Of a DNA stretch of 64,000 nt, positions 1-64,000 are shown piece by piece. A model generated the notes under the pieces. It saw only the letters and a program-made list of their open reading frames with translations. It made no database searches and was not told where the DNA came from. This DNA comes from Haloarcula laminariae (GTDB lineage: Archaea; Halobacteriota; Halobacteria; Halobacteriales; Haloarculaceae). Where the stretch lies: assembly GCF_025457605.1 (NCBI RefSeq), contig NZ_JAMZFY010000001.1, positions 2,108,001 to 2,172,000 of the forward strand. The letters are read 5' to 3'. The position numbers were made by a program, and so were the translations under genes. Position 1 is the stretch's first letter. Every line of letters begins with the position of its first letter.

Positions 1-392
1 AGTTCGATGGCGCTCGTGACGGCCGAGCCGCCCTTGTCCGTGCGCGCCTCGGCTTCGTCCTTGCTCATGCCCGGCCCGATGATGCCCAGCGTGACGGGGG
101 TGTCCCGCTTGAGCGACACGTCTGTCAGCCCCCCAGCGGCGGCGTCGGTGATGACCTTGTCGTGGTCCGTATCGCCCTCGATGACGACGCCCAGCACGGC
201 GACGGCGTCGATATCGTCCAGCCGCGCCAGCCGGTCGGCGGCGAGCGGCGTGTCGTAGGCGCCGGGGACCGAGAGCGTCTCGGCGATGGTCGCGCCCGCG
301 TCGGCGGCGGCCGCGTGCGCCGACTCCCGCATCGCGTCGATGACGTCCCCGTGTTTGTCGTACTGAGCCACGACCAGTCCGAGCTGCACCAT
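1..392 (-). CDS. ribH: 6,7-dimethyl-8-ribityllumazine synthase, 5' part (runs off the left edge)
   Basis: This gene makes the riboflavin precursor 6,7-dimethyl-8-ribityllumazine. The reverse strand reads MVQLGLVVAQYDKHGDV at the start, then VLGVVIEGDTDHDKV (the family substrate/phosphate loop with its conserved His) and GGSAVTSAIE near the window edge. About 130 residues are present, so nearly the whole protein of a usually ~135-155 aa family is seen; the C-terminus lies outside the window. The ATG at 392 is chosen because the protein begins directly with the family's first beta strand. The region before it is shared with the divergent gene at 484. Identification rests on the motif and overall fold pattern and is fairly secure. 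Confidence 0.88.
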   Translation of the reverse strand, partial: MVQLGLVVAQYDKHGDVIDAMRESAHAAAADAGATIAETLSVPGAYDTPLAADRLARLDDIDAVAVLGVVIEGDTDHDKVITDAAAGGLTDVSLKRDTPVTLGIIGPGMSKDEAEARTDKGGSAVTSAIE

Positions 393-483
393 ATTCGGTT
401 TGGGGACACTCGCGCGTAAAGAACTACCGTTCCGTGTCGGGAAACCAGAAAGATTCTAATCCCCGCTCGTCTTGCACTCAGTA

Positions 484-2496
484 ATGTCTACGTCGAGCGG
501 TGTCGTCTCTGCCCTCCAGCAGTTCCGGGACCGGAGCGCGGCGTGGTTCGACAGCGACGACTACGCGACGCTGAAAGTCGTCGTCGCGATAACGGTCCTC
601 TCGCTCGTCCTCCGCACCGTCTTTCTCGGCGCCCGCGTGGCCCACTTCGACGAGGGCCGGGTGGCCTACTGGGCCTGGCACTTCGGCGAGACGGGCAACT
701 TCGCCTACCGGTACATCATCCACGGGCCGTTCATCCAGCACGTCGACCGCTGGCTGTTCGCCCTCATCGGGCCCAGCGACTTCGCGATGCGGCTCCCGGT
801 CGCCGTCGTCGGCGGACTGCTCCCCCTCTCGGCGCTGCTCCTGCGGGCGCACCTGGACCGGAGCGAGACCGTCGCGCTCGCGTTCCTCTTTACGCTCGAC
901 CCCGTCCTCGTCTACTACTCGCGGTTCATGCGCAGCGACGTCCTCGTCGCGGCGTTCATGTTCGTCGCCTTCGCCCTGCTCGTGCGGCTCTACGACACCC
1001 GCAAACCGCGCTACATGTACGCCGCCGCCGTCTTCCTCGCGCTCGGCTTCGCCTCGAAGGAGAACGCGCTCGTCTACGTCGTCACCTGGCTCGGCGCGAC
1101 CGGTCTCCTGCTGGCGAAGCTTCTGATTCTGCCGAACGGCTTCCGCGACGCCGCCGCGTTCATGCTCCCCCGGCAGGTCAACGACCTCGCGACCGCCGTC
1201 CTGCCCGAGCGTTTCGGCCGGGTCGAGTTCGCCACCGGCCCCCCGTCAGCCGGCGCCGTCTGGGCCCGCGTGGTCGGCCGGGTGAAAGGCGACGTGTGGC
1301 GGGTCGTCGGTATCGTCCAGTCGTTCCGCAAGCGCCACGACCCCGCCTGGCAGGTCGCCGGCGCCTACGTCGGGCACGTCGTCCTCGCGCTGGTCGTCTT
1401 CGGGTTCGTCTCGCTGTACTTCTATGCGCCCCGCGGCGCCGGCATCGACGGCATCGAAAGCCACCCGGTCATCGCCGCGTCGACGCCCGGCTACGTCGGG
1501 TTCTGGGAGGGGATAACGAACCCAGCGCTGTTCGGGCAGCTGCTCGAGACCACGGTAGACCGCGTCGTCGACCAGTGGGGCAACTGGCTGGAGCCCGGCA
1601 CGGAGAAGGCCCGGGACACGTACATGAAGCACTTCTGGGTGTCCACCGAGGCGCTGATACTGGGGTCGCGCGTGGTGGCGGTACTCGGGGCCGTGGGCTA
1701 CGTCCTCGACCGGCTGAGTGCCACGACACCCCGTCACCTGGTCCCGTTTTGCTTCTATGCGGGCTTTGTCTCCATCTTCGGCTACCCGCTGGGGACCGAC
1801 ATCGGCGCGCCCTGGCTCGCCGTCCACGCCATCGTCCCGCTGGCGGTGCCGGCCGCAGTCGCGCTGGGCGCCGTGTTCCGCTGGGGGTCGGCGTCGCTTT
1901 CGACCGGTGACACGTCCCGCTTTACCAGCGCGACGCTCGTCCTCTTTGCCCTGTCGCTGCTTGTCGCCCAGTCCGCCGTGGGACAGGTCTATACGAACAC
2001 CACCGAGGACGGGAACCCCCTGGTCCAGTACGCCCAGCCCAGCGAGAGCCTGAAAGACGACCTCCGGGAGATGGACCGGCTCGCGACGGCCAACGGCGGG
2101 CACACCGACGTGCTCGTCTACTACGGGCAGTCGGGGGGAGAGTTCGACCAGCACAACGCCTACGTCGGACCGAACCGGGACGAGTGGGACGAGTCCTACC
2201 GGAACAACAAACCCACCTGTCTGATGTGGTACAACGCACTGCCGCTGCCGTGGTACTTCGCCGCGGGCGATATGGACGTTCAGTGTGAGAACAACGAGCG
2301 GAATCTGGAGTCACTCCTCCGCCAGAGTCCGCCGCCGGTCATCATCACCCAGGACTTCGACCCGACAGTCCCCGAGGCGGCGCTGGAGGCCGCCGGCTAC
2401 GAAAACGAGACCCACCGGATGCGGACCACCGGCGAACGGAACCTGTTCACGGTCTGGACGAACGAGGACGCCGTCGGCAACGAGACGGCACAATGA
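484..2496 (+). CDS. Membrane glycosyltransferase-like protein, Agl23/TIGR03663-type
   Basis: A polytopic membrane protein of about 670 aa resembling the GT39/PMT fold. The first TM segment (VVVAITVLSLVLRTVFLG) is followed by an external loop with HFDEGRVAYWAWH, where PMT-type enzymes carry their acidic catalytic residues. About ten more hydrophobic segments follow, then a ~170-residue soluble C-terminal domain containing GQSGGEFDQHNAY and CLMWYNALPLPWYF. I recall haloarchaeal proteins of this type as 'flippase activity-associated protein Agl23', linked to lipid-linked sugar handling in N-glycosylation; that role is inference. The ATG at 484 is preferred over a TTG four codons upstream. The gene ends in a 32-bp tandem repeat. 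Confidence 0.75.
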   Translation: MSTSSGVVSALQQFRDRSAAWFDSDDYATLKVVVAITVLSLVLRTVFLGARVAHFDEGRVAYWAWHFGETGNFAYRYIIHGPFIQHVDRWLFALIGPSDFAMRLPVAVVGGLLPLSALLLRAHLDRSETVALAFLFTLDPVLVYYSRFMRSDVLVAAFMFVAFALLVRLYDTRKPRYMYAAAVFLALGFASKENALVYVVTWLGATGLLLAKLLILPNGFRDAAAFMLPRQVNDLATAVLPERFGRVEFATGPPSAGAVWARVVGRVKGDVWRVVGIVQSFRKRHDPAWQVAGAYVGHVVLALVVFGFVSLYFYAPRGAGIDGIESHPVIAASTPGYVGFWEGITNPALFGQLLETTVDRVVDQWGNWLEPGTEKARDTYMKHFWVSTEALILGSRVVAVLGAVGYVLDRLSATTPRHLVPFCFYAGFVSIFGYPLGTDIGAPWLAVHAIVPLAVPAAVALGAVFRWGSASLSTGDTSRFTSATLVLFALSLLVAQSAVGQVYTNTTEDGNPLVQYAQPSESLKDDLREMDRLATANGGHTDVLVYYGQSGGEFDQHNAYVGPNRDEWDESYRNNKPTCLMWYNALPLPWYFAAGDMDVQCENNERNLESLLRQSPPPVIITQDFDPTVPEAALEAAGYENETHRMRTTGERNLFTVWTNEDAVGNETAQ

Positions 2497-2548
2497 CAAC
2501 CGCCGTCGGCACCGGGATGGCGCAGTGACAACCGCCATCGACAGCGGG
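2485..2548. repeat. 32-bp imperfect tandem direct repeat over the end of the preceding gene
   Basis: Positions 2485-2516 and 2517-2548 are exactly adjacent 32-bp units that match at 25 of 32 positions. Each contains the core TGACAACCGCC. The first copy carries the true stop codon (Thr-Ala-Gln-stop) and the second reads Met-Ala-Gln-stop in the same register, so the duplication copied the end of the coding region into the spacer before purK. Confidence 0.85.
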
Positions 2549-2600
2549 ACCGAGCGCTGGAACTCAAAGGCTTAAGCGGACCCCAGCGGTAAGTCCGGCC

Positions 2601-3794
2601 ATGACACGAACCTCTCCCGGCCCGACCGTCGGCGTCGTCGGCGGGGGACAGCTCGGACGGATGCTCGGCGAGGCCGCGGCGCCCCTCGGCGTCGAAGTGG
2701 TCGTCGCAGACCCGACGCCGGACTGCCCGGCCGCGCCGGTGGTCCGGGACCAGCTCGTCGGCGGTTTCGAGGACGAATCGACCGTCCGCGAACTCGCCGA
2801 GCGGGCCGACGTGCTGACCTTCGAAATCGAACTCGCCGACCCCGACGCCATGGAGCGGGTCGCCCAGGAGACCGGAACGCCGGTCCACCCGGCGCCGGAG
2901 ACCCTGCGGACCATCCAGGACAAACTCGTCCAGAAGCGCCGGCTCTCCGAGGCCGGCGTGCCCGTCCCCGAGTTCCGCGGGGTCGACACCGCCGACGAAC
3001 TCCGCGAGGCCTGCGAGGAACTGGGCTACCCCGCCATGCTGAAGGCCCGGACCGGCGGCTACGACGGGCGGGGCAACGTCCCGGTATCGGGCCCGGAAGA
3101 CGCCGAGGCCGCGATAGACGAGGTCGCCGGGCCGGCCATGGTCGAGGAGATGGTCGACTTCGAGCGCGAACTCGCCGTGATGGGCTGTCTGGGCGACGGC
3201 GAACGGGACACGTTCCCCGTCACCGAGACCGTCCACCGCGAGGAGATTCTCCGCGAGAGCGTCGCACCGGCGCGGGCGAGCGACGAGGTCCGGGAGCGCG
3301 CCCGGGACGTGGCGCTGAAGGTACTCGACGCCATGGACGGTCGGGGCGTCTTCGGTATCGAACTGTTCCAGACCAGCGAGCCGCGGAGCGGCTCGGAAGG
3401 TTCGAGCGGGCAAAGCCCGCAAGAAGGCGAGATTCTGCTCAACGAAATCGCCCCGCGCCCGCACAACTCCGGTCACTGGACCATCGAGGGGTGCCACACC
3501 TCGCAGTTCGAACAGCACATCCGGGCCGTGCTCGGCGAGCCGCTCGGGACGACCGAAATCCGGGACCCGACCGTCTCCGCTAACATCCTCGGCGACATCG
3601 AGGAGCGCCAGGACGCCGTGCTGCGCGGGGAGGAGACGGTACTTGCGACGGAACGAGCGCACCTCCACTGGTACGGCAAGCGCGAGGTGTACCCGCTCCG
3701 GAAGATGGGGCACGTCACGATGACTGGCGACGACCGCGACGGGCTGTTGGCCGAGGTCAGCGAGCTGCGCGACGGGCTCACTTTCCGCGGGTAG
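2601..3794 (+). CDS. purK: 5-(carboxyamino)imidazole ribonucleotide synthase (PurK)
   Basis: ATP-grasp enzyme of purine synthesis that carboxylates aminoimidazole ribonucleotide using bicarbonate. The N-terminus TVGVVGGGQLGRML is the PurK Rossmann signature. The central domain has QDKLVQKRRLSEAGVPVPEF and KARTGGYDGRGN (ATP binding), and the C-terminal half has NEIAPRPHNSGHWTIEGC. Its 397 aa exceeds the usual ~380 because about 17 residues rich in Ser, Gly, Glu and Arg (near residues 258-275) are inserted just before the metal-binding NEIAPRPHNSGH strand. That insert is encoded by two hairpins (see repeat feature). The partner PurE is not in the window. The gene stands alone and a likely TATA element (cttaag) lies about 30 bp upstream. 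Confidence 0.96.
   Translation: MTRTSPGPTVGVVGGGQLGRMLGEAAAPLGVEVVVADPTPDCPAAPVVRDQLVGGFEDESTVRELAERADVLTFEIELADPDAMERVAQETGTPVHPAPETLRTIQDKLVQKRRLSEAGVPVPEFRGVDTADELREACEELGYPAMLKARTGGYDGRGNVPVSGPEDAEAAIDEVAGPAMVEEMVDFERELAVMGCLGDGERDTFPVTETVHREEILRESVAPARASDEVRERARDVALKVLDAMDGRGVFGIELFQTSEPRSGSEGSSGQSPQEGEILLNEIAPRPHNSGHWTIEGCHTSQFEQHIRAVLGEPLGTTEIRDPTVSANILGDIEERQDAVLRGEETVLATERAHLHWYGKREVYPLRKMGHVTMTGDDRDGLLAEVSELRDGLTFRG
3377..3420. repeat. Double-hairpin palindromic element inside purK
   Basis: Two perfect inverted repeats stand 10 bp apart. The first has 8-bp arms (3377-3384 and 3388-3395, CGAGCCGC / GCGGCTCG) around a 3-base loop. The second has 6-bp arms (3406-3411 and 3415-3420, GCGGGC / GCCCGC) around AAA. 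They keep the purK frame open and encode the extra loop residues that normal PurK lacks. I believe similar Ser/Arg/Glu-rich inserts occur in other haloarchaeal proteins, but that is from memory and not shown by this window. Confidence 0.85.
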
Positions 3795-3834
3795 AACCGA
3801 GCGGCATTTGTCCGTCCGGACCCGAGCGCGAGGT

Positions 3835-4290
3835 ATGGACCGACGGGCCTTCCTCCGGACAGCCGTCCCGACGGCGGCGGTCGGACTGGCCGGCTGTATC
3901 GGTGGCGGCACACCGAGCGACTACGACGTGGGGATGGGTGCGAAGGTGTTTCGCCCGGAGACCATCGAGGTCTCGGCCGGCACCACGGTCACCTGGCTGA
4001 ACACGAACAAGCAGGGCCACTCCGTGACCGCCTACGAGAGCGGCCTCCCCGACGGCGCCGACTACTTCGCGTCCGGCGGGTTCGACAGCGAGGAGGCCGC
4101 ACGCGACGCCTGGGGCAACAGCTCCGGCGGGACGATGTTCGAGGGCGACACCTTCGAACACACCTTCGAGGTGCCCGGCGAGTACCCCTACTTCTGTATC
4201 CCCCACGAGACGGGTGGGATGGTCGGTACCGTCGTCGTCACCGGGGAGTCGGCAACGCCGACCGAGGCTGTGACGGCCACGACGGACTGA
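3835..4290 (+). CDS. Halocyanin-type blue copper lipoprotein
   Basis: Small secreted electron carrier with a type 1 copper site. The N-terminus MDRRAFLRTAVPTAAVGLAGC combines a twin-arginine-like signal with a lipobox (LAGC, Cys21), so export by Tat and lipid anchoring on the outer face are likely. The plastocyanin domain follows, with all four copper ligands visible: His62 (KQGHSVT), Cys121 (YFCIPH), His124 and Met129 (ETGGM). A short Thr-rich tail ends the protein. The ATG at 3835 is used rather than a start nine codons upstream, because it places the RR motif at residue 3. It converges on rps1e. Its redox partner cannot be told from context. Confidence 0.9.
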   Translation: MDRRAFLRTAVPTAAVGLAGCIGGGTPSDYDVGMGAKVFRPETIEVSAGTTVTWLNTNKQGHSVTAYESGLPDGADYFASGGFDSEEAARDAWGNSSGGTMFEGDTFEHTFEVPGEYPYFCIPHETGGMVGTVVVTGESATPTEAVTATTD

Positions 4291-4324
4291 CGGAGCGGGG
4301 GCTCACGGCGCGGCCGCTCGTCGT

Positions 4325-4340
4325 CGGTGAGAAAAAGTGA
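4325..4340 (-). terminator. Possible T-run terminator after rps1e
   Basis: On the minus strand, a run of five T (4332-4336) begins 20 bp past the rps1e stop, in the short convergent spacer. Archaeal termination commonly uses such T-runs. There is no clear stem. Confidence 0.4.
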
Positions 4341-4356
4341 AGTGAGCCGTCCTGAA

Positions 4357-4998
4357 TCAGGCTTCGACGTCGACGTCGTCCTCGTCGACGTCGACGGCCG
4401 TCTCCTCTTCGGCGGCGACCTCTTCGGGACGCGCTTCGAGCGTCGTCTTCTGGATTTCGACGCGTCGGAGCGGGTAGATGTCCTTGGCCTCGCCGTAGAT
4501 GGCCGAGGAGAGGCGGCCCTCGACGACCGAGTCGATGACCTCTTCGAAGGTGCGGTCCTTCGCGGTCTCGCGGACGAGGTCGATCATCGTCCGGCGGATG
4601 GCCTTCTCCTGGGAGGCGTCGGCCTTCTTGGTCGTGACGGCGACCGGCTGAATCTGGACGCGGTAGTCGTCCGTCGTCAGCACGGTGATGAAGGCCTCGA
4701 CCTTCGAGGAGCCGCGGCGGACGAGCGAGCGCAGGTAGTCCCGCGTCAGCTCGTGCTTGATGAACTCCGTGTACGCGGTGTCGGAGGCGACCTCGTTGAT
4801 CTTGAAGGTCAGTTTCGTGTTGTTCTCGCTGGCGTCGTTGTTCAGTTCGCCCAGCGTGGTCTCGATGGTGCGGCCGAGCACCTTGTCCGGTTCGTCTGCT
4901 GTGGTCTTGCCGAGAGTCTCCCGGTCGAACTGCTCGGGAGCCTGCACGGTGTACCACCGTTTCTGCTGTGTGCGCTTGGAGACGCTTCGTTCACTCAT
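4357..4998 (-). CDS. rps1e: 30S ribosomal protein S1e (S3Ae)
   Basis: Archaeal/eukaryotic small-subunit protein eS1, 213 aa. Seen are the N-terminal KRTQQKRWYTVQAPEQFD, the central LTFKINEVASDTAYTEF and TRDYLRSLVRRGSSKV, and DIYPLRRVEIQKTTL near the end, all typical of the family. The last ~25 residues are an acidic haloarchaeal tail (EEETAVDVDEDD). It is the last gene of a leftward operon and its start overlaps the pcc1 end by 8 bp, so translation is probably coupled. Confidence 0.96.
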   Translation of the reverse strand: MSERSVSKRTQQKRWYTVQAPEQFDRETLGKTTADEPDKVLGRTIETTLGELNNDASENNTKLTFKINEVASDTAYTEFIKHELTRDYLRSLVRRGSSKVEAFITVLTTDDYRVQIQPVAVTTKKADASQEKAIRRTMIDLVRETAKDRTFEEVIDSVVEGRLSSAIYGEAKDIYPLRRVEIQKTTLEARPEEVAAEEETAVDVDEDDVDVEA

Positions 4999-5230
4999 GG
5001 TTGGATTGTGTTGGGTCGGTCGTAAGCTGTGCTGCGACGCGGAGGTTGACGACGTAGTCGTCGACTGTCGACTGGAGGCCGCTGGTGTTGTCGCGCTCTA
5101 TCGTCGTGACCACGGCGTCGCCCTCGACGCGGGTGGTCATCTCGGCGGTGTTGTCCGGGCGGACGGCCGCGACGACGCGTTCGGCGGCGTCGGGCGAGCC
5201 GAACTCGGTCTCGATGTCGGCCCGTCTCAT
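4991..5230 (-). CDS. pcc1: KEOPS complex subunit Pcc1
   Basis: A 79-aa protein with the Pcc1 pattern: N-terminal strand, FGSPDAAERVVAAVRPDN, TRVEGDAVVTTIERDN, and a C-terminal helix SGLQSTVDDYVVNLRVA. Pcc1 dimerises and holds the KEOPS complex that makes the t6A modification of tRNAs. The ATG overlaps the end of the RecJ-like gene (ATGA) and the 3' end overlaps rps1e, so it is embedded in the ribosomal operon. The short length matches the family. Confidence 0.9.
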   Translation of the reverse strand: MRRADIETEFGSPDAAERVVAAVRPDNTAEMTTRVEGDAVVTTIERDNTSGLQSTVDDYVVNLRVAAQLTTDPTQSNHE

Positions 5231-6339
5231 ACTGCCTCCCGGAACGCTTCGATGAGTTCCGACGTGGGCACGTCGAACTGTGCGCGGGCGCGGTCGTCCC
5301 GTCCCGCCGACTCGCCGCCGACGGCGTCGGTCGCGGCGCGCATGGTCGCGGCCACGTCCCGGCCGTCGGTCGCGCGGGCGGCCGCTTTGCCGTCGGTCAC
5401 GACGAGCGTGACCGGCTCCGGCGCGTGGAAGTCGGCCAGGAGGCGGGCGACGGTGCCGACCGGCATCTCGTCCCCGCGGGCGACGAACAGGCCGTCGTAC
5501 CGGCCGGTCGTCGCGTCGGCGACGGCGCCGTGGGCGCGGCTCGCGTGGGTCCGCCAGGCCGACAGCGCCGATTCGCGGACACCCTCGTGCCCCAGCGCGA
5601 GCGCGATGCCCGTGCCGGGTGCCTCGCGGGCGACCGCATCGAGCACGTCGGCGTAGCCGCCGACCGTCTCGAAGGGGCCGCCGGCGTAGGGGTGCAACGC
5701 CGCTGCGACTGTCTCGGTCGCCCGCTCGGGAGCGTCCTCGGTGACAGCCAGCGCGACCAGCGACGCGATGCGCCGGCGGTCGTCGTCGGCGGGGTCGTCG
5801 GGCAGGTCCAGCTCCGCGAGCGCTGCCCGTGCCCGTTCGACATCTCCGGAGAACGGGCCCGACAGCAGCGTCGAGTGGGCCAGTCCGTCGGCGATGTCCG
5901 CGACCGGGACGGCGAGTCCCGGACGTCGTTCGACGCCGGCGCGTTCGGCGGCGTCGGCGACCGTGCCGTCGACCGCGCCGCCGGCAACGGTGCCGGCGAG
6001 CGCGAGGACGGGGTCCGGACTGGCGCCGAGTTCGCGGGCGACGGTGTTGGCCGTCGCGGCCGGCCTCGCCGACAGCGTGTGGTCGGCGCCGTGACCGCCG
6101 GCGCCGAGCGCGACTGTGACGTCTGCCTCGGTGGACCGGTCGGGGTCGGCGAAGGGGGCGACGACGCTCGCCTGGAACGGCGTGTCGTCGGCCGTCAGTG
6201 CCTGCGCCAGCAGCCCCGTCCCGGCGAGCGCCTCGCCGGTCGCGTCGCTGACGAGCCGCACGAAGGCGGCCCCGTCGAGCGCGGCGGCGAGGTCACTGGG
6301 CGAGGGGGCTGGCGCCTGGTCCCGACCGGTAGCCGACAT
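5227..6339 (-). CDS. RecJ-like (degenerate DHH superfamily) protein
   Basis: A 370-aa, Ala-rich acidic protein placed between rps15 and pcc1, where haloarchaeal genomes usually annotate 'exonuclease RecJ'. It has the alternating hydrophobic layout of a DHH-fold protein and a Gly-rich stretch GAGGHGADHTLSARP, but no DHH or DHHA1 motif and no run of conserved catalytic Asp residues, so nuclease activity looks doubtful. The C-terminal third, with FVARGDEMPVGTVARLLADFH, resembles a DHHA1-like substrate lobe only loosely. The start shares one base with the rps15 stop (TAATG). Fold and context are the evidence; a structural role with KEOPS or the replisome is possible but unproven. Confidence 0.6.
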   Translation of the reverse strand: MSATGRDQAPAPSPSDLAAALDGAAFVRLVSDATGEALAGTGLLAQALTADDTPFQASVVAPFADPDRSTEADVTVALGAGGHGADHTLSARPAATANTVARELGASPDPVLALAGTVAGGAVDGTVADAAERAGVERRPGLAVPVADIADGLAHSTLLSGPFSGDVERARAALAELDLPDDPADDDRRRIASLVALAVTEDAPERATETVAAALHPYAGGPFETVGGYADVLDAVAREAPGTGIALALGHEGVRESALSAWRTHASRAHGAVADATTGRYDGLFVARGDEMPVGTVARLLADFHAPEPVTLVVTDGKAAARATDGRDVAATMRAATDAVGGESAGRDDRARAQFDVPTSELIEAFREAV

Positions 6340-6800
6340 TACAGGAGCGAGGCGGCTTTCTCGTAGCTGTAGGTGAAGTCCTCGTCGATTTCGTCACCGC
6401 GGTAGTAGTCGACGAGCCGGCGAATCTTCGACTGCGTGTTCTGCAGGGCGCGCTTGTTCTGGTGGTCGCCGGGGTGTTCGTCCATGTGGTCGCGCAGGCG
6501 GACCGCGCGCTTCATCAGGTTTCGGAGGTCCTCGGGGAAGTCGGGGTCGGCGTCGTTGTCCTCGAGAATCTCGGTGACCTTCTTGCCGGTCGCCAGCTTG
6601 ACGTTCGGGATGGACGTGCCCTGAACGCCTTCGTCGCGCAGTTTCAGGCCGATTTCGCTGGGCGAGTGGCCCTGCTCTGCGAGTTCGACGACGCGTGCCT
6701 CGATGGCGTCTTCGTCGACGTCGCTCCACTCCGGGGGTTCGTCTGCCGCCGGCTTGTCCGAGTCGGACGAGCCGCGGCGGCGTGTGTGCATTCGTGCCAT
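6339..6800 (-). CDS. rps15: 30S ribosomal protein S15
   Basis: Archaeal uS15, 153 aa, longer than bacterial S15 because of the archaeal N-terminal extension. Visible are MARMHTRRRGSS, the helical block GHSPSEIGLKLRDEGVQG followed by PNVKLATGKKVTEIL, and the rRNA-binding C-terminal part RAVRLRDHMDEHPGD, NKRALQNTQSKIRRLVDYY. It is the first gene of the leftward operon rps15 / RecJ-like / pcc1 / rps1e, all overlapping by 1-8 bp. Confidence 0.96.
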   Translation of the reverse strand: MARMHTRRRGSSDSDKPAADEPPEWSDVDEDAIEARVVELAEQGHSPSEIGLKLRDEGVQGTSIPNVKLATGKKVTEILEDNDADPDFPEDLRNLMKRAVRLRDHMDEHPGDHQNKRALQNTQSKIRRLVDYYRGDEIDEDFTYSYEKAASLL

Positions 6801-7016
6801 AGTTGTCGTTGGAACCGCACGAACCGCTCGTCGCTACCGGTAGCGAGGCGTATCGGCATCGGCTGATGCCAAACACGGCCGCAATCCCGAGCCGCGGAAG
6901 CCCGCGGCGTGTCAGATTTGCGGTCGTGCTGTTCCCGTGGGGAACTCGCCCGTCACGGGACTAAACCGTTTCCATCTGTCCCGAGGGGTCGTTGCGGGCG
7001 GAGAACGGCCAGCGCG

Positions 7017-7024
7017 CTTATTAG
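7017..7024 (+). promoter_or_regulatory. TATA-like box for the 604-aa pilin-like gene
   Basis: The sequence CTTATTAG is centred about 28 bp before the ATG at 7048. This fits a leaderless haloarchaeal transcript and supports that start over the longer open frame from 6937. Confidence 0.5.
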
Positions 7025-7047
7025 GTCCGATTGCGTCTGTTCGTAGT

Positions 7048-8862
7048 ATGCTTGCCTGTTCGGGTCAGGGCGACCAGCGGCGGCTACGGGCACAGTCCGG
7101 GCCGCTCGGGTTTCTGCTCGTCTTCGCGCTGGTCATCGCGGCGACGACGATCATCGTAGCGCTGGGTGCGGGGGCGATAGACGGCACACAGGAGACCCTC
7201 GACACGGAGCGAACGGAGAAGACGATGACGCAGCTCGACTCGCAGGCCGCGCTGGTCGCGCTGGGGAACTCCCAGCGCCAGCGAGTGGACCTCGCGACGG
7301 GGCGGGACTCGACGTACATGGCCGAGGAGGGGGCCGGGCGGATGACGCTGTCGTACAGGAATCAGACGAACGGGAACGAGACGGAGGTGTTCTCGACGGA
7401 GATGGGCCGCATCATCTACGAGACGAACGACGGCACCACCGTCGCCTACCAGGGCGGTGGCGTCTGGCGGTCGGACGGCGACGGTAACTCGGTGATGGTG
7501 TCGCCCCCGGAGTTCCACTACCGCGACGCCACGCTCACGCTGCCGCTGGTGACGGTCGGTTCGTCCGGGTCCATCGGCGACCGCGCCGTCATCTCCGACG
7601 CGAACACCACGCGGTACTTCCCCAATCCAGGCATGAACGGAAACTACACCAATCCCCTGGAGAACGCGCGAGTCGAGGTGTCCGTCACCAGCGCGTACTA
7701 CCGCGCGTGGGGGCGGTATTTCGAGACCCGGACCGACGGCGAAGTGGAGTACGACCACGGAACCGACACGGTGACGCTGGCGCTGGTCACGCCGCTGCAG
7801 AACACGAAGGTTACCTCGGCCACGTCGAGCCTCTCGGCCAGCGGGACCTTCAACCTGAACGGCAACGCCGGGAACCTCTGTAGCCCGACGAAGGTGTACA
7901 TCAACAGCTACAACTCCAGCGGGACCGACGTCGGCTACTGCGCACAGACCCCCAAAAACGAGGGCGACATCGTCTACGGCGGGGATATCGACCTCACCAG
8001 CGGCTCCGGGAGTTCGGACATCCACGGCGACGTCGTCTCCGGCGGGACCATCGACGTCGGGAAGTCGAACGGGAACGGGGCGCCGTTCGTCCACGGGAAC
8101 ATCAGCTACAGTGACCGCTGCGAGAATTCGCGCAACGCCTGTGACAATCGGTCGTCCGGCCAGGTGACCCAGATAAGCGGTATCGACCAGGCGCCGGCCA
8201 TCAACGGCATCGTCCGAACCCAGGTCAACGAGACCCAGTCGAACAACGACAACGGCGACAGCGATCCAATCAGCGGGAACACGCTCGATTCCGGCTCCGT
8301 CGAGCTCACGGCCGGGACCTACTACCTCGAAACCGTCGACGTCGCAACGGACGACCGGGTGACGCTCAACACCACCGACGGCGACATCTTCCTCGCGGTC
8401 GAGGAGAACATCGAGCTCGGGGAGAACGCCACCATGGAGGTCGTCGGTGACGGGACGGTGAGCGTCTACGTCGAGGGCAGCGGCGGCAACGCGAACCAGT
8501 TGTATCTGGGGAAGGGGGCGAACATAACCAACGACGGTGACGACGCCCCGCAGTTCCGGATGTTCGGCCAGGACGACTTCACCGCGACCATCGGTGACGG
8601 CTCCGGCGGGAACCTCGCGAAGTACGTCGGCGTCATATACGCCCCGCCGGGTACGTCCGGCACCGGGACCGTCACGCTGGCAAGCGGCGTCATCTACGGC
8701 GGGGTCCTCACCGGCACCACGACGATAGGCTCCGGTAACGGCGGCTCCATCCACTACGACGAAGCGCTCCGAACACAGCAGGTGCTGGAACAGAGCGAGT
8801 CCATCGTCCGGGTGACGTACATCCACGCCTCGACGAACGAAGTCCGGGTCGAAGACGGCTGA
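7048..8862 (+). CDS. Large pilin-like surface protein (DUF7289-type N-terminal domain plus repetitive beta domain)
   Basis: 604 aa. The N-terminus has RAQSG followed by one hydrophobic helix (LGFLLVFALVIAATTIIVAL), the layout of an archaeal pilin signal. A domain to about residue 250 shares VAYQGGGVWR, then VSPPEFHYR, then SAYYRAWGRYF with the 1276-aa protein at 13301, so the two are paralogous here. The rest (from about residue 270) is Gly/Thr/Asn-rich short beta segments (GTFNLNGNAG, GDIDLTSGSG, SGGTIDVGK, GVIYGGVLTG), suggesting a beta-helix or bactofilin-like ectodomain. I recall the N-terminal family as DUF7289 and the second as DUF7305-like. The start at 7048 is supported by the TATA box. 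Role in a pilus or adhesin is inferred from the neighbours. Confidence 0.7.
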   Translation: MLACSGQGDQRRLRAQSGPLGFLLVFALVIAATTIIVALGAGAIDGTQETLDTERTEKTMTQLDSQAALVALGNSQRQRVDLATGRDSTYMAEEGAGRMTLSYRNQTNGNETEVFSTEMGRIIYETNDGTTVAYQGGGVWRSDGDGNSVMVSPPEFHYRDATLTLPLVTVGSSGSIGDRAVISDANTTRYFPNPGMNGNYTNPLENARVEVSVTSAYYRAWGRYFETRTDGEVEYDHGTDTVTLALVTPLQNTKVTSATSSLSASGTFNLNGNAGNLCSPTKVYINSYNSSGTDVGYCAQTPKNEGDIVYGGDIDLTSGSGSSDIHGDVVSGGTIDVGKSNGNGAPFVHGNISYSDRCENSRNACDNRSSGQVTQISGIDQAPAINGIVRTQVNETQSNNDNGDSDPISGNTLDSGSVELTAGTYYLETVDVATDDRVTLNTTDGDIFLAVEENIELGENATMEVVGDGTVSVYVEGSGGNANQLYLGKGANITNDGDDAPQFRMFGQDDFTATIGDGSGGNLAKYVGVIYAPPGTSGTGTVTLASGVIYGGVLTGTTTIGSGNGGSIHYDEALRTQQVLEQSESIVRVTYIHASTNEVRVEDG

Positions 8863-8970
8863 GACGGTCGGCCGTGCGTTGGTAGCGGGGTGTTCGCACG
8901 CTACGGGCCCGTGAGAGGAGCGGGAACCGAGGACGAGGCGAACCCGGCCCGCCCGTTCCCCGACGCGTGG

Positions 8971-9717
8971 TCAGGACTCGATGCCGACCCGGATGTCGTG
9001 GTGGACCACGTACACCTGGTCGATGTCGCTCCCGGGGTCAAACGTACACTCGATGCCGTCGGTGAGGTCCGTACAGTCAAAGCCCGACTCCTCGAAGTAG
9101 TCGGTCCACAGCGTCGTCCGAGGCGTTCCTCGTAGGGACACGGAGACCCTGCTGACGTCGGTAGCCGTGCTGTTGTACGCGAGAGTCGTCCCCCTGTTTC
9201 GCCCGCGTACGAGTACGGTCGACCCGGCGAGGGACTGCCGGTCCGGACGGTTGAGTCCGACTACCGAGATGAGGACGCGGTCCTCGCTGACGACGAAGGG
9301 CGGGTCAGTTATCCGGACTCCGCCGCCGTTCGAGGTCCGGAACACCGCCCCGGCCTCGTACACCAGCTTCCGGTCTTCGTCGCCGGTGTAGACGAGCGGG
9401 CGTATCTTCCAGCCCTTGCTCCGCCACGTTCCGTCGGCGTCGGTCACGTTCACACGCATCGTGACGTTCTCGCCGGTTGCCATCTGAGCCTCACCGAGGC
9501 TGAGTTCCGTCGCGCGGCTGGGGGCGTCGCGCCGATGGATGTCCGCGAGGTTGTCCGCGAGCACGTCGAAGGCCCGTTCGGCGTTCTCCATCTGCTCGTC
9601 GTTCCGGACATCCTGAAGGGTCCCGAGCCCGCTCACCGAGATTATCCCGACGGTCGAGACGACGAGTGCGAACACCAGCACGTAGCTGACGACCTCGCTG
9701 ACGGCCCGGTCAGACAT
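8971..9717 (-). CDS. Pilin-like protein, set A gene 5 (DUF7289-like)
   Basis: 248 aa. The N-terminus MSDRAVSEVV runs into the hydrophobic helix SYVLVFALVVSTVGIISVSG; the RAVS just before the helix resembles the cleavage site of archaeal prepilin peptidase. The ectodomain contains KLVYEAGAVFR and VRITDPPFV, matching the corresponding protein of set B at 17323 (KLIYENGALFR, VVVRKPPL) and echoing the GGGVWR...VSPPE element of the two large proteins. It is the last gene of a five-gene leftward operon and its start overlaps the previous gene by 8 bp. Probably a minor pilin or pseudopilin. Confidence 0.72.
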   Translation of the reverse strand: MSDRAVSEVVSYVLVFALVVSTVGIISVSGLGTLQDVRNDEQMENAERAFDVLADNLADIHRRDAPSRATELSLGEAQMATGENVTMRVNVTDADGTWRSKGWKIRPLVYTGDEDRKLVYEAGAVFRTSNGGGVRITDPPFVVSEDRVLISVVGLNRPDRQSLAGSTVLVRGRNRGTTLAYNSTATDVSRVSVSLRGTPRTTLWTDYFEESGFDCTDLTDGIECTFDPGSDIDQVYVVHHDIRVGIES

Positions 9718-10147
9718 CGCGCACCTCCAGCTCGCTCCCGGTGTACCGGACCTGCAGGTCGCCCCCGAGGATGGAGCTCTCCGCGAGCGGCGTCTCGACA
9801 GCGAGCCCTATCCGCACAGTCACGTCGGGGTCGGTGGTGCGCAGGACGACCGTCTCGTTGTCGTCGTCCAGCGTGACCCGGTACGGGGCGCCCGTAACCG
9901 AGTTCGAGAACGACCGGTTGGTCCGGACAGTCACGGCGGAGTCGCCGGCTCTGACCAGCCGGTCGGCCCACTCGATGTCCGAGGCTATCTGCTGGCCGGT
10001 GACGGTGAGTTCGTCCCTGATGACCTGCTCGCGCTGGGAGTCGATGTAGGACCCGCCGGCGACGATGAGACCGGTGATGAGCACCGTCGCGATGCCCAGC
10101 GAGAGCACGTAGCTGAGCGTCGTCGAGACCGCGCGCGCGTCAGACAT
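9710..10147 (-). CDS. Pilin-like protein, set A gene 4 (DUF7266-like)
   Basis: 145 aa. MSDARAVSTTLSYVLSLGIA leads into one hydrophobic helix and then GGSYIDSQREQVIRDEL, matching GSSYVDNKREQTVRQGL in set B gene 4. The first two Met-containing codons of the open frame are ignored because MSDARAVS aligns with the set B start. A Thr/Asp-rich beta ectodomain follows (YRVTLDDDNETVVLRTTDPDV). The gene overlaps its upstream neighbour by 8 bp. I recall the family as DUF7266. Confidence 0.7.
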   Translation of the reverse strand: MSDARAVSTTLSYVLSLGIATVLITGLIVAGGSYIDSQREQVIRDELTVTGQQIASDIEWADRLVRAGDSAVTVRTNRSFSNSVTGAPYRVTLDDDNETVVLRTTDPDVTVRIGLAVETPLAESSILGGDLQVRYTGSELEVRDV

Positions 10148-11135
10148 CCGTCTCACCCGGGGCGACCCGAACGTCGGTCTCGTAGCGCAGGTCGGTCGTC
10201 ACGTACGTGTACCGGACCGTCACGTCGTACAGCGCATCGCTGGACTGGAGCGTGGTGTCGAGCGACGGGAGCGCCAGGCCCGCCCCCGGATGGACGACCA
10301 TCGAGAAGTTCCCGGTGATGTTGCCCGCGTTGGCAAAGGAGATGTCGTAGTTGTCCGTCGCTCCGGCCGCGAAGTGGAAGTTCTCGCCGGTCGGACCGGT
10401 GGTGAGCGCGTCACACTCCTCGCCCTGGATGGTCCCCCCCGTCACGTCGATGTGGACCGACGAGACGGTGGGGTCGTGCGTGACCTCGCAGTCCTCGGTC
10501 GTCCTCGTCCCGCTCTCGTTTTTCAGCGTCCTGACGTGAACGGTGTCGGCGTCGACACGCCAGATGCGGGCGCGCCAGCTGTTCTCGTTTCCGCTATCGA
10601 GCCCGTGCTCCTGGACCCGAACGGTAAACGCGCTGGCGTTGTCCGAAGCCGCAATGCCGGTGGCGTCTAGCTCGAAGGCCCGCGTGCCGTTCCCCCCGGC
10701 AACCCTGGTGACGTCCTCGGCGACGGGATACGCGTCCGAGCTGTCGTTGGCGAACGTCGTCCCGTTCGACTGGTAGAGCCGCTTTCCCGCCCTCGACGAG
10801 TCGTACGCGACGTCGACCACGCGGCCCGACCGGGCCCCCTGCCGGCCCGTCTGTTTGGAGATGTTGCTGATGCCGGCGTTCACGGCGGCCGTCAGCGTCG
10901 CGGTCGAGCTGTTGTCGTGGCGGTTCGCCGACCTGACCGCGTCGCCGACGTTCGTCTCGACCATCGCCCGCATCGACAGCGCGTCGCCGCTACCGGTGGT
11001 CTCGCCCCGGCTCGCCAGGTTCTCCGTGAAAATCGCCGAGTTGACGATGAGCGCCAGCGCGACGAAGATGATGGCGAGCGCAAAGGCCGCGACCAGGATA
11101 ATCTGTCCCCGGTCGCCGCCGCTCAGATCCGCCAC
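10140..11135 (-). CDS. Pilin-like protein, set A gene 3 (DUF7261-like)
   Basis: 331 aa starting with GTG. The N-terminus DRGQIILVAAFALAIIFVAL is a charged residue, Gly, Gln, then a long hydrophobic helix; set B gene 3 has DRAQVLLLGGLAIAIVFLT in the same position. After the helix both share a helical block about RAMVETNVGDAVRSAN / REASVERGVRALVREAD and then a Ser/Thr/Asn-rich beta region. Several NxS/T sequons suggest surface glycosylation. It overlaps the upstream gene by 13 bp. I recall the family as DUF7261. Confidence 0.7.
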   Translation of the reverse strand: MADLSGGDRGQIILVAAFALAIIFVALALIVNSAIFTENLASRGETTGSGDALSMRAMVETNVGDAVRSANRHDNSSTATLTAAVNAGISNISKQTGRQGARSGRVVDVAYDSSRAGKRLYQSNGTTFANDSSDAYPVAEDVTRVAGGNGTRAFELDATGIAASDNASAFTVRVQEHGLDSGNENSWRARIWRVDADTVHVRTLKNESGTRTTEDCEVTHDPTVSSVHIDVTGGTIQGEECDALTTGPTGENFHFAAGATDNYDISFANAGNITGNFSMVVHPGAGLALPSLDTTLQSSDALYDVTVRYTYVTTDLRYETDVRVAPGETDV

Positions 11136-11707
11136 GCGACCACCTCCACCCGAACGGTGTTGTAGAGATTGCCGCCGGTGTCGGGCATCGGATAGGTCAC
11201 GTTGGCGGTGCCGACGCTGGTGTCGGTCGGGCGCTCCCGGGCGTCGTACAGCGGGTCGTCGTCCTGTAGCGTCACCGTATGGGTCGCCGTGACAGCGTTG
11301 TCCGTCGGGACGCCGCTGTAGACGTACCGCCGCGTTATCGGTACCCCCTTGTCGTTCTGGAACCGCAAGTAGACGTTGTAAGCGATACCGTTCTCGTTGA
11401 ACGCCCGTTCCAGCATCGCGCCGAAACGGTTCTCCGGGGGCCCCGACGTGTAGAACCGCTGGACGCCCACGTCGTGGAACTGCGCCGAGCTGTTGTTCCA
11501 GTAGAGCACCGCCGGTTTCAACACGCCGCGCTGTGACGCCGCGGCGAGGACGCCCTGCCCGATGGACTGTTGCTGGTCCTCGATGTGCTGGCTGGACGTG
11601 CTCGCCGACAGCGGCGTCACCGCCGTCATCTGCAACGCGAAGACGAGGCTCGACAGCATGAGCAGCCCGGCGACCGTCGCCTCCAGCGTGTGTGCCTGTG
11701 CCCGCAT
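11123..11707 (-). CDS. Pilin-like protein, set A gene 2 (DUF7288-like)
   Basis: 194 aa. MRAQAHTLEATVAGLLMLSS carries the RAQ-plus-hydrophobic-helix pattern; set B gene 2 begins MVSRGQAYTLEGVLAAILVV. Both also share a central ... LYWNNSSAQFHDV / YWNNESDTRE-like strand, a block naming an incoming FxxxLxxxFN helix, and the C-terminal GNLYNTVRVEVVAW / GPLYNVVEVRLVVW. The ATG at 11707 is chosen by alignment with set B; the open frame extends six codons further. The gap to the upstream gene is one base. Confidence 0.72.
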   Translation of the reverse strand: MRAQAHTLEATVAGLLMLSSLVFALQMTAVTPLSASTSSQHIEDQQQSIGQGVLAAASQRGVLKPAVLYWNNSSAQFHDVGVQRFYTSGPPENRFGAMLERAFNENGIAYNVYLRFQNDKGVPITRRYVYSGVPTDNAVTATHTVTLQDDDPLYDARERPTDTSVGTANVTYPMPDTGGNLYNTVRVEVVAWRI

Positions 11708-11708
11708 C

Positions 11709-12311
11709 TTACCACATCTCCACATACAGCGTCACGTCTCGGTTGTCGAGCGAGACGACCCTGACCGAGGTCACCGACGGTTCGGTGTCCGGAAGCGCGT
11801 CCCCGCGACTCAGGACGGTGTCGTCCGTCGGCCCGGTCGTATCACACTCGCCACTCGACGAGCCGACGAGTCCGGTGTCCGGTTCGGAGCTGTCCCAGCA
11901 CAGCAGCTCCTGGCCGGTGCCGGTCAGATTCCCACGGAGGCTGACGTTCACCCGCTGGTTGCTCGTCGCGACGCCGAGCTGTTCTTCGAGCGGCGCGTTC
12001 TGGAACGGACAGCCCGTCGCGTCCCCCTCGAAGAACGTGACCGTACAGTAGCTGTCCAGCGCGTACGGGTCCGAGGGCGACGCCAGCGTCCCGGTCGCGA
12101 GCTGGTCCGCGACTCGGTTCGACGACACCGTCTCGTCCTGCGCGCTCTCGGTGAACGGCGACAGGATGCCCGGGATGAACAGGAAGATGAACAGCAACAC
12201 CGCGAGGAAGACGCTGATACCGATGGCGAAATCGAGCGTCGTCTGTCCGCGCTCACCGCTCCCCGACCCCGGCTGACGGTTCTGTGGCTCGTCACTGCGC
12301 TGTGTTCCCAT
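11709..12311 (-). CDS. Pilin-like protein, set A gene 1 (DUF7287-like)
   Basis: 200 aa. After a short soluble leader, ERGQTTLDFAIGISVFLAVL forms the pilin-type motif; set B gene 1 reads ERGQTTQDFAIGVSVLLVTV. It is the first gene of the five-gene set A. A TATA-like box on the minus strand (cgttattagcc complement, 12364-12374) would start transcription near 12340. The ATG at 12311 is used; a TTG nine codons upstream is possible. Four Cys residues occur in the ectodomain. I recall the family as DUF7287. Confidence 0.72.
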   Translation of the reverse strand: MGTQRSDEPQNRQPGSGSGERGQTTLDFAIGISVFLAVLLFIFLFIPGILSPFTESAQDETVSSNRVADQLATGTLASPSDPYALDSYCTVTFFEGDATGCPFQNAPLEEQLGVATSNQRVNVSLRGNLTGTGQELLCWDSSEPDTGLVGSSSGECDTTGPTDDTVLSRGDALPDTEPSVTSVRVVSLDNRDVTLYVEMW

Positions 12312-12425
12312 GTGAGTTGACCCGTTGTGACCCGACAACTGTTTCGTAATCGACTGTCGTGGACGTTATTAGCCATTGTGGCCGACCCACGCTACCGACT
12401 CCCGTCCCCGTGTTGCTTCGATGGG

Positions 12426-12434
12426 TTTAATAAA
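12426..12434 (+). promoter_or_regulatory. TATA-like box of the tRNA-Ala gene
   Basis: TTTAATAAA lies about 30 bp before the first base of the tRNA, the normal archaeal distance. Confidence 0.55.
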
Positions 12435-12462
12435 GGCCATCGGGTATCGTGTATTGCGTAGC

Positions 12463-12534
12463 GGGCTCGTAGATCAGGGGTAGATCACTCCCTTGGCATG
12501 GGAGAGGCCCCGGGTTCAAATCCCGGCGAGTCCA
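12463..12534 (+). tRNA. tRNA-Ala (anticodon GGC)
   Basis: A 72-base cloverleaf. The acceptor arm GGGCTCG pairs with CGAGTCC and includes the G3-U70 pair that marks alanine tRNAs. The D arm is GATC...GATC, the anticodon stem CTCCC/GGGAG holds the loop TTGGCAT (anticodon GGC, reading GCC codons), and the T arm is CCGGG TTCAAAT CCCGG. The discriminator is A and no CCA is encoded, as usual in haloarchaea. No intron is present. It lies between the two pilin gene sets. Confidence 0.97.
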
Positions 12535-13300
12535 TCTAAAATAAACAGCCGTGACGAAGGACGGCCGACCGCTGTTTTCTCGGCTTTCAGGAACTTACTC
12601 GACCGAATAGGTTTTTCGCTGGCTCCCTCAGCGAACGGAGATGATGAGACGGGCCAGCGCGGGGCTCGCTGTCGGGCGGTTTCTGAGAGGGAAATCTGTC
12701 GCTACAGCACCGACTTCGCCGACCGCTGTCTCGCTCTCGGTTCCGTGGGAGAAGTGGCGGGTTCGACGTTGGCGAGGTCGGCGAGTGCCTGCTAACCATA
12801 GCTGGACTGGGCCGGGATGCTCACCATTGCCGACACCGGGACCTACATCGAGGACGCCGGCTGGTCCGTGCTCGGGTCCGCCCGGGGATATCAACTGCTT
12901 TCCCGACCCCTGCACGCGCTGTGTGAAATCGAGGAAGGGCGGTGTTTTATCACTTTTCCGCTGACGGCGTCGTACCCAGCGAGCAGTCGGTTGTCAAGGC
13001 CCTCGTTGCCGGTGGCCAGAGACCCAGTAGGCTTCATAAGCCACTGGATATCGAGAGATACCCCTCATCTGAGCAGCTGCCTCTCTGGGACTGTCAGTGT
13101 GATACTGTAGTTATCGCCGGACGGCAATCGCGAACAATAACCGGAGTGAAAAGCCGGGCTTAGCAGGCATCTTCGTCGAGAAGTATTCACTTCATTAAAT
13201 GCCGAAAATAGTGACTAGTAGGTGTGTGAGGGGCGTTTTCCGGTATCCAAGATTCGATCAATCGGTAGTTTTTTGTCCGCATAAATTGAGATAGAGTAAG
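12535..13300. other. Gene-less stretch of about 770 bp after the tRNA
   Basis: I see no convincing coding sequence here. The short open frames on both strands lack the acidic composition of neighbouring proteins and match no family I know. Base composition drifts toward A+T after about 13130. A small hairpin (CGCTG...CAGCG, near 12618-12634) is present. The right end contains an AT-rich segment (gcataaatt, 13279-13288) that is probably the promoter of the giant gene at 13301. It could hold decayed genes or an unrecognised RNA. Confidence 0.5.
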
Positions 13301-16300
13301 ATGGGTCACTGGAGTAGCCTCGCGTCCGATAAGGAGGGAGTCTCGAACGTCGTCGCGGTGGTGTTGCTGGTTGGCCTCACGCTGACCGGGGTGGTAATCA
13401 TCCTGGCGACGGGGTGGGTAAGCATCAACGAGACGAACCAGCAGGCCAATATGGAGATCGCCGAGGAGTCGATGCTCCAGATAGATAGCACGCTCGAACA
13501 GAGCGGTGGGGGGAACACGACGATAGATGTCCCAAATGAACTCGATGGCAGGGTGACTGTCTCGAACGACCAGACATACACGTTGACGTTGAACAACAAC
13601 TCGGAATGTTCGACCGGCGCCCGTCCGTTGAGCAGTATCGAGTACGATGACAACGGTCAAGCGGTTGCCTACGAGGGCGGGGGCGTCTGGCGTATGACCG
13701 AGTCGGGAGCGACGACCGTGTCACCGCCGGATGTGGCGTACACGCAGGGGTCGCTGTCCGTTTCCTTCATGAATATTAGTGGTGATATCCAGTCTACCAG
13801 CGAGTTGCGAGTGACCACGAATGCGACTGAGCAGCAGATTCACCAAGCCAATCTCTCGCGAGCGCTGTACACCGAGGGGACCTATACTACGGAGGGCCCC
13901 GACACGGAACCAGTATGTCCCCGGTCACAAGTAGAAAACGCGACACTGACGATTCAGAACAGTCAGTACGCTCGGGCGTGGGCCGAATGGGCTCGCGATA
14001 ACCACAACAGTAGTTTAGTAACAGTGACGGACCCGTCCACCCTGGGTCCCGGCGACACTGTCACCATACAGTATCGTTTAGGCGACGTGTCGCCAACTGA
14101 GTTCACCGTCTCTGACCTTCGGGCGGCGAGAACGTCAAGTAGCGGAAGCGTGACAGTGAAATCCAGAGTGACGAATACAGGGGGCTTGCGAAACAGCCAG
14201 GCTGTCTCGTTCGAATACACACGACAGAACGGGACTGTGATAGCGAGTGAGTCCAAGACCCTTCGGCTCGGGGAAGACGAGAGCACGGTCGTACAGTTCA
14301 ATATCTCTGACTCGGCAGTCGAGAGCGGTACGAACGACATCACTGTCCGTGCAAACAACACCATCACGAGTGAGCTTACCTTCGACAACCGCGATGGTGT
14401 CCCCAACACGGTGCTGGATGCCAGAGACGTGCCGGACAGTGCCGGAGTCGGAGCGGAGCTCGACGGAACCAACGTAACTGTCGAAAACAACGGAAACATG
14501 ACCGCCTTCGAGCGAGTCACGCTGACTGTGGACGGTGACGAGCGGGCGACGTGGGACATCGTCGTCCCACCGAACGGGGAGGAGAACGTGACGGTCGGCG
14601 GCGCGCTCCCGACCGGGAACACCGGGACCCTCGAACTCAGGTTCAGTGGCCGAATCGCGACGAACGGGCCCGAGAGAGACCCATTCATCGTCGGTGAGAG
14701 CGGGTACTTCAGAATCAACTCTGTCTCGCCACCGACCGACGTTGACGCAGGCTCAACGGTGACCGTGAGTACGACGGTCAAAAACACCGGCGCCGAGAGC
14801 CTCGAAGGAGACATCACCATCGAAATCAGAAACGAGGATACGAACTCACAGGTCACGAGTACGACGGAGACGCCTGACCTGCTGGGTACCGCCTCACCGG
14901 CCGGCCCGGAGAGTACGACCGTCTCGCTCGACACCACACTCAACACTATCGGAAACTACAGTTATCAAGTCATAACACCGAACGGTACCCAGTCTGGTCG
15001 ATTCTACGTCGGACCGCAGAGCGGACCGAACTTCGTCATCACCAGTCTGAGCGTCTCCGACAATCCCGTCGACCTCGGCAACCAGACGACTTTCGATGTC
15101 AAACTCACAAACACCGGCACCGAATCGGCGGCACAGACGGTGTGGCTCAACAACAGTGCGACTGATGAGACGATAGACAGCCGACGGGACATCCAACTCG
15201 ACCCGAGCGAGAGTGAATCCGTGAACTGGTCCGTCGTGGCGAACACTGACAGGTTCATCAACGGTACCAACCGTCTCAACGTATCGACGGAGAATGTCAC
15301 CCTCCCGACGACCCTGACCATCAAAGACCCGGACCGGTTCAACGCCGGGGACGGAACGATAACCATCCAGGAGTCGGTGAACGCCTCGATAACCATGGAA
15401 GGGGCCGAACTGGAGTACAACGGCTACAACGGGTATTCCGGCTGGTACGAGACATCCGACCCAATCGTGGTGACGCTGGTAATCGAGAACTCCACGGGAA
15501 CGTACGAGCGGGTACTGTGGGAAGACGTTCCCGGCACGGGTGAAAACGTCAATCAGCCTCTGGCCGAGGCGCGAATGTACCGGGATGACCTCGACAACCC
15601 CTACACCGAGTTCCTCTCGCTGGAACCGGGAACAAACGTCTCACTATACGCGACCAGTTACGAATGCTGGAGAAACGTCGACAGCGGCGTCGACCACAGC
15701 CGTGAAGGCCGGTCGTACGACGGTTACAGGTGCACGGATAGAGGCGATGTCCGACTCGACATAAGCAACGACAGCAAACCGAACAACGTTGATCCGAACT
15801 ACGTGGTCATCCGCGGGGACGGCGACCAGGTACCGAAGTACGACGCGGCCTACGAGGGGCAACTCACTCTGGAACAGATGCTTGGCCCTGGTCAGGTAGA
15901 GGAAGTAGACGGTGAAGGAGTTCTCAACCTCGGCCAGGACGAGGAAGTGTTCCTGTTCGAACTTAGCGACGAGAACGCCTTCCCGGGCAACGAAACGCGA
16001 CCGGTAGTCGGGGACTTCAACGACGCAATCGCGCGGTTCGAAGTGATTAAGAAAAACAGAAATATCAAGACGCCAGCACGGTTCGAAATCATCGATGTAG
16101 ACGTCCCGGCCCGTGTCAACAGCGGCGACACAGCGACGATGGACGTGACGGTTCGAAACAATGGGGGTACCGAGAGCAGTACCCCGCTCAGGATGTCTTT
16201 CGACGGCAACGCCCAAGTCGTGTCCAAAACGACTGACAAGCTCGGCAACAACGAGACTGACACAGTCACGTTTACGCTGGACACCGACTCACGCGCCACG

Positions 16301-17131
16301 GGTACCTACGATTGGACGGTCAAGGCAACGGAGACGGACAACGCGGAGCAGTTCGGATTCGTCACAGTGGGTAACCCACCAACGCCGTTCTTCCAGGTTA
16401 GTGCGGTCAACGGCCCGGGCGTAGCCGACATCGACGACTCGCCGAACGCAACTATCACTATCGCTAACACTGGTGCCGTCGACGACACACAGACAGTCGT
16501 CCTGGAGGCGAAAAACGAGGACACCGGCGGGTCGTGGACGCAGGTAGACGCCCAGAGCCTCGCAATCGACGCCGGAAACAGCCAGGACATCACGCTCGAC
16601 CTTCCCTCCACCAAGGCGAACTATAGCTACCGAGTCGCGACCGACAACGTCACCACATCGGCACTGAGCCTGCTGGTTGGGCAGTCAAACGTCTATGTCC
16701 CTGTGGGGGACTCCATCAACATTGGGTCGGAAGACGAGGACGCAGGCTCACTCATCGAACGGAAGGGTGGCATCACGGAGCAGATGATGAACGTCAAGGT
16801 AGCGAACAACGGGACTGTCGGGGATACGCGCGACATCCGTCTCAGCATCACCAACGCCAGCGGCGCCGAGGTGTTCAATGATACCGCGGAGAACAAGCAG
16901 GTCGGAGGCGGAGACCTGACCGGACAGGGTCCTGTTCCGGCCTACGTCAACTATGACCCGAACCTGGGTACGGGGTTCTACACTTACACTATCACTGTGT
17001 ATAACGACACTACAAGCGAGAGTGTCGGATACGAGGTCACTGGCGACATGTACCTACGGGAGACTTCGAACAGTGGCGGGTCCGACAGCTCGCCGGTATC
17101 TATCGATTCCGGTACGATAACTGTCGGGTGA
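13301..17131 (+). CDS. Giant pilin-like surface protein with CARDB-type repeats
   Basis: 1276 aa. EGVSNVVAVVLLVGLTLTGVV near the N-terminus is a pilin-type helix. Residues to ~260 form the domain shared with the 604-aa protein (VAYEGGGVWR, VSPPDVAY, QYARAWAEW). After that come repeated Ig-like units, each with a dipole of the form 'V..G...TV...V.NTG' : near residues 280, 400, 480, 580, 930 and 1040 (for example STVTVSTTVKNTGAESLEGD, QTTFDVKLTNTGTESAAQTV, DTATMDVTVRNNGGTESS). This is the CARDB adhesion-domain pattern. A distinct region near residues 690-880 with YNGYNGYSGWYE and paired Cys residues interrupts them. Many NxS/T sequons are present. Codon choice is visibly more A/T-tolerant than in neighbours. 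Likely a surface adhesin or pilus-tip protein. Confidence 0.72.
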   Translation: MGHWSSLASDKEGVSNVVAVVLLVGLTLTGVVIILATGWVSINETNQQANMEIAEESMLQIDSTLEQSGGGNTTIDVPNELDGRVTVSNDQTYTLTLNNNSECSTGARPLSSIEYDDNGQAVAYEGGGVWRMTESGATTVSPPDVAYTQGSLSVSFMNISGDIQSTSELRVTTNATEQQIHQANLSRALYTEGTYTTEGPDTEPVCPRSQVENATLTIQNSQYARAWAEWARDNHNSSLVTVTDPSTLGPGDTVTIQYRLGDVSPTEFTVSDLRAARTSSSGSVTVKSRVTNTGGLRNSQAVSFEYTRQNGTVIASESKTLRLGEDESTVVQFNISDSAVESGTNDITVRANNTITSELTFDNRDGVPNTVLDARDVPDSAGVGAELDGTNVTVENNGNMTAFERVTLTVDGDERATWDIVVPPNGEENVTVGGALPTGNTGTLELRFSGRIATNGPERDPFIVGESGYFRINSVSPPTDVDAGSTVTVSTTVKNTGAESLEGDITIEIRNEDTNSQVTSTTETPDLLGTASPAGPESTTVSLDTTLNTIGNYSYQVITPNGTQSGRFYVGPQSGPNFVITSLSVSDNPVDLGNQTTFDVKLTNTGTESAAQTVWLNNSATDETIDSRRDIQLDPSESESVNWSVVANTDRFINGTNRLNVSTENVTLPTTLTIKDPDRFNAGDGTITIQESVNASITMEGAELEYNGYNGYSGWYETSDPIVVTLVIENSTGTYERVLWEDVPGTGENVNQPLAEARMYRDDLDNPYTEFLSLEPGTNVSLYATSYECWRNVDSGVDHSREGRSYDGYRCTDRGDVRLDISNDSKPNNVDPNYVVIRGDGDQVPKYDAAYEGQLTLEQMLGPGQVEEVDGEGVLNLGQDEEVFLFELSDENAFPGNETRPVVGDFNDAIARFEVIKKNRNIKTPARFEIIDVDVPARVNSGDTATMDVTVRNNGGTESSTPLRMSFDGNAQVVSKTTDKLGNNETDTVTFTLDTDSRATGTYDWTVKATETDNAEQFGFVTVGNPPTPFFQVSAVNGPGVADIDDSPNATITIANTGAVDDTQTVVLEAKNEDTGGSWTQVDAQSLAIDAGNSQDITLDLPSTKANYSYRVATDNVTTSALSLLVGQSNVYVPVGDSINIGSEDEDAGSLIERKGGITEQMMNVKVANNGTVGDTRDIRLSITNASGAEVFNDTAENKQVGGGDLTGQGPVPAYVNYDPNLGTGFYTYTITVYNDTTSESVGYEVTGDMYLRETSNSGGSDSSPVSIDSGTITVG

Positions 17132-17140
17132 TTGTTCACC
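17127..17140 (+). terminator. Small hairpin at the end of the giant gene
   Basis: GGTGA/TCACC arms around a 4-base loop span the stop codon of the gene ending at 17131. It could help termination, but there is no long T-run, so this is weak. Confidence 0.25.
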
Positions 17141-17322
17141 TGTTCGGAGGGAGGACGCGCCGCGCGTGTTATCAGTTCACGTTACTGTGGCGAGGCCGTT
17201 GCCGACGGGTGGACTAACAACACATCCTGATACTGTCTCCTCTCAGAAAACAGTTGACAGCGTTACTGCAGTCTACAGTGTGGAAGAGGGCCATCGAAAT
17301 CCGAGTTGAGAGGGATCTATCA

Positions 17323-18054
17323 TCAATTGACGATGCTAATATCGACCGTCGTCTCGTGGATGACAAGACGGTCTATCGGCGAACACGTGTATTCGTTCAC
17401 TCCTGCTCCTTCCTGCCACCTCCCTCCAAGTACACTATTCCAGCGGTCTGGCGTCTGGGTCTCCTTAGTGTACTGGGTCCCGTTTGTGTAGAGAGAAATA
17501 TTGATGCCCTCGCCCTGTCGCGTGGTGATACGTTGGTTTTTGAGGTCGCTCTGAAGCGTTACCCGGGTGTCCGACGAGATACTGAAATCTCCCCGTATCT
17601 TCGTCACCGCTAGATGGGCCGTGTCGTTGCTACAGCGCAGCGGCGGTTTTCTCACGACGACACCGCTGTCGTCACGGACGCGAAACAGCGCGCCGTTCTC
17701 GTAAATCAGTTTGGAACCGGTGTCGGTCGTCCGTACGAGGGCTCTTGTCGTGATGTTCTCTTGGGACCCATTATCGACGCTCCACCCGAGCGTTGAGTTG
17801 ACGAGTTCGAGCGAGTGACCCTGCATCTTTATCGTCGTCGACCGGCGCTCGGAGCCCGTGGTCCGGTGGTCGGCCAGCGTGGCCGCGTAGTTGCGCATCG
17901 TCTCCTCGGCGACGTTTGACTCGGTCCCTTGCTGGATCTCACCGAGCGTCCCGATACCCGTGACCGTCACGACGCCGATCATGAAGATGATCGTACTGAA
18001 CACGAGCGTAAAGGAGACCACATCCGAGACTCCGCGGTCGTCGGCCCGGTTCAT
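17323..18054 (-). CDS. Pilin-like protein, set B gene 5 (DUF7289-like)
   Basis: 243 aa. DRGVSDVVSFTLVFSTIIFM is the pilin-type N-terminus. The segment KLIYENGALFR...VVVRKPPL matches set A gene 5 and the paired motif of the two large proteins. The C-terminal part differs from set A, containing RWNSVLGGRWQEGAGVNEY and a Cys near the end. Its ATG overlaps the previous stop (ATGA). It is the last gene of the operon that begins with the secretion ATPase at 25009. Confidence 0.72.
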   Translation of the reverse strand: MNRADDRGVSDVVSFTLVFSTIIFMIGVVTVTGIGTLGEIQQGTESNVAEETMRNYAATLADHRTTGSERRSTTIKMQGHSLELVNSTLGWSVDNGSQENITTRALVRTTDTGSKLIYENGALFRVRDDSGVVVRKPPLRCSNDTAHLAVTKIRGDFSISSDTRVTLQSDLKNQRITTRQGEGINISLYTNGTQYTKETQTPDRWNSVLGGRWQEGAGVNEYTCSPIDRLVIHETTVDISIVN

Positions 18055-18500
18055 GCCGTTTGCACCTCCAGACAGTCCCGGCTGGTGTTGTAGACAGCCT
18101 CTATCGCCCCGCCGGCGACGCGGCTGTCACAGATGTCGTTCGCGTTTTCGAACCGGACCTGTGTCCCCAGGTCGCTCGCCGTCGAGTTGACGTATATCGT
18201 CGTCAGGTCGGAACTCTGAACGAGGGCTATGCGATACGCTTCCCCGCCGACCCTGTCGGGATAGTCCGACGTGAACGAAACGTCCTGGGACCCGCCCGGC
18301 GGGTCGAACTGGTCGAGTCGGACGAAGTCGCTGGCGACCCCCGAACCGATGTCTTGTAACCCCTGTCGGACTGTCTGCTCCCGCTTGTTGTCGACGTACG
18401 ACGAGCCACCCAGCAAAAGGCCCGTTATCAGTATCGTCGAGATGCCGATTGTCAGCGCCTGCGTGACCGCCGGTGAGACGGCGCGTGTGTCACCCATCAT
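18051..18500 (-). CDS. Pilin-like protein, set B gene 4 (DUF7266-like)
   Basis: 149 aa. TRAVSPAVTQALTIGISTIL is followed by LLLGGSSYVDNKREQTVRQG, clearly paralogous with set A gene 4. The RAVSP motif is close to the classic haloarchaeal pilin signature. A beta-rich ectodomain with Cys residues near the C-terminus (DICDSR, RDCLEV) could form a disulfide. Four-base overlaps join it to both neighbours. Confidence 0.72.
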   Translation of the reverse strand: MMGDTRAVSPAVTQALTIGISTILITGLLLGGSSYVDNKREQTVRQGLQDIGSGVASDFVRLDQFDPPGGSQDVSFTSDYPDRVGGEAYRIALVQSSDLTTIYVNSTASDLGTQVRFENANDICDSRVAGGAIEAVYNTSRDCLEVQTA

Positions 18501-19357
18501 GAGGTCTCGTTCACCTGGATTGTCCGCTGGTAGCTCGTCTGTGGGCCGACAAAGTTGAGATCTACTGCAGGATTAGTCAGATTCAGATCATCTTGTACGG
18601 AGTCGTCGAACTGTCCGGCTGCAGTAAGCTCGAAACGCCCCCCAGGGTTGCCTGAATCCGGAAGGTCGAAGCTGACTTCCGAATTCTCGTTATTCGGCGG
18701 GAACGAGTGGACATCTCCTGTCCCGGAACAGGAACCTGACACGACCCGTACCGTGATCTCACCCGTGAAAGAGTCACAGATAGCGGTCGTCGCATCGGTG
18801 GTACTGAATGTCTCCACGACGAGTGTGTCAGGACCAGGGCCCCGACGCGCCCTAAGTGTATATCTGTAGCCAGATTCGTTGGTAATGTTCACGTAGATAT
18901 ATTTGCTGGGTGGTGCATCAGTGAGCGTGAGATTGAAGCCAGTAATACTCCGTGTCTCGTTGACCGGTTGCCACTCACGAGCGTCCCTCCCGGTCGTTCC
19001 CGGATCCTCCAGCCCGCTCAGGTTAAGACGTTGTTCGGATTCGCCGATGTCGACCGTCGCATTCACGTACACGCCGTCCTGTTGGCCGCTGACGTTCGTG
19101 TAATATCTAGAGAAAATATTGAGCGACCGATTGAGAGCGGCTGGGTCGTCAGCGTCCGCCTCCCGGACAAGCGCCCGGACGCCGCGCTCAACGCTTGCCT
19201 CCCGCTCGGCGGCCCTGTCGATGTCCGCGACCGTCTCCGAGGTGGACGCGCTCTCGGAGACCACGAGGCTGTTCGACAGCGGGATGGCCGTCAGGAACAC
19301 GATGGCGATGGCCAGCCCGCCCAGCAGCAACACCTGCGCTCGGTCGTCGCTCACCAT
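18497..19357 (-). CDS. Pilin-like protein, set B gene 3 (DUF7261-like)
   Basis: 286 aa. MVSDDRAQVLLLGGLAIAIV has the charged-Ala-Gln-hydrophobic pattern. The helical block TVADIDRAAEREASVERGVR follows, as in set A gene 3. The ectodomain is Thr/Ser/Asn-rich with YIYVNITNESGYRYTLRA and two Cys near CDSFTGEITVRVVSGSC. It overlaps the upstream gene by 7 bp and the downstream gene by 4 bp. Likely a minor pilin. Confidence 0.7.
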   Translation of the reverse strand: MVSDDRAQVLLLGGLAIAIVFLTAIPLSNSLVVSESASTSETVADIDRAAEREASVERGVRALVREADADDPAALNRSLNIFSRYYTNVSGQQDGVYVNATVDIGESEQRLNLSGLEDPGTTGRDAREWQPVNETRSITGFNLTLTDAPPSKYIYVNITNESGYRYTLRARRGPGPDTLVVETFSTTDATTAICDSFTGEITVRVVSGSCSGTGDVHSFPPNNENSEVSFDLPDSGNPGGRFELTAAGQFDDSVQDDLNLTNPAVDLNFVGPQTSYQRTIQVNETS

Positions 19358-19926
19358 ACGACCAGTCGCACCTCCACGACGTTGTACAGGGGCCCGCTTG
19401 GATTGGCATCCTCAATGTAGAACGCCGAGTCCCTTTTGATAGACAGTCCTATCGGATTACATTGCGGGCCAGTAGTGCGGTTCATGCTGTCGGTCAGAGT
19501 CACCGAGGTCGAGGCGATAGCTGCAGAGGACGGCGGGCGTCTGTCGGCTTCCCCGCTAGTCTCAGAGGCCAGTCTCGTCTCACGGGTATCACTCTCGTTG
19601 TTCCAGTAGCTGAAATAGAGATTGTACTGGTTGGCCTGGCTGTCGAAGGTCGTGTTGAGTATCGACTCAAATGGTGCTTGGGGGAACCTGTCCCCGGTGA
19701 TGTCCCGTCCTGGACCGTAACATCGTACTGCCGCCTCCAGCGCGCCGGACTCGCCCGCGATGGAGAGAACGTCGCTTGCCCGCTGTTGCAGTTGCTGTGT
19801 CTCTGCGCGGGTCTCGTCCTCCCAGGCGCGGGTGTCGATAGCGCCCAGTCCGTACACCGTAGCCGTCACGACGAGAATGGCGGCGAGGACGCCCTCCAGC
19901 GTATAGGCCTGCCCACGACTCACCAT
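19351..19926 (-). CDS. Pilin-like protein, set B gene 2 (DUF7288-like)
   Basis: 191 aa. SRGQAYTLEGVLAAILVVTA is the pilin-type start. RASDVLSIAGESGALEAAVR and the closing GPLYNVVEVRLVVW match set A gene 2 (GQGVLAAASQRGVLKPAV, GNLYNTVRVEVVAW). Seven-base overlaps link it to the genes on either side, which supports one transcript with coupled translation. Confidence 0.72.
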   Translation of the reverse strand: MVSRGQAYTLEGVLAAILVVTATVYGLGAIDTRAWEDETRAETQQLQQRASDVLSIAGESGALEAAVRCYGPGRDITGDRFPQAPFESILNTTFDSQANQYNLYFSYWNNESDTRETRLASETSGEADRRPPSSAAIASTSVTLTDSMNRTTGPQCNPIGLSIKRDSAFYIEDANPSGPLYNVVEVRLVVW

Positions 19927-20420
19927 ACGCGGACCACCACCCAGCAGACCGGACCACAGTCGTAGTTCCGAATCCGGACGACGCGCGAGGTCGTCACGGG
20001 ACTAGAGCGTCGGTACTCGCCCCAGCTACCGGAGTCGATGAGGTCCGTAGCCGGGTCGCGTGCTCCCTCCTCCAGGGTCGTCCCGTTGACGATGCTCACG
20101 TTGACGATGGGGTCGGTCCGCCTGTCCGAGGAGACGTTCGTACCGGCTCGGAGCTTGAGCCTCGTCATGTTCCCGGACAGCTCCTCTATCCCCCCGTCCT
20201 CGTCGTAGCGCAACACGTTCTGTCCTTCGTCCGTGCTGTAGTTCTCGACGACGTACGAGGCGATTCGGTCGGCCTGGGGCTGTTTGACGCCCGGTGAAGT
20301 TCCCTCGTACACCGCCAGTGCACCGGTCTGCGTGAAGACGAACGCGCCGATGACCGTCACTAAGAGGACGCTGACACCGATGGCGAAATCCTGTGTGGTC
20401 TGACCCCGTTCCCCCGTCAT
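19920..20420 (-). CDS. Pilin-like protein, set B gene 1 (DUF7287-like)
   Basis: 166 aa. MTGERGQTTQDFAIGVSVLL aligns with set A gene 1. The ectodomain has ADRIASYVVENYSTDEGQNV and ends in NYDCGPVCWVVVRVW with a Cys pair. It follows the membrane platform gene after only six bases, so it is probably co-transcribed with the ATPase and platform genes. Confidence 0.72.
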   Translation of the reverse strand: MTGERGQTTQDFAIGVSVLLVTVIGAFVFTQTGALAVYEGTSPGVKQPQADRIASYVVENYSTDEGQNVLRYDEDGGIEELSGNMTRLKLRAGTNVSSDRRTDPIVNVSIVNGTTLEEGARDPATDLIDSGSWGEYRRSSPVTTSRVVRIRNYDCGPVCWVVVRVW

Positions 20421-20426
20421 GCTACC

Positions 20427-22478
20427 TCACCCGACCGCCATCCAGACGACGAGGGCAATCGTCGAGAGAATGACGGCGAATTTTACACCGGCCAGTAGCT
20501 TAACTTCGCGTATATATCCGGCGATGAAAGACGACAGCAGCGCCTGGAGGGTGACCGCGTGGAAGAACAGCATCGACAGCGCGTCGGTGTCGATGTTCCC
20601 CCCGAACTGGCCGCCGCCGGCGGCCCCGCCCGCACCGCCGGCGCCGCTCGCCTGCTGGGTCAGCCCGGACATCACGTCGAGGAACTGGGTCTTCAACAGC
20701 GCCATGACCCCGAGCAGCGTGAGGTAGGTCATGATGATAATGACCGTCTGCATCCGGGTTCGTGACTTCCGGGAACGGTCGATCTCGTCCTGGTTCTCGG
20801 CGGCCTGAGCCGCCGTCGAGAGCACGTCCTGTATCTGGCTCGATGCCTCCTGTGCCTCCGCGATGAGCTTCACCGTCCGGGCCATCCGCGGGATGTGGTA
20901 CTTGTTGTTGAACTCCCGCAGGGCGTCCTTGAGGCTGGTCCCGTAGTTCACCTTCGCGTGTATGGTCTCGAACTCGTCGGAGAGCTTCCCGGCGGAGGTC
21001 TCGGAGACGACCTTGATGGATTCGAGCAGGGTCATCCCGGTGTCGTTCGCGGAGGCGAGCTTCCGGAGGTTGTCCGAGAGGTTCCCGATGATGGCCTTGC
21101 GCGAGCGCTGGTTCCACTCGTAGAAGATTGCCAGCGGGATGAAGTTGATGTACATCGGGACGTACACCCAGAAGAACGTCCCCGAGACCGGGTTCCGTTC
21201 CATGCCGCCGATAGACAGCGGGGCCTCCCCGAGGACGATGCTCACGACCAGTGCGAGCACGGAGATAGGTATCGTCAGCCCCAGCACCAGCATCGGGTGG
21301 TCTCGGAAGAACAGGTGGGGCTTCTTGAGTATCTGGACCAGTTCGTGGGTCCCTTCCCGACCTTTGATGCGGTCGAAGACGCTGTAGGTCCCGGTGTAGG
21401 ACTCGACGAGACCGAGGTTGAAGACGGCGATGCCCTCGTCGACGACGACGTCCTCCTCGTCGGAGTTCGGTCGGAGGTAGCCGTCGCCGACGGCGTCCTG
21501 GGTGACAGTAGAGACGAGCACGAGGAAGGCGATGCCCGTCAGCGGAATCAGCCCGTAGACGGTCCCGTAGATGAGCATCTGCTGGGCGTTGCCCATCATC
21601 GTCATGATGACCAGAATGATGATGAGCAGGAGCGGAAACAGCGAGAGCGTCATGTACATCTCGCCGAACAGCTCCAGCGTCTCCAGCATCTTCTCCTGTT
21701 CCTGCTTGGTCGTCCGCATGTGCTTTTCCTTCTGGTCTTCGAGGAAGGAGGTCATGTCCCCGCCGGAGTTGATGATAGAGAGCATGTCGGTGAGAAACTG
21801 CGACAGCTCGTCCGAGGGAGTCTGAATCGCCTGGTTACGGACCGCGGTCCGGTAGTCGGTATCGAAATACTCCGTCTCCAGCACGATGGATTTGAACTCC
21901 TGTGCGACCTCGCCGTAGGTGTCCTCGGCCTCACCCATCGCTTCGAGGATTTCGAGCTGGTTCAACCCGCCCACCGAGAGGGCGTACATGAAGGAGATTG
22001 CGTCCGAGAGGAGGATGTTGATTTCGCGCTCGCGCGCACTGGCACGGAAATAGGGAATCGAGACGAGCGAGCCAAAGCCCACGCCGAAGCCGATGGCGCC
22101 AAACACCACGCCGGTGACGAGGATTATGAACGGGAGTTTCAGCGTGTCGATGAGCGTCAGCAGCGTCTCGTTCTGTATCGTGACGCCGATGAACGTCGGG
22201 GCCTCGTTGCCCGCGAGAAAGATGTTCACCGCGAGAAAGCCGAGCAGGCTGCCGACCAGCCAGAGGGCCGCCCCGGCGATGATACCCACGGCCAGCGCGC
22301 GCGCGAGGAACATCTCGACGTTGTCGGCCATTCGGGCCTGAGCGAGCTTGTCCTCGACGCTGTCGACGAACTCCCCCTCCTCGTCGAAGAGCCGCTGGTA
22401 AGCGGGGTAGAAGGCGTCGCCGAGCGCGCCCCCGCTGGCGAGCTCATTTTGCCTGTTTCCCTTCGTGTCCAGACTCAT
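20427..22478 (-). CDS. Type IV pilus / type II secretion platform protein (GspF/PilC/TadC family)
   Basis: 683 aa polytopic membrane protein that anchors the assembly ATPase and pilins. It has two T2SSF domains, one around residues 150-290 (LLSDAISFMYALSVGGLNQ, FLTDMLSIINSGGDMTSFLE) and one around 470-600 (GNLSDNLRKLASANDTGMTL, AQEASSQIQDVLSTAA). Each is followed by hydrophobic pairs, giving about nine TM segments. This two-domain layout is typical of haloarchaeal PilC. The Gly/Ala-rich loop GAGGAGGAAGGGQFGG lies between the last TM segments. The ATG overlaps the ATPase stop by 4 bp. Confidence 0.92.
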   Translation of the reverse strand: MSLDTKGNRQNELASGGALGDAFYPAYQRLFDEEGEFVDSVEDKLAQARMADNVEMFLARALAVGIIAGAALWLVGSLLGFLAVNIFLAGNEAPTFIGVTIQNETLLTLIDTLKLPFIILVTGVVFGAIGFGVGFGSLVSIPYFRASAREREINILLSDAISFMYALSVGGLNQLEILEAMGEAEDTYGEVAQEFKSIVLETEYFDTDYRTAVRNQAIQTPSDELSQFLTDMLSIINSGGDMTSFLEDQKEKHMRTTKQEQEKMLETLELFGEMYMTLSLFPLLLIIILVIMTMMGNAQQMLIYGTVYGLIPLTGIAFLVLVSTVTQDAVGDGYLRPNSDEEDVVVDEGIAVFNLGLVESYTGTYSVFDRIKGREGTHELVQILKKPHLFFRDHPMLVLGLTIPISVLALVVSIVLGEAPLSIGGMERNPVSGTFFWVYVPMYINFIPLAIFYEWNQRSRKAIIGNLSDNLRKLASANDTGMTLLESIKVVSETSAGKLSDEFETIHAKVNYGTSLKDALREFNNKYHIPRMARTVKLIAEAQEASSQIQDVLSTAAQAAENQDEIDRSRKSRTRMQTVIIIMTYLTLLGVMALLKTQFLDVMSGLTQQASGAGGAGGAAGGGQFGGNIDTDALSMLFFHAVTLQALLSSFIAGYIREVKLLAGVKFAVILSTIALVVWMAVG

Positions 22479-25009
22479 CCGCTATCTGCCTCCTTGCCGG
22501 CCTTCGGGACGAACTGGCCGAACTCGGTCACGTCATCGTCCTCGTCGGCGGTGTCCCCTTCGAGCGCGTTGCCGTCCATCAGGGCGGAGACGATGTCCGG
22601 GTTGTCGCCGCTCTTGAACTTCGAGAACAGGGGGCCGGCGTTGTCGAGCACCTGCTTTGTCTCCTCGACCATCTCTGGCGGCGCCTCCGGCCGCGGGACC
22701 ATCTCCTCCTTTTCGGGGTCGATGTCGATTTTGACCGACTCCATCTCCCGGAGGTCCTCCAGGGACTTCTCCAGTTGGTTGTTGGCGATGAGCGTCAGGA
22801 TGGTGTCCGGGTCGTTGATGAAGGCCTGGATGGCCGCGGCGACCTCGGTGTAGGAGTTGATGCCCTGCTCGATGAGATACGCCAGGACCACTTTCCGCTT
22901 GAACAGCTCCTCGTCGAGTTTCTCCTGGGTCCACCCGCGGTCGAACTTGATGTCTTCGAGGGTGTTGGAGTTGCCCATCTGGATGTACTCGTCGGTCTCG
23001 GCGCGCCACTCGTAGACGTCCCGGACGTTTATCTCGTCGTTCTCGGCGGAGTACTCGTTTATCTCGGTCAGGGACTTGTTCCGGCGGACCTTGCTCCCGT
23101 CGACCCGGGTCTGGGTCTGGATGGAGACGAGGTCCAGCGCGGTAAAGAGCGTCTTCGAGACGTTGATGGGCTCGGTCGTGAACCGCTTGATGACCTCGCC
23201 GACCGAGTCGGCGTGGAAGGTAGTGTAGGTGGTGTGGCCGGTCGACATGACCTGGAACAGCGTCCGACCCTCCTCGCCGCGGATCTCACCCATGACGATG
23301 TAGTCGGGCCGCTGTCGGAGCGCGGCCTCCAGCAGGTCGAACTCGTCGACGTCGCCCTTGTCGTCCTCGCCGAAAGAGGGGCGAGTGACGCTCGCGACCC
23401 AGTTGCGCTGGGGGAGTTCGACCTCGCGGGTGTCCTCGATGGAGACGATTTTGGAGTTCGAAGGGATGAACAGCGAGACCGCGTTCAGGCTCGTGGTCTT
23501 CCCGGAAGCCGTCCCGCCGGCGAAGATGAGGCTCTTGTTGTTCTCGATACAGAGCCAGATGAACGCCATCTCGTCCAAGCTGAAGGTGTTCCAGTTGATG
23601 AGGTCGATAGGAGTGAACGGAACGTCCTTGAACTGGCGGATGGTGTAGTTGGTCCCGTGGTCCGAGACCTCCCGACCGAGCGTCAGCTGGGCACGCGACC
23701 CGTCGGGCAGCGTGGCGTCGATCTGTGGCTGGCGCTTGGAGATGCCCTTCCCGGAGCGCTGGGCGAGCTTGACCACGAAGTCGTCGAGGTCCGTCTCGCC
23801 GTGTTCGACGTTGGAGATAATCTGTTCGTAGTCGGTGTGGTAGACGAACACCCGACTGTTGTAGCCGTCACAGGAGATGTCCTCGACGTTGATGTCGTGT
23901 TTGATGGGGTCGATGAGCCCGTAGCCGATGAAGTCCCGTTTGAGCACGTACAGGAGCTTCTCGACCTGGTACTCGTTGAGCGTCGAGGGGTCGTCTTCGA
24001 GGATGGCGGGCTCGGGCCGGACCGAGAGCCCGTTGAGCTGGCCCGACGCCTCGGGGGCGGCCGTCTCGGCGTCGTTGAACAGCTCCTTGAGCCCGTCGAG
24101 GAGCCCGCCGGCGCTGCCCGCGCCCGCACTGACGGAGTCCTCGTAGAGGTCATAGCGCGCGAGGAGCTGTTCGGCCTCGCGCTGGATGACCTGCGCCCGG
24201 TCGGCGTTCGACCCCTTGACGATGACATCGTCCTCAGAGTACTTGATGGCGGTTTTGAGCTTCCCGGAGAGAAAGCCCTGGAGGTCCTCTTCGATGGGGT
24301 TGAGGTGGGGTTCGACGACGTAGTACTTCTTCTCGTTTTCCTTCCGCGACTGGAAGATGATGGTGCAGGCGTAGGGCTTGTTGACCCAGTACCGTTCCAG
24401 CTCCTTGAAGTGTGATTTCTTCGAGAGCGGCACCGCCTTCTCCAGGTCGTATCGGTTGACGACCGTGGTGTGGCCATCGCGGGTGGAGAAGAACTCGTCC
24501 TCGTCGAGCTCCGGGTTCACGTCGACGGTGCGTTCGTCGACCAGTTCGTTCAGCTCCGAGGCGAAATCCTCGGCCCGGGAGAGGCGGTTCTCCGTCCGTT
24601 CGGGCTCGAAGCCGAGATGCGACGCGGCGTCGAACGGGACGACGTTACCCTCGCCGTCGGTGGGCTGGTCGCCGTTGTTCCAGTCCTTGGCGCCGCTCTC
24701 GTAGTAGTACTCCTGTTTGAAGTGTTCCCAGGTGTACTCCCCCTTGACCACAGGGGTCGTCTCCGGGTCGATGTACTCGGCAAACGGTTGGTTGACGCCC
24801 TTCGCGACGCCGGCCGCGTCCCCGAGCCTATCAGTGATGGTCGTCGGCTCGAACCCGAGGTATTCGGCCCGGTCGAACGGCCCGCCGTCGTGTAGCTCGC
24901 GGCGAAGGTCCTCCCACGTGTACGCCCCCACCGTGGCGGTTCGGTCGGGCGATGTGACCCCGTCATCGACCCCGTCCGACCCTGACTCGTTTGTTTCTTC
25001 GATTGCCAT
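22475..25009 (-). CDS. Type II/IV secretion ATPase (GspE/PilB family)
   Basis: 844 aa cytoplasmic motor for pilin assembly. The Walker A motif is GGTASGKTTSLN (about residues 497-508), with VSIEDTREVELPQR (Asp box), YIVMGEIRGEEGRTLFQ (Walker B region) and TGHTTYTTFHADS (His box) following. The N-terminal third is a haloarchaeal extension that contains two related segments, YTWEDLRREL...YLGFEP and YTWEHFKQEY...HLGFEP, followed by an acidic linker. The last ~60 residues are acidic and probably disordered. It is the first gene of the seven-gene operon with the platform protein and pilin set B. Confidence 0.93.
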   Translation of the reverse strand: MAIEETNESGSDGVDDGVTSPDRTATVGAYTWEDLRRELHDGGPFDRAEYLGFEPTTITDRLGDAAGVAKGVNQPFAEYIDPETTPVVKGEYTWEHFKQEYYYESGAKDWNNGDQPTDGEGNVVPFDAASHLGFEPERTENRLSRAEDFASELNELVDERTVDVNPELDEDEFFSTRDGHTTVVNRYDLEKAVPLSKKSHFKELERYWVNKPYACTIIFQSRKENEKKYYVVEPHLNPIEEDLQGFLSGKLKTAIKYSEDDVIVKGSNADRAQVIQREAEQLLARYDLYEDSVSAGAGSAGGLLDGLKELFNDAETAAPEASGQLNGLSVRPEPAILEDDPSTLNEYQVEKLLYVLKRDFIGYGLIDPIKHDINVEDISCDGYNSRVFVYHTDYEQIISNVEHGETDLDDFVVKLAQRSGKGISKRQPQIDATLPDGSRAQLTLGREVSDHGTNYTIRQFKDVPFTPIDLINWNTFSLDEMAFIWLCIENNKSLIFAGGTASGKTTSLNAVSLFIPSNSKIVSIEDTREVELPQRNWVASVTRPSFGEDDKGDVDEFDLLEAALRQRPDYIVMGEIRGEEGRTLFQVMSTGHTTYTTFHADSVGEVIKRFTTEPINVSKTLFTALDLVSIQTQTRVDGSKVRRNKSLTEINEYSAENDEINVRDVYEWRAETDEYIQMGNSNTLEDIKFDRGWTQEKLDEELFKRKVVLAYLIEQGINSYTEVAAAIQAFINDPDTILTLIANNQLEKSLEDLREMESVKIDIDPEKEEMVPRPEAPPEMVEETKQVLDNAGPLFSKFKSGDNPDIVSALMDGNALEGDTADEDDDVTEFGQFVPKAGKEADSG

Positions 25010-25207
25010 TGTTGGTTAGTTCACTCCATGTGTGAAAAGTCCGGACACCCGTTCGGCGTGGTCGAACACACCGGGCAGTACGGAGTCGCGAGACACAATA
25101 TACCCGGATATCTACAGCTATCTTACTTAACCTTTCGCCACATATGTCACAGATGATAGCTCGCTACCTGCGAGTTGTACCGCGGTAGCTGTGGCCTGGT
25201 TGCCAGT

Positions 25208-26353
25208 CTACGCGATGAACGATTCGAGACGGTTCATCGCGGTCTTGAGGTCGTCGAGCCCGGTGGCATAGGAGATACGGAGATGGCCGTCGCCGCCCTC
25301 GCCGAACGCCGACCCCGGGACGACGGCGACTTTCTCTTCCTGCAGGAGCGACTCGGCGAACTCGCCGGCGTCGTCCCAGGGGCACTCCGGGAACGCGTAG
25401 AACGCGCCGGCGGCGGGGAAACAGTCCAGGCCCATCTCGTCGAACCGCGAGAGGACGTAGTTCCGCCGACGGTCGTACTGGGCGGTCATCTCGTCGACCT
25501 CGTCGAGGCAGCTGTCCAGTGCCTCGATAGCGGCGTGCTGGGCCGTCGTCGGCGCCGAAAGCATCGTGTACTGGTGGATGCGGTTCATCGCCGTGATGGC
25601 TTCCTCGGGCCCCATCGCGTAGCCGAGCCGGAAGCCCGTCATCGCGAAGGCCTTCGAGAAGCCGTTGAACACGACGGTCCGCTCGCGCATCCCCGGCAGC
25701 GACGCGATGGAGGTGTGGTCGTGTTCGTAGGTGAGGTCGGCGTATATCTCGTCGGCGAAGACCGCGAGGTCGTGCTCCCGGCAGAACGCCGCGACCTCCC
25801 GGAGTTCGTCGCCGGTCATCGTCGCGCCGGTGGGGTTGTTCGGGTAACAGTACACCAGCGCGTCCGCCTCGGCCGCACCGGACTGTTCGAGCACCTCGCG
25901 GGTGAGTTTGAACTCGTCCTCGACGCGGGTCTGCATGTCGAGCACGTCGACGCCGGCGAAGGTCGCCCCGGGAACGTAGGAGACGTAACAGGGCTGGGCC
26001 ACGGCCAGCGTGTCGCCGGGGTTCAACAGCGCGCGGAAGGCCAGGTCGAGCCCCTCGCTCGCGCCGGCGGTGACGACCATCTCCTCGTCGGGGTCGTAGT
26101 CGAGGCCGTGCTGGGCCGACTCGAAGCGGGCGATGCGCTCGCGCAGCTTCCGCTTGCCCTTGTTGGCCGTGTAGGAGGTCTGGCCCCGTTCCAGCGAGGT
26201 GATGGCGGCCTCGCGGGCCGCCCACGGCGCGGAGAAGTCCGGCTCCCCGACGCCCAGCGAGATGATGTCGTCCATCTCCTCGGCCAGCTCGAAGAACCGC
26301 CGGATACCCGACGGCGGGACGGCGTCGACCCGGTCGGCTGGCTCCAGTGTCAT
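25208..26353 (-). CDS. PLP-dependent aminotransferase (class I/II)
   Basis: 381 aa fold-type I aminotransferase, probably acting on aspartate or aromatic/branched amino acids; the substrate is not readable from the sequence. Seen are SLGVGEPDFSAPW near the start, GASEGLDLAFRALLNPGD, YPNNPTGATM, the Asp-containing FADEIYADLTYE, and the PLP lysine in NGFSKAFAMTGFRLGY (Lys ~232). The C-terminal HLRISYATG holds the substrate-binding Arg. The ATG at 26353 overlaps the end of the Lrp-type gene; the much longer open frame upstream is a shadow of that gene. The pairing suggests regulation by the adjacent Lrp protein. Confidence 0.93.
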   Translation of the reverse strand: MTLEPADRVDAVPPSGIRRFFELAEEMDDIISLGVGEPDFSAPWAAREAAITSLERGQTSYTANKGKRKLRERIARFESAQHGLDYDPDEEMVVTAGASEGLDLAFRALLNPGDTLAVAQPCYVSYVPGATFAGVDVLDMQTRVEDEFKLTREVLEQSGAAEADALVYCYPNNPTGATMTGDELREVAAFCREHDLAVFADEIYADLTYEHDHTSIASLPGMRERTVVFNGFSKAFAMTGFRLGYAMGPEEAITAMNRIHQYTMLSAPTTAQHAAIEALDSCLDEVDEMTAQYDRRRNYVLSRFDEMGLDCFPAAGAFYAFPECPWDDAGEFAESLLQEEKVAVVPGSAFGEGGDGHLRISYATGLDDLKTAMNRLESFIA

Positions 26354-26844
26354 GGCGAGACCGACAGCCTGTCGTCGTCGTCGCGGTCGTCGAAGCTCAT
26401 CCCCTGTTCCTTGTAGGACTCCATGATGTAGTGGGTCACCGTCTGCGTGATTTCGGGGATGGGCGCTATCTTGTCGCTGATGAAGTGGGACACTTCCCGC
26501 ATCGAGTCGCCCTCGACGGTCAGGTCGAAGTCGTAGTCGCCGCTGACCAGCCGCAGCGAGGTGACCTCCGGGAACTTGGCGATACGGTCGGCGATGTCCC
26601 CGTAGTTGGTCTCGCGGTCCAGCGCCACGTTGAGTTCGACGGTCGCCCGGACCCGTTCCCCGTCGGTCTCCAGGGCGTCCCAGTTGACGACGGCCTGATA
26701 GCCCGTGATGACGCCGGCGTCCTCGAACTGCGTGACGATGTTCTCGACCTCGTCCTCGGTGAACTCGGTCATATGCGCCAGGTCCTCGGTCGTGTACCGG
26801 GCGTTCTCCTCCAGCAGGTCCAGAATCTCCCGTGGGCTGCTCAT
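26350..26844 (-). CDS. Lrp/AsnC-family transcriptional regulator
   Basis: 164 aa. A winged-helix part (REILDLLEENARYTTEDLAH, EVENIVTQFEDAGVITGYQA) is followed by a RAM ligand-binding domain (RVRATVELNVALDRETNYGD, EVTSLRLVSGDYDFDLTVEG). The C-terminus is an acidic tail. The ATG at 26844 is chosen because it starts the HTH directly; the open frame reaches further upstream without family residues. The stop overlaps the aminotransferase start (ATGA), so the two form an operon. I recall such a pair in haloarchaea as LrpA1 with an aspB-type gene. Confidence 0.88.
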   Translation of the reverse strand: MSSPREILDLLEENARYTTEDLAHMTEFTEDEVENIVTQFEDAGVITGYQAVVNWDALETDGERVRATVELNVALDRETNYGDIADRIAKFPEVTSLRLVSGDYDFDLTVEGDSMREVSHFISDKIAPIPEITQTVTHYIMESYKEQGMSFDDRDDDDRLSVSP

Positions 26845-26959
26845 ACAGAGGGGCGGGCACTCACTATCAAAAGCCTTGCTCAACAGTGGGAGCGTCTGAC
26901 AGTGTGAGCGAGCGATATCACACCGAGATTTAATTGGGAGCGGGCCGTCGGATGCGGTA

Positions 26960-27280
26960 ATGTTCGACGACGCGAACGACGACCCCGAAACCGGCTGGGG
27001 CCACGTCGCCACGCACGACGACGCGCCGGCCGTCATCGACACCCTCCTGCGGCTGGACCCGGAGGCCGCCTACACGAAGACAGAACTCAGCGACGAAGCC
27101 GGTGTCGCCCTGAAATCGCTGTATCTGGACGGGACCCTTGACCACCTCGTCGAGATGGGGTTTCTGGAGAAGGAAGCCGACGAGGGCGAGGAGGCGCTGT
27201 TCAGCGTCGCCGCCGACACCGCCGTCTTCGAGGCCGCCGTCGCCTTCGACGACGCCGTCGCCACCCGATTGAACGAGTAG
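26960..27280 (+). CDS. Small winged-helix protein, possible transcriptional regulator
   Basis: 106 aa acidic protein, divergent from the Lrp gene. The block VIDTLLRLDPEAAYTKTELSDEAGV followed by LDHLVEMGFLEKEAD reads as helix-turn-helix plus wing, and the final helix (EAAVAFDDAVATRLNE) may serve in dimerisation. The family is not recognised beyond that. A TATA-like element (gatttaattgg) sits about 28 bp upstream of the ATG. Confidence 0.7.
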   Translation: MFDDANDDPETGWGHVATHDDAPAVIDTLLRLDPEAAYTKTELSDEAGVALKSLYLDGTLDHLVEMGFLEKEADEGEEALFSVAADTAVFEAAVAFDDAVATRLNE

Positions 27281-27346
27281 CCGGCCGACGACGCTGGCGG
27301 GCGAATCCGACCGTTCTTTGTCGAGGGCGCCGAAGGACCGACAACA

Positions 27347-28603
27347 GTGGCTTCGCAGTCAAGGCTCGTCGTCGGGCTCGTCGGGGGCTCCCACCTGGTC
27401 AACCACGCCTACTTCATGCTTCTCCCGCCGGTTTTCGGCCCGCTGCGGGCCGACCTGGGACTGACCGACGCACAGCTCGGCGTCGCGCTGGGGGCTGTCG
27501 GCGTCGTCGTGACCGCGCTCCAGTTGCCCTTCGGCTCGCTGTCCGATTCACGGGGACGGACACCGGTTCTGGCGATATCGCTCGCCTTCGGCGCGCTGGG
27601 GGCGCTCCTGACGGCGACCGCACAGAGCTACGCCTGGCTGCTGGCGGCGAGTGTCGTCACCGGCGTCGGCATCGCCGGGCACCACCCGGCACACTACCCG
27701 CTCATCGGCGCCGCGACGACGCCCGACACCCGCGGACGGGCCTACAGCGTCCACGGATTCACCGGCGCGCTGGGCTTTGCGGTGCCGCCGGCCGTCGTCG
27801 CCGCCGCCGCGACCCTGGGGCTGGACTGGCGGCTGGCCATCGGCGCCATCGCCGTCGTCGGCGCGGTCTACGGCGGGGCCTGCCTGCTCGCGTTCGACCG
27901 GTACGTAGCCCGGGACATCACCCATCCGGCGAGCGACGCGGACCGCGCCGGCCGGTCGCCCGGACGCGGCCGCTCGCTCCTCGACCGCGCCCGTCGGGAG
28001 CTCCGGAGCGTGGTCGCCTCGCCGCCCATCGTCGCGCTCACCGTCCTGTGGTTCCTCACGTCGGCGGCGGGGTGGGGTATCAAGCAGTACACGGCGACGC
28101 TGCTCTCGACGGGCTACGGGTTCCCCGACGCCACCGCGAACGTCGCCGTCTCGGCGATGCTGACAGTCGGCGCCGTCGTCATATTCGGCGGCGGCTACCT
28201 GACCGACCGCTACGCCGCGGGGCCGGTGCTGGTCGGCGGGTACGCCGCGCTGGTCGCCGTCGCCGGGCTCCTCTCGCTGGGGACGGTGCCGGTGGTCGGC
28301 GCCGTGGCGCTGGTGCTCGTCCTCTCTGCGACCGTCGACGGGAGCCGCCCGGCGAGAGCCGCGCTGGCCGACGCCCTCTCGACGGACGACGCGGCGGGCA
28401 AGAACTTCGGCCTGCTCACCATCGGTATCTCCGGGGGCGCCGCGGTCGCGCCGCCGGTGCTCTCGACGCTCGTGGCTCGCTTCGGCGTCACCGCGGCGTT
28501 CCAGGCTATCGCGGCCCTGGGCGTCGTCGCCATCGCCCTGACCGGCGTAGTGCTGTCGGCGAGCGGGACGGCGCTGGTGGGTCGGATACAGCCCGGCGAC
28601 TGA
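27347..28603 (+). CDS. MFS transporter
   Basis: 418 aa, GTG start, with about twelve hydrophobic segments in two halves. LPFGSLSDSRGRTPVL is the loop 2-3 signature (G-x3-D-x2-G-R) of the major facilitator superfamily, and GGGYLTDRYAAGPVL is the counterpart in the second half. GVGIAGHHPAHYPLIGAA in TM4-5 resembles the nitrate/sugar branch only loosely, so the substrate is unknown. It stands alone between a wHTH gene and a redoxin gene on the same strand. A short cytoplasmic loop near residues 190-215 is Arg-rich. Confidence 0.88.
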   Translation: MASQSRLVVGLVGGSHLVNHAYFMLLPPVFGPLRADLGLTDAQLGVALGAVGVVVTALQLPFGSLSDSRGRTPVLAISLAFGALGALLTATAQSYAWLLAASVVTGVGIAGHHPAHYPLIGAATTPDTRGRAYSVHGFTGALGFAVPPAVVAAAATLGLDWRLAIGAIAVVGAVYGGACLLAFDRYVARDITHPASDADRAGRSPGRGRSLLDRARRELRSVVASPPIVALTVLWFLTSAAGWGIKQYTATLLSTGYGFPDATANVAVSAMLTVGAVVIFGGGYLTDRYAAGPVLVGGYAALVAVAGLLSLGTVPVVGAVALVLVLSATVDGSRPARAALADALSTDDAAGKNFGLLTIGISGGAAVAPPVLSTLVARFGVTAAFQAIAALGVVAIALTGVVLSASGTALVGRIQPGD

Positions 28604-28734
28604 GACGGAGTCGTGTGGTAGCCGCCGACGGTGAGGTCGGCGATATCCGGAGAGAATCTGCACTAACCCGTACGCGGGCGTCCACCGGCGGAAGCCGCGA
28701 ATTTTTACGGGAGTGCGGCGTACGCCGGTGTACC

Positions 28735-29325
28735 ATGGTTTCGATTGACTCAGACTCCGACGTGCTCCAGCGCGGTGACGGCGCACCGGCCTTCGAACTG
28801 GCGGGCGCCGACGGCGAGATGTACCGGCTGGCGGACTTCGACGAGTACGAGGCGCTGCTGGTCGTCTTCACGTGTAATCACTGCCCGTACGCGAAGGCCA
28901 AGATACCGGAGCTGAACCGCCTCGCCGAGGAGTACGACGACCTCGCCGTCGTGGGAATCAACGCGAACGACTCCTCGGAGTACCCCGACGATTCCTTCGA
29001 GCGAATGCAGGAGGTCGTGGCCGACGGCACCGTCGGGTACGACGCCTACCTCCACGACGCCGACCAGTCGGTCGCGGCGGCCTACGGCGCCCGCTGTACG
29101 CCCGACCCGTTCCTCTTTGCGGCCGACGAAGGCGACTTCCGACTCGCCTACCACGGCCGTCTGGACGACGCACCCAACCCCGACGACGAACCGAGCGAGC
29201 GGGAGATGGCCGCCCACGTCGAGACGCTGCTCGCCGGCGAGGAGATAACCGCCGCAGAGAAGCCCTCTCGCGGCTGTTCAATCAAGTGGATGGACGGGAA
29301 CGAACCCGAATACTGGGACCACTGA
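28735..29325 (+). CDS. Thioredoxin-like (redoxin/AhpC-TSA type) protein
   Basis: 196 aa. GDGAPAFELAGADGEMYRLA begins a peroxiredoxin-like fold; VFTCNHCPYAKAKIPELNRL holds a C-x2-C motif (CNHC) used in thiol-disulfide exchange. The later CTPDPFLF region has cis-Pro-like TPD. The C-terminal GCSIKWMDGNEPEYW is a conserved end of this family. The ATG at 28735 is well supported; the longer open frame to the left is a shadow of the transporter gene. No redox partner is adjacent. Confidence 0.88.
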   Translation: MVSIDSDSDVLQRGDGAPAFELAGADGEMYRLADFDEYEALLVVFTCNHCPYAKAKIPELNRLAEEYDDLAVVGINANDSSEYPDDSFERMQEVVADGTVGYDAYLHDADQSVAAAYGARCTPDPFLFAADEGDFRLAYHGRLDDAPNPDDEPSEREMAAHVETLLAGEEITAAEKPSRGCSIKWMDGNEPEYWDH

Positions 29326-29434
29326 GACGGCCGAGAAATCTCCCCTTTCTGAACAGTGTTCTCATCGGAAACAACCACCGCTGTAATTTGCCGGGCAGGT
29401 TTATGTATCAGCGCGTCGTCTATAACTATGGACT

Positions 29435-30433
29435 ATGAAGAAGCTCATCAACGACCCGGACGACGTGGTCGACGAGATGCTCGACGGAATGGTCGCCGCC
29501 TACCCGGACCAGGTTCGTCGGCTTTCTGATACGAACGTGCTGGTACGGGACGACGCCCCGGTAGACGGGAAGGTCGGCATCGTCAGCGGCGGTGGGAGCG
29601 GCCACGAGCCGACCCACGCCGGCTACCTCGGCGAAGGGATGCTCGACGGTGCGGCCGCCGGGGAGGTCTTCTCCTCGCCGACCGCCGACGAGTTCGAGGC
29701 GCTCCTGGAGGCCGCCGACAGCGGCGAGGGCGTGCTGGCGGTCATCAAGAACTACGAGGGCGACGTGATGAACTTCGAGACCGCCGGCGAGATGGTCGAG
29801 ATGGAGGGCACCGACGTCGCCACGGTCGTCGTCGACGACGACGTGGCCGTCGAGGACTCGCTGTACACCTCCGGCCGCCGCGGCGTCTGTGGCACCATCC
29901 TGGTCCACAAGGCAGCCGGCGCGAAGGCCGCCGAGGGCGCGGACCTGGAGGAGGTCCAGCGCGTCGGCCAGAAGGTCATCGACAACGTCGGGACCATGGG
30001 GATGGCGCTGACCTCCTGTGTCACACCCGAGAAGGGCGAACCCACCTTCGACCTCCCCGAGGACGAAATCGAACTGGGCATCGGTATCCACGGCGAGCCC
30101 GGCGTGGAACGTACCGACGTGATGAGCGCCGACGAGATCACCGAGGAGCTCACCGAGTCGGTGCTGGAGGACCTCGACCTGGACGAGGGCCAGGAAGTGA
30201 TGACCATCGTCAACGGGATGGGCGGGACGCCGCTGATGGAGCTGTTCGTCGTCAACCGGAAGCTCCAGGAGATACTCGGCGACCACGGGCTGGAGACGTG
30301 GGACGCCTGGGTCGGCGACTACATGACCTCCCTGGACATGGACGGGTGCTCCATTACCGTCTGCGCCGTCGACGAAGAGCTGAAGGAACTGCTGGGTGCG
30401 CCGGCCGAGACCCCGGCGCTGACAGTGAAATGA
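29435..30433 (+). CDS. dhaK: Dihydroxyacetone kinase subunit DhaK
   Basis: 332 aa substrate-binding subunit. Visible are VSGGGSGHEPTHAGYLGEGM (substrate loop), VIKNYEGDVMNFETAGEM, and GIGIHGEPGVERTD, whose His (about residue 222) forms the hemiaminal bond with dihydroxyacetone. With DhaL and DhaM it converts dihydroxyacetone to its phosphate using a PTS phosphoryl chain. The gene overlaps dhaL by 4 bp (ATGA). A TATA-like stretch (ctataact region at 29420) lies close upstream. Confidence 0.97.
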   Translation: MKKLINDPDDVVDEMLDGMVAAYPDQVRRLSDTNVLVRDDAPVDGKVGIVSGGGSGHEPTHAGYLGEGMLDGAAAGEVFSSPTADEFEALLEAADSGEGVLAVIKNYEGDVMNFETAGEMVEMEGTDVATVVVDDDVAVEDSLYTSGRRGVCGTILVHKAAGAKAAEGADLEEVQRVGQKVIDNVGTMGMALTSCVTPEKGEPTFDLPEDEIELGIGIHGEPGVERTDVMSADEITEELTESVLEDLDLDEGQEVMTIVNGMGGTPLMELFVVNRKLQEILGDHGLETWDAWVGDYMTSLDMDGCSITVCAVDEELKELLGAPAETPALTVK

Positions 30434-31134
30434 GCGACGAGGGTGCGGCGGCCGTCGCCGCGGTGGGAGCGGTCGCAGAGCGCATCGAGGCCGAGCGGAG
30501 CCACCTGACCGACCTGGACTCGGCCATCGGCGACGCGGACCACGGCGGGAACATGGCCCGCGGGTGGGCCGCCGCCGCGGAGGCCGTCGAGGACCTCGAG
30601 GACCCGGAACCGGCCGCCGTCGTCAAGACGGCCGGCAAGACGCTGCTGTCCGAGGTCGGCGGCGCGTCGGGCCCGCTCTTTGGCGGGTCGCTGGTCTTTG
30701 CCAGCACCGAACTCGAAGAGGGTATCACCGCCGAAACGGCGGTGGCGTTCGCGGAGACCTATCTGGAGAAGGTCCAGGACCGCGGCGACGCCCGCGTGGG
30801 GGACAAGACCATGATCGACGCGCTGGTACCGGCGGTCCACACGTTCAAGAAGTCCGTCGAGGTCGACGACATGACGCCGGTCGAGGCCCTCGCGAAGGCC
30901 GTCGCCGCCGCCGAGCGCGGCGTCGACTTCACGGTCCCCATCCGGGCCTCGAAGGGTCGGGCCTCGTATCTGGGCTGGCGCTCGGTCGGCCACCAGGACC
31001 CCGGCGCCACGAGCACGCTGTACATCATGGAGGAGCTGCTGGACGTGGCGACCGACAACGTAGACGCTCCCGACGAGCTGCCAGACCACGCCGAGTCGCC
31101 CACGATTCCGGACGGCGAGGTGACCGAGGACTGA
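30430..31134 (+). CDS. dhaL: Dihydroxyacetone kinase subunit DhaL
   Basis: 234 aa ADP-binding subunit. LDSAIGDADHGGNMARGW carries the Asp residues that hold Mg-ADP, and LLSEVGGASGPLFGGSL and DKTMIDALVPAVH complete the family pattern. RASYLGWRSVGHQDPGA is the end-domain signature. The tightly bound ADP acts as cofactor and is phosphorylated by DhaM. The ATG overlaps dhaK and the stop overlaps dhaM (TGATG), so the three form one operon. Confidence 0.96.
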   Translation: MSDEGAAAVAAVGAVAERIEAERSHLTDLDSAIGDADHGGNMARGWAAAAEAVEDLEDPEPAAVVKTAGKTLLSEVGGASGPLFGGSLVFASTELEEGITAETAVAFAETYLEKVQDRGDARVGDKTMIDALVPAVHTFKKSVEVDDMTPVEALAKAVAAAERGVDFTVPIRASKGRASYLGWRSVGHQDPGATSTLYIMEELLDVATDNVDAPDELPDHAESPTIPDGEVTED

Positions 31135-31514
31135 TGGTCGGGCTCGTCGTCGTCTCCCACAGCCAGACGGCCGCCGACGGCATCGCCGAGGTCGCCGGTG
31201 AGATGGGCGGTGAGACGCGTATCGAACCGGTCGGCGGGGACGGACAGGGCGGTTTCGGTACCGTCGCCGGCGACATCGAAGCGGCCATCCACGACGCGGA
31301 CGACGGGGACGGCGTCGTCGTCCTCGTCGACCTCGGGAGCGCCGTGATGAACGCCGAGATAGCCATCGAGATGAGCGACGCCGAGGCCGTCATCGCGGAC
31401 GCGCCGGTCCTCGAAGGGACGGTCAACGCCGCCGTCACGGCGACCGGTTCGAAGGCCACCGTCGAGTCGGTCCGCGAGCAGGCCGAAGCGGCCCGCGGCG
31501 TCGAGAAGCTGTAG
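31134..31514 (+). CDS. dhaM: PTS-dependent dihydroxyacetone kinase phosphotransferase subunit DhaM
   Basis: 126 aa EIIA-type (mannose family) domain. GLVVVSHSQTAADGI holds the phosphorylated His (His9), and VVVLVDLGSAVMNAEIAIEM is the second family motif. Only the EIIA domain is present, not the HPr and EI parts fused in E. coli DhaM, so it needs separate HPr and EI. HPr is encoded immediately downstream on the other strand, meeting end to end. Enzyme I is not in the window. Confidence 0.95.
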   Translation: MVGLVVVSHSQTAADGIAEVAGEMGGETRIEPVGGDGQGGFGTVAGDIEAAIHDADDGDGVVVLVDLGSAVMNAEIAIEMSDAEAVIADAPVLEGTVNAAVTATGSKATVESVREQAEAARGVEKL

Positions 31515-31784
31515 TTACTCCCCGTCTTCGGGGGTAGAAAGCACCGTTTCGAGCGCGTCGAGTGCGGCCTCGGCGTCGTCGCCCTCGGCGACGAGGCGGA
31601 CGATGTCGCCGTGTTTCGCTCCCAGTCCGGTGACCGAGAGCATGCTGTTCGCCGGGACGAGTTTGCCGCTGTCGACTATCCCGACCTCGACCGTCGCGTC
31701 GTACTCGTTGGCCGTCTGGACGAACTTCGAGGCGGGTCGCGCGTGCAACCCGGCCTCGGGGACGATTTCGACTTCGCGTTCCAT
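31515..31784 (-). CDS. ptsH: HPr phosphocarrier protein
   Basis: 89 aa. EAGLHARPASKFVQTAN holds the active-site His15, and KLVPANSMLSVTGLGAKHGD carries the Ser46 region of HPr. In halophiles HPr passes phosphate from enzyme I to EIIA proteins, here very likely to DhaM. The stop is adjacent to the dhaM stop with no gap, and the gene is read from the opposite side. The spacer from its start to the next gene (31785-31862) must hold both divergent promoters. Confidence 0.94.
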   Translation of the reverse strand: MEREVEIVPEAGLHARPASKFVQTANEYDATVEVGIVDSGKLVPANSMLSVTGLGAKHGDIVRLVAEGDDAEAALDALETVLSTPEDGE

Positions 31785-31862
31785 ACCGCCCCCAGGCCCC
31801 CGACGCTCATTACTATTCGGGGTCTCCAAACCGTTTAGTGGCCAGGTCGTCTCTGGCCGGCC

Positions 31863-32813
31863 GTGAGTCGGCCACTGGGGTATCTGTCCGTCGTGCTCTC
31901 GTTCTGTTGTGTCCTCGGCGTCAGCCTCGTCGACCGCTTCGGCATCGACGGGACCGTCGCCGGCTTCGGCCTCGGGTACCTGCTGGGCGAGGGGCTTTCG
32001 GTACTCGCCATCGTCTTCGCCGCGTACGGCTGTTACCGAATCCTGCTCGCGGCCTTCGACCGCCGGACCCCTGACAAGCGCCGCCGCCACGACGCGCGCA
32101 ACATACTGCGGTTGACCGTCGGTATCGCGGGCATCGTCTCCGTTCTCGGCGTCGTCACCCAGCAGTGGGTCGGCGTGCTGTTCTCGCTGGGCGTGGTCGG
32201 CTTCGCGGTGACCTTCGCCCTCCAGCAGCCGCTGTTCTCGCTCATCGGCTGGCTCTACATCATGGTCAAACGGCCCTACCAGGTCGGCGACCGGGTCGCA
32301 ATCGAGGACTCGAAGGGCGACGTCGTCGAGGTGTCCTTTCTCGTGACGACGCTGTGGGAGATAAACGGCGGTCTGGTCTCCTCGAACCAGCCCTCCGGAC
32401 GCATCGTCACCCTGCCCAACAGCGTCGTCCTCTCCTCGCACGTGATGAACTACACCCGCGAGGAGTTCCCGTTCGTCTGGAACGAACTGACGGTACAGGT
32501 GGCCTACGAGACTGACCTCGACTACGCGACCGACCTGATGGCGGGCATCGCGGACGACTACATCGGCGACGAGATGGCCGCCCGCATCGGCCGTTACCGC
32601 GAGCGCCTCTCGGAGACGCCGGTCGAGCTCGAAGTACAGGACCGGCCCACCGTCAACATCGTCCAGCAGGAGTCCTGGGTGGAGTTCCGGCTGCGCTATC
32701 TCGTCCACCCCCGACGCGGCCAGCGGGTCCGCAACGAGCTGTACAAGCGCATCCTCGACGCGTTCAACGACGAGCCCGACCGCGTGAAGTTCCCCGTGAG
32801 CCGGAACCGGTGA
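31863..32813 (+). CDS. Mechanosensitive ion channel, MscS family
   Basis: 316 aa, GTG start. Four hydrophobic segments occupy residues 5-125 (LSVVLSFCCVLGVSLV, LSVLAIVFAAYGCYRILLAA, LTVGIAGIVSVLGVV, VLFSLGVVGFAVTFALQ). FALQQPLFSLIGWLYIMVKRPYQVGDRV is the pore-lining TM3 and beta-domain signature. The soluble C-terminal domain contains LTVQVAYETDLDYATDLM. Such channels release solutes on hypo-osmotic shock. It lies divergently next to the HPr gene, but no functional link is implied. Confidence 0.92.
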   Translation: MSRPLGYLSVVLSFCCVLGVSLVDRFGIDGTVAGFGLGYLLGEGLSVLAIVFAAYGCYRILLAAFDRRTPDKRRRHDARNILRLTVGIAGIVSVLGVVTQQWVGVLFSLGVVGFAVTFALQQPLFSLIGWLYIMVKRPYQVGDRVAIEDSKGDVVEVSFLVTTLWEINGGLVSSNQPSGRIVTLPNSVVLSSHVMNYTREEFPFVWNELTVQVAYETDLDYATDLMAGIADDYIGDEMAARIGRYRERLSETPVELEVQDRPTVNIVQQESWVEFRLRYLVHPRRGQRVRNELYKRILDAFNDEPDRVKFPVSRNR

Positions 32814-32893
32814 GGCGAATATACGTTCGCGCGAAAGGGTGTGTCCGCCGAATTTATACCGATATAAACCACATCAACTGTAGGTGAGCCACA

Positions 32894-35698
32894 GTGGGAA
32901 CACTCGGCACGTCGGTCCGCGTGTTGCACGTCGACGACGACCCCGACTTCGCTGAGACGGCTGCGGCCTTTCTCGAGCGGGACGACGCCCGGTTCGAGGT
33001 CGAGACCGCGACGAGCGCGAGTGCGGGACTGGACCGCCTTGCCGACGAGGAGTTCGACTGTGTCGTCTCGGACTACGAGATGCCCGGACGGAACGGCATC
33101 GAGTTTCTCGAAGCGGTCAGTCAGGACTACCCCGACCTCCCGTTCATCCTCTATACGGGCAGGGGTAGCGAGGAAGTCGCCAGTGACGCCATCTCGGCCG
33201 GCGTCACCGACTACCTGCAAAAGGGGACCGGTACCAGCCAGTACACCGTCCTCGCAAACCGCATCTCCAACGCGGTCGAACAGTATCGGACCAACCGACG
33301 GGCCGCTGAACTCGACCGGGTCCGGACCCTCGCCAGCGACATCAATCAGGCTATCGTGCGCGCCGAATCGCCGCGGGAGGTCAAAGCGCGTGCCTGTGAG
33401 ATCATCAGTGCGTCCGAACCGTACCTGTTCGCGTGGATCGGCGACGTCGACCCGGACACGGGCCAGGTCGAGCCCGAGGTATCCGCGGGTACGGAGGACG
33501 GATATCTCGATACGGTCACTGTCACCACAGACGACGACCCCACTGGGCAGGGCCCCGTCGGGACGGCGATCTCCGAACGGCGGGTGGCCGTCTCGCAGAA
33601 CATCGCCGAGGACCCCGCGTTCGAACCGTGGCGTGCGGACGCTATCGAACGGGGCTACCGGGCGGCGGCCGCCGTCCCGCTGGAATATCAGGACACCCTG
33701 TACGGCGCGCTCGTCGTCTACGCCGAGCGAACGAACTCCTTCGACGAGAACGAGCGGGAGCTCCTGGCCGAACTCGGCAGGGACATCGCCCACGTCCTCC
33801 ACTCCTTCGACGTTCGGGCTCGCCTCCGGGAGGAGCGCGAGTTCATCGAGCAGGCCCTCGATTCGCTCAACGACGTGTTCTACGTCCTCAACGCCGACGG
33901 GACGTTCCGACGGTGGAACGACCAGCTCTCGGCCGTCACCGGCTACGGGGACGAGGAGCTCGCGGAGATACAGGCAATCGAGCTGTTCCCCGAAGGCGAA
34001 CGCGAGAAGATAGCCGACGCCATCGAGGAGGCGCTCACCACCGGCGAGACGACCGTCGAGTCGGAGTTCCTGACGGCGGACGGTGAACACATCCCCTACG
34101 AGTTCACCGGCTCGCAGTTGACTTCCACCGACGACAGGGTCGGACTCATCGGTATCGGCCGGGACCTCACGGCGCGAAAGCAGCGGGAACGACGGTTGCA
34201 ACGACTCATCGACACCCTTCCCGGGATGGTGTACCGGTGTCGAAACGACCCCGGACGGCCGACAGAGGAGATCAGGGGCAACGTGCGGGAGATAACCGGC
34301 TATGACGCGTCCGAGCTGGAGCGCACCGACGGGCTGTACGGCGAGGGCGTGGTCCACCCGGACGACCGGGAGGAGCGGTCCTCGGCGGTCCAGAACGGGC
34401 TCGACGCACACGAGGCGTTCGAAGTCACCTATCGAATCCGAACCGAGGACGGGGAGGTCAAGTGGGTCTGGGAGCGCGGTCAGGGGGTCTATGCGGACGA
34501 CGGCGAGCCGGTCGCGCTGGAGGGGTTCATTACGGACATCACCGAGCGGGAACAGCGGAAACTGGCCGTCGATGCGCTCCACGAGACCGCACAGTCGGTG
34601 ATGCGGGCCGACACGGCTGCGCAAGTCGCCGAGATAACCGTCGACACTATCAGCGACGTTCTCGACATGCCGGCCAACGGGCTCCACCTCTACGACGAGG
34701 ACGAGGGCGGATTGGTGCCGGCGGCGTGGACCGACCGGACCGAGGAAATCGTCGGCGAACCGCCGACCATCGCACCCGACGAAGGAATCGCGGGGAACGC
34801 CTTCGAGACGGGCCGGTCCCAGGTCTACAGCGACATATCGACAGTAGCCGACCGGTTCAATCCGAACACGTCCGTCCGAAGTCAGATTGCCGTTCCGCTC
34901 GACGACCACGGCGTGCTCCTCATCGGGTCGCCGGACCCCGACGCGTTCGACGACGTGGACGTCTCGCTCGCGGAGGTCGCCGCGACACACGCGACGACCG
35001 CGCTCGACCACATCGAACACGAGCGGGAGCTCGAACGGCAGAACGAGCGCCTAGAGGAGTTCGCGGGCATCGTCTCACACGACCTTCGGAACCCCCTGAC
35101 CGTGGCCGAGGGCCACCTCGAACTGGCCCGGGAGGAGTGTGACAGCGAGCATCTCAGCGGGGTCGCGAAGATGCACGACCGGATGACGATACTGATAGAC
35201 GACCTGTTGGCGCTGGCCCACGAGGGGGAGGAAGTGACCGACCCGGAGACGGTCGACCTCTCGGACCTCGTCGAGAACTGCTGGCACCACGTCGAGACCG
35301 CCGACGCCACGCTCGTCGGCGATGTCAGCCGGACGCTTCGGGCCGACCGGAGCCGGCTCGAACAGCTGCTCGAGAACCTGTTCCGGAACGCCGTGGAACA
35401 CGGTTCCACGGGTCCTGACTCACAAGCTCGTCAGGGCGCGGTCGAACACGGCGACGACGTGACGGTCACGGTCGGCGGTCTGAGCGACGGGTTCTACGTC
35501 GCCGACGACGGCCCCGGTATCCCGGAGGGCGACTACGACCGCATCTTCGAGTCCGGCTACTCGACGAGCGACCGGGGGACCGGCTTCGGCCTCGCAATCG
35601 TGCGGGAAATCGTCGAGGCACACGGCTGGCGGATTCGCGCCACCGACAGCGAGACCGGCGGCGCCCGGTTCGAGATTACCGGCGTCGAGTCCGACTGA
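32894..35698 (+). CDS. Multi-sensor hybrid histidine kinase (REC-GAF-PAS-PAS-GAF-HisKA-HATPase)
   Basis: 934 aa, GTG start, no TM segment, so cytoplasmic. A receiver domain (residues 9-120) has VLHVDDDPDF and VSDYEMPG with the phospho-acceptor Asp near 59. Then come a GAF domain (about 150-305), two PAS domains (about 315-425 and 430-555, the second with VHPDDREERSSAV), and a second GAF (about 565-705). The kinase core has SHDLRNPLTV (His ~728), the N box LFRNAVEHG and G boxes DDGPGIP and GTGFGLAIV. Between the N box and the next strand the VEHG element is duplicated (see repeat). No partner regulator is adjacent. Signals are unknown. Confidence 0.93.
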   Translation: MGTLGTSVRVLHVDDDPDFAETAAAFLERDDARFEVETATSASAGLDRLADEEFDCVVSDYEMPGRNGIEFLEAVSQDYPDLPFILYTGRGSEEVASDAISAGVTDYLQKGTGTSQYTVLANRISNAVEQYRTNRRAAELDRVRTLASDINQAIVRAESPREVKARACEIISASEPYLFAWIGDVDPDTGQVEPEVSAGTEDGYLDTVTVTTDDDPTGQGPVGTAISERRVAVSQNIAEDPAFEPWRADAIERGYRAAAAVPLEYQDTLYGALVVYAERTNSFDENERELLAELGRDIAHVLHSFDVRARLREEREFIEQALDSLNDVFYVLNADGTFRRWNDQLSAVTGYGDEELAEIQAIELFPEGEREKIADAIEEALTTGETTVESEFLTADGEHIPYEFTGSQLTSTDDRVGLIGIGRDLTARKQRERRLQRLIDTLPGMVYRCRNDPGRPTEEIRGNVREITGYDASELERTDGLYGEGVVHPDDREERSSAVQNGLDAHEAFEVTYRIRTEDGEVKWVWERGQGVYADDGEPVALEGFITDITEREQRKLAVDALHETAQSVMRADTAAQVAEITVDTISDVLDMPANGLHLYDEDEGGLVPAAWTDRTEEIVGEPPTIAPDEGIAGNAFETGRSQVYSDISTVADRFNPNTSVRSQIAVPLDDHGVLLIGSPDPDAFDDVDVSLAEVAATHATTALDHIEHERELERQNERLEEFAGIVSHDLRNPLTVAEGHLELAREECDSEHLSGVAKMHDRMTILIDDLLALAHEGEEVTDPETVDLSDLVENCWHHVETADATLVGDVSRTLRADRSRLEQLLENLFRNAVEHGSTGPDSQARQGAVEHGDDVTVTVGGLSDGFYVADDGPGIPEGDYDRIFESGYSTSDRGTGFGLAIVREIVEAHGWRIRATDSETGGARFEITGVESD
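35390..35452 (+). repeat. Duplicated AVEHG element with palindrome inside the histidine kinase
   Basis: The five codons AVEHG at 35390-35404 recur at 35438-35452, separated by 33 bases that contain the short palindrome CTGAC...GTCAG (35415-35419 and 35430-35434). The 48-bp unit keeps the frame open and lengthens the loop after the N box by 16 residues. It looks like a small in-frame insertion flanked by a target duplication. I recall similar inserts in other haloarchaeal kinases. Confidence 0.7.
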
Positions 35699-35758
35699 GA
35701 CGGGTGGGTTCGGGACCCCCGACCGAGGCTTTACCGGGCAGTCGCCCGCACTGCCGGT

Positions 35759-36427
35759 ATGGACGAGACACCGCTTCCCGAGGTCACCGAGCAGTTCGCA
35801 CGCACACTCGCGCCGGAGCCGGACGACGTCATCGCGGAGATGGACGACCGCGCCGACCGCGAGGGGTTCCCGACGGTCGGCCCCGCCGTCGGCGCGTGGC
35901 TCCGCCTGCTGGCCCGCCTGACCGACGCCGAGCGGGTCTTCGAGTTCGGCTCGGGCTTTGGCTACTCGGCGTACTGGATGGCCCCCGCGCTGCCCGCGGA
36001 CGGTCAGCTGGTACTCACCGAAATCGACGCCGACGAACTCGATGCCGCCCGCGAGTACTTCCGGCGGGGCGGCTACGCCGACCGCGCGGTGTTCGAACAC
36101 GGGGACGCCACCGACATCGTCGGCCGGTACGACGGCCCCTTCGACGTCGTCCTCCTCGACAACGAGAAAGACCGGTACGTCGAGACGTTCGAGGCGGTCC
36201 GGGGGAAGGTCCCGGTCGGCGGGGTCGTCGCCGCGGACAACGTCATCGAGGCCGTGCCCCTCGACTTCGCGGACATCCGGGCGCTGCTTGCCGGGGAGTC
36301 GGTCGAGGCAAGCGACGGGAGCCGCGGTATCGCGGACTATCTGACACACGTCCGGGACGACCCGGACTTCGAGACCGGCCTGCTCCCGCTGGGAGAAGGG
36401 GTCGCCGTCAGTGTTCGGGTGGCGTAA
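35759..36427 (+). CDS. SAM-dependent O-methyltransferase (class I, COMT-like)
   Basis: 222 aa. VFEFGSGFGYSAYWMA is the SAM-binding motif I, followed by LVLTEIDADELDAAREYF (acidic ribose-binding end of strand 2) and FDVVLLDNEKDRYVETFEAV, VGGVVAADNVIEA (metal-binding Asp and Asn as in the metal-dependent O-methyltransferase family). SRGIADYLTHVRDDPDFET near the end is typical of that family. The substrate is unknown. It stands alone between the kinase and a small unknown gene. Confidence 0.88.
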   Translation: MDETPLPEVTEQFARTLAPEPDDVIAEMDDRADREGFPTVGPAVGAWLRLLARLTDAERVFEFGSGFGYSAYWMAPALPADGQLVLTEIDADELDAAREYFRRGGYADRAVFEHGDATDIVGRYDGPFDVVLLDNEKDRYVETFEAVRGKVPVGGVVAADNVIEAVPLDFADIRALLAGESVEASDGSRGIADYLTHVRDDPDFETGLLPLGEGVAVSVRVA

Positions 36428-36473
36428 CCGGCCCACCGGAAGACCCAACCCCTTCCGTGCCGATAGTTGACAT

Positions 36474-36866
36474 ATGACAGCTAGTGACAGTGAGTCCACG
36501 GCCGACAGGTTCGGACTGAGCGGGGCGGTCATCGAGCGGACGGCGGGGAAAGCCGAGATGGACCCCGAGGAACTGCTTGGTACCCTCGAAATTATCCACG
36601 CCGAGCTCATCGGCCGGCACTCGAATCTGGAGCGGGAACGCGAGTACGTGACCGTCGACGGGGTTCGGGCCTACCGGGTCGACGAGGCGGTCTGGGACGA
36701 GTTCCTCGGCGAGTTCGACTTCGAGGGACCCGCCGAGTCGGCGACCCGCTACGCCCACACCGAGCAGGCCAAGCTCATGTTCGCGGCGTCGGTCGAAGGC
36801 GACGACAACTTCGACAGCGACGAGGAGGGCGTCGTCATCGGTATCGACACCGCCGAACAGTTCTGA
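36474..36866 (+). CDS. Unknown acidic protein
   Basis: 130 aa, not recognised. It is soluble and very acidic with a helical first half (LSGAVIERTAGKAEMDPEEL, LEIIHAELIGRHSNLERERE) and a strand-rich middle (YVTVDGVRAYRVDEAVWDEF). The end EGVVIGIDTAEQF could be a beta hairpin. It lies in the same direction as the CheC gene 100 bp downstream, and a TATA-like element may separate them. The haloarchaeal acidic composition and clean start support a real gene. Confidence 0.75.
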   Translation: MTASDSESTADRFGLSGAVIERTAGKAEMDPEELLGTLEIIHAELIGRHSNLEREREYVTVDGVRAYRVDEAVWDEFLGEFDFEGPAESATRYAHTEQAKLMFAASVEGDDNFDSDEEGVVIGIDTAEQF

Positions 36867-36965
36867 GCCGACGAACGGACCCGGCCCAGTGACTCCGATT
36901 CTCGGCATCGAAAATTGGGGTGTATAGCTTATGTGGCAGGCCTGGCAACCACCGAGCAACTGCCA

Positions 36966-37565
36966 ATGAGTTTGATGATAGATATACGGAAGCTGGGGCT
37001 CTTCAACAAGATGGCCAAAGAGGGGGGCAACACTGTCGCCAACCATCTGAGCCAGATGACGGGGATGGAGACCGAGATGGAGATTACCAAGATAAACTTC
37101 ATCGACATTCCGGACATCAAGACCCACATCGGCGACGAGAAGCAGATCGGCATCAGCATCGAGATGGTCGAGAAACCCCACGGCTACATCCTCTTTCTGT
37201 TCAACGCCAGGAGCGCGAAGGACCTCGCCCACGGGATGATCGGCGACATGGGCGAGACGAGCGAGGCGGGCGGCTTCACCGACATGGAGCGGTCGGCCAT
37301 CCAGGAGATCGGCAACATCATGACCAGCGGGTTCATCGACGGCTGGGCGAACGTTCTCGACACCACCATCGACATCTCGACGCCGAACTTCACCTTCGGC
37401 CCCGGCAGCGGGATGGTCGACCAGCTCGTCGGGGACCGCGACGACGAGATGGCGCTGATGTTCGACTCACGGGTCCACGCCCTGGAGTCGGACATCAACG
37501 TGAAGGTGTACACGTTCCCCGAACTGGAGGAACTCGTCGGCCTGATGCAGGAAATCGAGGTCTGA
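36966..37565 (+). CDS. cheC: CheC-family chemotaxis phosphatase
   Basis: 199 aa. Two copies of the CheC catalytic pattern E-x2-N are visible: KEGGNTVANHLSQMTG near residue 20 and QEIGNIMTSGFIDGWAN near residue 115, each in the helix typical of the family. FGPGSGMVDQLVGD lies between the domains. CheC removes phosphate from CheY-P and can work with CheD. No other che gene is in the window, so it is separate from the main chemotaxis cluster. The ATG at 36966 is chosen because the family begins with LGLFNKMAKEG; the open frame extends upstream without homologous residues. Confidence 0.88.
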   Translation: MSLMIDIRKLGLFNKMAKEGGNTVANHLSQMTGMETEMEITKINFIDIPDIKTHIGDEKQIGISIEMVEKPHGYILFLFNARSAKDLAHGMIGDMGETSEAGGFTDMERSAIQEIGNIMTSGFIDGWANVLDTTIDISTPNFTFGPGSGMVDQLVGDRDDEMALMFDSRVHALESDINVKVYTFPELEELVGLMQEIEV

Positions 37566-37792
37566 AAGCCGGTCCCGCTCGAACGGGTGGCTCGACCGAA
37601 CGAGCGCAGTCCCGTCGTCGCAGGTGAGCGCCCGAAGGACTGCCACAACGTCCCAGAGGAGCGCGTGACCGCAGTGATTGCGTCCAGTTCTGTGCGGCCA
37701 TACCAGTGGACAGCTACCGGCGGGATTCGCCCGACCCTGCGGTGGCACTCGCGGAGACAACAACGCCAGTGGGGTTTCTCGAAGTTCCACGA

Positions 37793-37800
37793 GGTATATG
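37793..37800 (+). promoter_or_regulatory. TATA-like box for the acyl-CoA dehydrogenase gene
   Basis: GGTATATG is centred about 28 bp before the ATG at 37825, favouring this start (leaderless) over upstream codons at 37798 and 37813. Confidence 0.5.
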
Positions 37801-37824
37801 GTGACACCACACATGAACACGAGC

Positions 37825-38979
37825 ATGGAGTTACTCTCGGAGCATCCGGTTCCCGAACACGCCCGCGCGGTGAAAGCCGAGGCCCGCGAGTTCGCCCAGG
37901 AACACATCGCGCCCGTCGCCGCCGACTACTACGAGTCCGGCGAGTACCCCTGGGAAGTCCTCGAAGCGGGGATGGACGCTGGCCTCGTCGGCCAGGACCT
38001 CGGCGAGGAGGTCGGCGGGAAAGGGTACGACCTCCAGCAGGTGCTCGCCATCGCCGAGGAGTTCTACCGGGCCGACGCCGGCATCGCGCTGACGCTCCAG
38101 CTGGCGAGCTTCGGGGCCGAGATCGTCGAGGACCACGGCAGCGAGGCCCAGGCCGAGGAATTCCTCCGACCCGTCGCCGAGAACGAGCAGATTACCGGCC
38201 TCGCCGTCTCCGAGCCCGAGACGGGAAGCGACCTCGCGGGGATGACGACCAGCGCCGAGAAGGACGGCGACGAGTGGGTCATAAACGGCGAGAAGTACTG
38301 GATCGGCAACGGCGTCGAGGCCGACTGGATCACCCTCTACGCGAAGACCGGCGACGACCCGGACAACCGCTACGGCAACTACTCGATGTTCATCGTCCCC
38401 ACGGACGCCGAGGGCTACCACGCCGAGCACATCCCGGAGAAGATGGCCTTCCGGGCCTCGAAGCAGGCCCACATCGTCCTCGACGACTGCCGCATCCCCG
38501 AGGACCACCTCGTCGGCGTCGAGGGCGCCGGCTTCTACATGCTCGCGGAGTTCTTCAACCACGGGCGGGTCATCGTCGCCGGCCACGGCGTCGGCCTCGC
38601 CGCCGCGGCCATCGAGGAGGCCTGGGAGTTCGTCCACGACCGCGAGGCATTCGGCCGCACCGTCGACGAGTTCCAGTCCGTCCAGCACAAGCTCGCCGAC
38701 ATGCAACTGCAGCTCCAGTCGGCCCGCTCGCTGGCCTGGGACGCGGCCGAGCGCGTCGCCAACCAGGAGAACGCCGGCTACTGGGCCGCGCTGGCCAAGA
38801 CCGCGGCGACGGAGGCCGCCACGGAGTGTTCCCAGATGGGGATGCAGCTCCACGGCGGCCGCTCGGTGCTGCTGGAGAACCGCATCTCCCGGGTGTTCCG
38901 GGACGCCCGCATCCCGGTCATCTACGAGGGCGCCAACGACATCCAGCGCAACCTCATCTACCGGCAGACGCCCCAGTAG
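37825..38979 (+). CDS. Acyl-CoA dehydrogenase
   Basis: 384 aa FAD enzyme of fatty or branched-chain acyl-CoA oxidation. Seen are LAVSEPETGSDLAGMTT (FAD and substrate binding), KYWIGNGVEADWITLYA, DREAFGRTVDEFQSVQHKLADM (signature 2), and the catalytic Glu in PVIYEGANDIQRNLIYRQ near the C-terminus. This resembles short-chain and glutaryl-type members; the chain-length preference cannot be read. MELLSEHPVPEHARAV is the start of the family in haloarchaea, and the TATA box agrees. No electron-transfer flavoprotein is nearby. Confidence 0.93.
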   Translation: MELLSEHPVPEHARAVKAEAREFAQEHIAPVAADYYESGEYPWEVLEAGMDAGLVGQDLGEEVGGKGYDLQQVLAIAEEFYRADAGIALTLQLASFGAEIVEDHGSEAQAEEFLRPVAENEQITGLAVSEPETGSDLAGMTTSAEKDGDEWVINGEKYWIGNGVEADWITLYAKTGDDPDNRYGNYSMFIVPTDAEGYHAEHIPEKMAFRASKQAHIVLDDCRIPEDHLVGVEGAGFYMLAEFFNHGRVIVAGHGVGLAAAAIEEAWEFVHDREAFGRTVDEFQSVQHKLADMQLQLQSARSLAWDAAERVANQENAGYWAALAKTAATEAATECSQMGMQLHGGRSVLLENRISRVFRDARIPVIYEGANDIQRNLIYRQTPQ

Positions 38980-39043
38980 AGCCCGACAGCGACCACAACT
39001 AGTTCGGACCCACCCTTTTCTCTTCACGCGCCTTACACCCGGT

Positions 39044-39841
39044 ATGGAGTCTCCCGAAGTCACGTTCCTGGACCGCGGTCGCGTCATGGCCGACCGGAGC
39101 TTCGTCGTCGACGGGGCGAGCGTCGCGACGGCCTCGAATCGAGACCCCGACCACGAGTACGAGGAGTACGTCGTCTGGAACCTCGTCATCGAGACGCCCG
39201 AGCGGACGATACTGTGGGACACCGGCTCACACCCAGAGGCGGGCGACGGCTACTGGCCCGACCCGCTGTACGGGGCCTTCGCCCACGTCGACGCGGCCGA
39301 CCATGCCCTCGAAGGCGACCTGGCCGACGCTGGCTACGCGCTCGACGATATCGACGCCGTGGTGATGAGCCACCTCCATCTGGACCACGCTGGCGGTCTG
39401 GCGAACTTCGCCGGGACGGACGTGCCAATCTACGTCCACCGCGAGGAACTCCCCTACGCCTACTACAGCGCCAAGACCGACGAGGGCTCCATCGCCTACC
39501 TGGCCAGTGACTTCGACCGCGACCTGAACTGGGAGGTCGTCCACGGCGACAGCTATCAGCTCGCCGACGGCGTCGAACTCCTCCATCTCCCCGGTCACAC
39601 GCCCGGGCTGCTCGGGGCGCTCATCGAACGCCCCGACGACCCGTTGCTCGTGGTCGGCGACGAGGCCTACGTCGAGGCCAACTACGCGGGCCAGCCGATG
39701 GCGACGAGCCTGCTGTGGAGCAACGCGGCCTGGCGCGAGAGCCTGGCCCGCTGTCGGGACATCCAGCGCCGGACGGGCGCCGAAACGCTGCTGGGCCACG
39801 ACCTGTCGGTCTTCGAGTCTGTCAGCGATAGCGACCACTGA
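39044..39841 (+). CDS. Metallo-beta-lactamase fold hydrolase (N-acyl homoserine lactonase-like)
   Basis: 265 aa. MSHLHLDHAGGLANFA is the His-x-His-x-Asp-His metal site, with HLPGHTPGLLGALIE (third His), VVGDEAYVEANY (bridging Asp) and the last His in LLGHDLSVF. The layout, with WDTGSHPEAGDGYWPD before the HxHxDH, matches the AiiA/AhlD-type lactonase branch, but the true substrate is unknown. A TATA-like stretch (cttttct) lies about 27 bp upstream. Confidence 0.87.
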   Translation: MESPEVTFLDRGRVMADRSFVVDGASVATASNRDPDHEYEEYVVWNLVIETPERTILWDTGSHPEAGDGYWPDPLYGAFAHVDAADHALEGDLADAGYALDDIDAVVMSHLHLDHAGGLANFAGTDVPIYVHREELPYAYYSAKTDEGSIAYLASDFDRDLNWEVVHGDSYQLADGVELLHLPGHTPGLLGALIERPDDPLLVVGDEAYVEANYAGQPMATSLLWSNAAWRESLARCRDIQRRTGAETLLGHDLSVFESVSDSDH

Positions 39842-39897
39842 GACGCAACGTCGGTCCCGCGAGTGCAGTTCGCTCGGTACGACAGTAAGGTGGGGAG

Positions 39898-40074
39898 TCA
39901 GTCGGTCGGGCGCAGAGTCAGCGTCTCGCCGTCCCGCGTCCGGACCAGCCATCGGTCGTCGCTGCGGTCGACGACGGTCCAGAGCCCGAACTGGAAGTGG
40001 AGTTCGAACTCCACGGGGTTGACGCGCTGATCGGTCTCGGCGATGCGGTACGCCGTGGCCTCGGCGGCGCTCAC
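39898..40074 (-). CDS. Small protein translationally coupled to the DICT gene
   Basis: 58 aa, GTG start. The stop of the DICT gene overlaps this start (GTGA). The sequence AETDQRVNPVEFELHFQFGLWTVVD then RWLVRTRDGETLTLRPTD suggests a small all-beta domain. I do not recognise the family. The overlap and acidic composition support expression. Confidence 0.6.
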   Translation of the reverse strand: MSAAEATAYRIAETDQRVNPVEFELHFQFGLWTVVDRSDDRWLVRTRDGETLTLRPTD

Positions 40075-40793
40075 TGTTCGACCAGCCCGTACCGCCGCTC
40101 CAGGTGGTCGACGATGTAGTCGACGGTCGCGGGGTCGTACGTCCAGAAGCCGTAGAACTCCCGCGGGTCGCGCTCCTCGGCCAGCAGCGCGCACTTCTGG
40201 GTAGTCGCGTCGTCGCTCGCGCCGTCGTCGAAGACGACGAACCACGACCTGGCTATCTCCTCGCTCCGGTCGAGGTGGAGCCGGAAGGTGCTGTGTGCCG
40301 GCGGGTCGATGTCTGGTACGGCGTAGGCGTGGACGTCGACCGCCGAGTCGCCGAGCCGCTCGTACAGGTCCCGTTCGCCCTGCAGCGTCGAGAGCGTCTG
40401 GAAGCCGGCGTGCAGCGCCCCCTCGCCGACCCGCCAGGCGCGGTCCTCTATCTCGCGGGACGCGGCGACCATCCGCCCGATGGACCAGGAGGTAAACAGC
40501 GTCTCGTCCAGGTAATCGAGGAGACCGGCCGCGTCGTCCCCGCCAAGGACGCTGTCGCGGTCGTCGAGCGAGTCGTAGAAGGAGTCGATATCGGTCGCCG
40601 TGTACACGCCGTCGCCGTCCGAGAGCGTCAGGAACTCGCCGGGGCGGCCGCTACCGGTCGTCTCGCTGACGACGCTGACGTTCCGGTCGGCGAACCGGTC
40701 CCGGAGGTCCTCGACGACCGACGCGTCGGCGTTGAAAACCGTGAGCGTGCGCTCGTGGGCCGCGACGCCGGCGATGAGCTCGCTGAGCGACAT
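40071..40793 (-). CDS. DICT sensory domain protein
   Basis: 240 aa. SLSELIAGVAAHERTLTVFNAD is the DICT start, LSRSxFVVFDD-type strands (SWFVVFDDGASDDATTQKCALLAEERDPREFYGFWTY shown in part) mark the rest. DICT domains occur beside two-component and light-signalling proteins, in many cases in haloarchaea as stand-alone sensors. The protein is soluble and is followed by a coupled 58-aa gene. It is divergent from porA, with about 300 bp between. Function is inferred from the family only. Confidence 0.82.
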   Translation of the reverse strand: MSLSELIAGVAAHERTLTVFNADASVVEDLRDRFADRNVSVVSETTGSGRPGEFLTLSDGDGVYTATDIDSFYDSLDDRDSVLGGDDAAGLLDYLDETLFTSWSIGRMVAASREIEDRAWRVGEGALHAGFQTLSTLQGERDLYERLGDSAVDVHAYAVPDIDPPAHSTFRLHLDRSEEIARSWFVVFDDGASDDATTQKCALLAEERDPREFYGFWTYDPATVDYIVDHLERRYGLVEQ

Positions 40794-41096
40794 TCGAGTC
40801 GGAAGGAAGTCAGGAACGGCATTAGGCCTTCCGACGAGCGGGGGACCAACTGGCCGACCGACCCGCGCCCGCTGACAGTCCCAGCATAGGTCCGGACCTG
40901 CCGAGCGGATGACCTATCGGTATTAGAATATTTCGTGGCGCCGAAAACAGTCAAAATTAATCATCATCGTTCCCCCGAACTTGGGTGCCTTCGTTGGAAT
41001 AATAACGATTAATGGACCTTGATATAGTGGAAAATCTTTAGTCGTGGCCCCCCAACCAACCGATACGGCACCACAGCTGGGGCCGAGGATTTCACA
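40794..41096. promoter_or_regulatory. Divergent promoter region with an inverted repeat (DICT gene / porA)
   Basis: This 300-bp spacer contains no gene. Its right half is AT-rich. ATTAATC at 40956-40962 and GATTAAT at 41007-41013 form a 7-bp inverted repeat with 44 bp between. A TATA-like GATATAGTG (41021-41029) would start the porA transcript about 45 bases before its ATG. A GGCCCC...GGGGCC stem (41046-41051, 41079-41084) in that leader could pair. The repeat is a candidate operator, perhaps for the Lrp-type regulator downstream of porB. Confidence 0.4.
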
Positions 41097-42995
41097 ATGA
41101 CAGACAACGAACTAATCTGGCGAATCGCGGGCGGTTCCGGTGACGGAATCGACTCGACCAGTCAGAACTTCGCGAAGGCCCTGATGCGTTCGGGACTTCA
41201 CGTTTTCACACACCGGCATTACCCGTCGCGTATCCGCGGTGGCCACACGTACGTCGAAGTACGCGCGAAGGACGAGGATGTACAGTCCCGCGGTGACGGT
41301 TACAACTTCCTGCTCGCGCTGGGCGACTCCTTCGCCCGGAACCCGCAGGACGAGGCCTACTACGGGAAGGAAGAGCTGAAGCCGCTGTACGAGAACTTCG
41401 ACGACCTCCGCGAGGGCGGCGTCCTCCTCTACGACGAGGGGCTGCTCGACGAGGAAGACGTCGAGGAGATCGAACTCGAAGAGGCCGCCGAGGAGAACGG
41501 CTGGCACGTCGTTCCGATGGACCTCCGCGGAATCGCGAAGGAACACGGCCGCGAGATCATGCGCAACACGGCCGGTATCGGCGCGACCGCCGCCATCCTC
41601 GACATCGGCACCGAGGAGTTCGAGGAGCTCATCAGGCAGAACATGTCCGGCGACATGCAGGAAGCGAACCTCAACGTCCTGCAGGACGCCTACGAGGCCG
41701 CCTCCGAACTCGACATCGACCACGACATCGAGGTCCCGGAGGGCTCCCACGACGAGGAGCAGGTCATTCTTTCGGGCTCTAACGCTATCTCCTATGGCGC
41801 CCTCGACGAGGGCTGTCGGTTCATCTCGGGCTATCCGATGACGCCGTGGACGGACGTCTTCACCATCATGTCCCAGCACCTGCCCGAGTTCGGCGGTATC
41901 TCCGAGCAGGTCGAGGACGAGATCGCCGCCGCGGCGCTCGCCCTCGGCGCGTCCCACACGGGCGTGAAGGCGATGTCCGGCTCCTCGGGCGGCGGGTTCG
42001 CCCTGATGTCCGAGCCGCTGGGCCTGGCCGAGATGACCGAGACGCCCATCGTGCTGGTCGAAGCGATGCGCGCCGGTCCCTCGACCGGGATGCCGACCAA
42101 GCCCGAACAGGCCGACCTCGAACACGTCCTGTACACCTCACAGGGCGACTCCGCGCGGGTCGTGTTCGCGCCCGCGAACATCCGCGAGTGTTACACGCAG
42201 ACTCGCGCCGCGTTCCGCATCGCCTACGAGTACCAGATTCCGGCCATCGTCATCTACGACCAGAAGATTCAGGGCGAACTCCGGAACCTGCCGGCGAGTC
42301 ACTTCGACGAGGAGCCAAACGCCGACCCCGGCTCCGTCCTCACCGAGGAGGAGATTCAGGACGCCGCCCACCACGCGTCGGGCAAGTTCCAGCGCTTCCT
42401 CCACGAGCCCGAGGACGGCTCGAACGTGAGCCCCCGCTCGGTCCCCGGCCAGAAGGACGGCCGCTATCTGGCGACCGGGAACGAGCACACCCCGGAGGGC
42501 CACATCAGCGAGGACCCCAACAACCGCATCGCCCAGATGGAGCGCCGCCTGGGCAAGCTCGACGATATCCGCGCCGACCTCGACGAGAACGCCTCCCACC
42601 AGGCCTACTACGGCCCCGACGAGGCCGACTACGGTATCCTCGTCTGGGGGAGCCAGCAGGACACGGCCTTCGAGGCCGTCGACCGACTCAACGAGAACGG
42701 CCACTCCGTCAAGGCGCTCGGCGTCTCCGACATGGCCCCGTACCCGGTCGAGGAAGTCTCCGAGTGGCTCGACTCCGTCGACCAGGCGCTGGTCGTCGAG
42801 ATGAACGCCACGGCCCAGTTCCGCGGGCTGACCCAGAAGGAGATCGGCAAGTACGGCGACAAGCTGTCCAGCCTGCTGAAGTACAACGGCAACCCGTTCG
42901 AGCCCGCCGAGATCGTCGACGGGTTCGAGTCCAGCATCAACGGCGAGGAACTCGCCGCGACCAACATGAAGTACCTGCCAGCGGCAGGTGACTAA
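41097..42995 (+). CDS. porA: 2-oxoacid:ferredoxin oxidoreductase, gamma-alpha subunit (probably pyruvate)
   Basis: 632 aa. The first ~200 residues are the gamma domain (IWRIAGGSGDGIDSTSQNFA, HRHYPSRIRGGHTYVEVRA), followed by the alpha domain with GSNAISYGALDEGCRFISGYPMTPWT shown in part, SGGGFALMSEPLGLAEM, and the C-terminal GVSDMAPYPVEEV and the end of the alpha fold. The fused gamma-alpha form with TPP-binding PorB is the haloarchaeal type, which oxidises pyruvate to acetyl-CoA and reduces ferredoxin. The alternative substrate is 2-oxoglutarate (KorA). The length fits PorA of halobacteria better. The gene ends 3 bp before porB. Confidence 0.88.
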   Translation: MTDNELIWRIAGGSGDGIDSTSQNFAKALMRSGLHVFTHRHYPSRIRGGHTYVEVRAKDEDVQSRGDGYNFLLALGDSFARNPQDEAYYGKEELKPLYENFDDLREGGVLLYDEGLLDEEDVEEIELEEAAEENGWHVVPMDLRGIAKEHGREIMRNTAGIGATAAILDIGTEEFEELIRQNMSGDMQEANLNVLQDAYEAASELDIDHDIEVPEGSHDEEQVILSGSNAISYGALDEGCRFISGYPMTPWTDVFTIMSQHLPEFGGISEQVEDEIAAAALALGASHTGVKAMSGSSGGGFALMSEPLGLAEMTETPIVLVEAMRAGPSTGMPTKPEQADLEHVLYTSQGDSARVVFAPANIRECYTQTRAAFRIAYEYQIPAIVIYDQKIQGELRNLPASHFDEEPNADPGSVLTEEEIQDAAHHASGKFQRFLHEPEDGSNVSPRSVPGQKDGRYLATGNEHTPEGHISEDPNNRIAQMERRLGKLDDIRADLDENASHQAYYGPDEADYGILVWGSQQDTAFEAVDRLNENGHSVKALGVSDMAPYPVEEVSEWLDSVDQALVVEMNATAQFRGLTQKEIGKYGDKLSSLLKYNGNPFEPAEIVDGFESSINGEELAATNMKYLPAAGD

Positions 42996-42998
42996 CCT

Positions 42999-43937
42999 AT
43001 GAGTGCATTCAGCGCAATCGGCGACGACCGCGAGATAGACAGAGACGAGTTCACGCCAGGCATCGAGCCACAGGCCACCTGGTGCCCCGGCTGTGGGGAC
43101 TTCGGTGTCCTCAAGGCGCTGAAACAGGCCATGCCCGAGGTCGGCAAGAACCCCGACGAGGTCGCCCTCTTTACGGGTATCGGCTGTTCCGGGAAGCTCA
43201 ACAGCTACTTCAACAGCTACGGCTTCCACACCATCCACGGCCGCTCGCTGCCCGTCGCCCGGGCCGCGAAACTGGCCAACCCCGAGCTGGAGGTCATCGC
43301 CGCCGGCGGCGACGGTGACGGCTACGGTATCGGTGGCAACCACACAATCCACACGGCCCGTGAGAACCACGATATGACTTACATCGTGTTCAACAACGAG
43401 ATCTTCGGGCTCACCAAGGGCCAGACCTCGCCGACTTCGCCGAAGGGTCACAAGTCAAAGACCCAGCCTCACGGCTCCGCGAAGTCCCCGATTCGACCGC
43501 TCAGCCAGCAGCTCAACGCCGGCGCGACCTACATCGCCCGCACGGCTGCGGTCAACCCCAATCAGGCCAAGGAAATCATCGCCGAGGCCATCGAGCACGA
43601 CGGCTTCGCGCACATCGACTTCCTCACCCAGTGTCCGACCTGGAACAAGGACGCGAAACACTACGTCCCGTACACGGACGTCCAGCAGTCCGACGAGTTC
43701 GACTTCGACGTCTCGGACCGCAAGGAAGCCGCCGAGATGATGCGCAAGACCGAGGAGCGCCTCTACGAGGGTGAAGTGCTCACCGGTCGGATGTACGTCG
43801 AGGACGAGCGCCCCTCCTACGGACAGGAGAAGCGCGCTATCGGCGAAATGCCCGAGGAGCCCCTCGCCGAGCGGTACTTCGACGAGGACGCCGAGTGGGA
43901 GCGGACCTACGACAACCTCCTCGAACACCACAAGTAA
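42999..43937 (+). CDS. porB: 2-oxoacid:ferredoxin oxidoreductase, beta subunit (TPP-binding)
   Basis: 312 aa. ATWCPGCGDFGVLKAL and GIGCSGKLNSYF carry Cys ligands of the [4Fe-4S] cluster, with a later QCPTW. GGDGDGYGIGGNHTIHTARE and YIVFNNEIFGLTKGQTSPT form the TPP/Mg site. Only one cluster is expected, as in haloarchaeal enzymes that lack the delta subunit. It follows porA after 3 bp and is followed by an Lrp-type regulator in the same direction. Confidence 0.92.
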   Translation: MSAFSAIGDDREIDRDEFTPGIEPQATWCPGCGDFGVLKALKQAMPEVGKNPDEVALFTGIGCSGKLNSYFNSYGFHTIHGRSLPVARAAKLANPELEVIAAGGDGDGYGIGGNHTIHTARENHDMTYIVFNNEIFGLTKGQTSPTSPKGHKSKTQPHGSAKSPIRPLSQQLNAGATYIARTAAVNPNQAKEIIAEAIEHDGFAHIDFLTQCPTWNKDAKHYVPYTDVQQSDEFDFDVSDRKEAAEMMRKTEERLYEGEVLTGRMYVEDERPSYGQEKRAIGEMPEEPLAERYFDEDAEWERTYDNLLEHHK

Positions 43938-43998
43938 TCCCGGAGGCCGAATTCGTCGGCAGTCCCGGCGGGTTCGAACTGGGGTTACTGATTCGGAA

Positions 43999-44008
43999 GA
44001 TATTTTTT
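43999..44008 (+). promoter_or_regulatory. TATA-like box of the porAB-linked Lrp gene
   Basis: ATATTTTTTC is centred about 28 bp before the ATG at 44031, suggesting that the regulator has its own promoter in addition to any read-through from porAB. Confidence 0.45.
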
Positions 44009-44030
44009 CACCCATCATAAATATACCTCT

Positions 44031-44459
44031 ATGAGTGTCGAGTCTACGGAGCGTCGGATACTGTCTGTCTTGGAGGAGGACGCACAGGCGTCGTACGCGG
44101 AGATAGCGGACCGGGCCGAGGTATCGAAGCCGACGGTCCGAAAGTACATCGAGAAACTGGAAGACGAGGGCGTCATCGTCGGCTACTCGGCCGACGTCGA
44201 CCCCAAGAAGCTCTCGGGCCAGTCCATTGCCATGGTCGGCATCGACGTCGCCAGCGAGCGCTACGTCGAAGCGACCCGGCAGCTGTCGGATATCGACGCC
44301 GTCGAGTCGCTGTACACCTCCAGCGGGGACCACATGCTGATGGCGGAGGTGCGCGCGACCGACGGGAACTCTCTGGCCGGCGTCATCGAGGACGAGATAC
44401 TCGAACTCGACGGCGTCACGGCCGCCCATCCCTCTTTCCTACAGGAACGGCTGAAATAA
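44031..44459 (+). CDS. Lrp/AsnC-family transcriptional regulator
   Basis: 142 aa, standard length. The HTH is ILSVLEEDAQASYAEIADRA and EVSKPTVRKYIEKLEDEGVI. The RAM domain follows (GQSIAMVGIDVASERYVEAT, ESLYTSSGDHMLMAEVRATD). It sits just after porAB, so a role in sensing amino acids and setting 2-oxoacid oxidation is plausible, though not shown. The sequence differs clearly from the Lrp-type protein at 26350. Confidence 0.9.
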   Translation: MSVESTERRILSVLEEDAQASYAEIADRAEVSKPTVRKYIEKLEDEGVIVGYSADVDPKKLSGQSIAMVGIDVASERYVEATRQLSDIDAVESLYTSSGDHMLMAEVRATDGNSLAGVIEDEILELDGVTAAHPSFLQERLK

Positions 44460-44493
44460 CGGGTTTTTAGACGCTCCGGAGAAGAGGAGAACT

Positions 44494-46005
44494 ATGCCGT
44501 CTCGGTTGGTCGTCGGCGCCGGGTCGACCGCGAGAGCCGTAATCGACGCAGTGAGTGGTGACCACGAGGAGCTGTGGGTCCTGACGAGCGACGAACACCG
44601 CGCCGAAACGCTCCGGGAAGACGGTGTCTCCGTCACCGTCACGGACGCGTTCGACCGGGCAGCGATAGACGAGCTGGACATCGACCCGGCGACGGTGGTC
44701 GTCGCCAGCGACGACCCGGGAGCGAACGTCGCCGCCGCCGAAGCGACCGCCGAGCTGTTTGCCGACGCCTTTTTGCTCTGTTACACCGGCTACGGGTCGA
44801 CCGAGTCCCAGCGCGGTCGGCTCGACAGCGTCGCCGACCGCGTGGTCGACCCCGAAACCGTGCTGGCTGACCGGCTGCAGCGGAGCGCCGGTGAGGCGGG
44901 GGCCCGCACCCGCAAACTCCAGGGGGTGTTGCGGGACATCGACGACCACCTCGCGGTCGTCACGCACGACAACCCCGACCCGGACGCGATCGCGAGCGCC
45001 GTGGCGCTTGGCGACCTCGCCGCCCGGGCCGGCTGTGAGGTGTCGCTGTGTTACTACGGCGACATCTCCCACCAGGAGAACCGGGCGTTCGTCAATCTCC
45101 TGGAGTACGACCTCGTCAATCTGGACCCAGCGGACGACGCGGCGCTCGACCCGTACGACGGGTTCGCGCTGGTGGACCACTCCCGCCCCGGCGTCAACGA
45201 CCAGCTCCCGTCTGACCTCCCGATAGACGTCGTCATCGACCACCACCCGCCGCGGCTGCCGGTCGAGGCCCGCTACGTCGACCTCCGCAGCGGCGTCGGG
45301 GCGACGAGCACGCTCCTCGTGGACTACTTCGAGCGGCTGGAGGTCGAACTGTCCGAGCCCATCGCGACCGGGCTGCTCTTTGGCATCCGCGTCGACACGA
45401 AGGACTTCCGCCGGGAGGTCTCGGCCGAGGACTTCGAGGCCGCCGCGAAGCTCGTCGAGCGGGCCGATATGGCCGCCCTCCAGCGCATCGAGGACCCCAG
45501 CGTCAGCGGCGAGACGCTCTCGGTCATCGGCCGCGCCATCGACAACCGCGAGGAGGAGGGGTCCGTGTTGCTCTCCTGTGTCGGCAAGCTCTCGGACCGC
45601 GACGCGCTGGCACAGGCCGCCGACCAGCTGCTCGACCTGGAGGGCATCCACGCGACGATGGTCTACGGCGTCATGGACGGGACGATTTACGTCTCCGCGC
45701 GGGCCCGCGGCGCGGACATCGACCTCGGCGAGGCGCTCCGGGACGCGTTCGGCCAGATAGGGTCGGCCGGCGGCCACGCGGACATGGCCGGGGCGCAGAT
45801 AACGCTGGGCGTGCTCGACAGCGTCGACGACCGCGAGGAGTCGCTGCACACCATCGTGAAATCGGTCGTCAACGACCGCTTCCTCGACGCCGTCGACTCC
45901 CGCTCCCATCGGCTGCTGGGTCGGATGAGCGGCCGGACGGAGTTCGCGTCCGCCGAGTACCCCGAGCTGAGCCGGCCGTCGCTCGACGAGCACGACACCG
46001 CGTAG
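44494..46005 (+). CDS. DHH-family phosphoesterase with N-terminal Rossmann-like domain
   Basis: 503 aa. Residues 1-135 look like a TrkA-N/RCK-type nucleotide domain (LVVGAGSTARAVIDAVSGDH, VVVASDDPGANVAAAEA) though the Gly pattern is imperfect. The DHH part has THDNPDPDAIASAVAL, FALVDHSRPGVND, DVVIDHHPPR and IRVDTKDFRRE (all metal-binding motifs), then a DHHA1 domain with GSAGGHADMAGAQITLG near residue 425. Such proteins cleave small phosphodiesters (nanoRNA, cyclic dinucleotides, pAp). The domain pairing is known in haloarchaea. Neighbours are a Lrp regulator and a CBS protein. Confidence 0.88.
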   Translation: MPSRLVVGAGSTARAVIDAVSGDHEELWVLTSDEHRAETLREDGVSVTVTDAFDRAAIDELDIDPATVVVASDDPGANVAAAEATAELFADAFLLCYTGYGSTESQRGRLDSVADRVVDPETVLADRLQRSAGEAGARTRKLQGVLRDIDDHLAVVTHDNPDPDAIASAVALGDLAARAGCEVSLCYYGDISHQENRAFVNLLEYDLVNLDPADDAALDPYDGFALVDHSRPGVNDQLPSDLPIDVVIDHHPPRLPVEARYVDLRSGVGATSTLLVDYFERLEVELSEPIATGLLFGIRVDTKDFRREVSAEDFEAAAKLVERADMAALQRIEDPSVSGETLSVIGRAIDNREEEGSVLLSCVGKLSDRDALAQAADQLLDLEGIHATMVYGVMDGTIYVSARARGADIDLGEALRDAFGQIGSAGGHADMAGAQITLGVLDSVDDREESLHTIVKSVVNDRFLDAVDSRSHRLLGRMSGRTEFASAEYPELSRPSLDEHDTA

Positions 46006-46043
46006 GCGAGTCTTTTTGCCCCTCGCTGGGAAATGGCACGGTG

Positions 46044-46835
46044 ATGGGAGACTCGGGTCGACCGACGGTCGGAGAGTACATGACGCGGGACGTGGCGACG
46101 GTCGCGCTGGACGACACCGTCGGCGAGGTGGCCCAGCGCATCGCCGAGAGCGACGAGTTCAGCGGCTTCCCCGTCACCGACGGGCGACGTGTCGAAGGGT
46201 TCGTCAGCGCCAGCGACCTCCTGATGGCGGCCGACCACGAACCCATGTTCCGGGTGATGAGCGAGGACATCATCGTCGCGACGCCGGAGATGGCGGTACA
46301 GGAGGCCGCCCGCGTCATCCTCCGGTCGGGCATCCAGAAGCTCCCGGTCGTCGACGACGCCGGGAACCTCGTGGGCATCATCTCCAACGCCGACGTCGTC
46401 CGCTCTCAGATCGAGCGGGCGACCCCCGACAAGGTCGAGAAGCTGGGGCGGACGCTGGCGAACATCCACGACATCACCACCCACGACGAGCGGCGGACCG
46501 TCGACCTCGCCGCGCTCACGCCGACCCAGCCGACGGTGTACGCCGACGAACTGGAGGGGCGGGTGTACGAACTCGAACGCGGCCTGGCCGAGCCACTCGT
46601 CGTCATCGACAACGACGGCCACCTCTACCTGGCTGACGGCCACCACCGGGTGAAAGCGGCCGAGCGGCTCGATATCGGCGAGATGGAAGCCAACATCATC
46701 GTTCTCGACGAGACCGTCGAGCTGGGGATGGCCGAGACGGCTGCCGAGGCCGGCCTCGAAAACATCAGCGACATCGAGGTCGTCGACTACGCCCGGCACC
46801 CGCTGGTCGAACAGACCGAGCGATTGCAGGAGTAG
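46044..46835 (+). CDS. CBS-pair protein with ParB/Srx-like domain
   Basis: 263 aa. Two CBS motifs lie in residues 1-130 (VGEYMTRDVATVALDDTVGE, FPVTDGRRVEGFVSASDLLM; MFRVMSEDIIVATPEMAVQE, LPVVDDAGNLVGIISNADVV). The second half carries a ParB/sulfiredoxin-type core with EPLVVIDNDGHLYLADGHHR followed by VKAAERL. I recall that archaeal ADP-dependent serine kinase SerK has this ParB-like fold, so SerK-like activity is one possibility; a DNA-partition role is less likely. Adenosine-type ligands could bind the CBS pair. GTG at 46041 is an alternative start. Confidence 0.78.
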   Translation: MGDSGRPTVGEYMTRDVATVALDDTVGEVAQRIAESDEFSGFPVTDGRRVEGFVSASDLLMAADHEPMFRVMSEDIIVATPEMAVQEAARVILRSGIQKLPVVDDAGNLVGIISNADVVRSQIERATPDKVEKLGRTLANIHDITTHDERRTVDLAALTPTQPTVYADELEGRVYELERGLAEPLVVIDNDGHLYLADGHHRVKAAERLDIGEMEANIIVLDETVELGMAETAAEAGLENISDIEVVDYARHPLVEQTERLQE

Positions 46836-46885
46836 GGGGACGGCGAGCGGCCCTGACGACCACAGAGGTCGGAAGCGCGCCGCGA

Positions 46886-47167
46886 TTACTCGGGGTTCCG
46901 GCGTCCGGCCGCGTCGTCGGTCCGCCGCGAGACGTAGACGACCAGTCCCAGGAGGACACCCAGTCCGACACCGACCGTCACCATCCCGTAGATGGCCACA
47001 CCGAACGGCGTCGGTGGCAGTGCGATGACGCCAAACAGCGCCGGCTGGAGGTCCGCGGGCCGAATCGTCCCCAGGACGAACCCCATCACCCCCGCCAGCG
47101 CGACGATGATGACGTACATCTGGACGACGACTTTCTCGCCGGACGTCTCGGTCACACGCTCGCTCAT
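46886..47167 (-). CDS. Small membrane protein of the cox region (DUF7520-like)
   Basis: 93 aa with two hydrophobic segments (VVVQMYVIIVALAGVMGFVLG, VAIYGMVTVGVGLGVLLGLVVYV) and an Arg-rich end. The family is recalled as DUF7520 and occurs beside haloarchaeal cox genes. It is read leftward, with its start only 58 bp from the divergent 30-aa gene. It may be an accessory or assembly component of the oxidase; no motif shows this. Confidence 0.7.
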   Translation of the reverse strand: MSERVTETSGEKVVVQMYVIIVALAGVMGFVLGTIRPADLQPALFGVIALPPTPFGVAIYGMVTVGVGLGVLLGLVVYVSRRTDDAAGRRNPE

Positions 47168-47225
47168 ACTGTAATCTGGGGCGGGAGACGATTAGCCTTT
47201 TTCACTTCGGGCCCGAAGCGGGCCT

Positions 47226-47318
47226 ATGTCTCAGAAGGAGCTCCTGTTTATCGTGCTTTCGGGCATCGCCATCATGATGTTCATCACCGCTATCGTGTTG
47301 GTCTCCGGCGCGACCTGA
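47226..47318 (+). CDS. 30-aa single-span membrane protein
   Basis: The ATG at 47226 opens a frame of 30 residues: MSQKELL, one hydrophobic helix (FIVLSGIAIMMFITAIVLVS) and GAT-stop. The helix fills almost the entire protein, like small subunits of respiratory complexes. It lies between the DUF7520-like gene and coxA, in the opposite direction to both. No family is known to me. A short spacer of 58 bp could hold both divergent promoters (an ataa/cttttt element is visible). Confidence 0.65.
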   Translation: MSQKELLFIVLSGIAIMMFITAIVLVSGAT

Positions 47319-47329
47319 TCGTCCGAACC

Positions 47330-47340
47330 GCAAAAAACAA
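47330..47340 (-). terminator. T-run terminator after coxA
   Basis: Six consecutive T on the minus strand (47332-47337) lie about 30 bp past the coxA stop, between coxA and the converging 30-aa gene. Confidence 0.5.
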
Positions 47341-47363
47341 CCCGGGCTGCCAGGACGGCTCGT

Positions 47364-49154
47364 TCAGTCGTCCTGTGGCGTCCCGCCGTCGGTCAGCGCG
47401 GACTTCTCCTCGTCCTCGCCGCCGTCGGTGACGGCCGTCTCCAGCTTGCGGTCGTACCACTCCCACTCCTTGTCGAGCAACCCGTCGCGTTCGAGGTTCC
47501 ACGGGTCGCCGTCCTCGATTTTCGGCCCTTCGAGCCAGGACTGGACGAGGTTCCAGACGAAGATGAGCTGGCCCACGAGCAGGATGAACGCGCCCACAGT
47601 CGCCACCATGTGGAAGGTACTGACCTGCGCCAGCGGCGCGATAGCGCCGTCGAACTGGTAGGTGGCGTATCGGCGCGGCATCCCGAGATAGCCAAGCGCC
47701 AGCATCGCGAAGAAGGTGAGGTTGGTCCCGATCATCGAGAGCCAGAAGTGGGCCTTCCCGAGCGTGCGCTGGTACATCCGGCCGGTGAAGACGGGGAACC
47801 AGTAGTAGATGCCCGCGAAGACGGCAAAGCCGATGGCGCCCATGACGACGTAGTGGAAGTGGCCGACGACGTAGTAGGTGTCGTGTAGCACCAGGTCGAC
47901 GGGGATGGAGGCGAGGAAGACCCCGGTGACGCCGCCGATGATGAAGTTCGAGACGAAGCCGATACAGAACAGCATCGGGCTCGTCAGCCGGAGCCGACCG
48001 TTCCACATCGTCGTGATCCAGTTGAACGTCTTGACGGCGCTGGGTATCGCGATAGCGAGTGAGACCGCCATGAAGGAGGCCCGCAGCCGCGGGTCCATCC
48101 CCGTCGAGAACATGTGGTGGGCCCAGACGCCGAAGGACAGCACCCCGATGGCCAGCGTGGAGTAGACGACGAACTTGAAGCCGAACAGCTTCCGACCCGA
48201 GAACTTCGGGAGGATGAGGCTCACGAGGCCCATCGGCGGCAACACGAGGATGTACACCTCGGGATGGCCGAAGAACCAGAACAGGTGTTGCCACAGCAGC
48301 GGGCCGCCGCCCTCCACGGCGAAGAACGCCGTCGAGAGGTTCCGGTCCATCAGCAGCATCACCAGCGCGCTACCGAGCAGCGGGAAGGCAAAGAGGATGA
48401 GCGCCGACTGGGTGAGGATGGTCCACGAGAAGATGTCGAGGTTCGCCCAGTTGACGTCGTCGCCGCGTTCGGTGAAGATGGTCGCGATGAAGTTGATGGC
48501 GCCCATCGTCGCGGCGACCCCCGAGAGGTGCAGCCCCAGCAGCATCAGGTCGACGCCGGGGTTGGCCTGCTCGACCGACAGGGGCGTGTACATCGTCCAC
48601 GCGGTCTGTGCCGGCTCAATCATGTTCTCCGTGACCGGCGCGAGGAAGAAGCCGCCCCAGACGAGCAGCGCGGCCGGCGGGAGGAGCCAGAACGCGATGG
48701 CGTTGATGCGCGGGAACGCCATGTCGTCGGCCCCGATGAGCAGCGGGACGAAGTAGTTCGCGAAGGCCGCGATGATGGGCGTCCCGAAGAGGAACAGCAT
48801 CGTGATGCCGTGGCTCGTCAGGATGGAGTTGTACGCGTTCGGGCCCAGTATCGCCCCGCCCGGGACGACGAGCTGGACGCGGATGAGCACAGCCATGATA
48901 CCCCCGACGGCGAAGGCGATGATGGCGTACAGCCCGTACAACAGTCCGATGTCCTTGTGGTCGACAGTCGTCAGCCAGCGGATGATGCCCGCGGGTTTCT
49001 CACGGTTGAGGACGGCGGCGTCCTCACCGGTCGCGGTTCCACCTCCGGCTAACGGCGTGTACGACCGCCAGTTCTCAATGCGCGTGAGTAACGCGACGAT
49101 GCCGACGAGGAGGACGGCCATCAACCCCGTCAGCACTAGGTCTCCTACAGCCAT
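47364..49154 (-). CDS. coxA: Cytochrome c oxidase subunit I-type (heme-copper oxidase)
   Basis: 596 aa with about 12-14 TM segments. LTTVDHKDIG starts the core; TSHGITMLFLF provides a heme-a ligand His, HPEVYILVLPPMG the Cu-B His and the His-Tyr pair, WAHHMFSTGM the two further Cu-B His, and HDTYYVVGHFHYVVMG the heme ligands of helix X. These are the A-type oxidase signatures. The protein reduces O2 in the haloarchaeal terminal oxidase. An N-terminal TM pair and a C-terminal acidic tail (GEDEEKSALTDGG) extend the core. Subunit III is 14 kb away (63130) and subunit II is not visible. Confidence 0.97.
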   Translation of the reverse strand: MAVGDLVLTGLMAVLLVGIVALLTRIENWRSYTPLAGGGTATGEDAAVLNREKPAGIIRWLTTVDHKDIGLLYGLYAIIAFAVGGIMAVLIRVQLVVPGGAILGPNAYNSILTSHGITMLFLFGTPIIAAFANYFVPLLIGADDMAFPRINAIAFWLLPPAALLVWGGFFLAPVTENMIEPAQTAWTMYTPLSVEQANPGVDLMLLGLHLSGVAATMGAINFIATIFTERGDDVNWANLDIFSWTILTQSALILFAFPLLGSALVMLLMDRNLSTAFFAVEGGGPLLWQHLFWFFGHPEVYILVLPPMGLVSLILPKFSGRKLFGFKFVVYSTLAIGVLSFGVWAHHMFSTGMDPRLRASFMAVSLAIAIPSAVKTFNWITTMWNGRLRLTSPMLFCIGFVSNFIIGGVTGVFLASIPVDLVLHDTYYVVGHFHYVVMGAIGFAVFAGIYYWFPVFTGRMYQRTLGKAHFWLSMIGTNLTFFAMLALGYLGMPRRYATYQFDGAIAPLAQVSTFHMVATVGAFILLVGQLIFVWNLVQSWLEGPKIEDGDPWNLERDGLLDKEWEWYDRKLETAVTDGGEDEEKSALTDGGTPQDD

Positions 49155-49211
49155 AGACGCACGTCAGGACTGAGTGATAATGAAAGGGGCGGTTCCGGCG
49201 TCCCCGCTGGG

Positions 49212-49550
49212 TTACGCCTCGGGCAACTCGTCGTCTTCGGCGCCCGGTTGAGCGTCCTCGTCGGCCGCCTCGTCGTCTAGCGTCCCGGTCGTGGCGTTTG
49301 GCTCCTCCATGGCGGCGTGGTCGGCCGCTTCCTCGGCGTCCTCGACGGCTCGGCCGGCGTAGTACGTGAGCACGGCCAGCAGGAGGAACATCGTGAGCAT
49401 CAGCGAGAACTGCAGCCCGCTGAACACCGGATCGAGACCGAACGGGCTCACGACCGCGAAGGCCGCGATGAAAAAGAGGATGATACCAAGCGGGATGACG
49501 TTGACAGTGAGGTCGAGCAGCGTTTCCTTTTCGAACCCGAACAGTGCCAT
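49212..49550 (-). CDS. Small membrane protein of the cox region (DUF6684-like)
   Basis: 112 aa. Two TM segments (LTVNVIPLGIILFFIAAFAVVS, FSLMLTMFLLLAVLTYYAGRA) precede an acidic, probably disordered tail. The family is recalled as DUF6684 and is typical of haloarchaeal cox regions. It lies 57 bp upstream of coxA in the same direction, so probably shares its transcript. Function is unknown. Confidence 0.72.
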   Translation of the reverse strand: MALFGFEKETLLDLTVNVIPLGIILFFIAAFAVVSPFGLDPVFSGLQFSLMLTMFLLLAVLTYYAGRAVEDAEEAADHAAMEEPNATTGTLDDEAADEDAQPGAEDDELPEA

Positions 49551-49597
49551 ATAGCAGGCGATTGGACGCGGGGCGGTAAATAGGCTGTTGGTTTGTC

Positions 49598-49993
49598 TCA
49601 GACCTTCGTCCGCTCCATGACGGAGCCGACGCCGCCCGCCGCCACCATCACGATGCCGGCGACCGCGACGGCGACGAGCCGCGTGAACACGGGGCCGTTA
49701 CCGATGTTGGCGACGGTAATCGACGCCGTCGGGAGGTAGGCGACGGCCAGCCCCGCGGCGACGAGAGCGAGGACGACGCCGACGCCGACGAGCGTCGGCC
49801 ACGGGTGCGTGACGTATCCCGACTCCGTGAGGATGCCGGCGATGGACCCACCGAAGAGGATGAGGCCGAAGACGGCGATCGGAAACAGGCCGATGAAGAC
49901 GCCGATCTCCGAGAGGACAAGCCCCAGCGCGATGAACACCGGCCACGGACTCGCCGTCCGGTACTGGTCGCTCAGTCCGGGTTGCTCTTTCAT
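49598..49993 (-). CDS. Membrane protein of the cox region (DUF7541-like)
   Basis: 131 aa with four hydrophobic segments (PVFIALGLVLSEIGVFIGLF, AVFGLILFGGSIAGIL, TLVGVGVVLALVAAGLAVAYL, VAVAVAGIVMVAAGGVGSVM). I recall DUF7541 in haloarchaeal cox clusters. It is the farthest-upstream gene of the leftward cox group. No catalytic motif is seen. Confidence 0.7.
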   Translation of the reverse strand: MKEQPGLSDQYRTASPWPVFIALGLVLSEIGVFIGLFPIAVFGLILFGGSIAGILTESGYVTHPWPTLVGVGVVLALVAAGLAVAYLPTASITVANIGNGPVFTRLVAVAVAGIVMVAAGGVGSVMERTKV

Positions 49994-50095
49994 ACCAGCC
50001 GTTGGTCGTGGCGCGTCTTAGGCCCATCGGACTCCTGTCCGGAGGACGGGGCACAAACTATTTGTCTGCCATGGGGCTTGGTGGAGGTAATGAGT

Positions 50096-52519
50096 ATGCG
50101 CACGGTAGAGCTAGTATCCGAGTGGGACTCGGTGCCCTTCGACGGCGGGTACGCCGGGCTCCACTCCCTCTCGGACCAGGAATTCTCCGGCGCCGTCATC
50201 GCCGGCCCCACACAGCTGTTCATGCTGAACGGCACCGTCGTGGGGATTCTCGACGGGGACATCGAGGATTTCGACGGCGCCGACGGCACCGCACGGGCCG
50301 CACCGCACGACGCCCTGCCGCTGCTCGTCGTGATGCAGGACCAGGCCGGCGACCCGCGGGCACAGTACTACACAGAGGACACCCCGATTACCGACGTCGA
50401 CCAAACGCTCGAAGACGGCAACTTCACCGGGTACGTCGAGCTGTCGGAGAACGTCCTCTCCGGGGACTACTATCTGGTCTATCACCAGGGTCACTCGATG
50501 AGCGTGGCGTGGGTCGGGAACTCACAGCGGCTCATCACCGACGAGGAGGCCTACGAGCAGGCCGACGGGGAGGTCGGCATCTACAAGGTCATGCCGGCCA
50601 GCATCGAGCCCATCGACATCCCCGAGCCGAGTTCGCCGGCGGACGACGGGGAGTCTACCGCCGCGGCCGGCGGGACGGCGGCCACCCCGGCCGACGACGC
50701 CGGTGACGAAACGGCCGGGAGCGCGACGACCGACGAGACGACGGCTGACGACCCCGGAACGGAACCGGCCGCCGACGAGAGCGCGGTCGACGCGAGCGAG
50801 CAGCCCCCGGCGAACGAGCCGGTCGAGAGCGCGTCCGGGGACGGCCCCGAGCGAGGGGGCGGCGCGGCCGGCCCGCCCGGCTCGAAAGCGGCCGGCGCGA
50901 GCCAGGGGGCGGCTGTCGACAGACAACAGCGCGACGAGCCGACCCCCCGGGCGGCCGACACCGAGGCGGAGCCGTCGGCCGCCGACGCTGAGGAGGAAGC
51001 ATCGCCGGAGGCGGAGACGCCCGAAACCGCAGTGAGCGAAACCGAGACCGCCGAGCGGACGACGGGGGAGGCGGAACGCACGCAACCGTCGGCGGGGAAT
51101 GCGGAGTCCGCGCGGCCGACGGCGAGGGACACGGACTCCGCGCGGCCGACCACCGAGAGCCCCGACACCGCCGAACCGAAGCCGAACGACGCGGGGGCGG
51201 CGGACGCCGCCGCGACACCGGTCGAGGACACCACGACACCGAGCGGAGCGGCCGAACCCCGGACGGACCAGACCGCCGAGCGCGCAGTGACGGACGAACG
51301 GAGCGGGGACGGCCAGCCCTCGCCCGCGGCGACCGACAGCGACGCCGCGGGGGCGCTGGAGACCCGGTCGATTCCCTCGCTGGACCCCGAGCGGTCGAGT
51401 TCCACGCCGGAGCCGGCGACAGCCCCACAGGCGACGGAGACACAGCAGCCGGCCGCCACGGAGCCGGCGACATCCCCGCAAACGTCTACGCCACAGTCCG
51501 ACAGCGCCACGGACCAGGTGTCGGCGGCGTCAGAACCGGACCAGTCCCGGCCGGCGGAGCCGGCGGCCGAGCAGCCACAGCCCGAACCCAGCCCGGAACT
51601 GGCGGCCGAACTGGAGGAGCGAGAGGCCGAAATCGCGGACCTGGAAGCGGAGATTCGGGACCTCTCCGCCGAGAACGAGGAGCTGGCCGCCGAGCGCGAC
51701 CGCCTGACCGACGAACTGGAGGAGGCCCGCGCCGAGATACAGCGCCTGGAGGAGGAGCTTGAGGCGGCCGGCGGGCCCGCGCCGAGCGGGCGGGCGCTGT
51801 CGGCGGCGGAGGCCATCGACGGGACGAACCTCTTCGTCCGCTACCACTCGAAGGGGGAGGCGACCCTGGCGAAAGCGCAGGACGGGAGCGCCGACAGGGC
51901 GTCCGTCGAGGAGAACCTCCGACTGGAGTATCACACCCAGTTCGATGCCGAGGACGCCTCCGTCGACGGCGAGGCGTTCGAGACGTTCCTCCACGACAGC
52001 ATCCACTACCGCTTTGTCGACTGGTTCGTCCGGAGCCTCCTGTACGAGATCAGGGACACGGGCCACGAGAGCGAGATGGGCGTGCTCTACGACGCCCTCC
52101 CGGATATCGACCGGGCCGAACTCAACGGCCAGGTCTCGGTGACCTACACCGAAGACGGGCAGGAACACCGTTCGCAGGAGACCTTCGACGTGGTCGTCCG
52201 CGACCGGATGGGCAATCCGCTCGTGGTCGCCAACATAAACGACTCCCGGCAGCCGGCGACCGACGGACAGATGACCGACATCGTGCGAAACGCCGAGCGG
52301 GTCGGCAACGCCTCGGACTCGCTGGCGGCGGCGTTCCTGGTCACGAGCAGTTTCTTCGAGCCCGAAGCCCTGGAGACGGCGAAACAGGCCACGTCCAGCG
52401 GTCTGCTCAGCCGCGACAAGCGCAAGAGCTTCGTCAACCTCTCGCGGAAGGGCGGCTACCACCTCTGTCTGCTCGAAGCGCGAAACAAGGAGTTCCACCT
52501 CGCGGTGCCGGAACTCTAG
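50096..52519 (+). CDS. Large acidic protein with disordered linker, coiled coil and C-terminal domain (DUF7527-like)
   Basis: 807 aa. The first ~165 residues form a folded domain (VSEWDSVPFDGGYAGLHSLS, GPTQLFMLNGTVVGILDG). About 330 residues of Ala/Thr/Glu/Pro-rich low-complexity sequence follow, with recurring units such as DSARPT and ATEPATSPQT. A coiled coil (LEEREAEIADLEAEIRDLSA..., about residues 500-560) leads to a ~250-aa C-terminal domain (VRYHSKGEATLAKAQDGSAD, RMGNPLVVANINDSRQPATD). I recall a family DUF7527. ATG 50096 is preferred because the strong SD GGAGGT sits 7 bases upstream of it. The role is unknown; scaffold-like. Confidence 0.72.
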   Translation: MRTVELVSEWDSVPFDGGYAGLHSLSDQEFSGAVIAGPTQLFMLNGTVVGILDGDIEDFDGADGTARAAPHDALPLLVVMQDQAGDPRAQYYTEDTPITDVDQTLEDGNFTGYVELSENVLSGDYYLVYHQGHSMSVAWVGNSQRLITDEEAYEQADGEVGIYKVMPASIEPIDIPEPSSPADDGESTAAAGGTAATPADDAGDETAGSATTDETTADDPGTEPAADESAVDASEQPPANEPVESASGDGPERGGGAAGPPGSKAAGASQGAAVDRQQRDEPTPRAADTEAEPSAADAEEEASPEAETPETAVSETETAERTTGEAERTQPSAGNAESARPTARDTDSARPTTESPDTAEPKPNDAGAADAAATPVEDTTTPSGAAEPRTDQTAERAVTDERSGDGQPSPAATDSDAAGALETRSIPSLDPERSSSTPEPATAPQATETQQPAATEPATSPQTSTPQSDSATDQVSAASEPDQSRPAEPAAEQPQPEPSPELAAELEEREAEIADLEAEIRDLSAENEELAAERDRLTDELEEARAEIQRLEEELEAAGGPAPSGRALSAAEAIDGTNLFVRYHSKGEATLAKAQDGSADRASVEENLRLEYHTQFDAEDASVDGEAFETFLHDSIHYRFVDWFVRSLLYEIRDTGHESEMGVLYDALPDIDRAELNGQVSVTYTEDGQEHRSQETFDVVVRDRMGNPLVVANINDSRQPATDGQMTDIVRNAERVGNASDSLAAAFLVTSSFFEPEALETAKQATSSGLLSRDKRKSFVNLSRKGGYHLCLLEARNKEFHLAVPEL

Positions 52520-52530
52520 AAAGAGACCGC

Positions 52531-52836
52531 TTAGCTCTCTATCTCTGCGGCGTCGTCGATTTTCATTCCGTTGAGCTTGTCGATGATCTCGTCGATCTTC
52601 TCGTCCAGGTCGTCGACGAACTCGCCGGTCTGTTCCGTGGTAATAGCGCCCTGGCTGGAGGGCTCGATGAGGTTCTCCTCTTCGAGGACTCGCAGGGAGT
52701 ACCGAACCTTGTGGTGTGGGTAGCCCGTCTCGTTGGACATCTTCACGATCCCGATAGGCTCGTTCTCTATTACCATGCGAAGCACCTGCAGGTGGCGCTC
52801 CAACATGTCGACTTCCTTCTCAAGCCTGTCTATCAT
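52531..52836 (-). CDS. Small winged-helix protein
   Basis: 101 aa. A coiled N-terminal helix (LEKEVDMLERHLQVLRMVIE) precedes a wHTH (GIVKMSNETGYPHHKVRYSL, RVLEEENLIEPSSQGA) and an acidic dimerisation helix (EKIDEIIDKLNGMKIDDAAE). TATA-like TTTTAAAC (52864-52870, minus strand) lies about 30 bp upstream, consistent with a leaderless message. It converges on the 807-aa gene, with 11 bp between the ends. Probable conserved haloarchaeal transcription regulator; target unknown. Confidence 0.78.
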   Translation of the reverse strand: MIDRLEKEVDMLERHLQVLRMVIENEPIGIVKMSNETGYPHHKVRYSLRVLEEENLIEPSSQGAITTEQTGEFVDDLDEKIDEIIDKLNGMKIDDAAEIES

Positions 52837-53043
52837 GGCAATTGTTAACTTGTGTTGGGTGGGTTTAAAAGTTACCCTCGTCCACCCGGCCTTGCCGGTT
52901 TCACGCTACGACGGGATGGGTGTTAAAAGCGTCGTAACACTTCACATGGAATGTGTTGGCGTATCCGACCACGCCCGGCATCGGCGTGGGCCCGTTCCGA
53001 GTCCCGCGGACCGCGGCCAGTCACTGCTGTGAGACCGTAATCT

Positions 53044-53051
53044 GTTTATCA
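53044..53051 (+). promoter_or_regulatory. TATA-like box of purA
   Basis: GTTTATCA is centred about 27 bp before the purA ATG at 53074. Confidence 0.5.
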
Positions 53052-53073
53052 TGGTGGCGGGAACGTCCGAGCG

Positions 53074-54450
53074 ATGACCGTAACCATCGTCGGCTCGCAG
53101 CTCGGCGACGAGGGCAAGGGCGGCATCGTCGACCTGTACGGCGACGACATCGACGTCGTCGCGCGGTATCAGGGCGGCGATAACGCCGGCCACACCGTCG
53201 TCCACGAGGGCGAGACCTACAAGCTCTCCCTCGTCCCGAGCGGGGCCATCCGCGGCAAGGTCGGCGTACTCGGCAACGGCTGCGTCGTCAACCCGCGAAC
53301 ACTGTTCGACGAGCTAGACACGCTACAGGAGCGCGGACTGGACCCGGACGTGCGAATCGCCGAGCGCGCACATATCATCTTCCCCTTCCACCGCGTGCTC
53401 GACGGTATCGAGGAGACAGTCAAGAGCGAATCCGACAGCGAGGTCGGCACCACGGGCCGAGGTATCGGCCCGACCTACGAGGACAAGGTCGGCCGGCGCG
53501 GTATCCGGGCCGGCGACCTCCGCAACCCCGACGTCCTCCGGGAGCGCTTGGAGTACGTCGTCCCGCAGAAGCGCGCCGTCGTCGAGGACGTCTACGGGGT
53601 GGCCGTCGAGGACCTCGACGACCCCGACGCGTTCGACGTGGACGCCCTCTACGAGGAGTACCGCGAGTACGGCGAGCGCTTCGAGGCCGAGGACATGACG
53701 GTAAACGCCAGCGTCTTCCTCACCGAGAAGATGGCCGACGGCCAGAACGTCATGCTGGAGGGCGCACAGGGGACCACCATCGACATCGACCACGGGAACT
53801 ACCCCTACGTCACGTCTTCGAACCCGACCGCGGGCGGCGCGACCACGGGGACCGGTCTCAGCCCCGGCGTCGTCGGCGGCGGCGAAGTCGTCGGCATCGT
53901 CAAGGCCTATCTGACCCGCGTCGGCAGCGGCCCCCTACCCACGGAGCTCGGCGGCGTCGTCGGCGACACGCCCGGCTACGAGGAGCAGGGCGGGGGCGAG
54001 AACGAGGAGCTCGCCACGCAGATACGCGAGGAGGGCGGCGAGTACGGGACCGTCACCGGTCGCCCCCGGCGGGTCGCCTGGCTCGACATGCCCATGCTGC
54101 GCCACGCCGCGCGCGTGTCGGGCTTTACCGGCCTCGCCATCAACCACATCGACGTGCTGGCCGGCCTCGACGAAGTCAAGGTCGGGCACGCCTACACTCT
54201 CGACGGCGAGGAACGCCACACGCTGCCCGCCACCACCGAGGAGTGGAGCCGGTGTGAGGCGAGCTACCGGAGCTTCGACGGCTGGCCGGAGTTCGACCCG
54301 GCGACGGTCGCGAGCGAGGGGTACGAGGCGCTCCCCGAGAACGCGCGGACCTACGTCGAGTACATCGAGGACGAACTGGACACGCCGGCCTACGCGCTCG
54401 GCGTCGGGCCCGGCCGCAGCGAGACGATAGTCCGCGAGCGCCCCGTCTGA
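53074..54450 (+). CDS. purA: Adenylosuccinate synthetase (PurA)
   Basis: 458 aa. GSQLGDEGKGGIVDLYGDD is the GTP-binding/catalytic P loop and GDNAGHTVVHEG the Asp/His pair that acts on IMP. GTTGRGIGPTYEDKVGR and GAQGTTIDIDHGNYPYVTSS bind IMP, and TGRPRRVAWLDMPML binds aspartate and IMP. The enzyme makes adenylosuccinate from IMP, GTP and aspartate. There is a short haloarchaeal acidic insert with EEQGGGENEELATQIREEG. It stands alone with its own TATA box. Confidence 0.97.
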   Translation: MTVTIVGSQLGDEGKGGIVDLYGDDIDVVARYQGGDNAGHTVVHEGETYKLSLVPSGAIRGKVGVLGNGCVVNPRTLFDELDTLQERGLDPDVRIAERAHIIFPFHRVLDGIEETVKSESDSEVGTTGRGIGPTYEDKVGRRGIRAGDLRNPDVLRERLEYVVPQKRAVVEDVYGVAVEDLDDPDAFDVDALYEEYREYGERFEAEDMTVNASVFLTEKMADGQNVMLEGAQGTTIDIDHGNYPYVTSSNPTAGGATTGTGLSPGVVGGGEVVGIVKAYLTRVGSGPLPTELGGVVGDTPGYEEQGGGENEELATQIREEGGEYGTVTGRPRRVAWLDMPMLRHAARVSGFTGLAINHIDVLAGLDEVKVGHAYTLDGEERHTLPATTEEWSRCEASYRSFDGWPEFDPATVASEGYEALPENARTYVEYIEDELDTPAYALGVGPGRSETIVRERPV

Positions 54451-54509
54451 AAGCGTTCGGGGTGTCGGCAGACAGTATCCTTTTATTCCCACCGACCCGA
54501 CCAGCGGGT

Positions 54510-54704
54510 ATGAAAGAGGACTTGATGGACATCATCTGCTGTCCGCTGGACAAACACGACCTCGACCTCGACGTCTCCGAGCGCGACGGCGAGGAGATTC
54601 TCGACGGGACGCTCACCTGTACGGAGTGTGGCGAGCGGTTCCCCATCGAGGACGGCATCCCGAACCTCCTCCCGCCGGACATGCGGGAAGAGGCCCCGGC
54701 GTAA
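54510..54704 (+). CDS. Trm112-like zinc-binding protein
   Basis: 64 aa. MDIICCPLDKHDLDLDVSE at the start and LTCTECGERFPIEDGIPNLL at the end supply paired Cys residues for a zinc ribbon, the Trm112/UPF0434 pattern. Trm112 activates several methyltransferases that modify tRNA, rRNA or release factor. The gene follows purA by 59 bp and may share its transcript. The final GIPNLLPPDMREE is family-typical. Confidence 0.88.
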   Translation: MKEDLMDIICCPLDKHDLDLDVSERDGEEILDGTLTCTECGERFPIEDGIPNLLPPDMREEAPA

Positions 54705-54722
54705 TCACCGGCGTTTTCCGTA

Positions 54723-55802
54723 TTACTCGTCGGTCTCGACGCCGGCGAGATTGCCGTCGTCGTCGAACAGCTTCGCCCGCAGGAAGCGAGTCCGGTAGCG
54801 GTTCGCCCCGTCGTAGACGTCGGCCTCGCGGATGTCGTCGGCCCGGCCGTCGGCGACGGCGTCGATTATCTCCTCGACCTGCTCTTTCTCGCTCGGCGTC
54901 AGCTCGAACTCGTAGGTCTGTGACTGCTCGCCCTCCAGCTTGGTCCACTGGCGGGCCCCGGCGATGACCAGCGAACAGGGCTCACGGCAGGGGAAGGCGC
55001 CGTCGCCGCCGTCGACGTCGAGCTCGGTCTCCTCGTCGTAGTCCCACTCCCGCCGTTTCAGACACTGGGAGTCGTCACAGCAGGCCTCGGCCACCCAGTT
55101 GACGTGTTCGTACCCCTCGCCGCGGTCCCACGTGCGGACGACGCCGTAGATACCGGTCTGGCGCTCGACGGTCTCGTGCCAGTGGTCGATGTCGAGTTCC
55201 CCCTCGCGCTCGCGGTGCCAGTTCTGGACCGTCGCCGGGTAGAACGCGTGGACGGCCTCGACGACGTCGGCGGCGCCGAGGTCGGGGAACTGCCAGCCGG
55301 TCCGGAGGGAGGGGGCGGTCTTCAGCGGCCGGTACGCCCCGTCGTCGTCGTGCTTGGCGAGTTCGCGGGCGTCCAGGGGCGCCTCGTGGGCGTCCAGTTC
55401 GTCCGCCGGCGTCCCGGCGTCGTCGACGTGTCGCAGGTCGTAGCTGCGCCCGGCCGGGCCGTCGAGCGAGACGGTGACCCGGAGCTGGCCCCACTCGGTG
55501 GTCAGTCCGTCCGCGAGCGCCTCGTACCGCTCCGGAACGGGCTGGTCCCCGCCCCCTTCGAGCCAGCGAAGGAACGCCCAGCGAGCGTCCGTCTGGGGCG
55601 CGACGGCGTGCCAGAAGTACCAGTTCCCCACGTGCGGGTCCTCGGCCGCGGTATCGCGGAGCGCGGCCTCGTCGAGCCCGTCCGCCGTCGCCGCGGGCGT
55701 CTCGAACGTGTAGCCGCCGGCGCTCTCCTCGACGCGGAGGCCGTCGAAGTCGATACCGTCCGGCGCGGTAGCCACCAGCGCGTCCACCGGGTCCTCGTTC
55801 AT
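54723..55802 (-). CDS. DR2241-family protein, likely iron-sulfur partner of CbiX
   Basis: 359 aa. A N-terminal acidic domain (residues 1-230) and a Cys-rich core VAEACCDDSQCLKRREWDYD...FPCREPCSLVIAG, which provides about five Cys fitting a [4Fe-4S] cluster. I recall the DR2241 family as appearing next to CbiX-type chelatases, and cbiX lies about 130 bp upstream on the same strand. This supports a role in sirohydrochlorin/cobalamin or siroheme metabolism. The start is unambiguous. Confidence 0.8.
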   Translation of the reverse strand: MNEDPVDALVATAPDGIDFDGLRVEESAGGYTFETPAATADGLDEAALRDTAAEDPHVGNWYFWHAVAPQTDARWAFLRWLEGGGDQPVPERYEALADGLTTEWGQLRVTVSLDGPAGRSYDLRHVDDAGTPADELDAHEAPLDARELAKHDDDGAYRPLKTAPSLRTGWQFPDLGAADVVEAVHAFYPATVQNWHREREGELDIDHWHETVERQTGIYGVVRTWDRGEGYEHVNWVAEACCDDSQCLKRREWDYDEETELDVDGGDGAFPCREPCSLVIAGARQWTKLEGEQSQTYEFELTPSEKEQVEEIIDAVADGRADDIREADVYDGANRYRTRFLRAKLFDDDGNLAGVETDE

Positions 55803-55930
55803 ACTGGACCACGGGACTCGGGCGAAAAAAGCGGGTCGGTTCCCACGGCCGTTGCCGAGGGACCGTCGAGCGGTTCCGGGTACCGCCGACCCGAGCCGGC
55901 GGCGACCGGTGAATCCAATACTACTCCGTT

Positions 55931-56809
55931 TCAGTCGCCGGCGGCCGACCCCGCGCCGCTCTCCCCGCGGACCTGTTCGATGGCCGCGCTCACGTCGGCG
56001 CCGGCGTCGGCCGCCCGCTCCAGCACCACGTCGGCCATCAGCGGTTCGGTCCCGACGGCGCCGGCGTACCAGATGCGGTGGCCGTCGACGGTCTCCGGGA
56101 CCGCCCAGCCGTCGCGGTAGTCCTCACACAGCCCCATGTCCTCGGGGATGTCCTCCTGGGTGTGGTAGCCGTCGGCGATAAAGAGGGGAACGACGACGAC
56201 GTCCTCGCTCTCGAAGAAGTCCGTCACGTCGTCGACTTCGGGGTCCTCGTCCATGAACAGCGCCTCTACCTCGTCGAAGCGGTCCATCTCGGCGATGCGG
56301 TCGGCGTGGTACTCGATGGCCTTCGCGGAGTTCTCGTTGCGCTCGGTGCCGTGGCCGACCACGGCCAGCCCGAAGCCGTCGCCGACGTCGGGGTCGTCGG
56401 TCACCGACTTCGCGCGCTGGACGATGACGTCGCTCATCGAGTCGTGGGTACCGACGGGACCGCAGTAGTGGACGGTCTGGTCGGTGTCCGCGGCGGTCAG
56501 CGTGGCGGAGTTGGCGCTCGTGCCGTCGGAGTCCCACAGCTCAGGGTCCCACTCCTCCAGGCGGAACTCCCGCGGGATAACCTGCTCGGTGAAGTAGCCC
56601 TCGGAGATGAACAGCGGTACCAGATACACTTCCCCGGCGTCCACGGTGCGGAGGGCCTCCCGGAAGTGCGGTTCCTCCTTCCAGAACGACTCCCTGACCT
56701 CGCTGAACGCGCCGGTCGCGCGAATGGTGTCCGCGTGCGAGAACGTGGGGGTGCTCGACTCGGCGTTCAGGTGTGAACCGTGGGCGGCGATGACGAGCGC
56801 TTGATCCAT
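55931..56809 (-). CDS. cbiX: Sirohydrochlorin chelatase (CbiX), two-domain
   Basis: About 292 aa. Two chelatase half-domains are present: LVIAAHGSHLNAESSTPTF near the start with FISEGYFTEQVIPREF, and LAVVGHGTERNENSAKAIEY with VPLFIADGYHTQEDIPE in the second half. The HG-centred His of each half is the metal ligand. The enzyme puts cobalt (or iron) into sirohydrochlorin for cobalamin or siroheme synthesis. An ATG at 56809 or 56818 is possible; the shorter fits the fold start MDQALVIAAHGSH. The tail is Ala/Gly-rich. Confidence 0.92.
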   Translation of the reverse strand: MDQALVIAAHGSHLNAESSTPTFSHADTIRATGAFSEVRESFWKEEPHFREALRTVDAGEVYLVPLFISEGYFTEQVIPREFRLEEWDPELWDSDGTSANSATLTAADTDQTVHYCGPVGTHDSMSDVIVQRAKSVTDDPDVGDGFGLAVVGHGTERNENSAKAIEYHADRIAEMDRFDEVEALFMDEDPEVDDVTDFFESEDVVVVPLFIADGYHTQEDIPEDMGLCEDYRDGWAVPETVDGHRIWYAGAVGTEPLMADVVLERAADAGADVSAAIEQVRGESGAGSAAGD

Positions 56810-56882
56810 ACGGGCCATTGGGCGGAATCGGCCTTAGGGGCTTCGCCCTGCGACGAGCGAGTCAGTCGGGGACGCGGCCGGC

Positions 56883-58223
56883 CTACTCGTCCGCAACCTC
56901 GGTCACGTGACGCGGGGCGAGTGAGTCCGACTCGACCAGCCGGACGCCGAGTTCCTCCGCGAGTCGCTCGTCGGCCGCCCGCACCGTCCCCGTCGTCGCC
57001 AGCATCGCCGTGTCGGTGCCGGCGGCGCCGGTGACGACGCTACAGCGTTCGATGCTGTCCCTGACGGTCCCGGCCTCGGGGCTGTGAACGACGACGCCCA
57101 TCAGCTCGTCACCGCGGTCCGCGAGCAGGTCGAACGGTCCCGACGCCGCCGAGCTGACCGCCCAGCCGGCCGTTCCGAGGACCTCGCTGACCATCTCCCT
57201 CACCGCCTCGACCGTCGGCGGGTCGGCGGTGTCGCGCATCGTCGACACGTTACGGAGGCGGACCCCGAGGTCCGCGGCCAGTCGCGCGTCGGCCTCGCTA
57301 ATGGTCCCCGTCGTCGCCAGCATCGCCGTGTCGGTGCCACCGGCCCCAGTAATCGCGTCACACTCCCGTATCGCCTGTTGGTCGAGGCGGCCGTCGTCGG
57401 GGCAGTGGACGACGACCCCGACGAGTTCGTCCTCGCGCTCGGCCAGCAGGTCGAACGGGCTCTCGGGTTGTGCGCCCCGGGCCCGCCAGTCCGTCTTTGC
57501 CAGGGCCTGCAGTATCTCGTCTATCGCCGTCTCCTTGTCCGGCTTCTCCGGCCCCGGGGTCGGCTCCGTCCCGGAGCGGCGGCTATCGGTCGCCGTCGGC
57601 TCCGGCTCGGCGGTGTCGGTTCGCTCGTCCCCGTCGCGCTGTGGGTCGTCGAGCGACGGTATCAGCTCGGCCACCCGGTCGCGTTCGAGCGACTTCGCGG
57701 AGTCGACCGTCGTCTCGAACAGCCCCCGTAGCGACCGTGTCGCGGTGCCCACGCGGCCGGCAGTCGCACACGCTTCGCGTCTGCGCCGGAGGTAGTCAGC
57801 GACCGCCCCGAGACCGTCGGCCTCGGTGTGGAGACGCCACGTCGGCCCGTCGGCACAGTCGAGTGTCAGACGCCCCTCCCGGCGGTCCGCGGTCGTGGCC
57901 ACGTCGGTTATCTCCGCGATGTCGAGCGTGAGCTTCCGGTCGCCGCCCAGTTTGCCGACCAGCGCGATCACCCGCCGGTCCGTGACGACCACGACGGTCT
58001 CGTACCGGCTGTCCGGCACCACGCGCGTGGTCGTCTCGCGCTCTATCTCGATGCCCCGCTCCCGGTTCGTCACGACGTACTCTACGGTCTCGTCCTCCGC
58101 GACAGCGTCTATCGCCGGCCGGTCCGCGAGGTACTCGCCGGACCGGAGTCCCTCCTTTGCGGTCCGGGTGAGCGCCGGCGGCAGTTCGCTGTCCCCCCTG
58201 GTGACGTTGCTAATCTGGCCCAC
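56883..58223 (-). CDS. PH-like protein with two degenerate nuclease-like (Mrr-type) domains
   Basis: 446 aa from the GTG at 58223, which follows the SD-like GGAGGG by 6 bases; a longer frame to 58460 would cross the divergent gene's promoter. Residues ~40-165 look like a bacterial PH domain (VVPDSRYETVVVVTDRRVIA, LVGKLGGDRKLTLDIAEITD). A low-complexity linker follows. Then comes a tandem repeat of ~90 residues: SPFDLLAEREDELVGVVVHC...GGTDTAMLATTGTISEADAR and GPFDLLADRGDELMGVVVHS...GTDTAMLATTGTVRAADERL. They resemble the Mrr-type restriction fold, but the D..ExK lysine is replaced. So probably non-catalytic. Confidence 0.6.
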   Translation of the reverse strand: MGQISNVTRGDSELPPALTRTAKEGLRSGEYLADRPAIDAVAEDETVEYVVTNRERGIEIERETTTRVVPDSRYETVVVVTDRRVIALVGKLGGDRKLTLDIAEITDVATTADRREGRLTLDCADGPTWRLHTEADGLGAVADYLRRRREACATAGRVGTATRSLRGLFETTVDSAKSLERDRVAELIPSLDDPQRDGDERTDTAEPEPTATDSRRSGTEPTPGPEKPDKETAIDEILQALAKTDWRARGAQPESPFDLLAEREDELVGVVVHCPDDGRLDQQAIRECDAITGAGGTDTAMLATTGTISEADARLAADLGVRLRNVSTMRDTADPPTVEAVREMVSEVLGTAGWAVSSAASGPFDLLADRGDELMGVVVHSPEAGTVRDSIERCSVVTGAAGTDTAMLATTGTVRAADERLAEELGVRLVESDSLAPRHVTEVADE

Positions 58224-58440
58224 TGATTGCCCTCCCACGCGATATCCCCCCGTTCGGATAACGTGTCGTTCGTTCTTTTTGACGGTATCCGACAAAAAGC
58301 TTCGCTGCGGTTGCTGTCGGCTCTGTGTGGGCGACTGACGGTCGAGCGTGACCGCGCTCCCGGACAGTGTGGCACGTCGACCCGAGAGAGTGCGACCGGT
58401 TCCGGCGACACTTTTGTGCGTTCCCCGCCGGGGATACCGT

Positions 58441-58914
58441 ATGTCACTCGCCGCCGCCACGCGCGACGCTGTCCGCGAGCGCCCGTTCCTCTACGACGCC
58501 CTACGGGCCGGCGTGGTCAACTACACCGCCGCCGCCAGAACGCTCGACGTCGAGGGGGACACCGACGCCGTCGCCACCGCGCTGCGCCGCTTCGCCGACG
58601 AACTGACCGACGAGCCCGTCCACGAGAGCGAGGCCCGCGTCTCGATGCGGAGCGGCCTCGGCCGCGTCGAAGACGGCGACGGGGCCCTCGTCGTCGGCGA
58701 CATCCGTCTGCGCGAGGGCGCGGGCTCGCTGACCGGCATCGTCGCCAGCGGCGACGTGTCGCCGCCGGCACTGGCCGACGTACTCGGCTGCCTGCGAGCC
58801 GGGGACATCGCCGTCAGGGCCGCCGGAGTGGGCGAGGGGAGCCTCGTCGTCGTGGTCGAGCGGCGCGACGGACCGGACGCCCTGCGGGTCGTCGAGAGCG
58901 CCGTGGGGCGGTAG
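58441..58914 (+). CDS. Unknown two-part acidic protein (DUF7523-like)
   Basis: 157 aa. The first half has helix RDAVRERPFLYDALRAGVVN YTAAA-like (HTH look), and the second half DGALVVGDIRLREGAGSLTG reads as beta strands with LADVLGCLRAGDIAVRAAGV. I recall it as DUF7523 in haloarchaea but cannot state a function. It is divergent from the PH-like gene and precedes cysS by 61 bp, possibly in one transcript. Confidence 0.7.
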   Translation: MSLAAATRDAVRERPFLYDALRAGVVNYTAAARTLDVEGDTDAVATALRRFADELTDEPVHESEARVSMRSGLGRVEDGDGALVVGDIRLREGAGSLTGIVASGDVSPPALADVLGCLRAGDIAVRAAGVGEGSLVVVVERRDGPDALRVVESAVGR

Positions 58915-58975
58915 CCGGGGACCGAAACGAACGGTTCCGACGCCTTGAAGCGGCCCGGTCCGGTGGGTACAGCTA

Positions 58976-60460
58976 ATGACGCTGCGCGTGACGAACACGC
59001 TGACCGGCGAGACAGAGCCGTTCGAGCCACGCGACCCCGATTCGGTGTTGCTGTACTACTGCGGGCTGACGACGTCTGACCCGCCCCACCTGGGCCACGC
59101 CCGCGGGTGGGTCCACGTCGACGTCATGTGTCGCTGGCTGGAGTGGCTGGGTTACGACGTCCACCACGTCGAGAACTTCACCGACGTCAACGAGAAGATA
59201 GTCGCCCGCGTCGGCGAAGACGGTGAGAGCGAGGCCGACGTCGCGCGCCACTACGTCCAGCAGGTCATCGAGGACATGCGGTCGCTGAACCTCTCCCGCG
59301 CCGAGGTGTATCCGCGCGTCTCCGAACACGTCCCCGAAATCATCTCGCTCGTCGAGCGCCTCGTCGAGAGCGGCCACGCCTACGAGGTCGACGGCTCGGT
59401 CTACTTCGACGTGACGAGCTTCGAGGACTACGGCGAGCTGTCGGGCCAGTCCGTCGAGGACCTCGAATCCCAGGGCCAGGCCACGGGCGAGAAGCGCAAC
59501 CCGGCGGACTTCGCGCTCTGGAAGGCCGGCGGCGTCGCGCCCGAAGACATCGAGGAACACCAGCACCCCGAGGCCGCCCCCGCCGAGGAGGCCTGCGAGA
59601 CGGCCCAGACGTGGGACTCGCCGTGGGGCGAGGGCCGGCCCGGCTGGCACATCGAGTGTTCGGCCATGTCGATGACCCACTTGGACGAGACAATCGACAT
59701 CCACGTCGGCGGGCAGGACCTCGTCTTCCCCCACCACGAGAACGAGGTCGCACAGAGCGAGGCCGCGACCGGAGAGCGGTTTGCCGACTACTGGCTCCAC
59801 GTCCGCCTGCTCGAGACGAAAGGCGAGAAGATGTCCTCTTCGCTGGGGAACTTCTTCACCGTCAGCGAGGCCGTCGACGAGTTCGGCCCGGACGTCCTCA
59901 GGACGTTCCTGCTGTCGACGGCCTACACCTCGCGGGCCACCTACAGCGAGGAGACCATCGGCGAGGCCCAGGAGCGGTGGGACCGACTGCAACGCGGCTA
60001 CGAGCGCGCGGTCGAGGCCTGTGACAGCGTCGACGCGTACGCCACCGTGAGCCACGAGGGGCTCCGGGACGCTGTCGACGAGGCCCGCGAGACCTTCGAG
60101 GCGGCGATGAACGACGACTTCAACACCCGGGAGGCGACGACGGCGCTGCTCGACCTGACGGGGGCGGTCAACGCGTACGTCGACGACCGCGAGACGTACG
60201 ACTACGCGGCGCTCCGGCAGGTCGTCGAGACCTTCGAGGAGTTCGGCCGTGGCGTCCTCGGTCTCGGCTTCGGTGACGGCGGCGAGGACGGCGACGTCTC
60301 GCTGGCCGGCGACCTCGTCGAACTCGTCCTGCAGGCCCGGGAGGACGAGCGGGCGGCGGGCAACTACGAGCGGGCCGACGAGCTACGCGACGAACTCGAA
60401 GCCATGGGCGTCGAGGTCCAGGACACCGACGAGGGGCCGACCTACCGCCTCGGCGACTGA
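58976..60460 (+). CDS. cysS: Cysteinyl-tRNA synthetase
   Basis: 494 aa class I synthetase. YYCGLTTSDPPHLGHARGWV carries the Cys28 zinc ligand and the HIGH motif, and KGEKMSSSLGNFFTVSEAV the KMSKS motif. GRPGWHIECSAMSMTHLD binds cysteine and zinc; QDLVFPHHENEVAQSE supplies more ligands. The C-terminal part shows the DALR-type anticodon domain and acidic haloarchaeal inserts (GGEDGDVS). The gene is preceded by an unknown gene and followed by a lipoprotein gene. Confidence 0.96.
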   Translation: MTLRVTNTLTGETEPFEPRDPDSVLLYYCGLTTSDPPHLGHARGWVHVDVMCRWLEWLGYDVHHVENFTDVNEKIVARVGEDGESEADVARHYVQQVIEDMRSLNLSRAEVYPRVSEHVPEIISLVERLVESGHAYEVDGSVYFDVTSFEDYGELSGQSVEDLESQGQATGEKRNPADFALWKAGGVAPEDIEEHQHPEAAPAEEACETAQTWDSPWGEGRPGWHIECSAMSMTHLDETIDIHVGGQDLVFPHHENEVAQSEAATGERFADYWLHVRLLETKGEKMSSSLGNFFTVSEAVDEFGPDVLRTFLLSTAYTSRATYSEETIGEAQERWDRLQRGYERAVEACDSVDAYATVSHEGLRDAVDEARETFEAAMNDDFNTREATTALLDLTGAVNAYVDDRETYDYAALRQVVETFEEFGRGVLGLGFGDGGEDGDVSLAGDLVELVLQAREDERAAGNYERADELRDELEAMGVEVQDTDEGPTYRLGD

Positions 60461-60509
60461 CGCGAGCGCGCCGCTGTCGAGGGGACTTTCGCTCGCCGGG
60501 ATAGCCACG

Positions 60510-60518
60510 AAACTTATA
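60510..60518 (+). promoter_or_regulatory. TATA-like box of the lipoprotein gene
   Basis: ACTTATAAA is centred about 28 bp before the ATG at 60543, a clear leaderless promoter. Confidence 0.55.
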
Positions 60519-60542
60519 AACAAAGAACAGGGTTGTGTTGGT

Positions 60543-61268
60543 ATGAGACGTGTTATTCTGACAGCCGTCGTGGCCGTACTGGTCGTCTCCTCCGGCTGTG
60601 TCGGCCTGATTACGGGCGAGACAGTGGAGTTCGAGGCCAGCGAAGGGACGGTCAGCGACAGCGCGCTGGATTCGACCGGGTACGAGATGAACAACTCCAG
60701 CGAGCGGACGATAACCCGGGACGTGAGCTTCTTCGGGCAGGAGCGGACCATCCGCATCGTGAACCAGGTCAACAGGTACACCAGCAGCGGCTCGCTGGCG
60801 GATGCCTCGGGTAACGAGACCCTGGCCAACAACGAGACCTTGGCGAACAACGAGACGGTTCAGGACGCCTTGGCGGAGGAGTCGGGCGGCGATACCGAAG
60901 TCGCGGACATGAAGCGGTTCGTCGTGGTCTCCTCGCCGGGGGCGTCGGTGGCCGGGCGGACGCTCAACCCCGCCGCGAGTTGGTCCAACGAACGCATCCT
61001 CGAACAGGTGGCCGAGCAGACCGGAACGCTGGACGACCTCGAACAGCAGGACACGCGGACGGTCGAGTCACTCGGCGAGGAGCGCAACGTCACCCAGTTC
61101 ACCGCGACGACCCAGATAGAGGGCCGCGAGGTGGAGGTCCAGGCCCACGTCGTCAGCTTCGAACACGACGGTGACGTAATCATCGCTGTCGCCGTCCACC
61201 CCGAGCAGTTCGACGAGTCCGACAACGTCGACGAGCTCATCGGCGGCCTCGAACACAGCGGCAACTAG
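60543..61268 (+). CDS. Secreted lipoprotein (DUF6517-like)
   Basis: 241 aa. MRRVILTAVVAVLVVSSGCV is a signal peptide with lipobox SSGC (Cys19). The mature part begins TGETVEFEASEGTVSDSALD. An internal stretch repeats ETLANN with N-x-T sequons (see repeat). ERNVTQFTATTQIEGREVEV and VQAHVVSFEHDGDVIIAVAV close the domain. I recall DUF6517 for such haloarchaeal lipoproteins. No enzymatic motif is visible. It converges on the zinc-ribbon gene. Confidence 0.8.
   Translation: MRRVILTAVVAVLVVSSGCVGLITGETVEFEASEGTVSDSALDSTGYEMNNSSERTITRDVSFFGQERTIRIVNQVNRYTSSGSLADASGNETLANNETLANNETVQDALAEESGGDTEVADMKRFVVVSSPGASVAGRTLNPAASWSNERILEQVAEQTGTLDDLEQQDTRTVESLGEERNVTQFTATTQIEGREVEVQAHVVSFEHDGDVIIAVAVHPEQFDESDNVDELIGGLEHSGN
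60813..60858 (+). repeat. 18-bp tandem repeat encoding glycosylation sequons
   Basis: Units at 60813-60830 and 60831-60848 encode NETLAN NETLAN; a partial third unit follows (NETV). Each NET fits the N-x-T glycosylation sequon. Confidence 0.8.
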
Positions 61269-61287
61269 ACTCCACTGTTTTCGGCGC

Positions 61288-61545
61288 TCAGACGAGCGCG
61301 TAAATCATCAGCAGGAAGAAGTAGATGACGACGAGCGCGCCGAGCGCCCGCAGTCGGAAGGCCCCCAGCTCCGATTTCTCTGCGTCGTGGGCCGCCCGGA
61401 ACGCTTCGATTTCCTCGTCGCCCAGCTCCGCGGGGTGGTCCAGCCCGCGGTGCAGGGCGAGCAACTCCTCGCGAGCGTACGGGTGCCCGCAGTAGCGACA
61501 CTCGTAGACCTCTGCGCCGTCGGGGACGTGGTAGTCGTCGGTCAT
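61288..61545 (-). CDS. Small zinc-ribbon membrane protein (DUF7410-like)
   Basis: 85 aa. EVYECRYCGHPYAREELLALHRGLDH has a C-x2-C and two His, a C2H2-type zinc site, and the C-terminus is one TM segment (ALGALVVIYFFLLMIYALV). I recall DUF7410. The start overlaps the end of the next gene (ATGA), so it is the second gene of a leftward pair with the polytopic protein. Function unknown. Confidence 0.8.
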   Translation of the reverse strand: MTDDYHVPDGAEVYECRYCGHPYAREELLALHRGLDHPAELGDEEIEAFRAAHDAEKSELGAFRLRALGALVVIYFFLLMIYALV

Positions 61546-62921
61546 AGGTAGGGCAGTGGCACCTCCGGCCGGGAGATGACCCACAGGCTGGTCATCGTAT
61601 AGAACACCATCACGGCGATGAAGGGGTACTGCGAGCGGACGGCCTGGAGCCGCGACGGGAAGACGTCGTAGGCGACGGCGTGGGCCACCCAGATGGCGAC
61701 GAGGTGGCCGACGACGACGGCGGCGATGCCGACGCCGCTGAACCAGCCCGGCGGCTCGTAGACGGGGACCGCGCCGGGGTCGGACAGCGGCGACAGCAGC
61801 GCCACCCCCAGCGCCGGGGCGAGTACGAGGAAATAGCCCAGATAGTGTGCGAGGTGATACCCCGCGGCGATGGCGAGCAGTGGCGGGGCGAACCGCTGGG
61901 CGAGCGTCTCGGCGGTGAGATACGTGGCGGCGGCGCGCCGGCTCAGCCGGACCGCGAGCCAGTACGCGCCGAGGAACAGCCCGAACCCGGCGGCGAGCGC
62001 AAGCGGGTAGAGCAGCTGCGCCGGGAGGCCGGCGTCGACCAGCGGCCGCGTCAGGTCCCGCCAGGCCGGCGTCACCACGAGGCCGTCGAACGTGGTCCCC
62101 CACAGTAGGGCGACCACGAAGGCCACCTCGTCGCGCCCGTCGACCAGCAGCGGCGACGAGAGGTCCATCCCGGGCAGGCGCAGGCGGAGACCGCGCTCGT
62201 CGTAGCCGATGGGGGCGACCCGACCGTAGTACCGGAAGACGCGCTCGACCGGGTCCGCCTCGGCGAACCACGTCTCGCGGCCGAAGACGACGGCCCCAGC
62301 CAGCGCCAGGGCGCTGTATCCCACGACTGCGGTCGCCAGCAGGCGCGGGTCGTCGGCCAGCGGGCTCACGACTTCGAGCCAGATGAGCGCTAGCAGGCCG
62401 ACCACGGCGGGCCAAGCGCCCACGCGGTCGGGGTACTCTCGGTCCAGCGACGGCAGCGCCAGCGCGACGGTGTCGAGCGGGTTGAGCGCCCGCCAGGTGT
62501 TGCCGACGAGGTACGTCGTCATGGCGAGCCCGGCCCACCAGCCGACCCACACCAGCAGGATGGCGAGGTTCGTCTGCGGGGTCGGCGGGCCGACGAAGCC
62601 GACGACGATGACGGCCACGTACCCCACGAGCCCGACGGTACGGGCGAACAGTTCCGGGAGGCGCGACTCACTTACTGTCAGCGGGACCCCCCAGTCGTGG
62701 ATGCGCTCGATAAACGAGCGGTCGGTGACGAAGGAGGCGAGCAGGAACGAGGCGCCGACGGCGGCACCGCCCGTCGAGAGGAACAGCCAGGTCGGTACCG
62801 TAATCGACTCGCGACCGCCCCCGGCGAGGCTGCCCCCGTGGGCCGAGGCGGTCCCGGCCGCCAGCAACAGCACGAGCGCGCCCGCCAGCCGGCCGCCGAC
62901 GCGGCGTCGACGCGTGTTCAT
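61542..62921 (-). CDS. Polytopic membrane protein of unknown function
   Basis: 459 aa from ATG 62921. A signal-like first segment is followed by about nine hydrophobic segments. SAHGGSLAGGGRESITVPTW occurs in the first external part, and NPLDTVALALPSLDREYP and PLSDDP-like acidic loops come later. Four His in GYHLAHYLGYFLVLAPALG and GHLVAIWVAHAVAYDVF sit inside TM helices, a pattern of metal- or heme-binding membrane proteins. The neighbourhood (zinc-ribbon gene, coxC) fits a respiratory role, but the family is unknown to me. The open frame continues upstream as a shadow. Confidence 0.68.
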   Translation of the reverse strand: MNTRRRRVGGRLAGALVLLLAAGTASAHGGSLAGGGRESITVPTWLFLSTGGAAVGASFLLASFVTDRSFIERIHDWGVPLTVSESRLPELFARTVGLVGYVAVIVVGFVGPPTPQTNLAILLVWVGWWAGLAMTTYLVGNTWRALNPLDTVALALPSLDREYPDRVGAWPAVVGLLALIWLEVVSPLADDPRLLATAVVGYSALALAGAVVFGRETWFAEADPVERVFRYYGRVAPIGYDERGLRLRLPGMDLSSPLLVDGRDEVAFVVALLWGTTFDGLVVTPAWRDLTRPLVDAGLPAQLLYPLALAAGFGLFLGAYWLAVRLSRRAAATYLTAETLAQRFAPPLLAIAAGYHLAHYLGYFLVLAPALGVALLSPLSDPGAVPVYEPPGWFSGVGIAAVVVGHLVAIWVAHAVAYDVFPSRLQAVRSQYPFIAVMVFYTMTSLWVISRPEVPLPYL

Positions 62922-63099
62922 CGGTGGCACTAGAGTCTTGGGGCCCGTGTAGCTTCCGACATCGACCCGGCCGCGGCCCGTCGCTTGCTCTGAGGCTCGC
63001 CGCCGAGATGTCTCACAGTACTCGACGCCCGGGTCGCTCCGCGGCATCGCTCCGTCGAGGCACCTCCCGCCGTCGGCACCTCGCGACCAATGGGATGGG

Positions 63100-63109
63100 C
63101 TTTTAGTAA
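63100..63109 (+). promoter_or_regulatory. TATA-like box of coxC
   Basis: GCTTTTAGTA is centred about 26 bp before the coxC ATG at 63130. Confidence 0.5.
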
Positions 63110-63129
63110 TTCGCTCGTAAGGGGCCGGT

Positions 63130-63987
63130 ATGAGCACGACCGACGAACACGAGGGAGGCCACGAACACCACCTCCCCGCGACGGAGGACTGGCCACACGG
63201 CTTCGGCGAGGCGAGCTGGTGGCCCTTCATCACGGCTATCGGCGGGTCGGGGATATACGTTGGAGCGGCGCTGTTCGTCCTCTCGATGGGCGAGAGCGCG
63301 CTCGTGAGCGCGACCACCGGCGCCGGCGTCACTGTCGCCAGTATCGGCCTGTTCCTGGCCGGTATCTACGGCTGGCTCTACCACGCTTTCGTCGTCGACT
63401 TCTGGGAGCGGGGTACCGACCACCACTCCGGACGGGCGCTGAAGTTCGCGATGCTGTTGTTCCTGGGGACGGAGGTGGCCACCTTCGGGGCCGGCTTCGT
63501 CTACTACTTCTTCATCCGCGGGTCCGACGTTTGGCTCGCGGCCGACATCCCGAGCGTGTGGGGCTCGCTGGTCGTCGTCAACACCCTGATTCTCGTCGCG
63601 AGTTCCGTCACGCTGCACTACAGTCACGTCGCGTTGCGGAACGGCAACCGCTCCCGTTTCACCAAGCTGCTCGGCGTGACCCTCCTGCTGGGCATCGTCT
63701 TCATCGGCGGGCAGGTGTACGAGTACTACGAGTTCATCGTCCACGAGGGCTTTACCCTCTCTGAGGGCATCTACGGCTCGGCCTTCTACGGCCTGACCGG
63801 GCTCCACGGACTCCACGTCACGATGGGCGCGGTCCTGCTGGGCATCGTCTTCGTCCGTGGCTGGTACGGCCAGTACTCCGCCGAGCGCCACACCTCGGTC
63901 TCGACGGCCTCGATGTACTGGCACTTCGTCGACGTCGTCTGGGTCTTCCTCGTCGTCGTCCTCTACGTCGGCGCGAACCTGGTCTGA
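63130..63987 (+). CDS. coxC: Cytochrome c oxidase subunit III-type
   Basis: 285 aa with about seven TM segments. The conserved pattern includes ALKFAMLLFLGTEVATFGAG (helix III), TLILVASSVTLHYSHVALRN, YYEFIVHEGFTLSEGIYGSA and the signature FYGLTGLHGLHVTMGAVLLG with a final SMYWHFVDVVWVFLVVVLYV. These are typical of CoxC/QoxC. The N-terminal EHEGGHEHH is His-rich. It is oriented away from the polytopic gene at 62921. No other oxidase subunit is downstream within the window. Confidence 0.95.
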   Translation: MSTTDEHEGGHEHHLPATEDWPHGFGEASWWPFITAIGGSGIYVGAALFVLSMGESALVSATTGAGVTVASIGLFLAGIYGWLYHAFVVDFWERGTDHHSGRALKFAMLLFLGTEVATFGAGFVYYFFIRGSDVWLAADIPSVWGSLVVVNTLILVASSVTLHYSHVALRNGNRSRFTKLLGVTLLLGIVFIGGQVYEYYEFIVHEGFTLSEGIYGSAFYGLTGLHGLHVTMGAVLLGIVFVRGWYGQYSAERHTSVSTASMYWHFVDVVWVFLVVVLYVGANLV

Positions 63988-64000
63988 GACGGCGTATCGT

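Follow-up and report, generated by a model that had tools for sequence, protein, structure and literature searches.

The window analysed here is a stretch of 64,000 nucleotides from a Haloarcula genome (Haloarcula laminariae; assembly of 3.69 Mb; positions 2108001-2172000 of contig NZ_JAMZFY010000001.1) that contains two sets of five overlapping genes, A (8971-12311) and B (17323-20420), located where a previous sequence-only reading had placed them. Gene order and strand are the same in both sets. From gene 1 to gene 5, the products of set A belong to the Pfam families DUF7287, DUF7288, DUF7261, DUF7266 and DUF7289, and set B repeats this series except for gene 3, which falls under the threshold (Table 1). 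Profile-profile comparison with hhalign pairs the set A genes only with their positional counterparts in set B (97.3-99.9% on the diagonal and at most 7.4% off the diagonal, with the exception of a 42% match between genes 4 and 5 over 35 columns). Coordinates, Pfam series and hhalign thus agree with the claim that the same five genes are found in both sets in the same order and direction. A class III prepilin motif ([KR][GA] and, behind it, a hydrophobic helix) opens all 10 proteins and is also present in most relatives of these genes. The start motifs listed in the sequence-only reading are there as well, apart from the gene 2 motifs having been given in reverse order (RGQAYTLEG belongs to set B and RAQAHTLEA to set A). 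No function has been described for any of the five Pfam families, and no mention of them by name was found in the literature searched.

Table 1. Genes and other features of the two-set region; positions are counted from the first nucleotide of the window
Feature	Coordinates	Strand	Evidence and remarks
Modular pilin-like protein, DUF7289 + DUF7305	6937..8862	+	Convergent with set A; putative partner of set A
Set A gene 5, DUF7289	8971..9717	-	Motif RAVSEVV; Pfam, hhalign
Set A gene 4, DUF7266	9710..10156	-	Motif RAVSTT; Pfam, hhalign
Set A gene 3, DUF7261	10140..11135	-	Motif RGQIIL; Pfam, hhalign
Set A gene 2, DUF7288	11123..11725	-	Motif RAQAHTLEA; Pfam, hhalign
Set A gene 1, DUF7287	11709..12311	-	Motif RGQTTLDFAIG; ATG at 12311; longer TTG reading from 12338
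tRNA-Ala(GGC)	12463..12534	+	Constant neighbour of set A across the genus
Modular pilin-like protein, DUF7289 + CARDB, 1276 aa	13301..17131	+	Putative partner of set B
Set B gene 5, DUF7289	17323..18054	-	Motif RGVSDVV; Pfam, hhalign
Set B gene 4, DUF7266	18051..18500	-	Motif RAVSP; Pfam, hhalign
Set B gene 3, DUF7261-like	18497..19357	-	Motif RAQVLL; no Pfam match; hhalign to set A gene 3, 99.6%
Counterpart of the swapped central domain of set B gene 3 (residues ~118-252)	~18600..19010	-	Homology to the mosaic block in 14 close Haloarcula genomes
Set B gene 2, DUF7288	19351..19926	-	Motif RGQAYTLEG; Pfam, hhalign
Set B gene 1, DUF7287	19920..20420	-	Class III motif RGQTTQDFAIG; Pfam, hhalign
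PilC/TadC-like platform protein, 683 aa	20427..22478	-	T2SSF
PilB4-type assembly ATPase, 844 aa	22475..25009	-	T2SSE, 108 bits; PilB3_C, 26.4 bits, just below the cut-off of 27

Large genes for DUF7289 pilin-like proteins flank both sets in convergent orientation; the true start of the one next to set A (6937..8862) is probably some 50 codons downstream. Neither these two genes nor the tRNA gene figure in the sequence-only reading. Set A is a separate operon beside or behind the divergent tRNA-Ala(GGC) gene. The sole TATA-like stretch found upstream of this set sits at the position expected for the divergent tRNA promoter, so that set A's own promoter was not located. Set B, the only one that directly follows the PilB/PilC motor, begins 6 bp past the end of pilC, a gap so narrow that the two are very probably cotranscribed as a single unit. 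The T2SSE domain of the ATPase lies at residues 423-642 of 844; haloarchaeal ATPases of the PilB4 type are characterized by extra N- and C-terminal domains. There is no motor beside set A in the source genome, and the previous claim that set B is led by an ATPase and a platform gene whereas set A has neither is correct for this genome (T2SSE, T2SSF). Altogether, the genome contains seven T2SSE matches; no five-gene set is found beside any of the six other loci, where the pilin-like genes encode DUF7263, a lone DUF7261, DUF7285 and a single DUF7289-Big_1-CARDB protein. Accordingly, no independent ATPase paired with set A, a finding that would have refuted the sequence-only reading by its own terms, was encountered at these loci. 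A single PilB4-type ATPase (at least 79% identity, with the next best at ~48%) is present in nearly all of the two-set genomes of the genus. One of the other loci (L241, 9294-11744) encodes an 816-aa PilC-like protein fused to DUF7282, next to the ATPase that ranks second in similarity to PilB4 (48% identity).

We annotated approximately 100 neighbourhoods and 80 named loci. DUF7287 occurs exactly twice in the source genome and is present in 67 of the 79 relatives. In the tree of 165 modules, a single fully supported branch parts 71 B-type from 94 A-type modules: modules from different genomes group by type, and the two sets of one genome are not each other's nearest relatives. The same bipartition is obtained gene by gene (163/163, 162/162, 95/95, 157/158 and 157/157 rows for genes 1 to 5, respectively), so positional partners pair in all five gene trees, there is no visible sign of a gene having changed sets, and the sets are best described as sealed, co-inherited units that are older than the haloarchaeal families. 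A-type sets are found behind the motor in Haloferax and at most Halorubrum and Halobellus loci, and B-type sets in Natrinema, Natronorubrum, Halovivax and other Natrialbaceae; Haloarcula and several related genera have both types, and most haloarchaea only one. The identical gene order and the ~5 kb that separate the sets in the window might be taken to indicate a recent tandem duplication in the source lineage, with A as a decaying spare copy. However, the A/B split predates the families, purifying selection acts on both sets (dN/dS of 0.03-0.65, mostly below 0.35), and set A is the better conserved of the two; the probability of such an origin is negligible, and the five gene trees rule out a recent local duplication. 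The "two copies" of the sequence-only reading, if understood as a duplication in this genome, therefore do not hold, the split being far older than the genus. As judged from these trees, A and B are an ancient pair of modules without visible gene exchange.

The motor is not bound to either type of set. The PilB+PilC tree shows at least 9 switches in the type of set next to the motor; within the genus, there are 4. In one congener (G002), pilB-pilC, tRNA-Ala and set A follow in succession, the motor is 93% identical to that in the window, and there is no set B in the genome; an A-type set is likewise located directly behind the PilB4-type motor in four more (G013, G015, G018, G023). Hence the lack of a motor, which the sequence-only reading gave as a property of set A, is not general: related species carry set A directly behind the same motor lineage. 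The sister species of G002 (G010) has set A along with a B set from a different, divergent lineage. In that genome (L061/L062), tRNA-Ala separates the motor from both set A and the divergent B set, whose CARDB partner has 1594 aa, an arrangement that looks as though the genus-type B set had been replaced. In representatives of two other genera (G033 and G036), unrelated genes are found downstream of the motor, and the sole set, of A type, is far away. In another genome with an A-type set (G059), the PilB4-type ATPase is the only one apart from a single weak T2SSE match.

In a clade of 15 species, set A is located 134-193 kb from the motor and set B (in genomes in which a single contig holds both) and in the opposite orientation, with the tRNA and the CARDB gene on the set A side; set A is still conserved in these species. 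The order of the genes is that which a single inversion would give. In nine draft loci (L049, L051, L055, L060, L073, L084, L087, L095, L101), the contig breaks off no more than ~5 kb from set B, close to where the inversion breakpoint is likely to lie and a repeat is probably present. A third five-gene set, which belongs inside the A clade, was identified in five genomes (G013, G018, G021, G029 and G030; loci L066, L075, L081, L097 and L099). These third sets are led by a second PilB4-like motor of their own, ~64-68% identical to the one in the window, so private motors do occur. In G045 (L120), two tandem A-type sets follow the motor and an orphan B-type set lies 3.5 Mb off.

The switches of set type, the orthologous motor in front of set A, the unlinked motor and set, and the absence of a five-gene set at the six other loci combine to make a shared motor the best reading, and we infer from these genome comparisons that one PilB4/PilC4-type motor probably serves two insulated pilin kits. 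The sharing proposed in the sequence-only reading is thus favoured, as a conclusion from genome comparison. That motors can be shared between pilin sets in haloarchaea follows from the ability of Haloferax volcanii PilB3-C3 to rescue a pilB1-C1 deletion (PMC6491452). Under a different explanation, PilB4 would act on set B only and set A would be assembled by another ATPase, e.g., a PilB3-like one, acting on distant pilins. Set A is outside the motor operon, there are seven T2SSE loci from which such an ATPase could come, and haloarchaeal PilB3 is described by Makarova et al. 2016 (PMC4858521) as assembling pilins encoded elsewhere, the stand-alone PilA pilins of H. volcanii PilB3-C3 being the case in point (see also PMC6491452). 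Nevertheless, we regard this possibility as unlikely: five congeners, as well as Haloferax, Halorubrum, Halobellus and others, have an A-type set immediately after a PilB4-type motor, motor and set are unlinked in G033 and G036, and no other ATPase in the source genome adjoins a five-gene set.

If one motor indeed handles homologous subunits, and most Haloarcula keep both sets together, the A and B pilins might also co-assemble into one heteropolymeric filament, for example with the shaft from one set and the tip from the other. Such a mixed filament appears rather improbable given that whole sets have been lost or replaced independently (G002, G010, G013, G015, G018, G023), that most haloarchaea have only one set type and that no gene was observed to cross between sets. 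Under the shared-motor reading with separate filaments, the five class III prepilins of each kit would assemble with their own set-mates, each kit would carry its own large modular pilin (DUF7289-DUF7305 for A and DUF7289-CARDB for B), and the type of pilus made would depend on transcription of set A alongside the motor-linked set B. The sequences themselves show the identity of the sets, their sealed inheritance, the independence of the motor, the co-occurrence of set B with the CARDB protein and the swapping of alleles, whereas physical sharing of the motor, filament formation, position at the tip and function are inferred from them.

The distribution of the large proteins is consistent with such partnerships. 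Among 32 congeners, the 23 with the genus-type B set all encode the full-length CARDB protein and the 9 without this set do not, and in many of the 23 the CARDB gene is on the set A side, far from set B. A phylogeny-aware test of this co-occurrence gives p = 0.25; there are 4 changes on the tree, 3 of them well supported, too few for significance to be reached once kinship is taken into account. Beyond these congeners, A-type sets mostly come with a DUF7289 protein of ~470-680 aa (with DUF7305 in Haloarcula and DUF7308 in Haloferax); B-type sets tend to come with DUF7289 proteins of 700-1500 aa that contain CARDB, also with VWA domains in Salinibaculum, Halapricum and Halovenus, or have no partner, in Natrialbaceae. 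A fold search with the DUF7305 protein yielded weak matches to beta-helix (ice-binding) proteins, none with E ≤ 0.001, and a beta-helix is the predicted fold. The middle part of the CARDB protein is polymorphic among close species, with five classes among 14. In the B-type sets of loci L116, L121, L168, L171, L195 and L220, gene 4 encodes a DUF7266 protein of 440-886 aa instead of the usual ~150, which suggests that modules have been grafted onto the gene 4 pilin too.

The product of set B gene 3 consists of a conserved pilin-like helix, a variable central beta domain and a conserved C-terminus; in the AlphaFold model (pLDDT 82), the variable block is predicted to form an all-beta domain behind the helix. 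Six discrete classes of this middle part can be told apart among the 14 close Haloarcula species, with protein identities distributed bimodally (<0.6 or >0.7, and a gap between). In close species pairs, the block is ~48% identical compared to 95-100% for the rest of the operon. Between G003 and G031, for instance, nucleotide identity is 97-99% in genes 1, 2, 4 and 5 of set B and 48% in the gene 3 block, the divergence being confined to a sharp tract of ~500 nt, and the same pattern is seen between G005 and G022. For set A gene 3, which is stable, the lowest values in the same pairs are ~78-87%. The block does not track the rest of set B (r = 0.15). A search for silent gene 3 cassettes of the kind involved in bacterial antigenic variation turned up none, only the A and B copies themselves, and the swapped block therefore comes from other cells. 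The classes of the CARDB middle are independent of those of gene 3, and covariation of the alleles, which might signal direct contact between the two proteins, was not detected (Mantel r = -0.03, p = 0.56). A lectin identity for B gene 3 was also considered and dropped, the mostly beta-sandwich or galectin-like matches being too weak (target-normalised TM-score of at most 0.47). Gene 3 is absent in two genomes (G057, L131, and G071, L143), where genes 2 and 4 adjoin, and thus is dispensable as a scaffold in some cases.

Swapping between species makes the middle of B gene 3 a good candidate for the part of the pilus that binds or is recognized, and its exchange independently of the CARDB middle is what would be expected of a binding or recognition domain. 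In this reading, set A is the conserved kit and set B a diversifying surface. The set-specific modular partners and the swapped domain also lend support to the different tip specificities suggested in the sequence-only reading, the location of these parts at the tip being presumed. Type IV pili (T4P), type II secretion systems and pseudopili have parts in common, and the five Pfam families are without a described function, so these sets might alternatively form short pseudopili for secretion or DNA handling. We consider this very unlikely, as the surface modules associated with the sets (CARDB, VWA, beta-helix) are better suited to adhesion or recognition. Returning to two adhesive or recognition pili on a shared motor, one may tentatively envisage that the motor has a conserved pilus (A) and a polymorphic one (B) to switch between, and that the gene 3 domain and the CARDB pilin of B, shuffled independently between species, could provide a variable recognition surface on a fixed machine; within the same tentative scheme, this surface might contribute to partner choice, self/non-self discrimination or virus escape.

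Nature itself has set up a replicated test here, in that the same motor lineage occurs with set A alone, with set B alone, with the two linked, with the two separated by 134-193 kb, or with a set to which it is not linked at all. Two sealed pilin lineages constitute a clean system in which to ask how a motor recognizes its pilins, and the centre of B gene 3 is a specific domain to be assayed for binding by, or recognition of, an archaeal pilus. Both ideas are testable because Haloarcula species can be cultured.

Modularity of motors with respect to pilin sets has been proposed before: Makarova et al. 2016 (PMC4858521) argued that an ATPase/TadC module can be combined with various pilin sets, and did so for the PilB4-type system. 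New here are the joint occurrence, across a genus, of one motor and two sealed kits, the giant modular pilin specific to set B, and the recombining domain of B gene 3. The closest described architecture is that of the PilB4-type T4P of euryarchaeal clade 2 (the HVO_1160 locus of H. volcanii; PMC4858521), with an ATPase and a TadC-like platform followed by dedicated pilins; the window has both the VirB11/T2SSE-family ATPase with its TadC-like platform (T2SSE, T2SSF) and, in set B, a class III prepilin series of its own next to the motor. A major pilin (arCOG03926) is predicted within the PilB4-type set in the same paper, and the designation "minor-pilin sets" used in the sequence-only reading is therefore not established. 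Unlike the PilB4-type T4P as presented there, the system described here combines two deeply diverged, sealed pilin series, each with a large modular pilin, with a single motor, and it contains an allele-swapped domain, for which the main text of that paper describes no counterpart. In the literature searched, no established role was found for H. volcanii PilB4-C4; its expression is condition-dependent (PMC7305310), and in H. gibbonsii expression of PilB4-C4 drops on virus infection (PMC12542753).

The cross-complementation between PilB3-C3 and PilB1-C1 of H. volcanii (PMC6491452) similarly has one motor serving the pilins of another system, but involves other motors and pilins and is an experiment, in contrast to the genome comparison presented here. 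The large DUF7289 proteins resemble modular type IV pilins such as Streptococcus sanguinis PilB (PMC8179133) in the combination of a class III N-terminus with an extra module (DUF7289 + CARDB; DUF7289 + DUF7305). The vWA module of S. sanguinis PilB acts as an adhesin, and modelling places it at the tip of the pilus; unlike that protein, the ones described here are archaeal and DUF7289-based. For the recombining domain of B gene 3, the nearest parallel is found in the VARTIG modules of Thermococcales (PMC8416519), in which a surface beta domain is likewise diversified via recombination between related species. Unlike VARTIG, the haloarchaeal system has neither a large Ig protein nor a downstream variable array, and the diversified domain belongs to a subunit of a fixed five-gene pilin operon associated with a motor.
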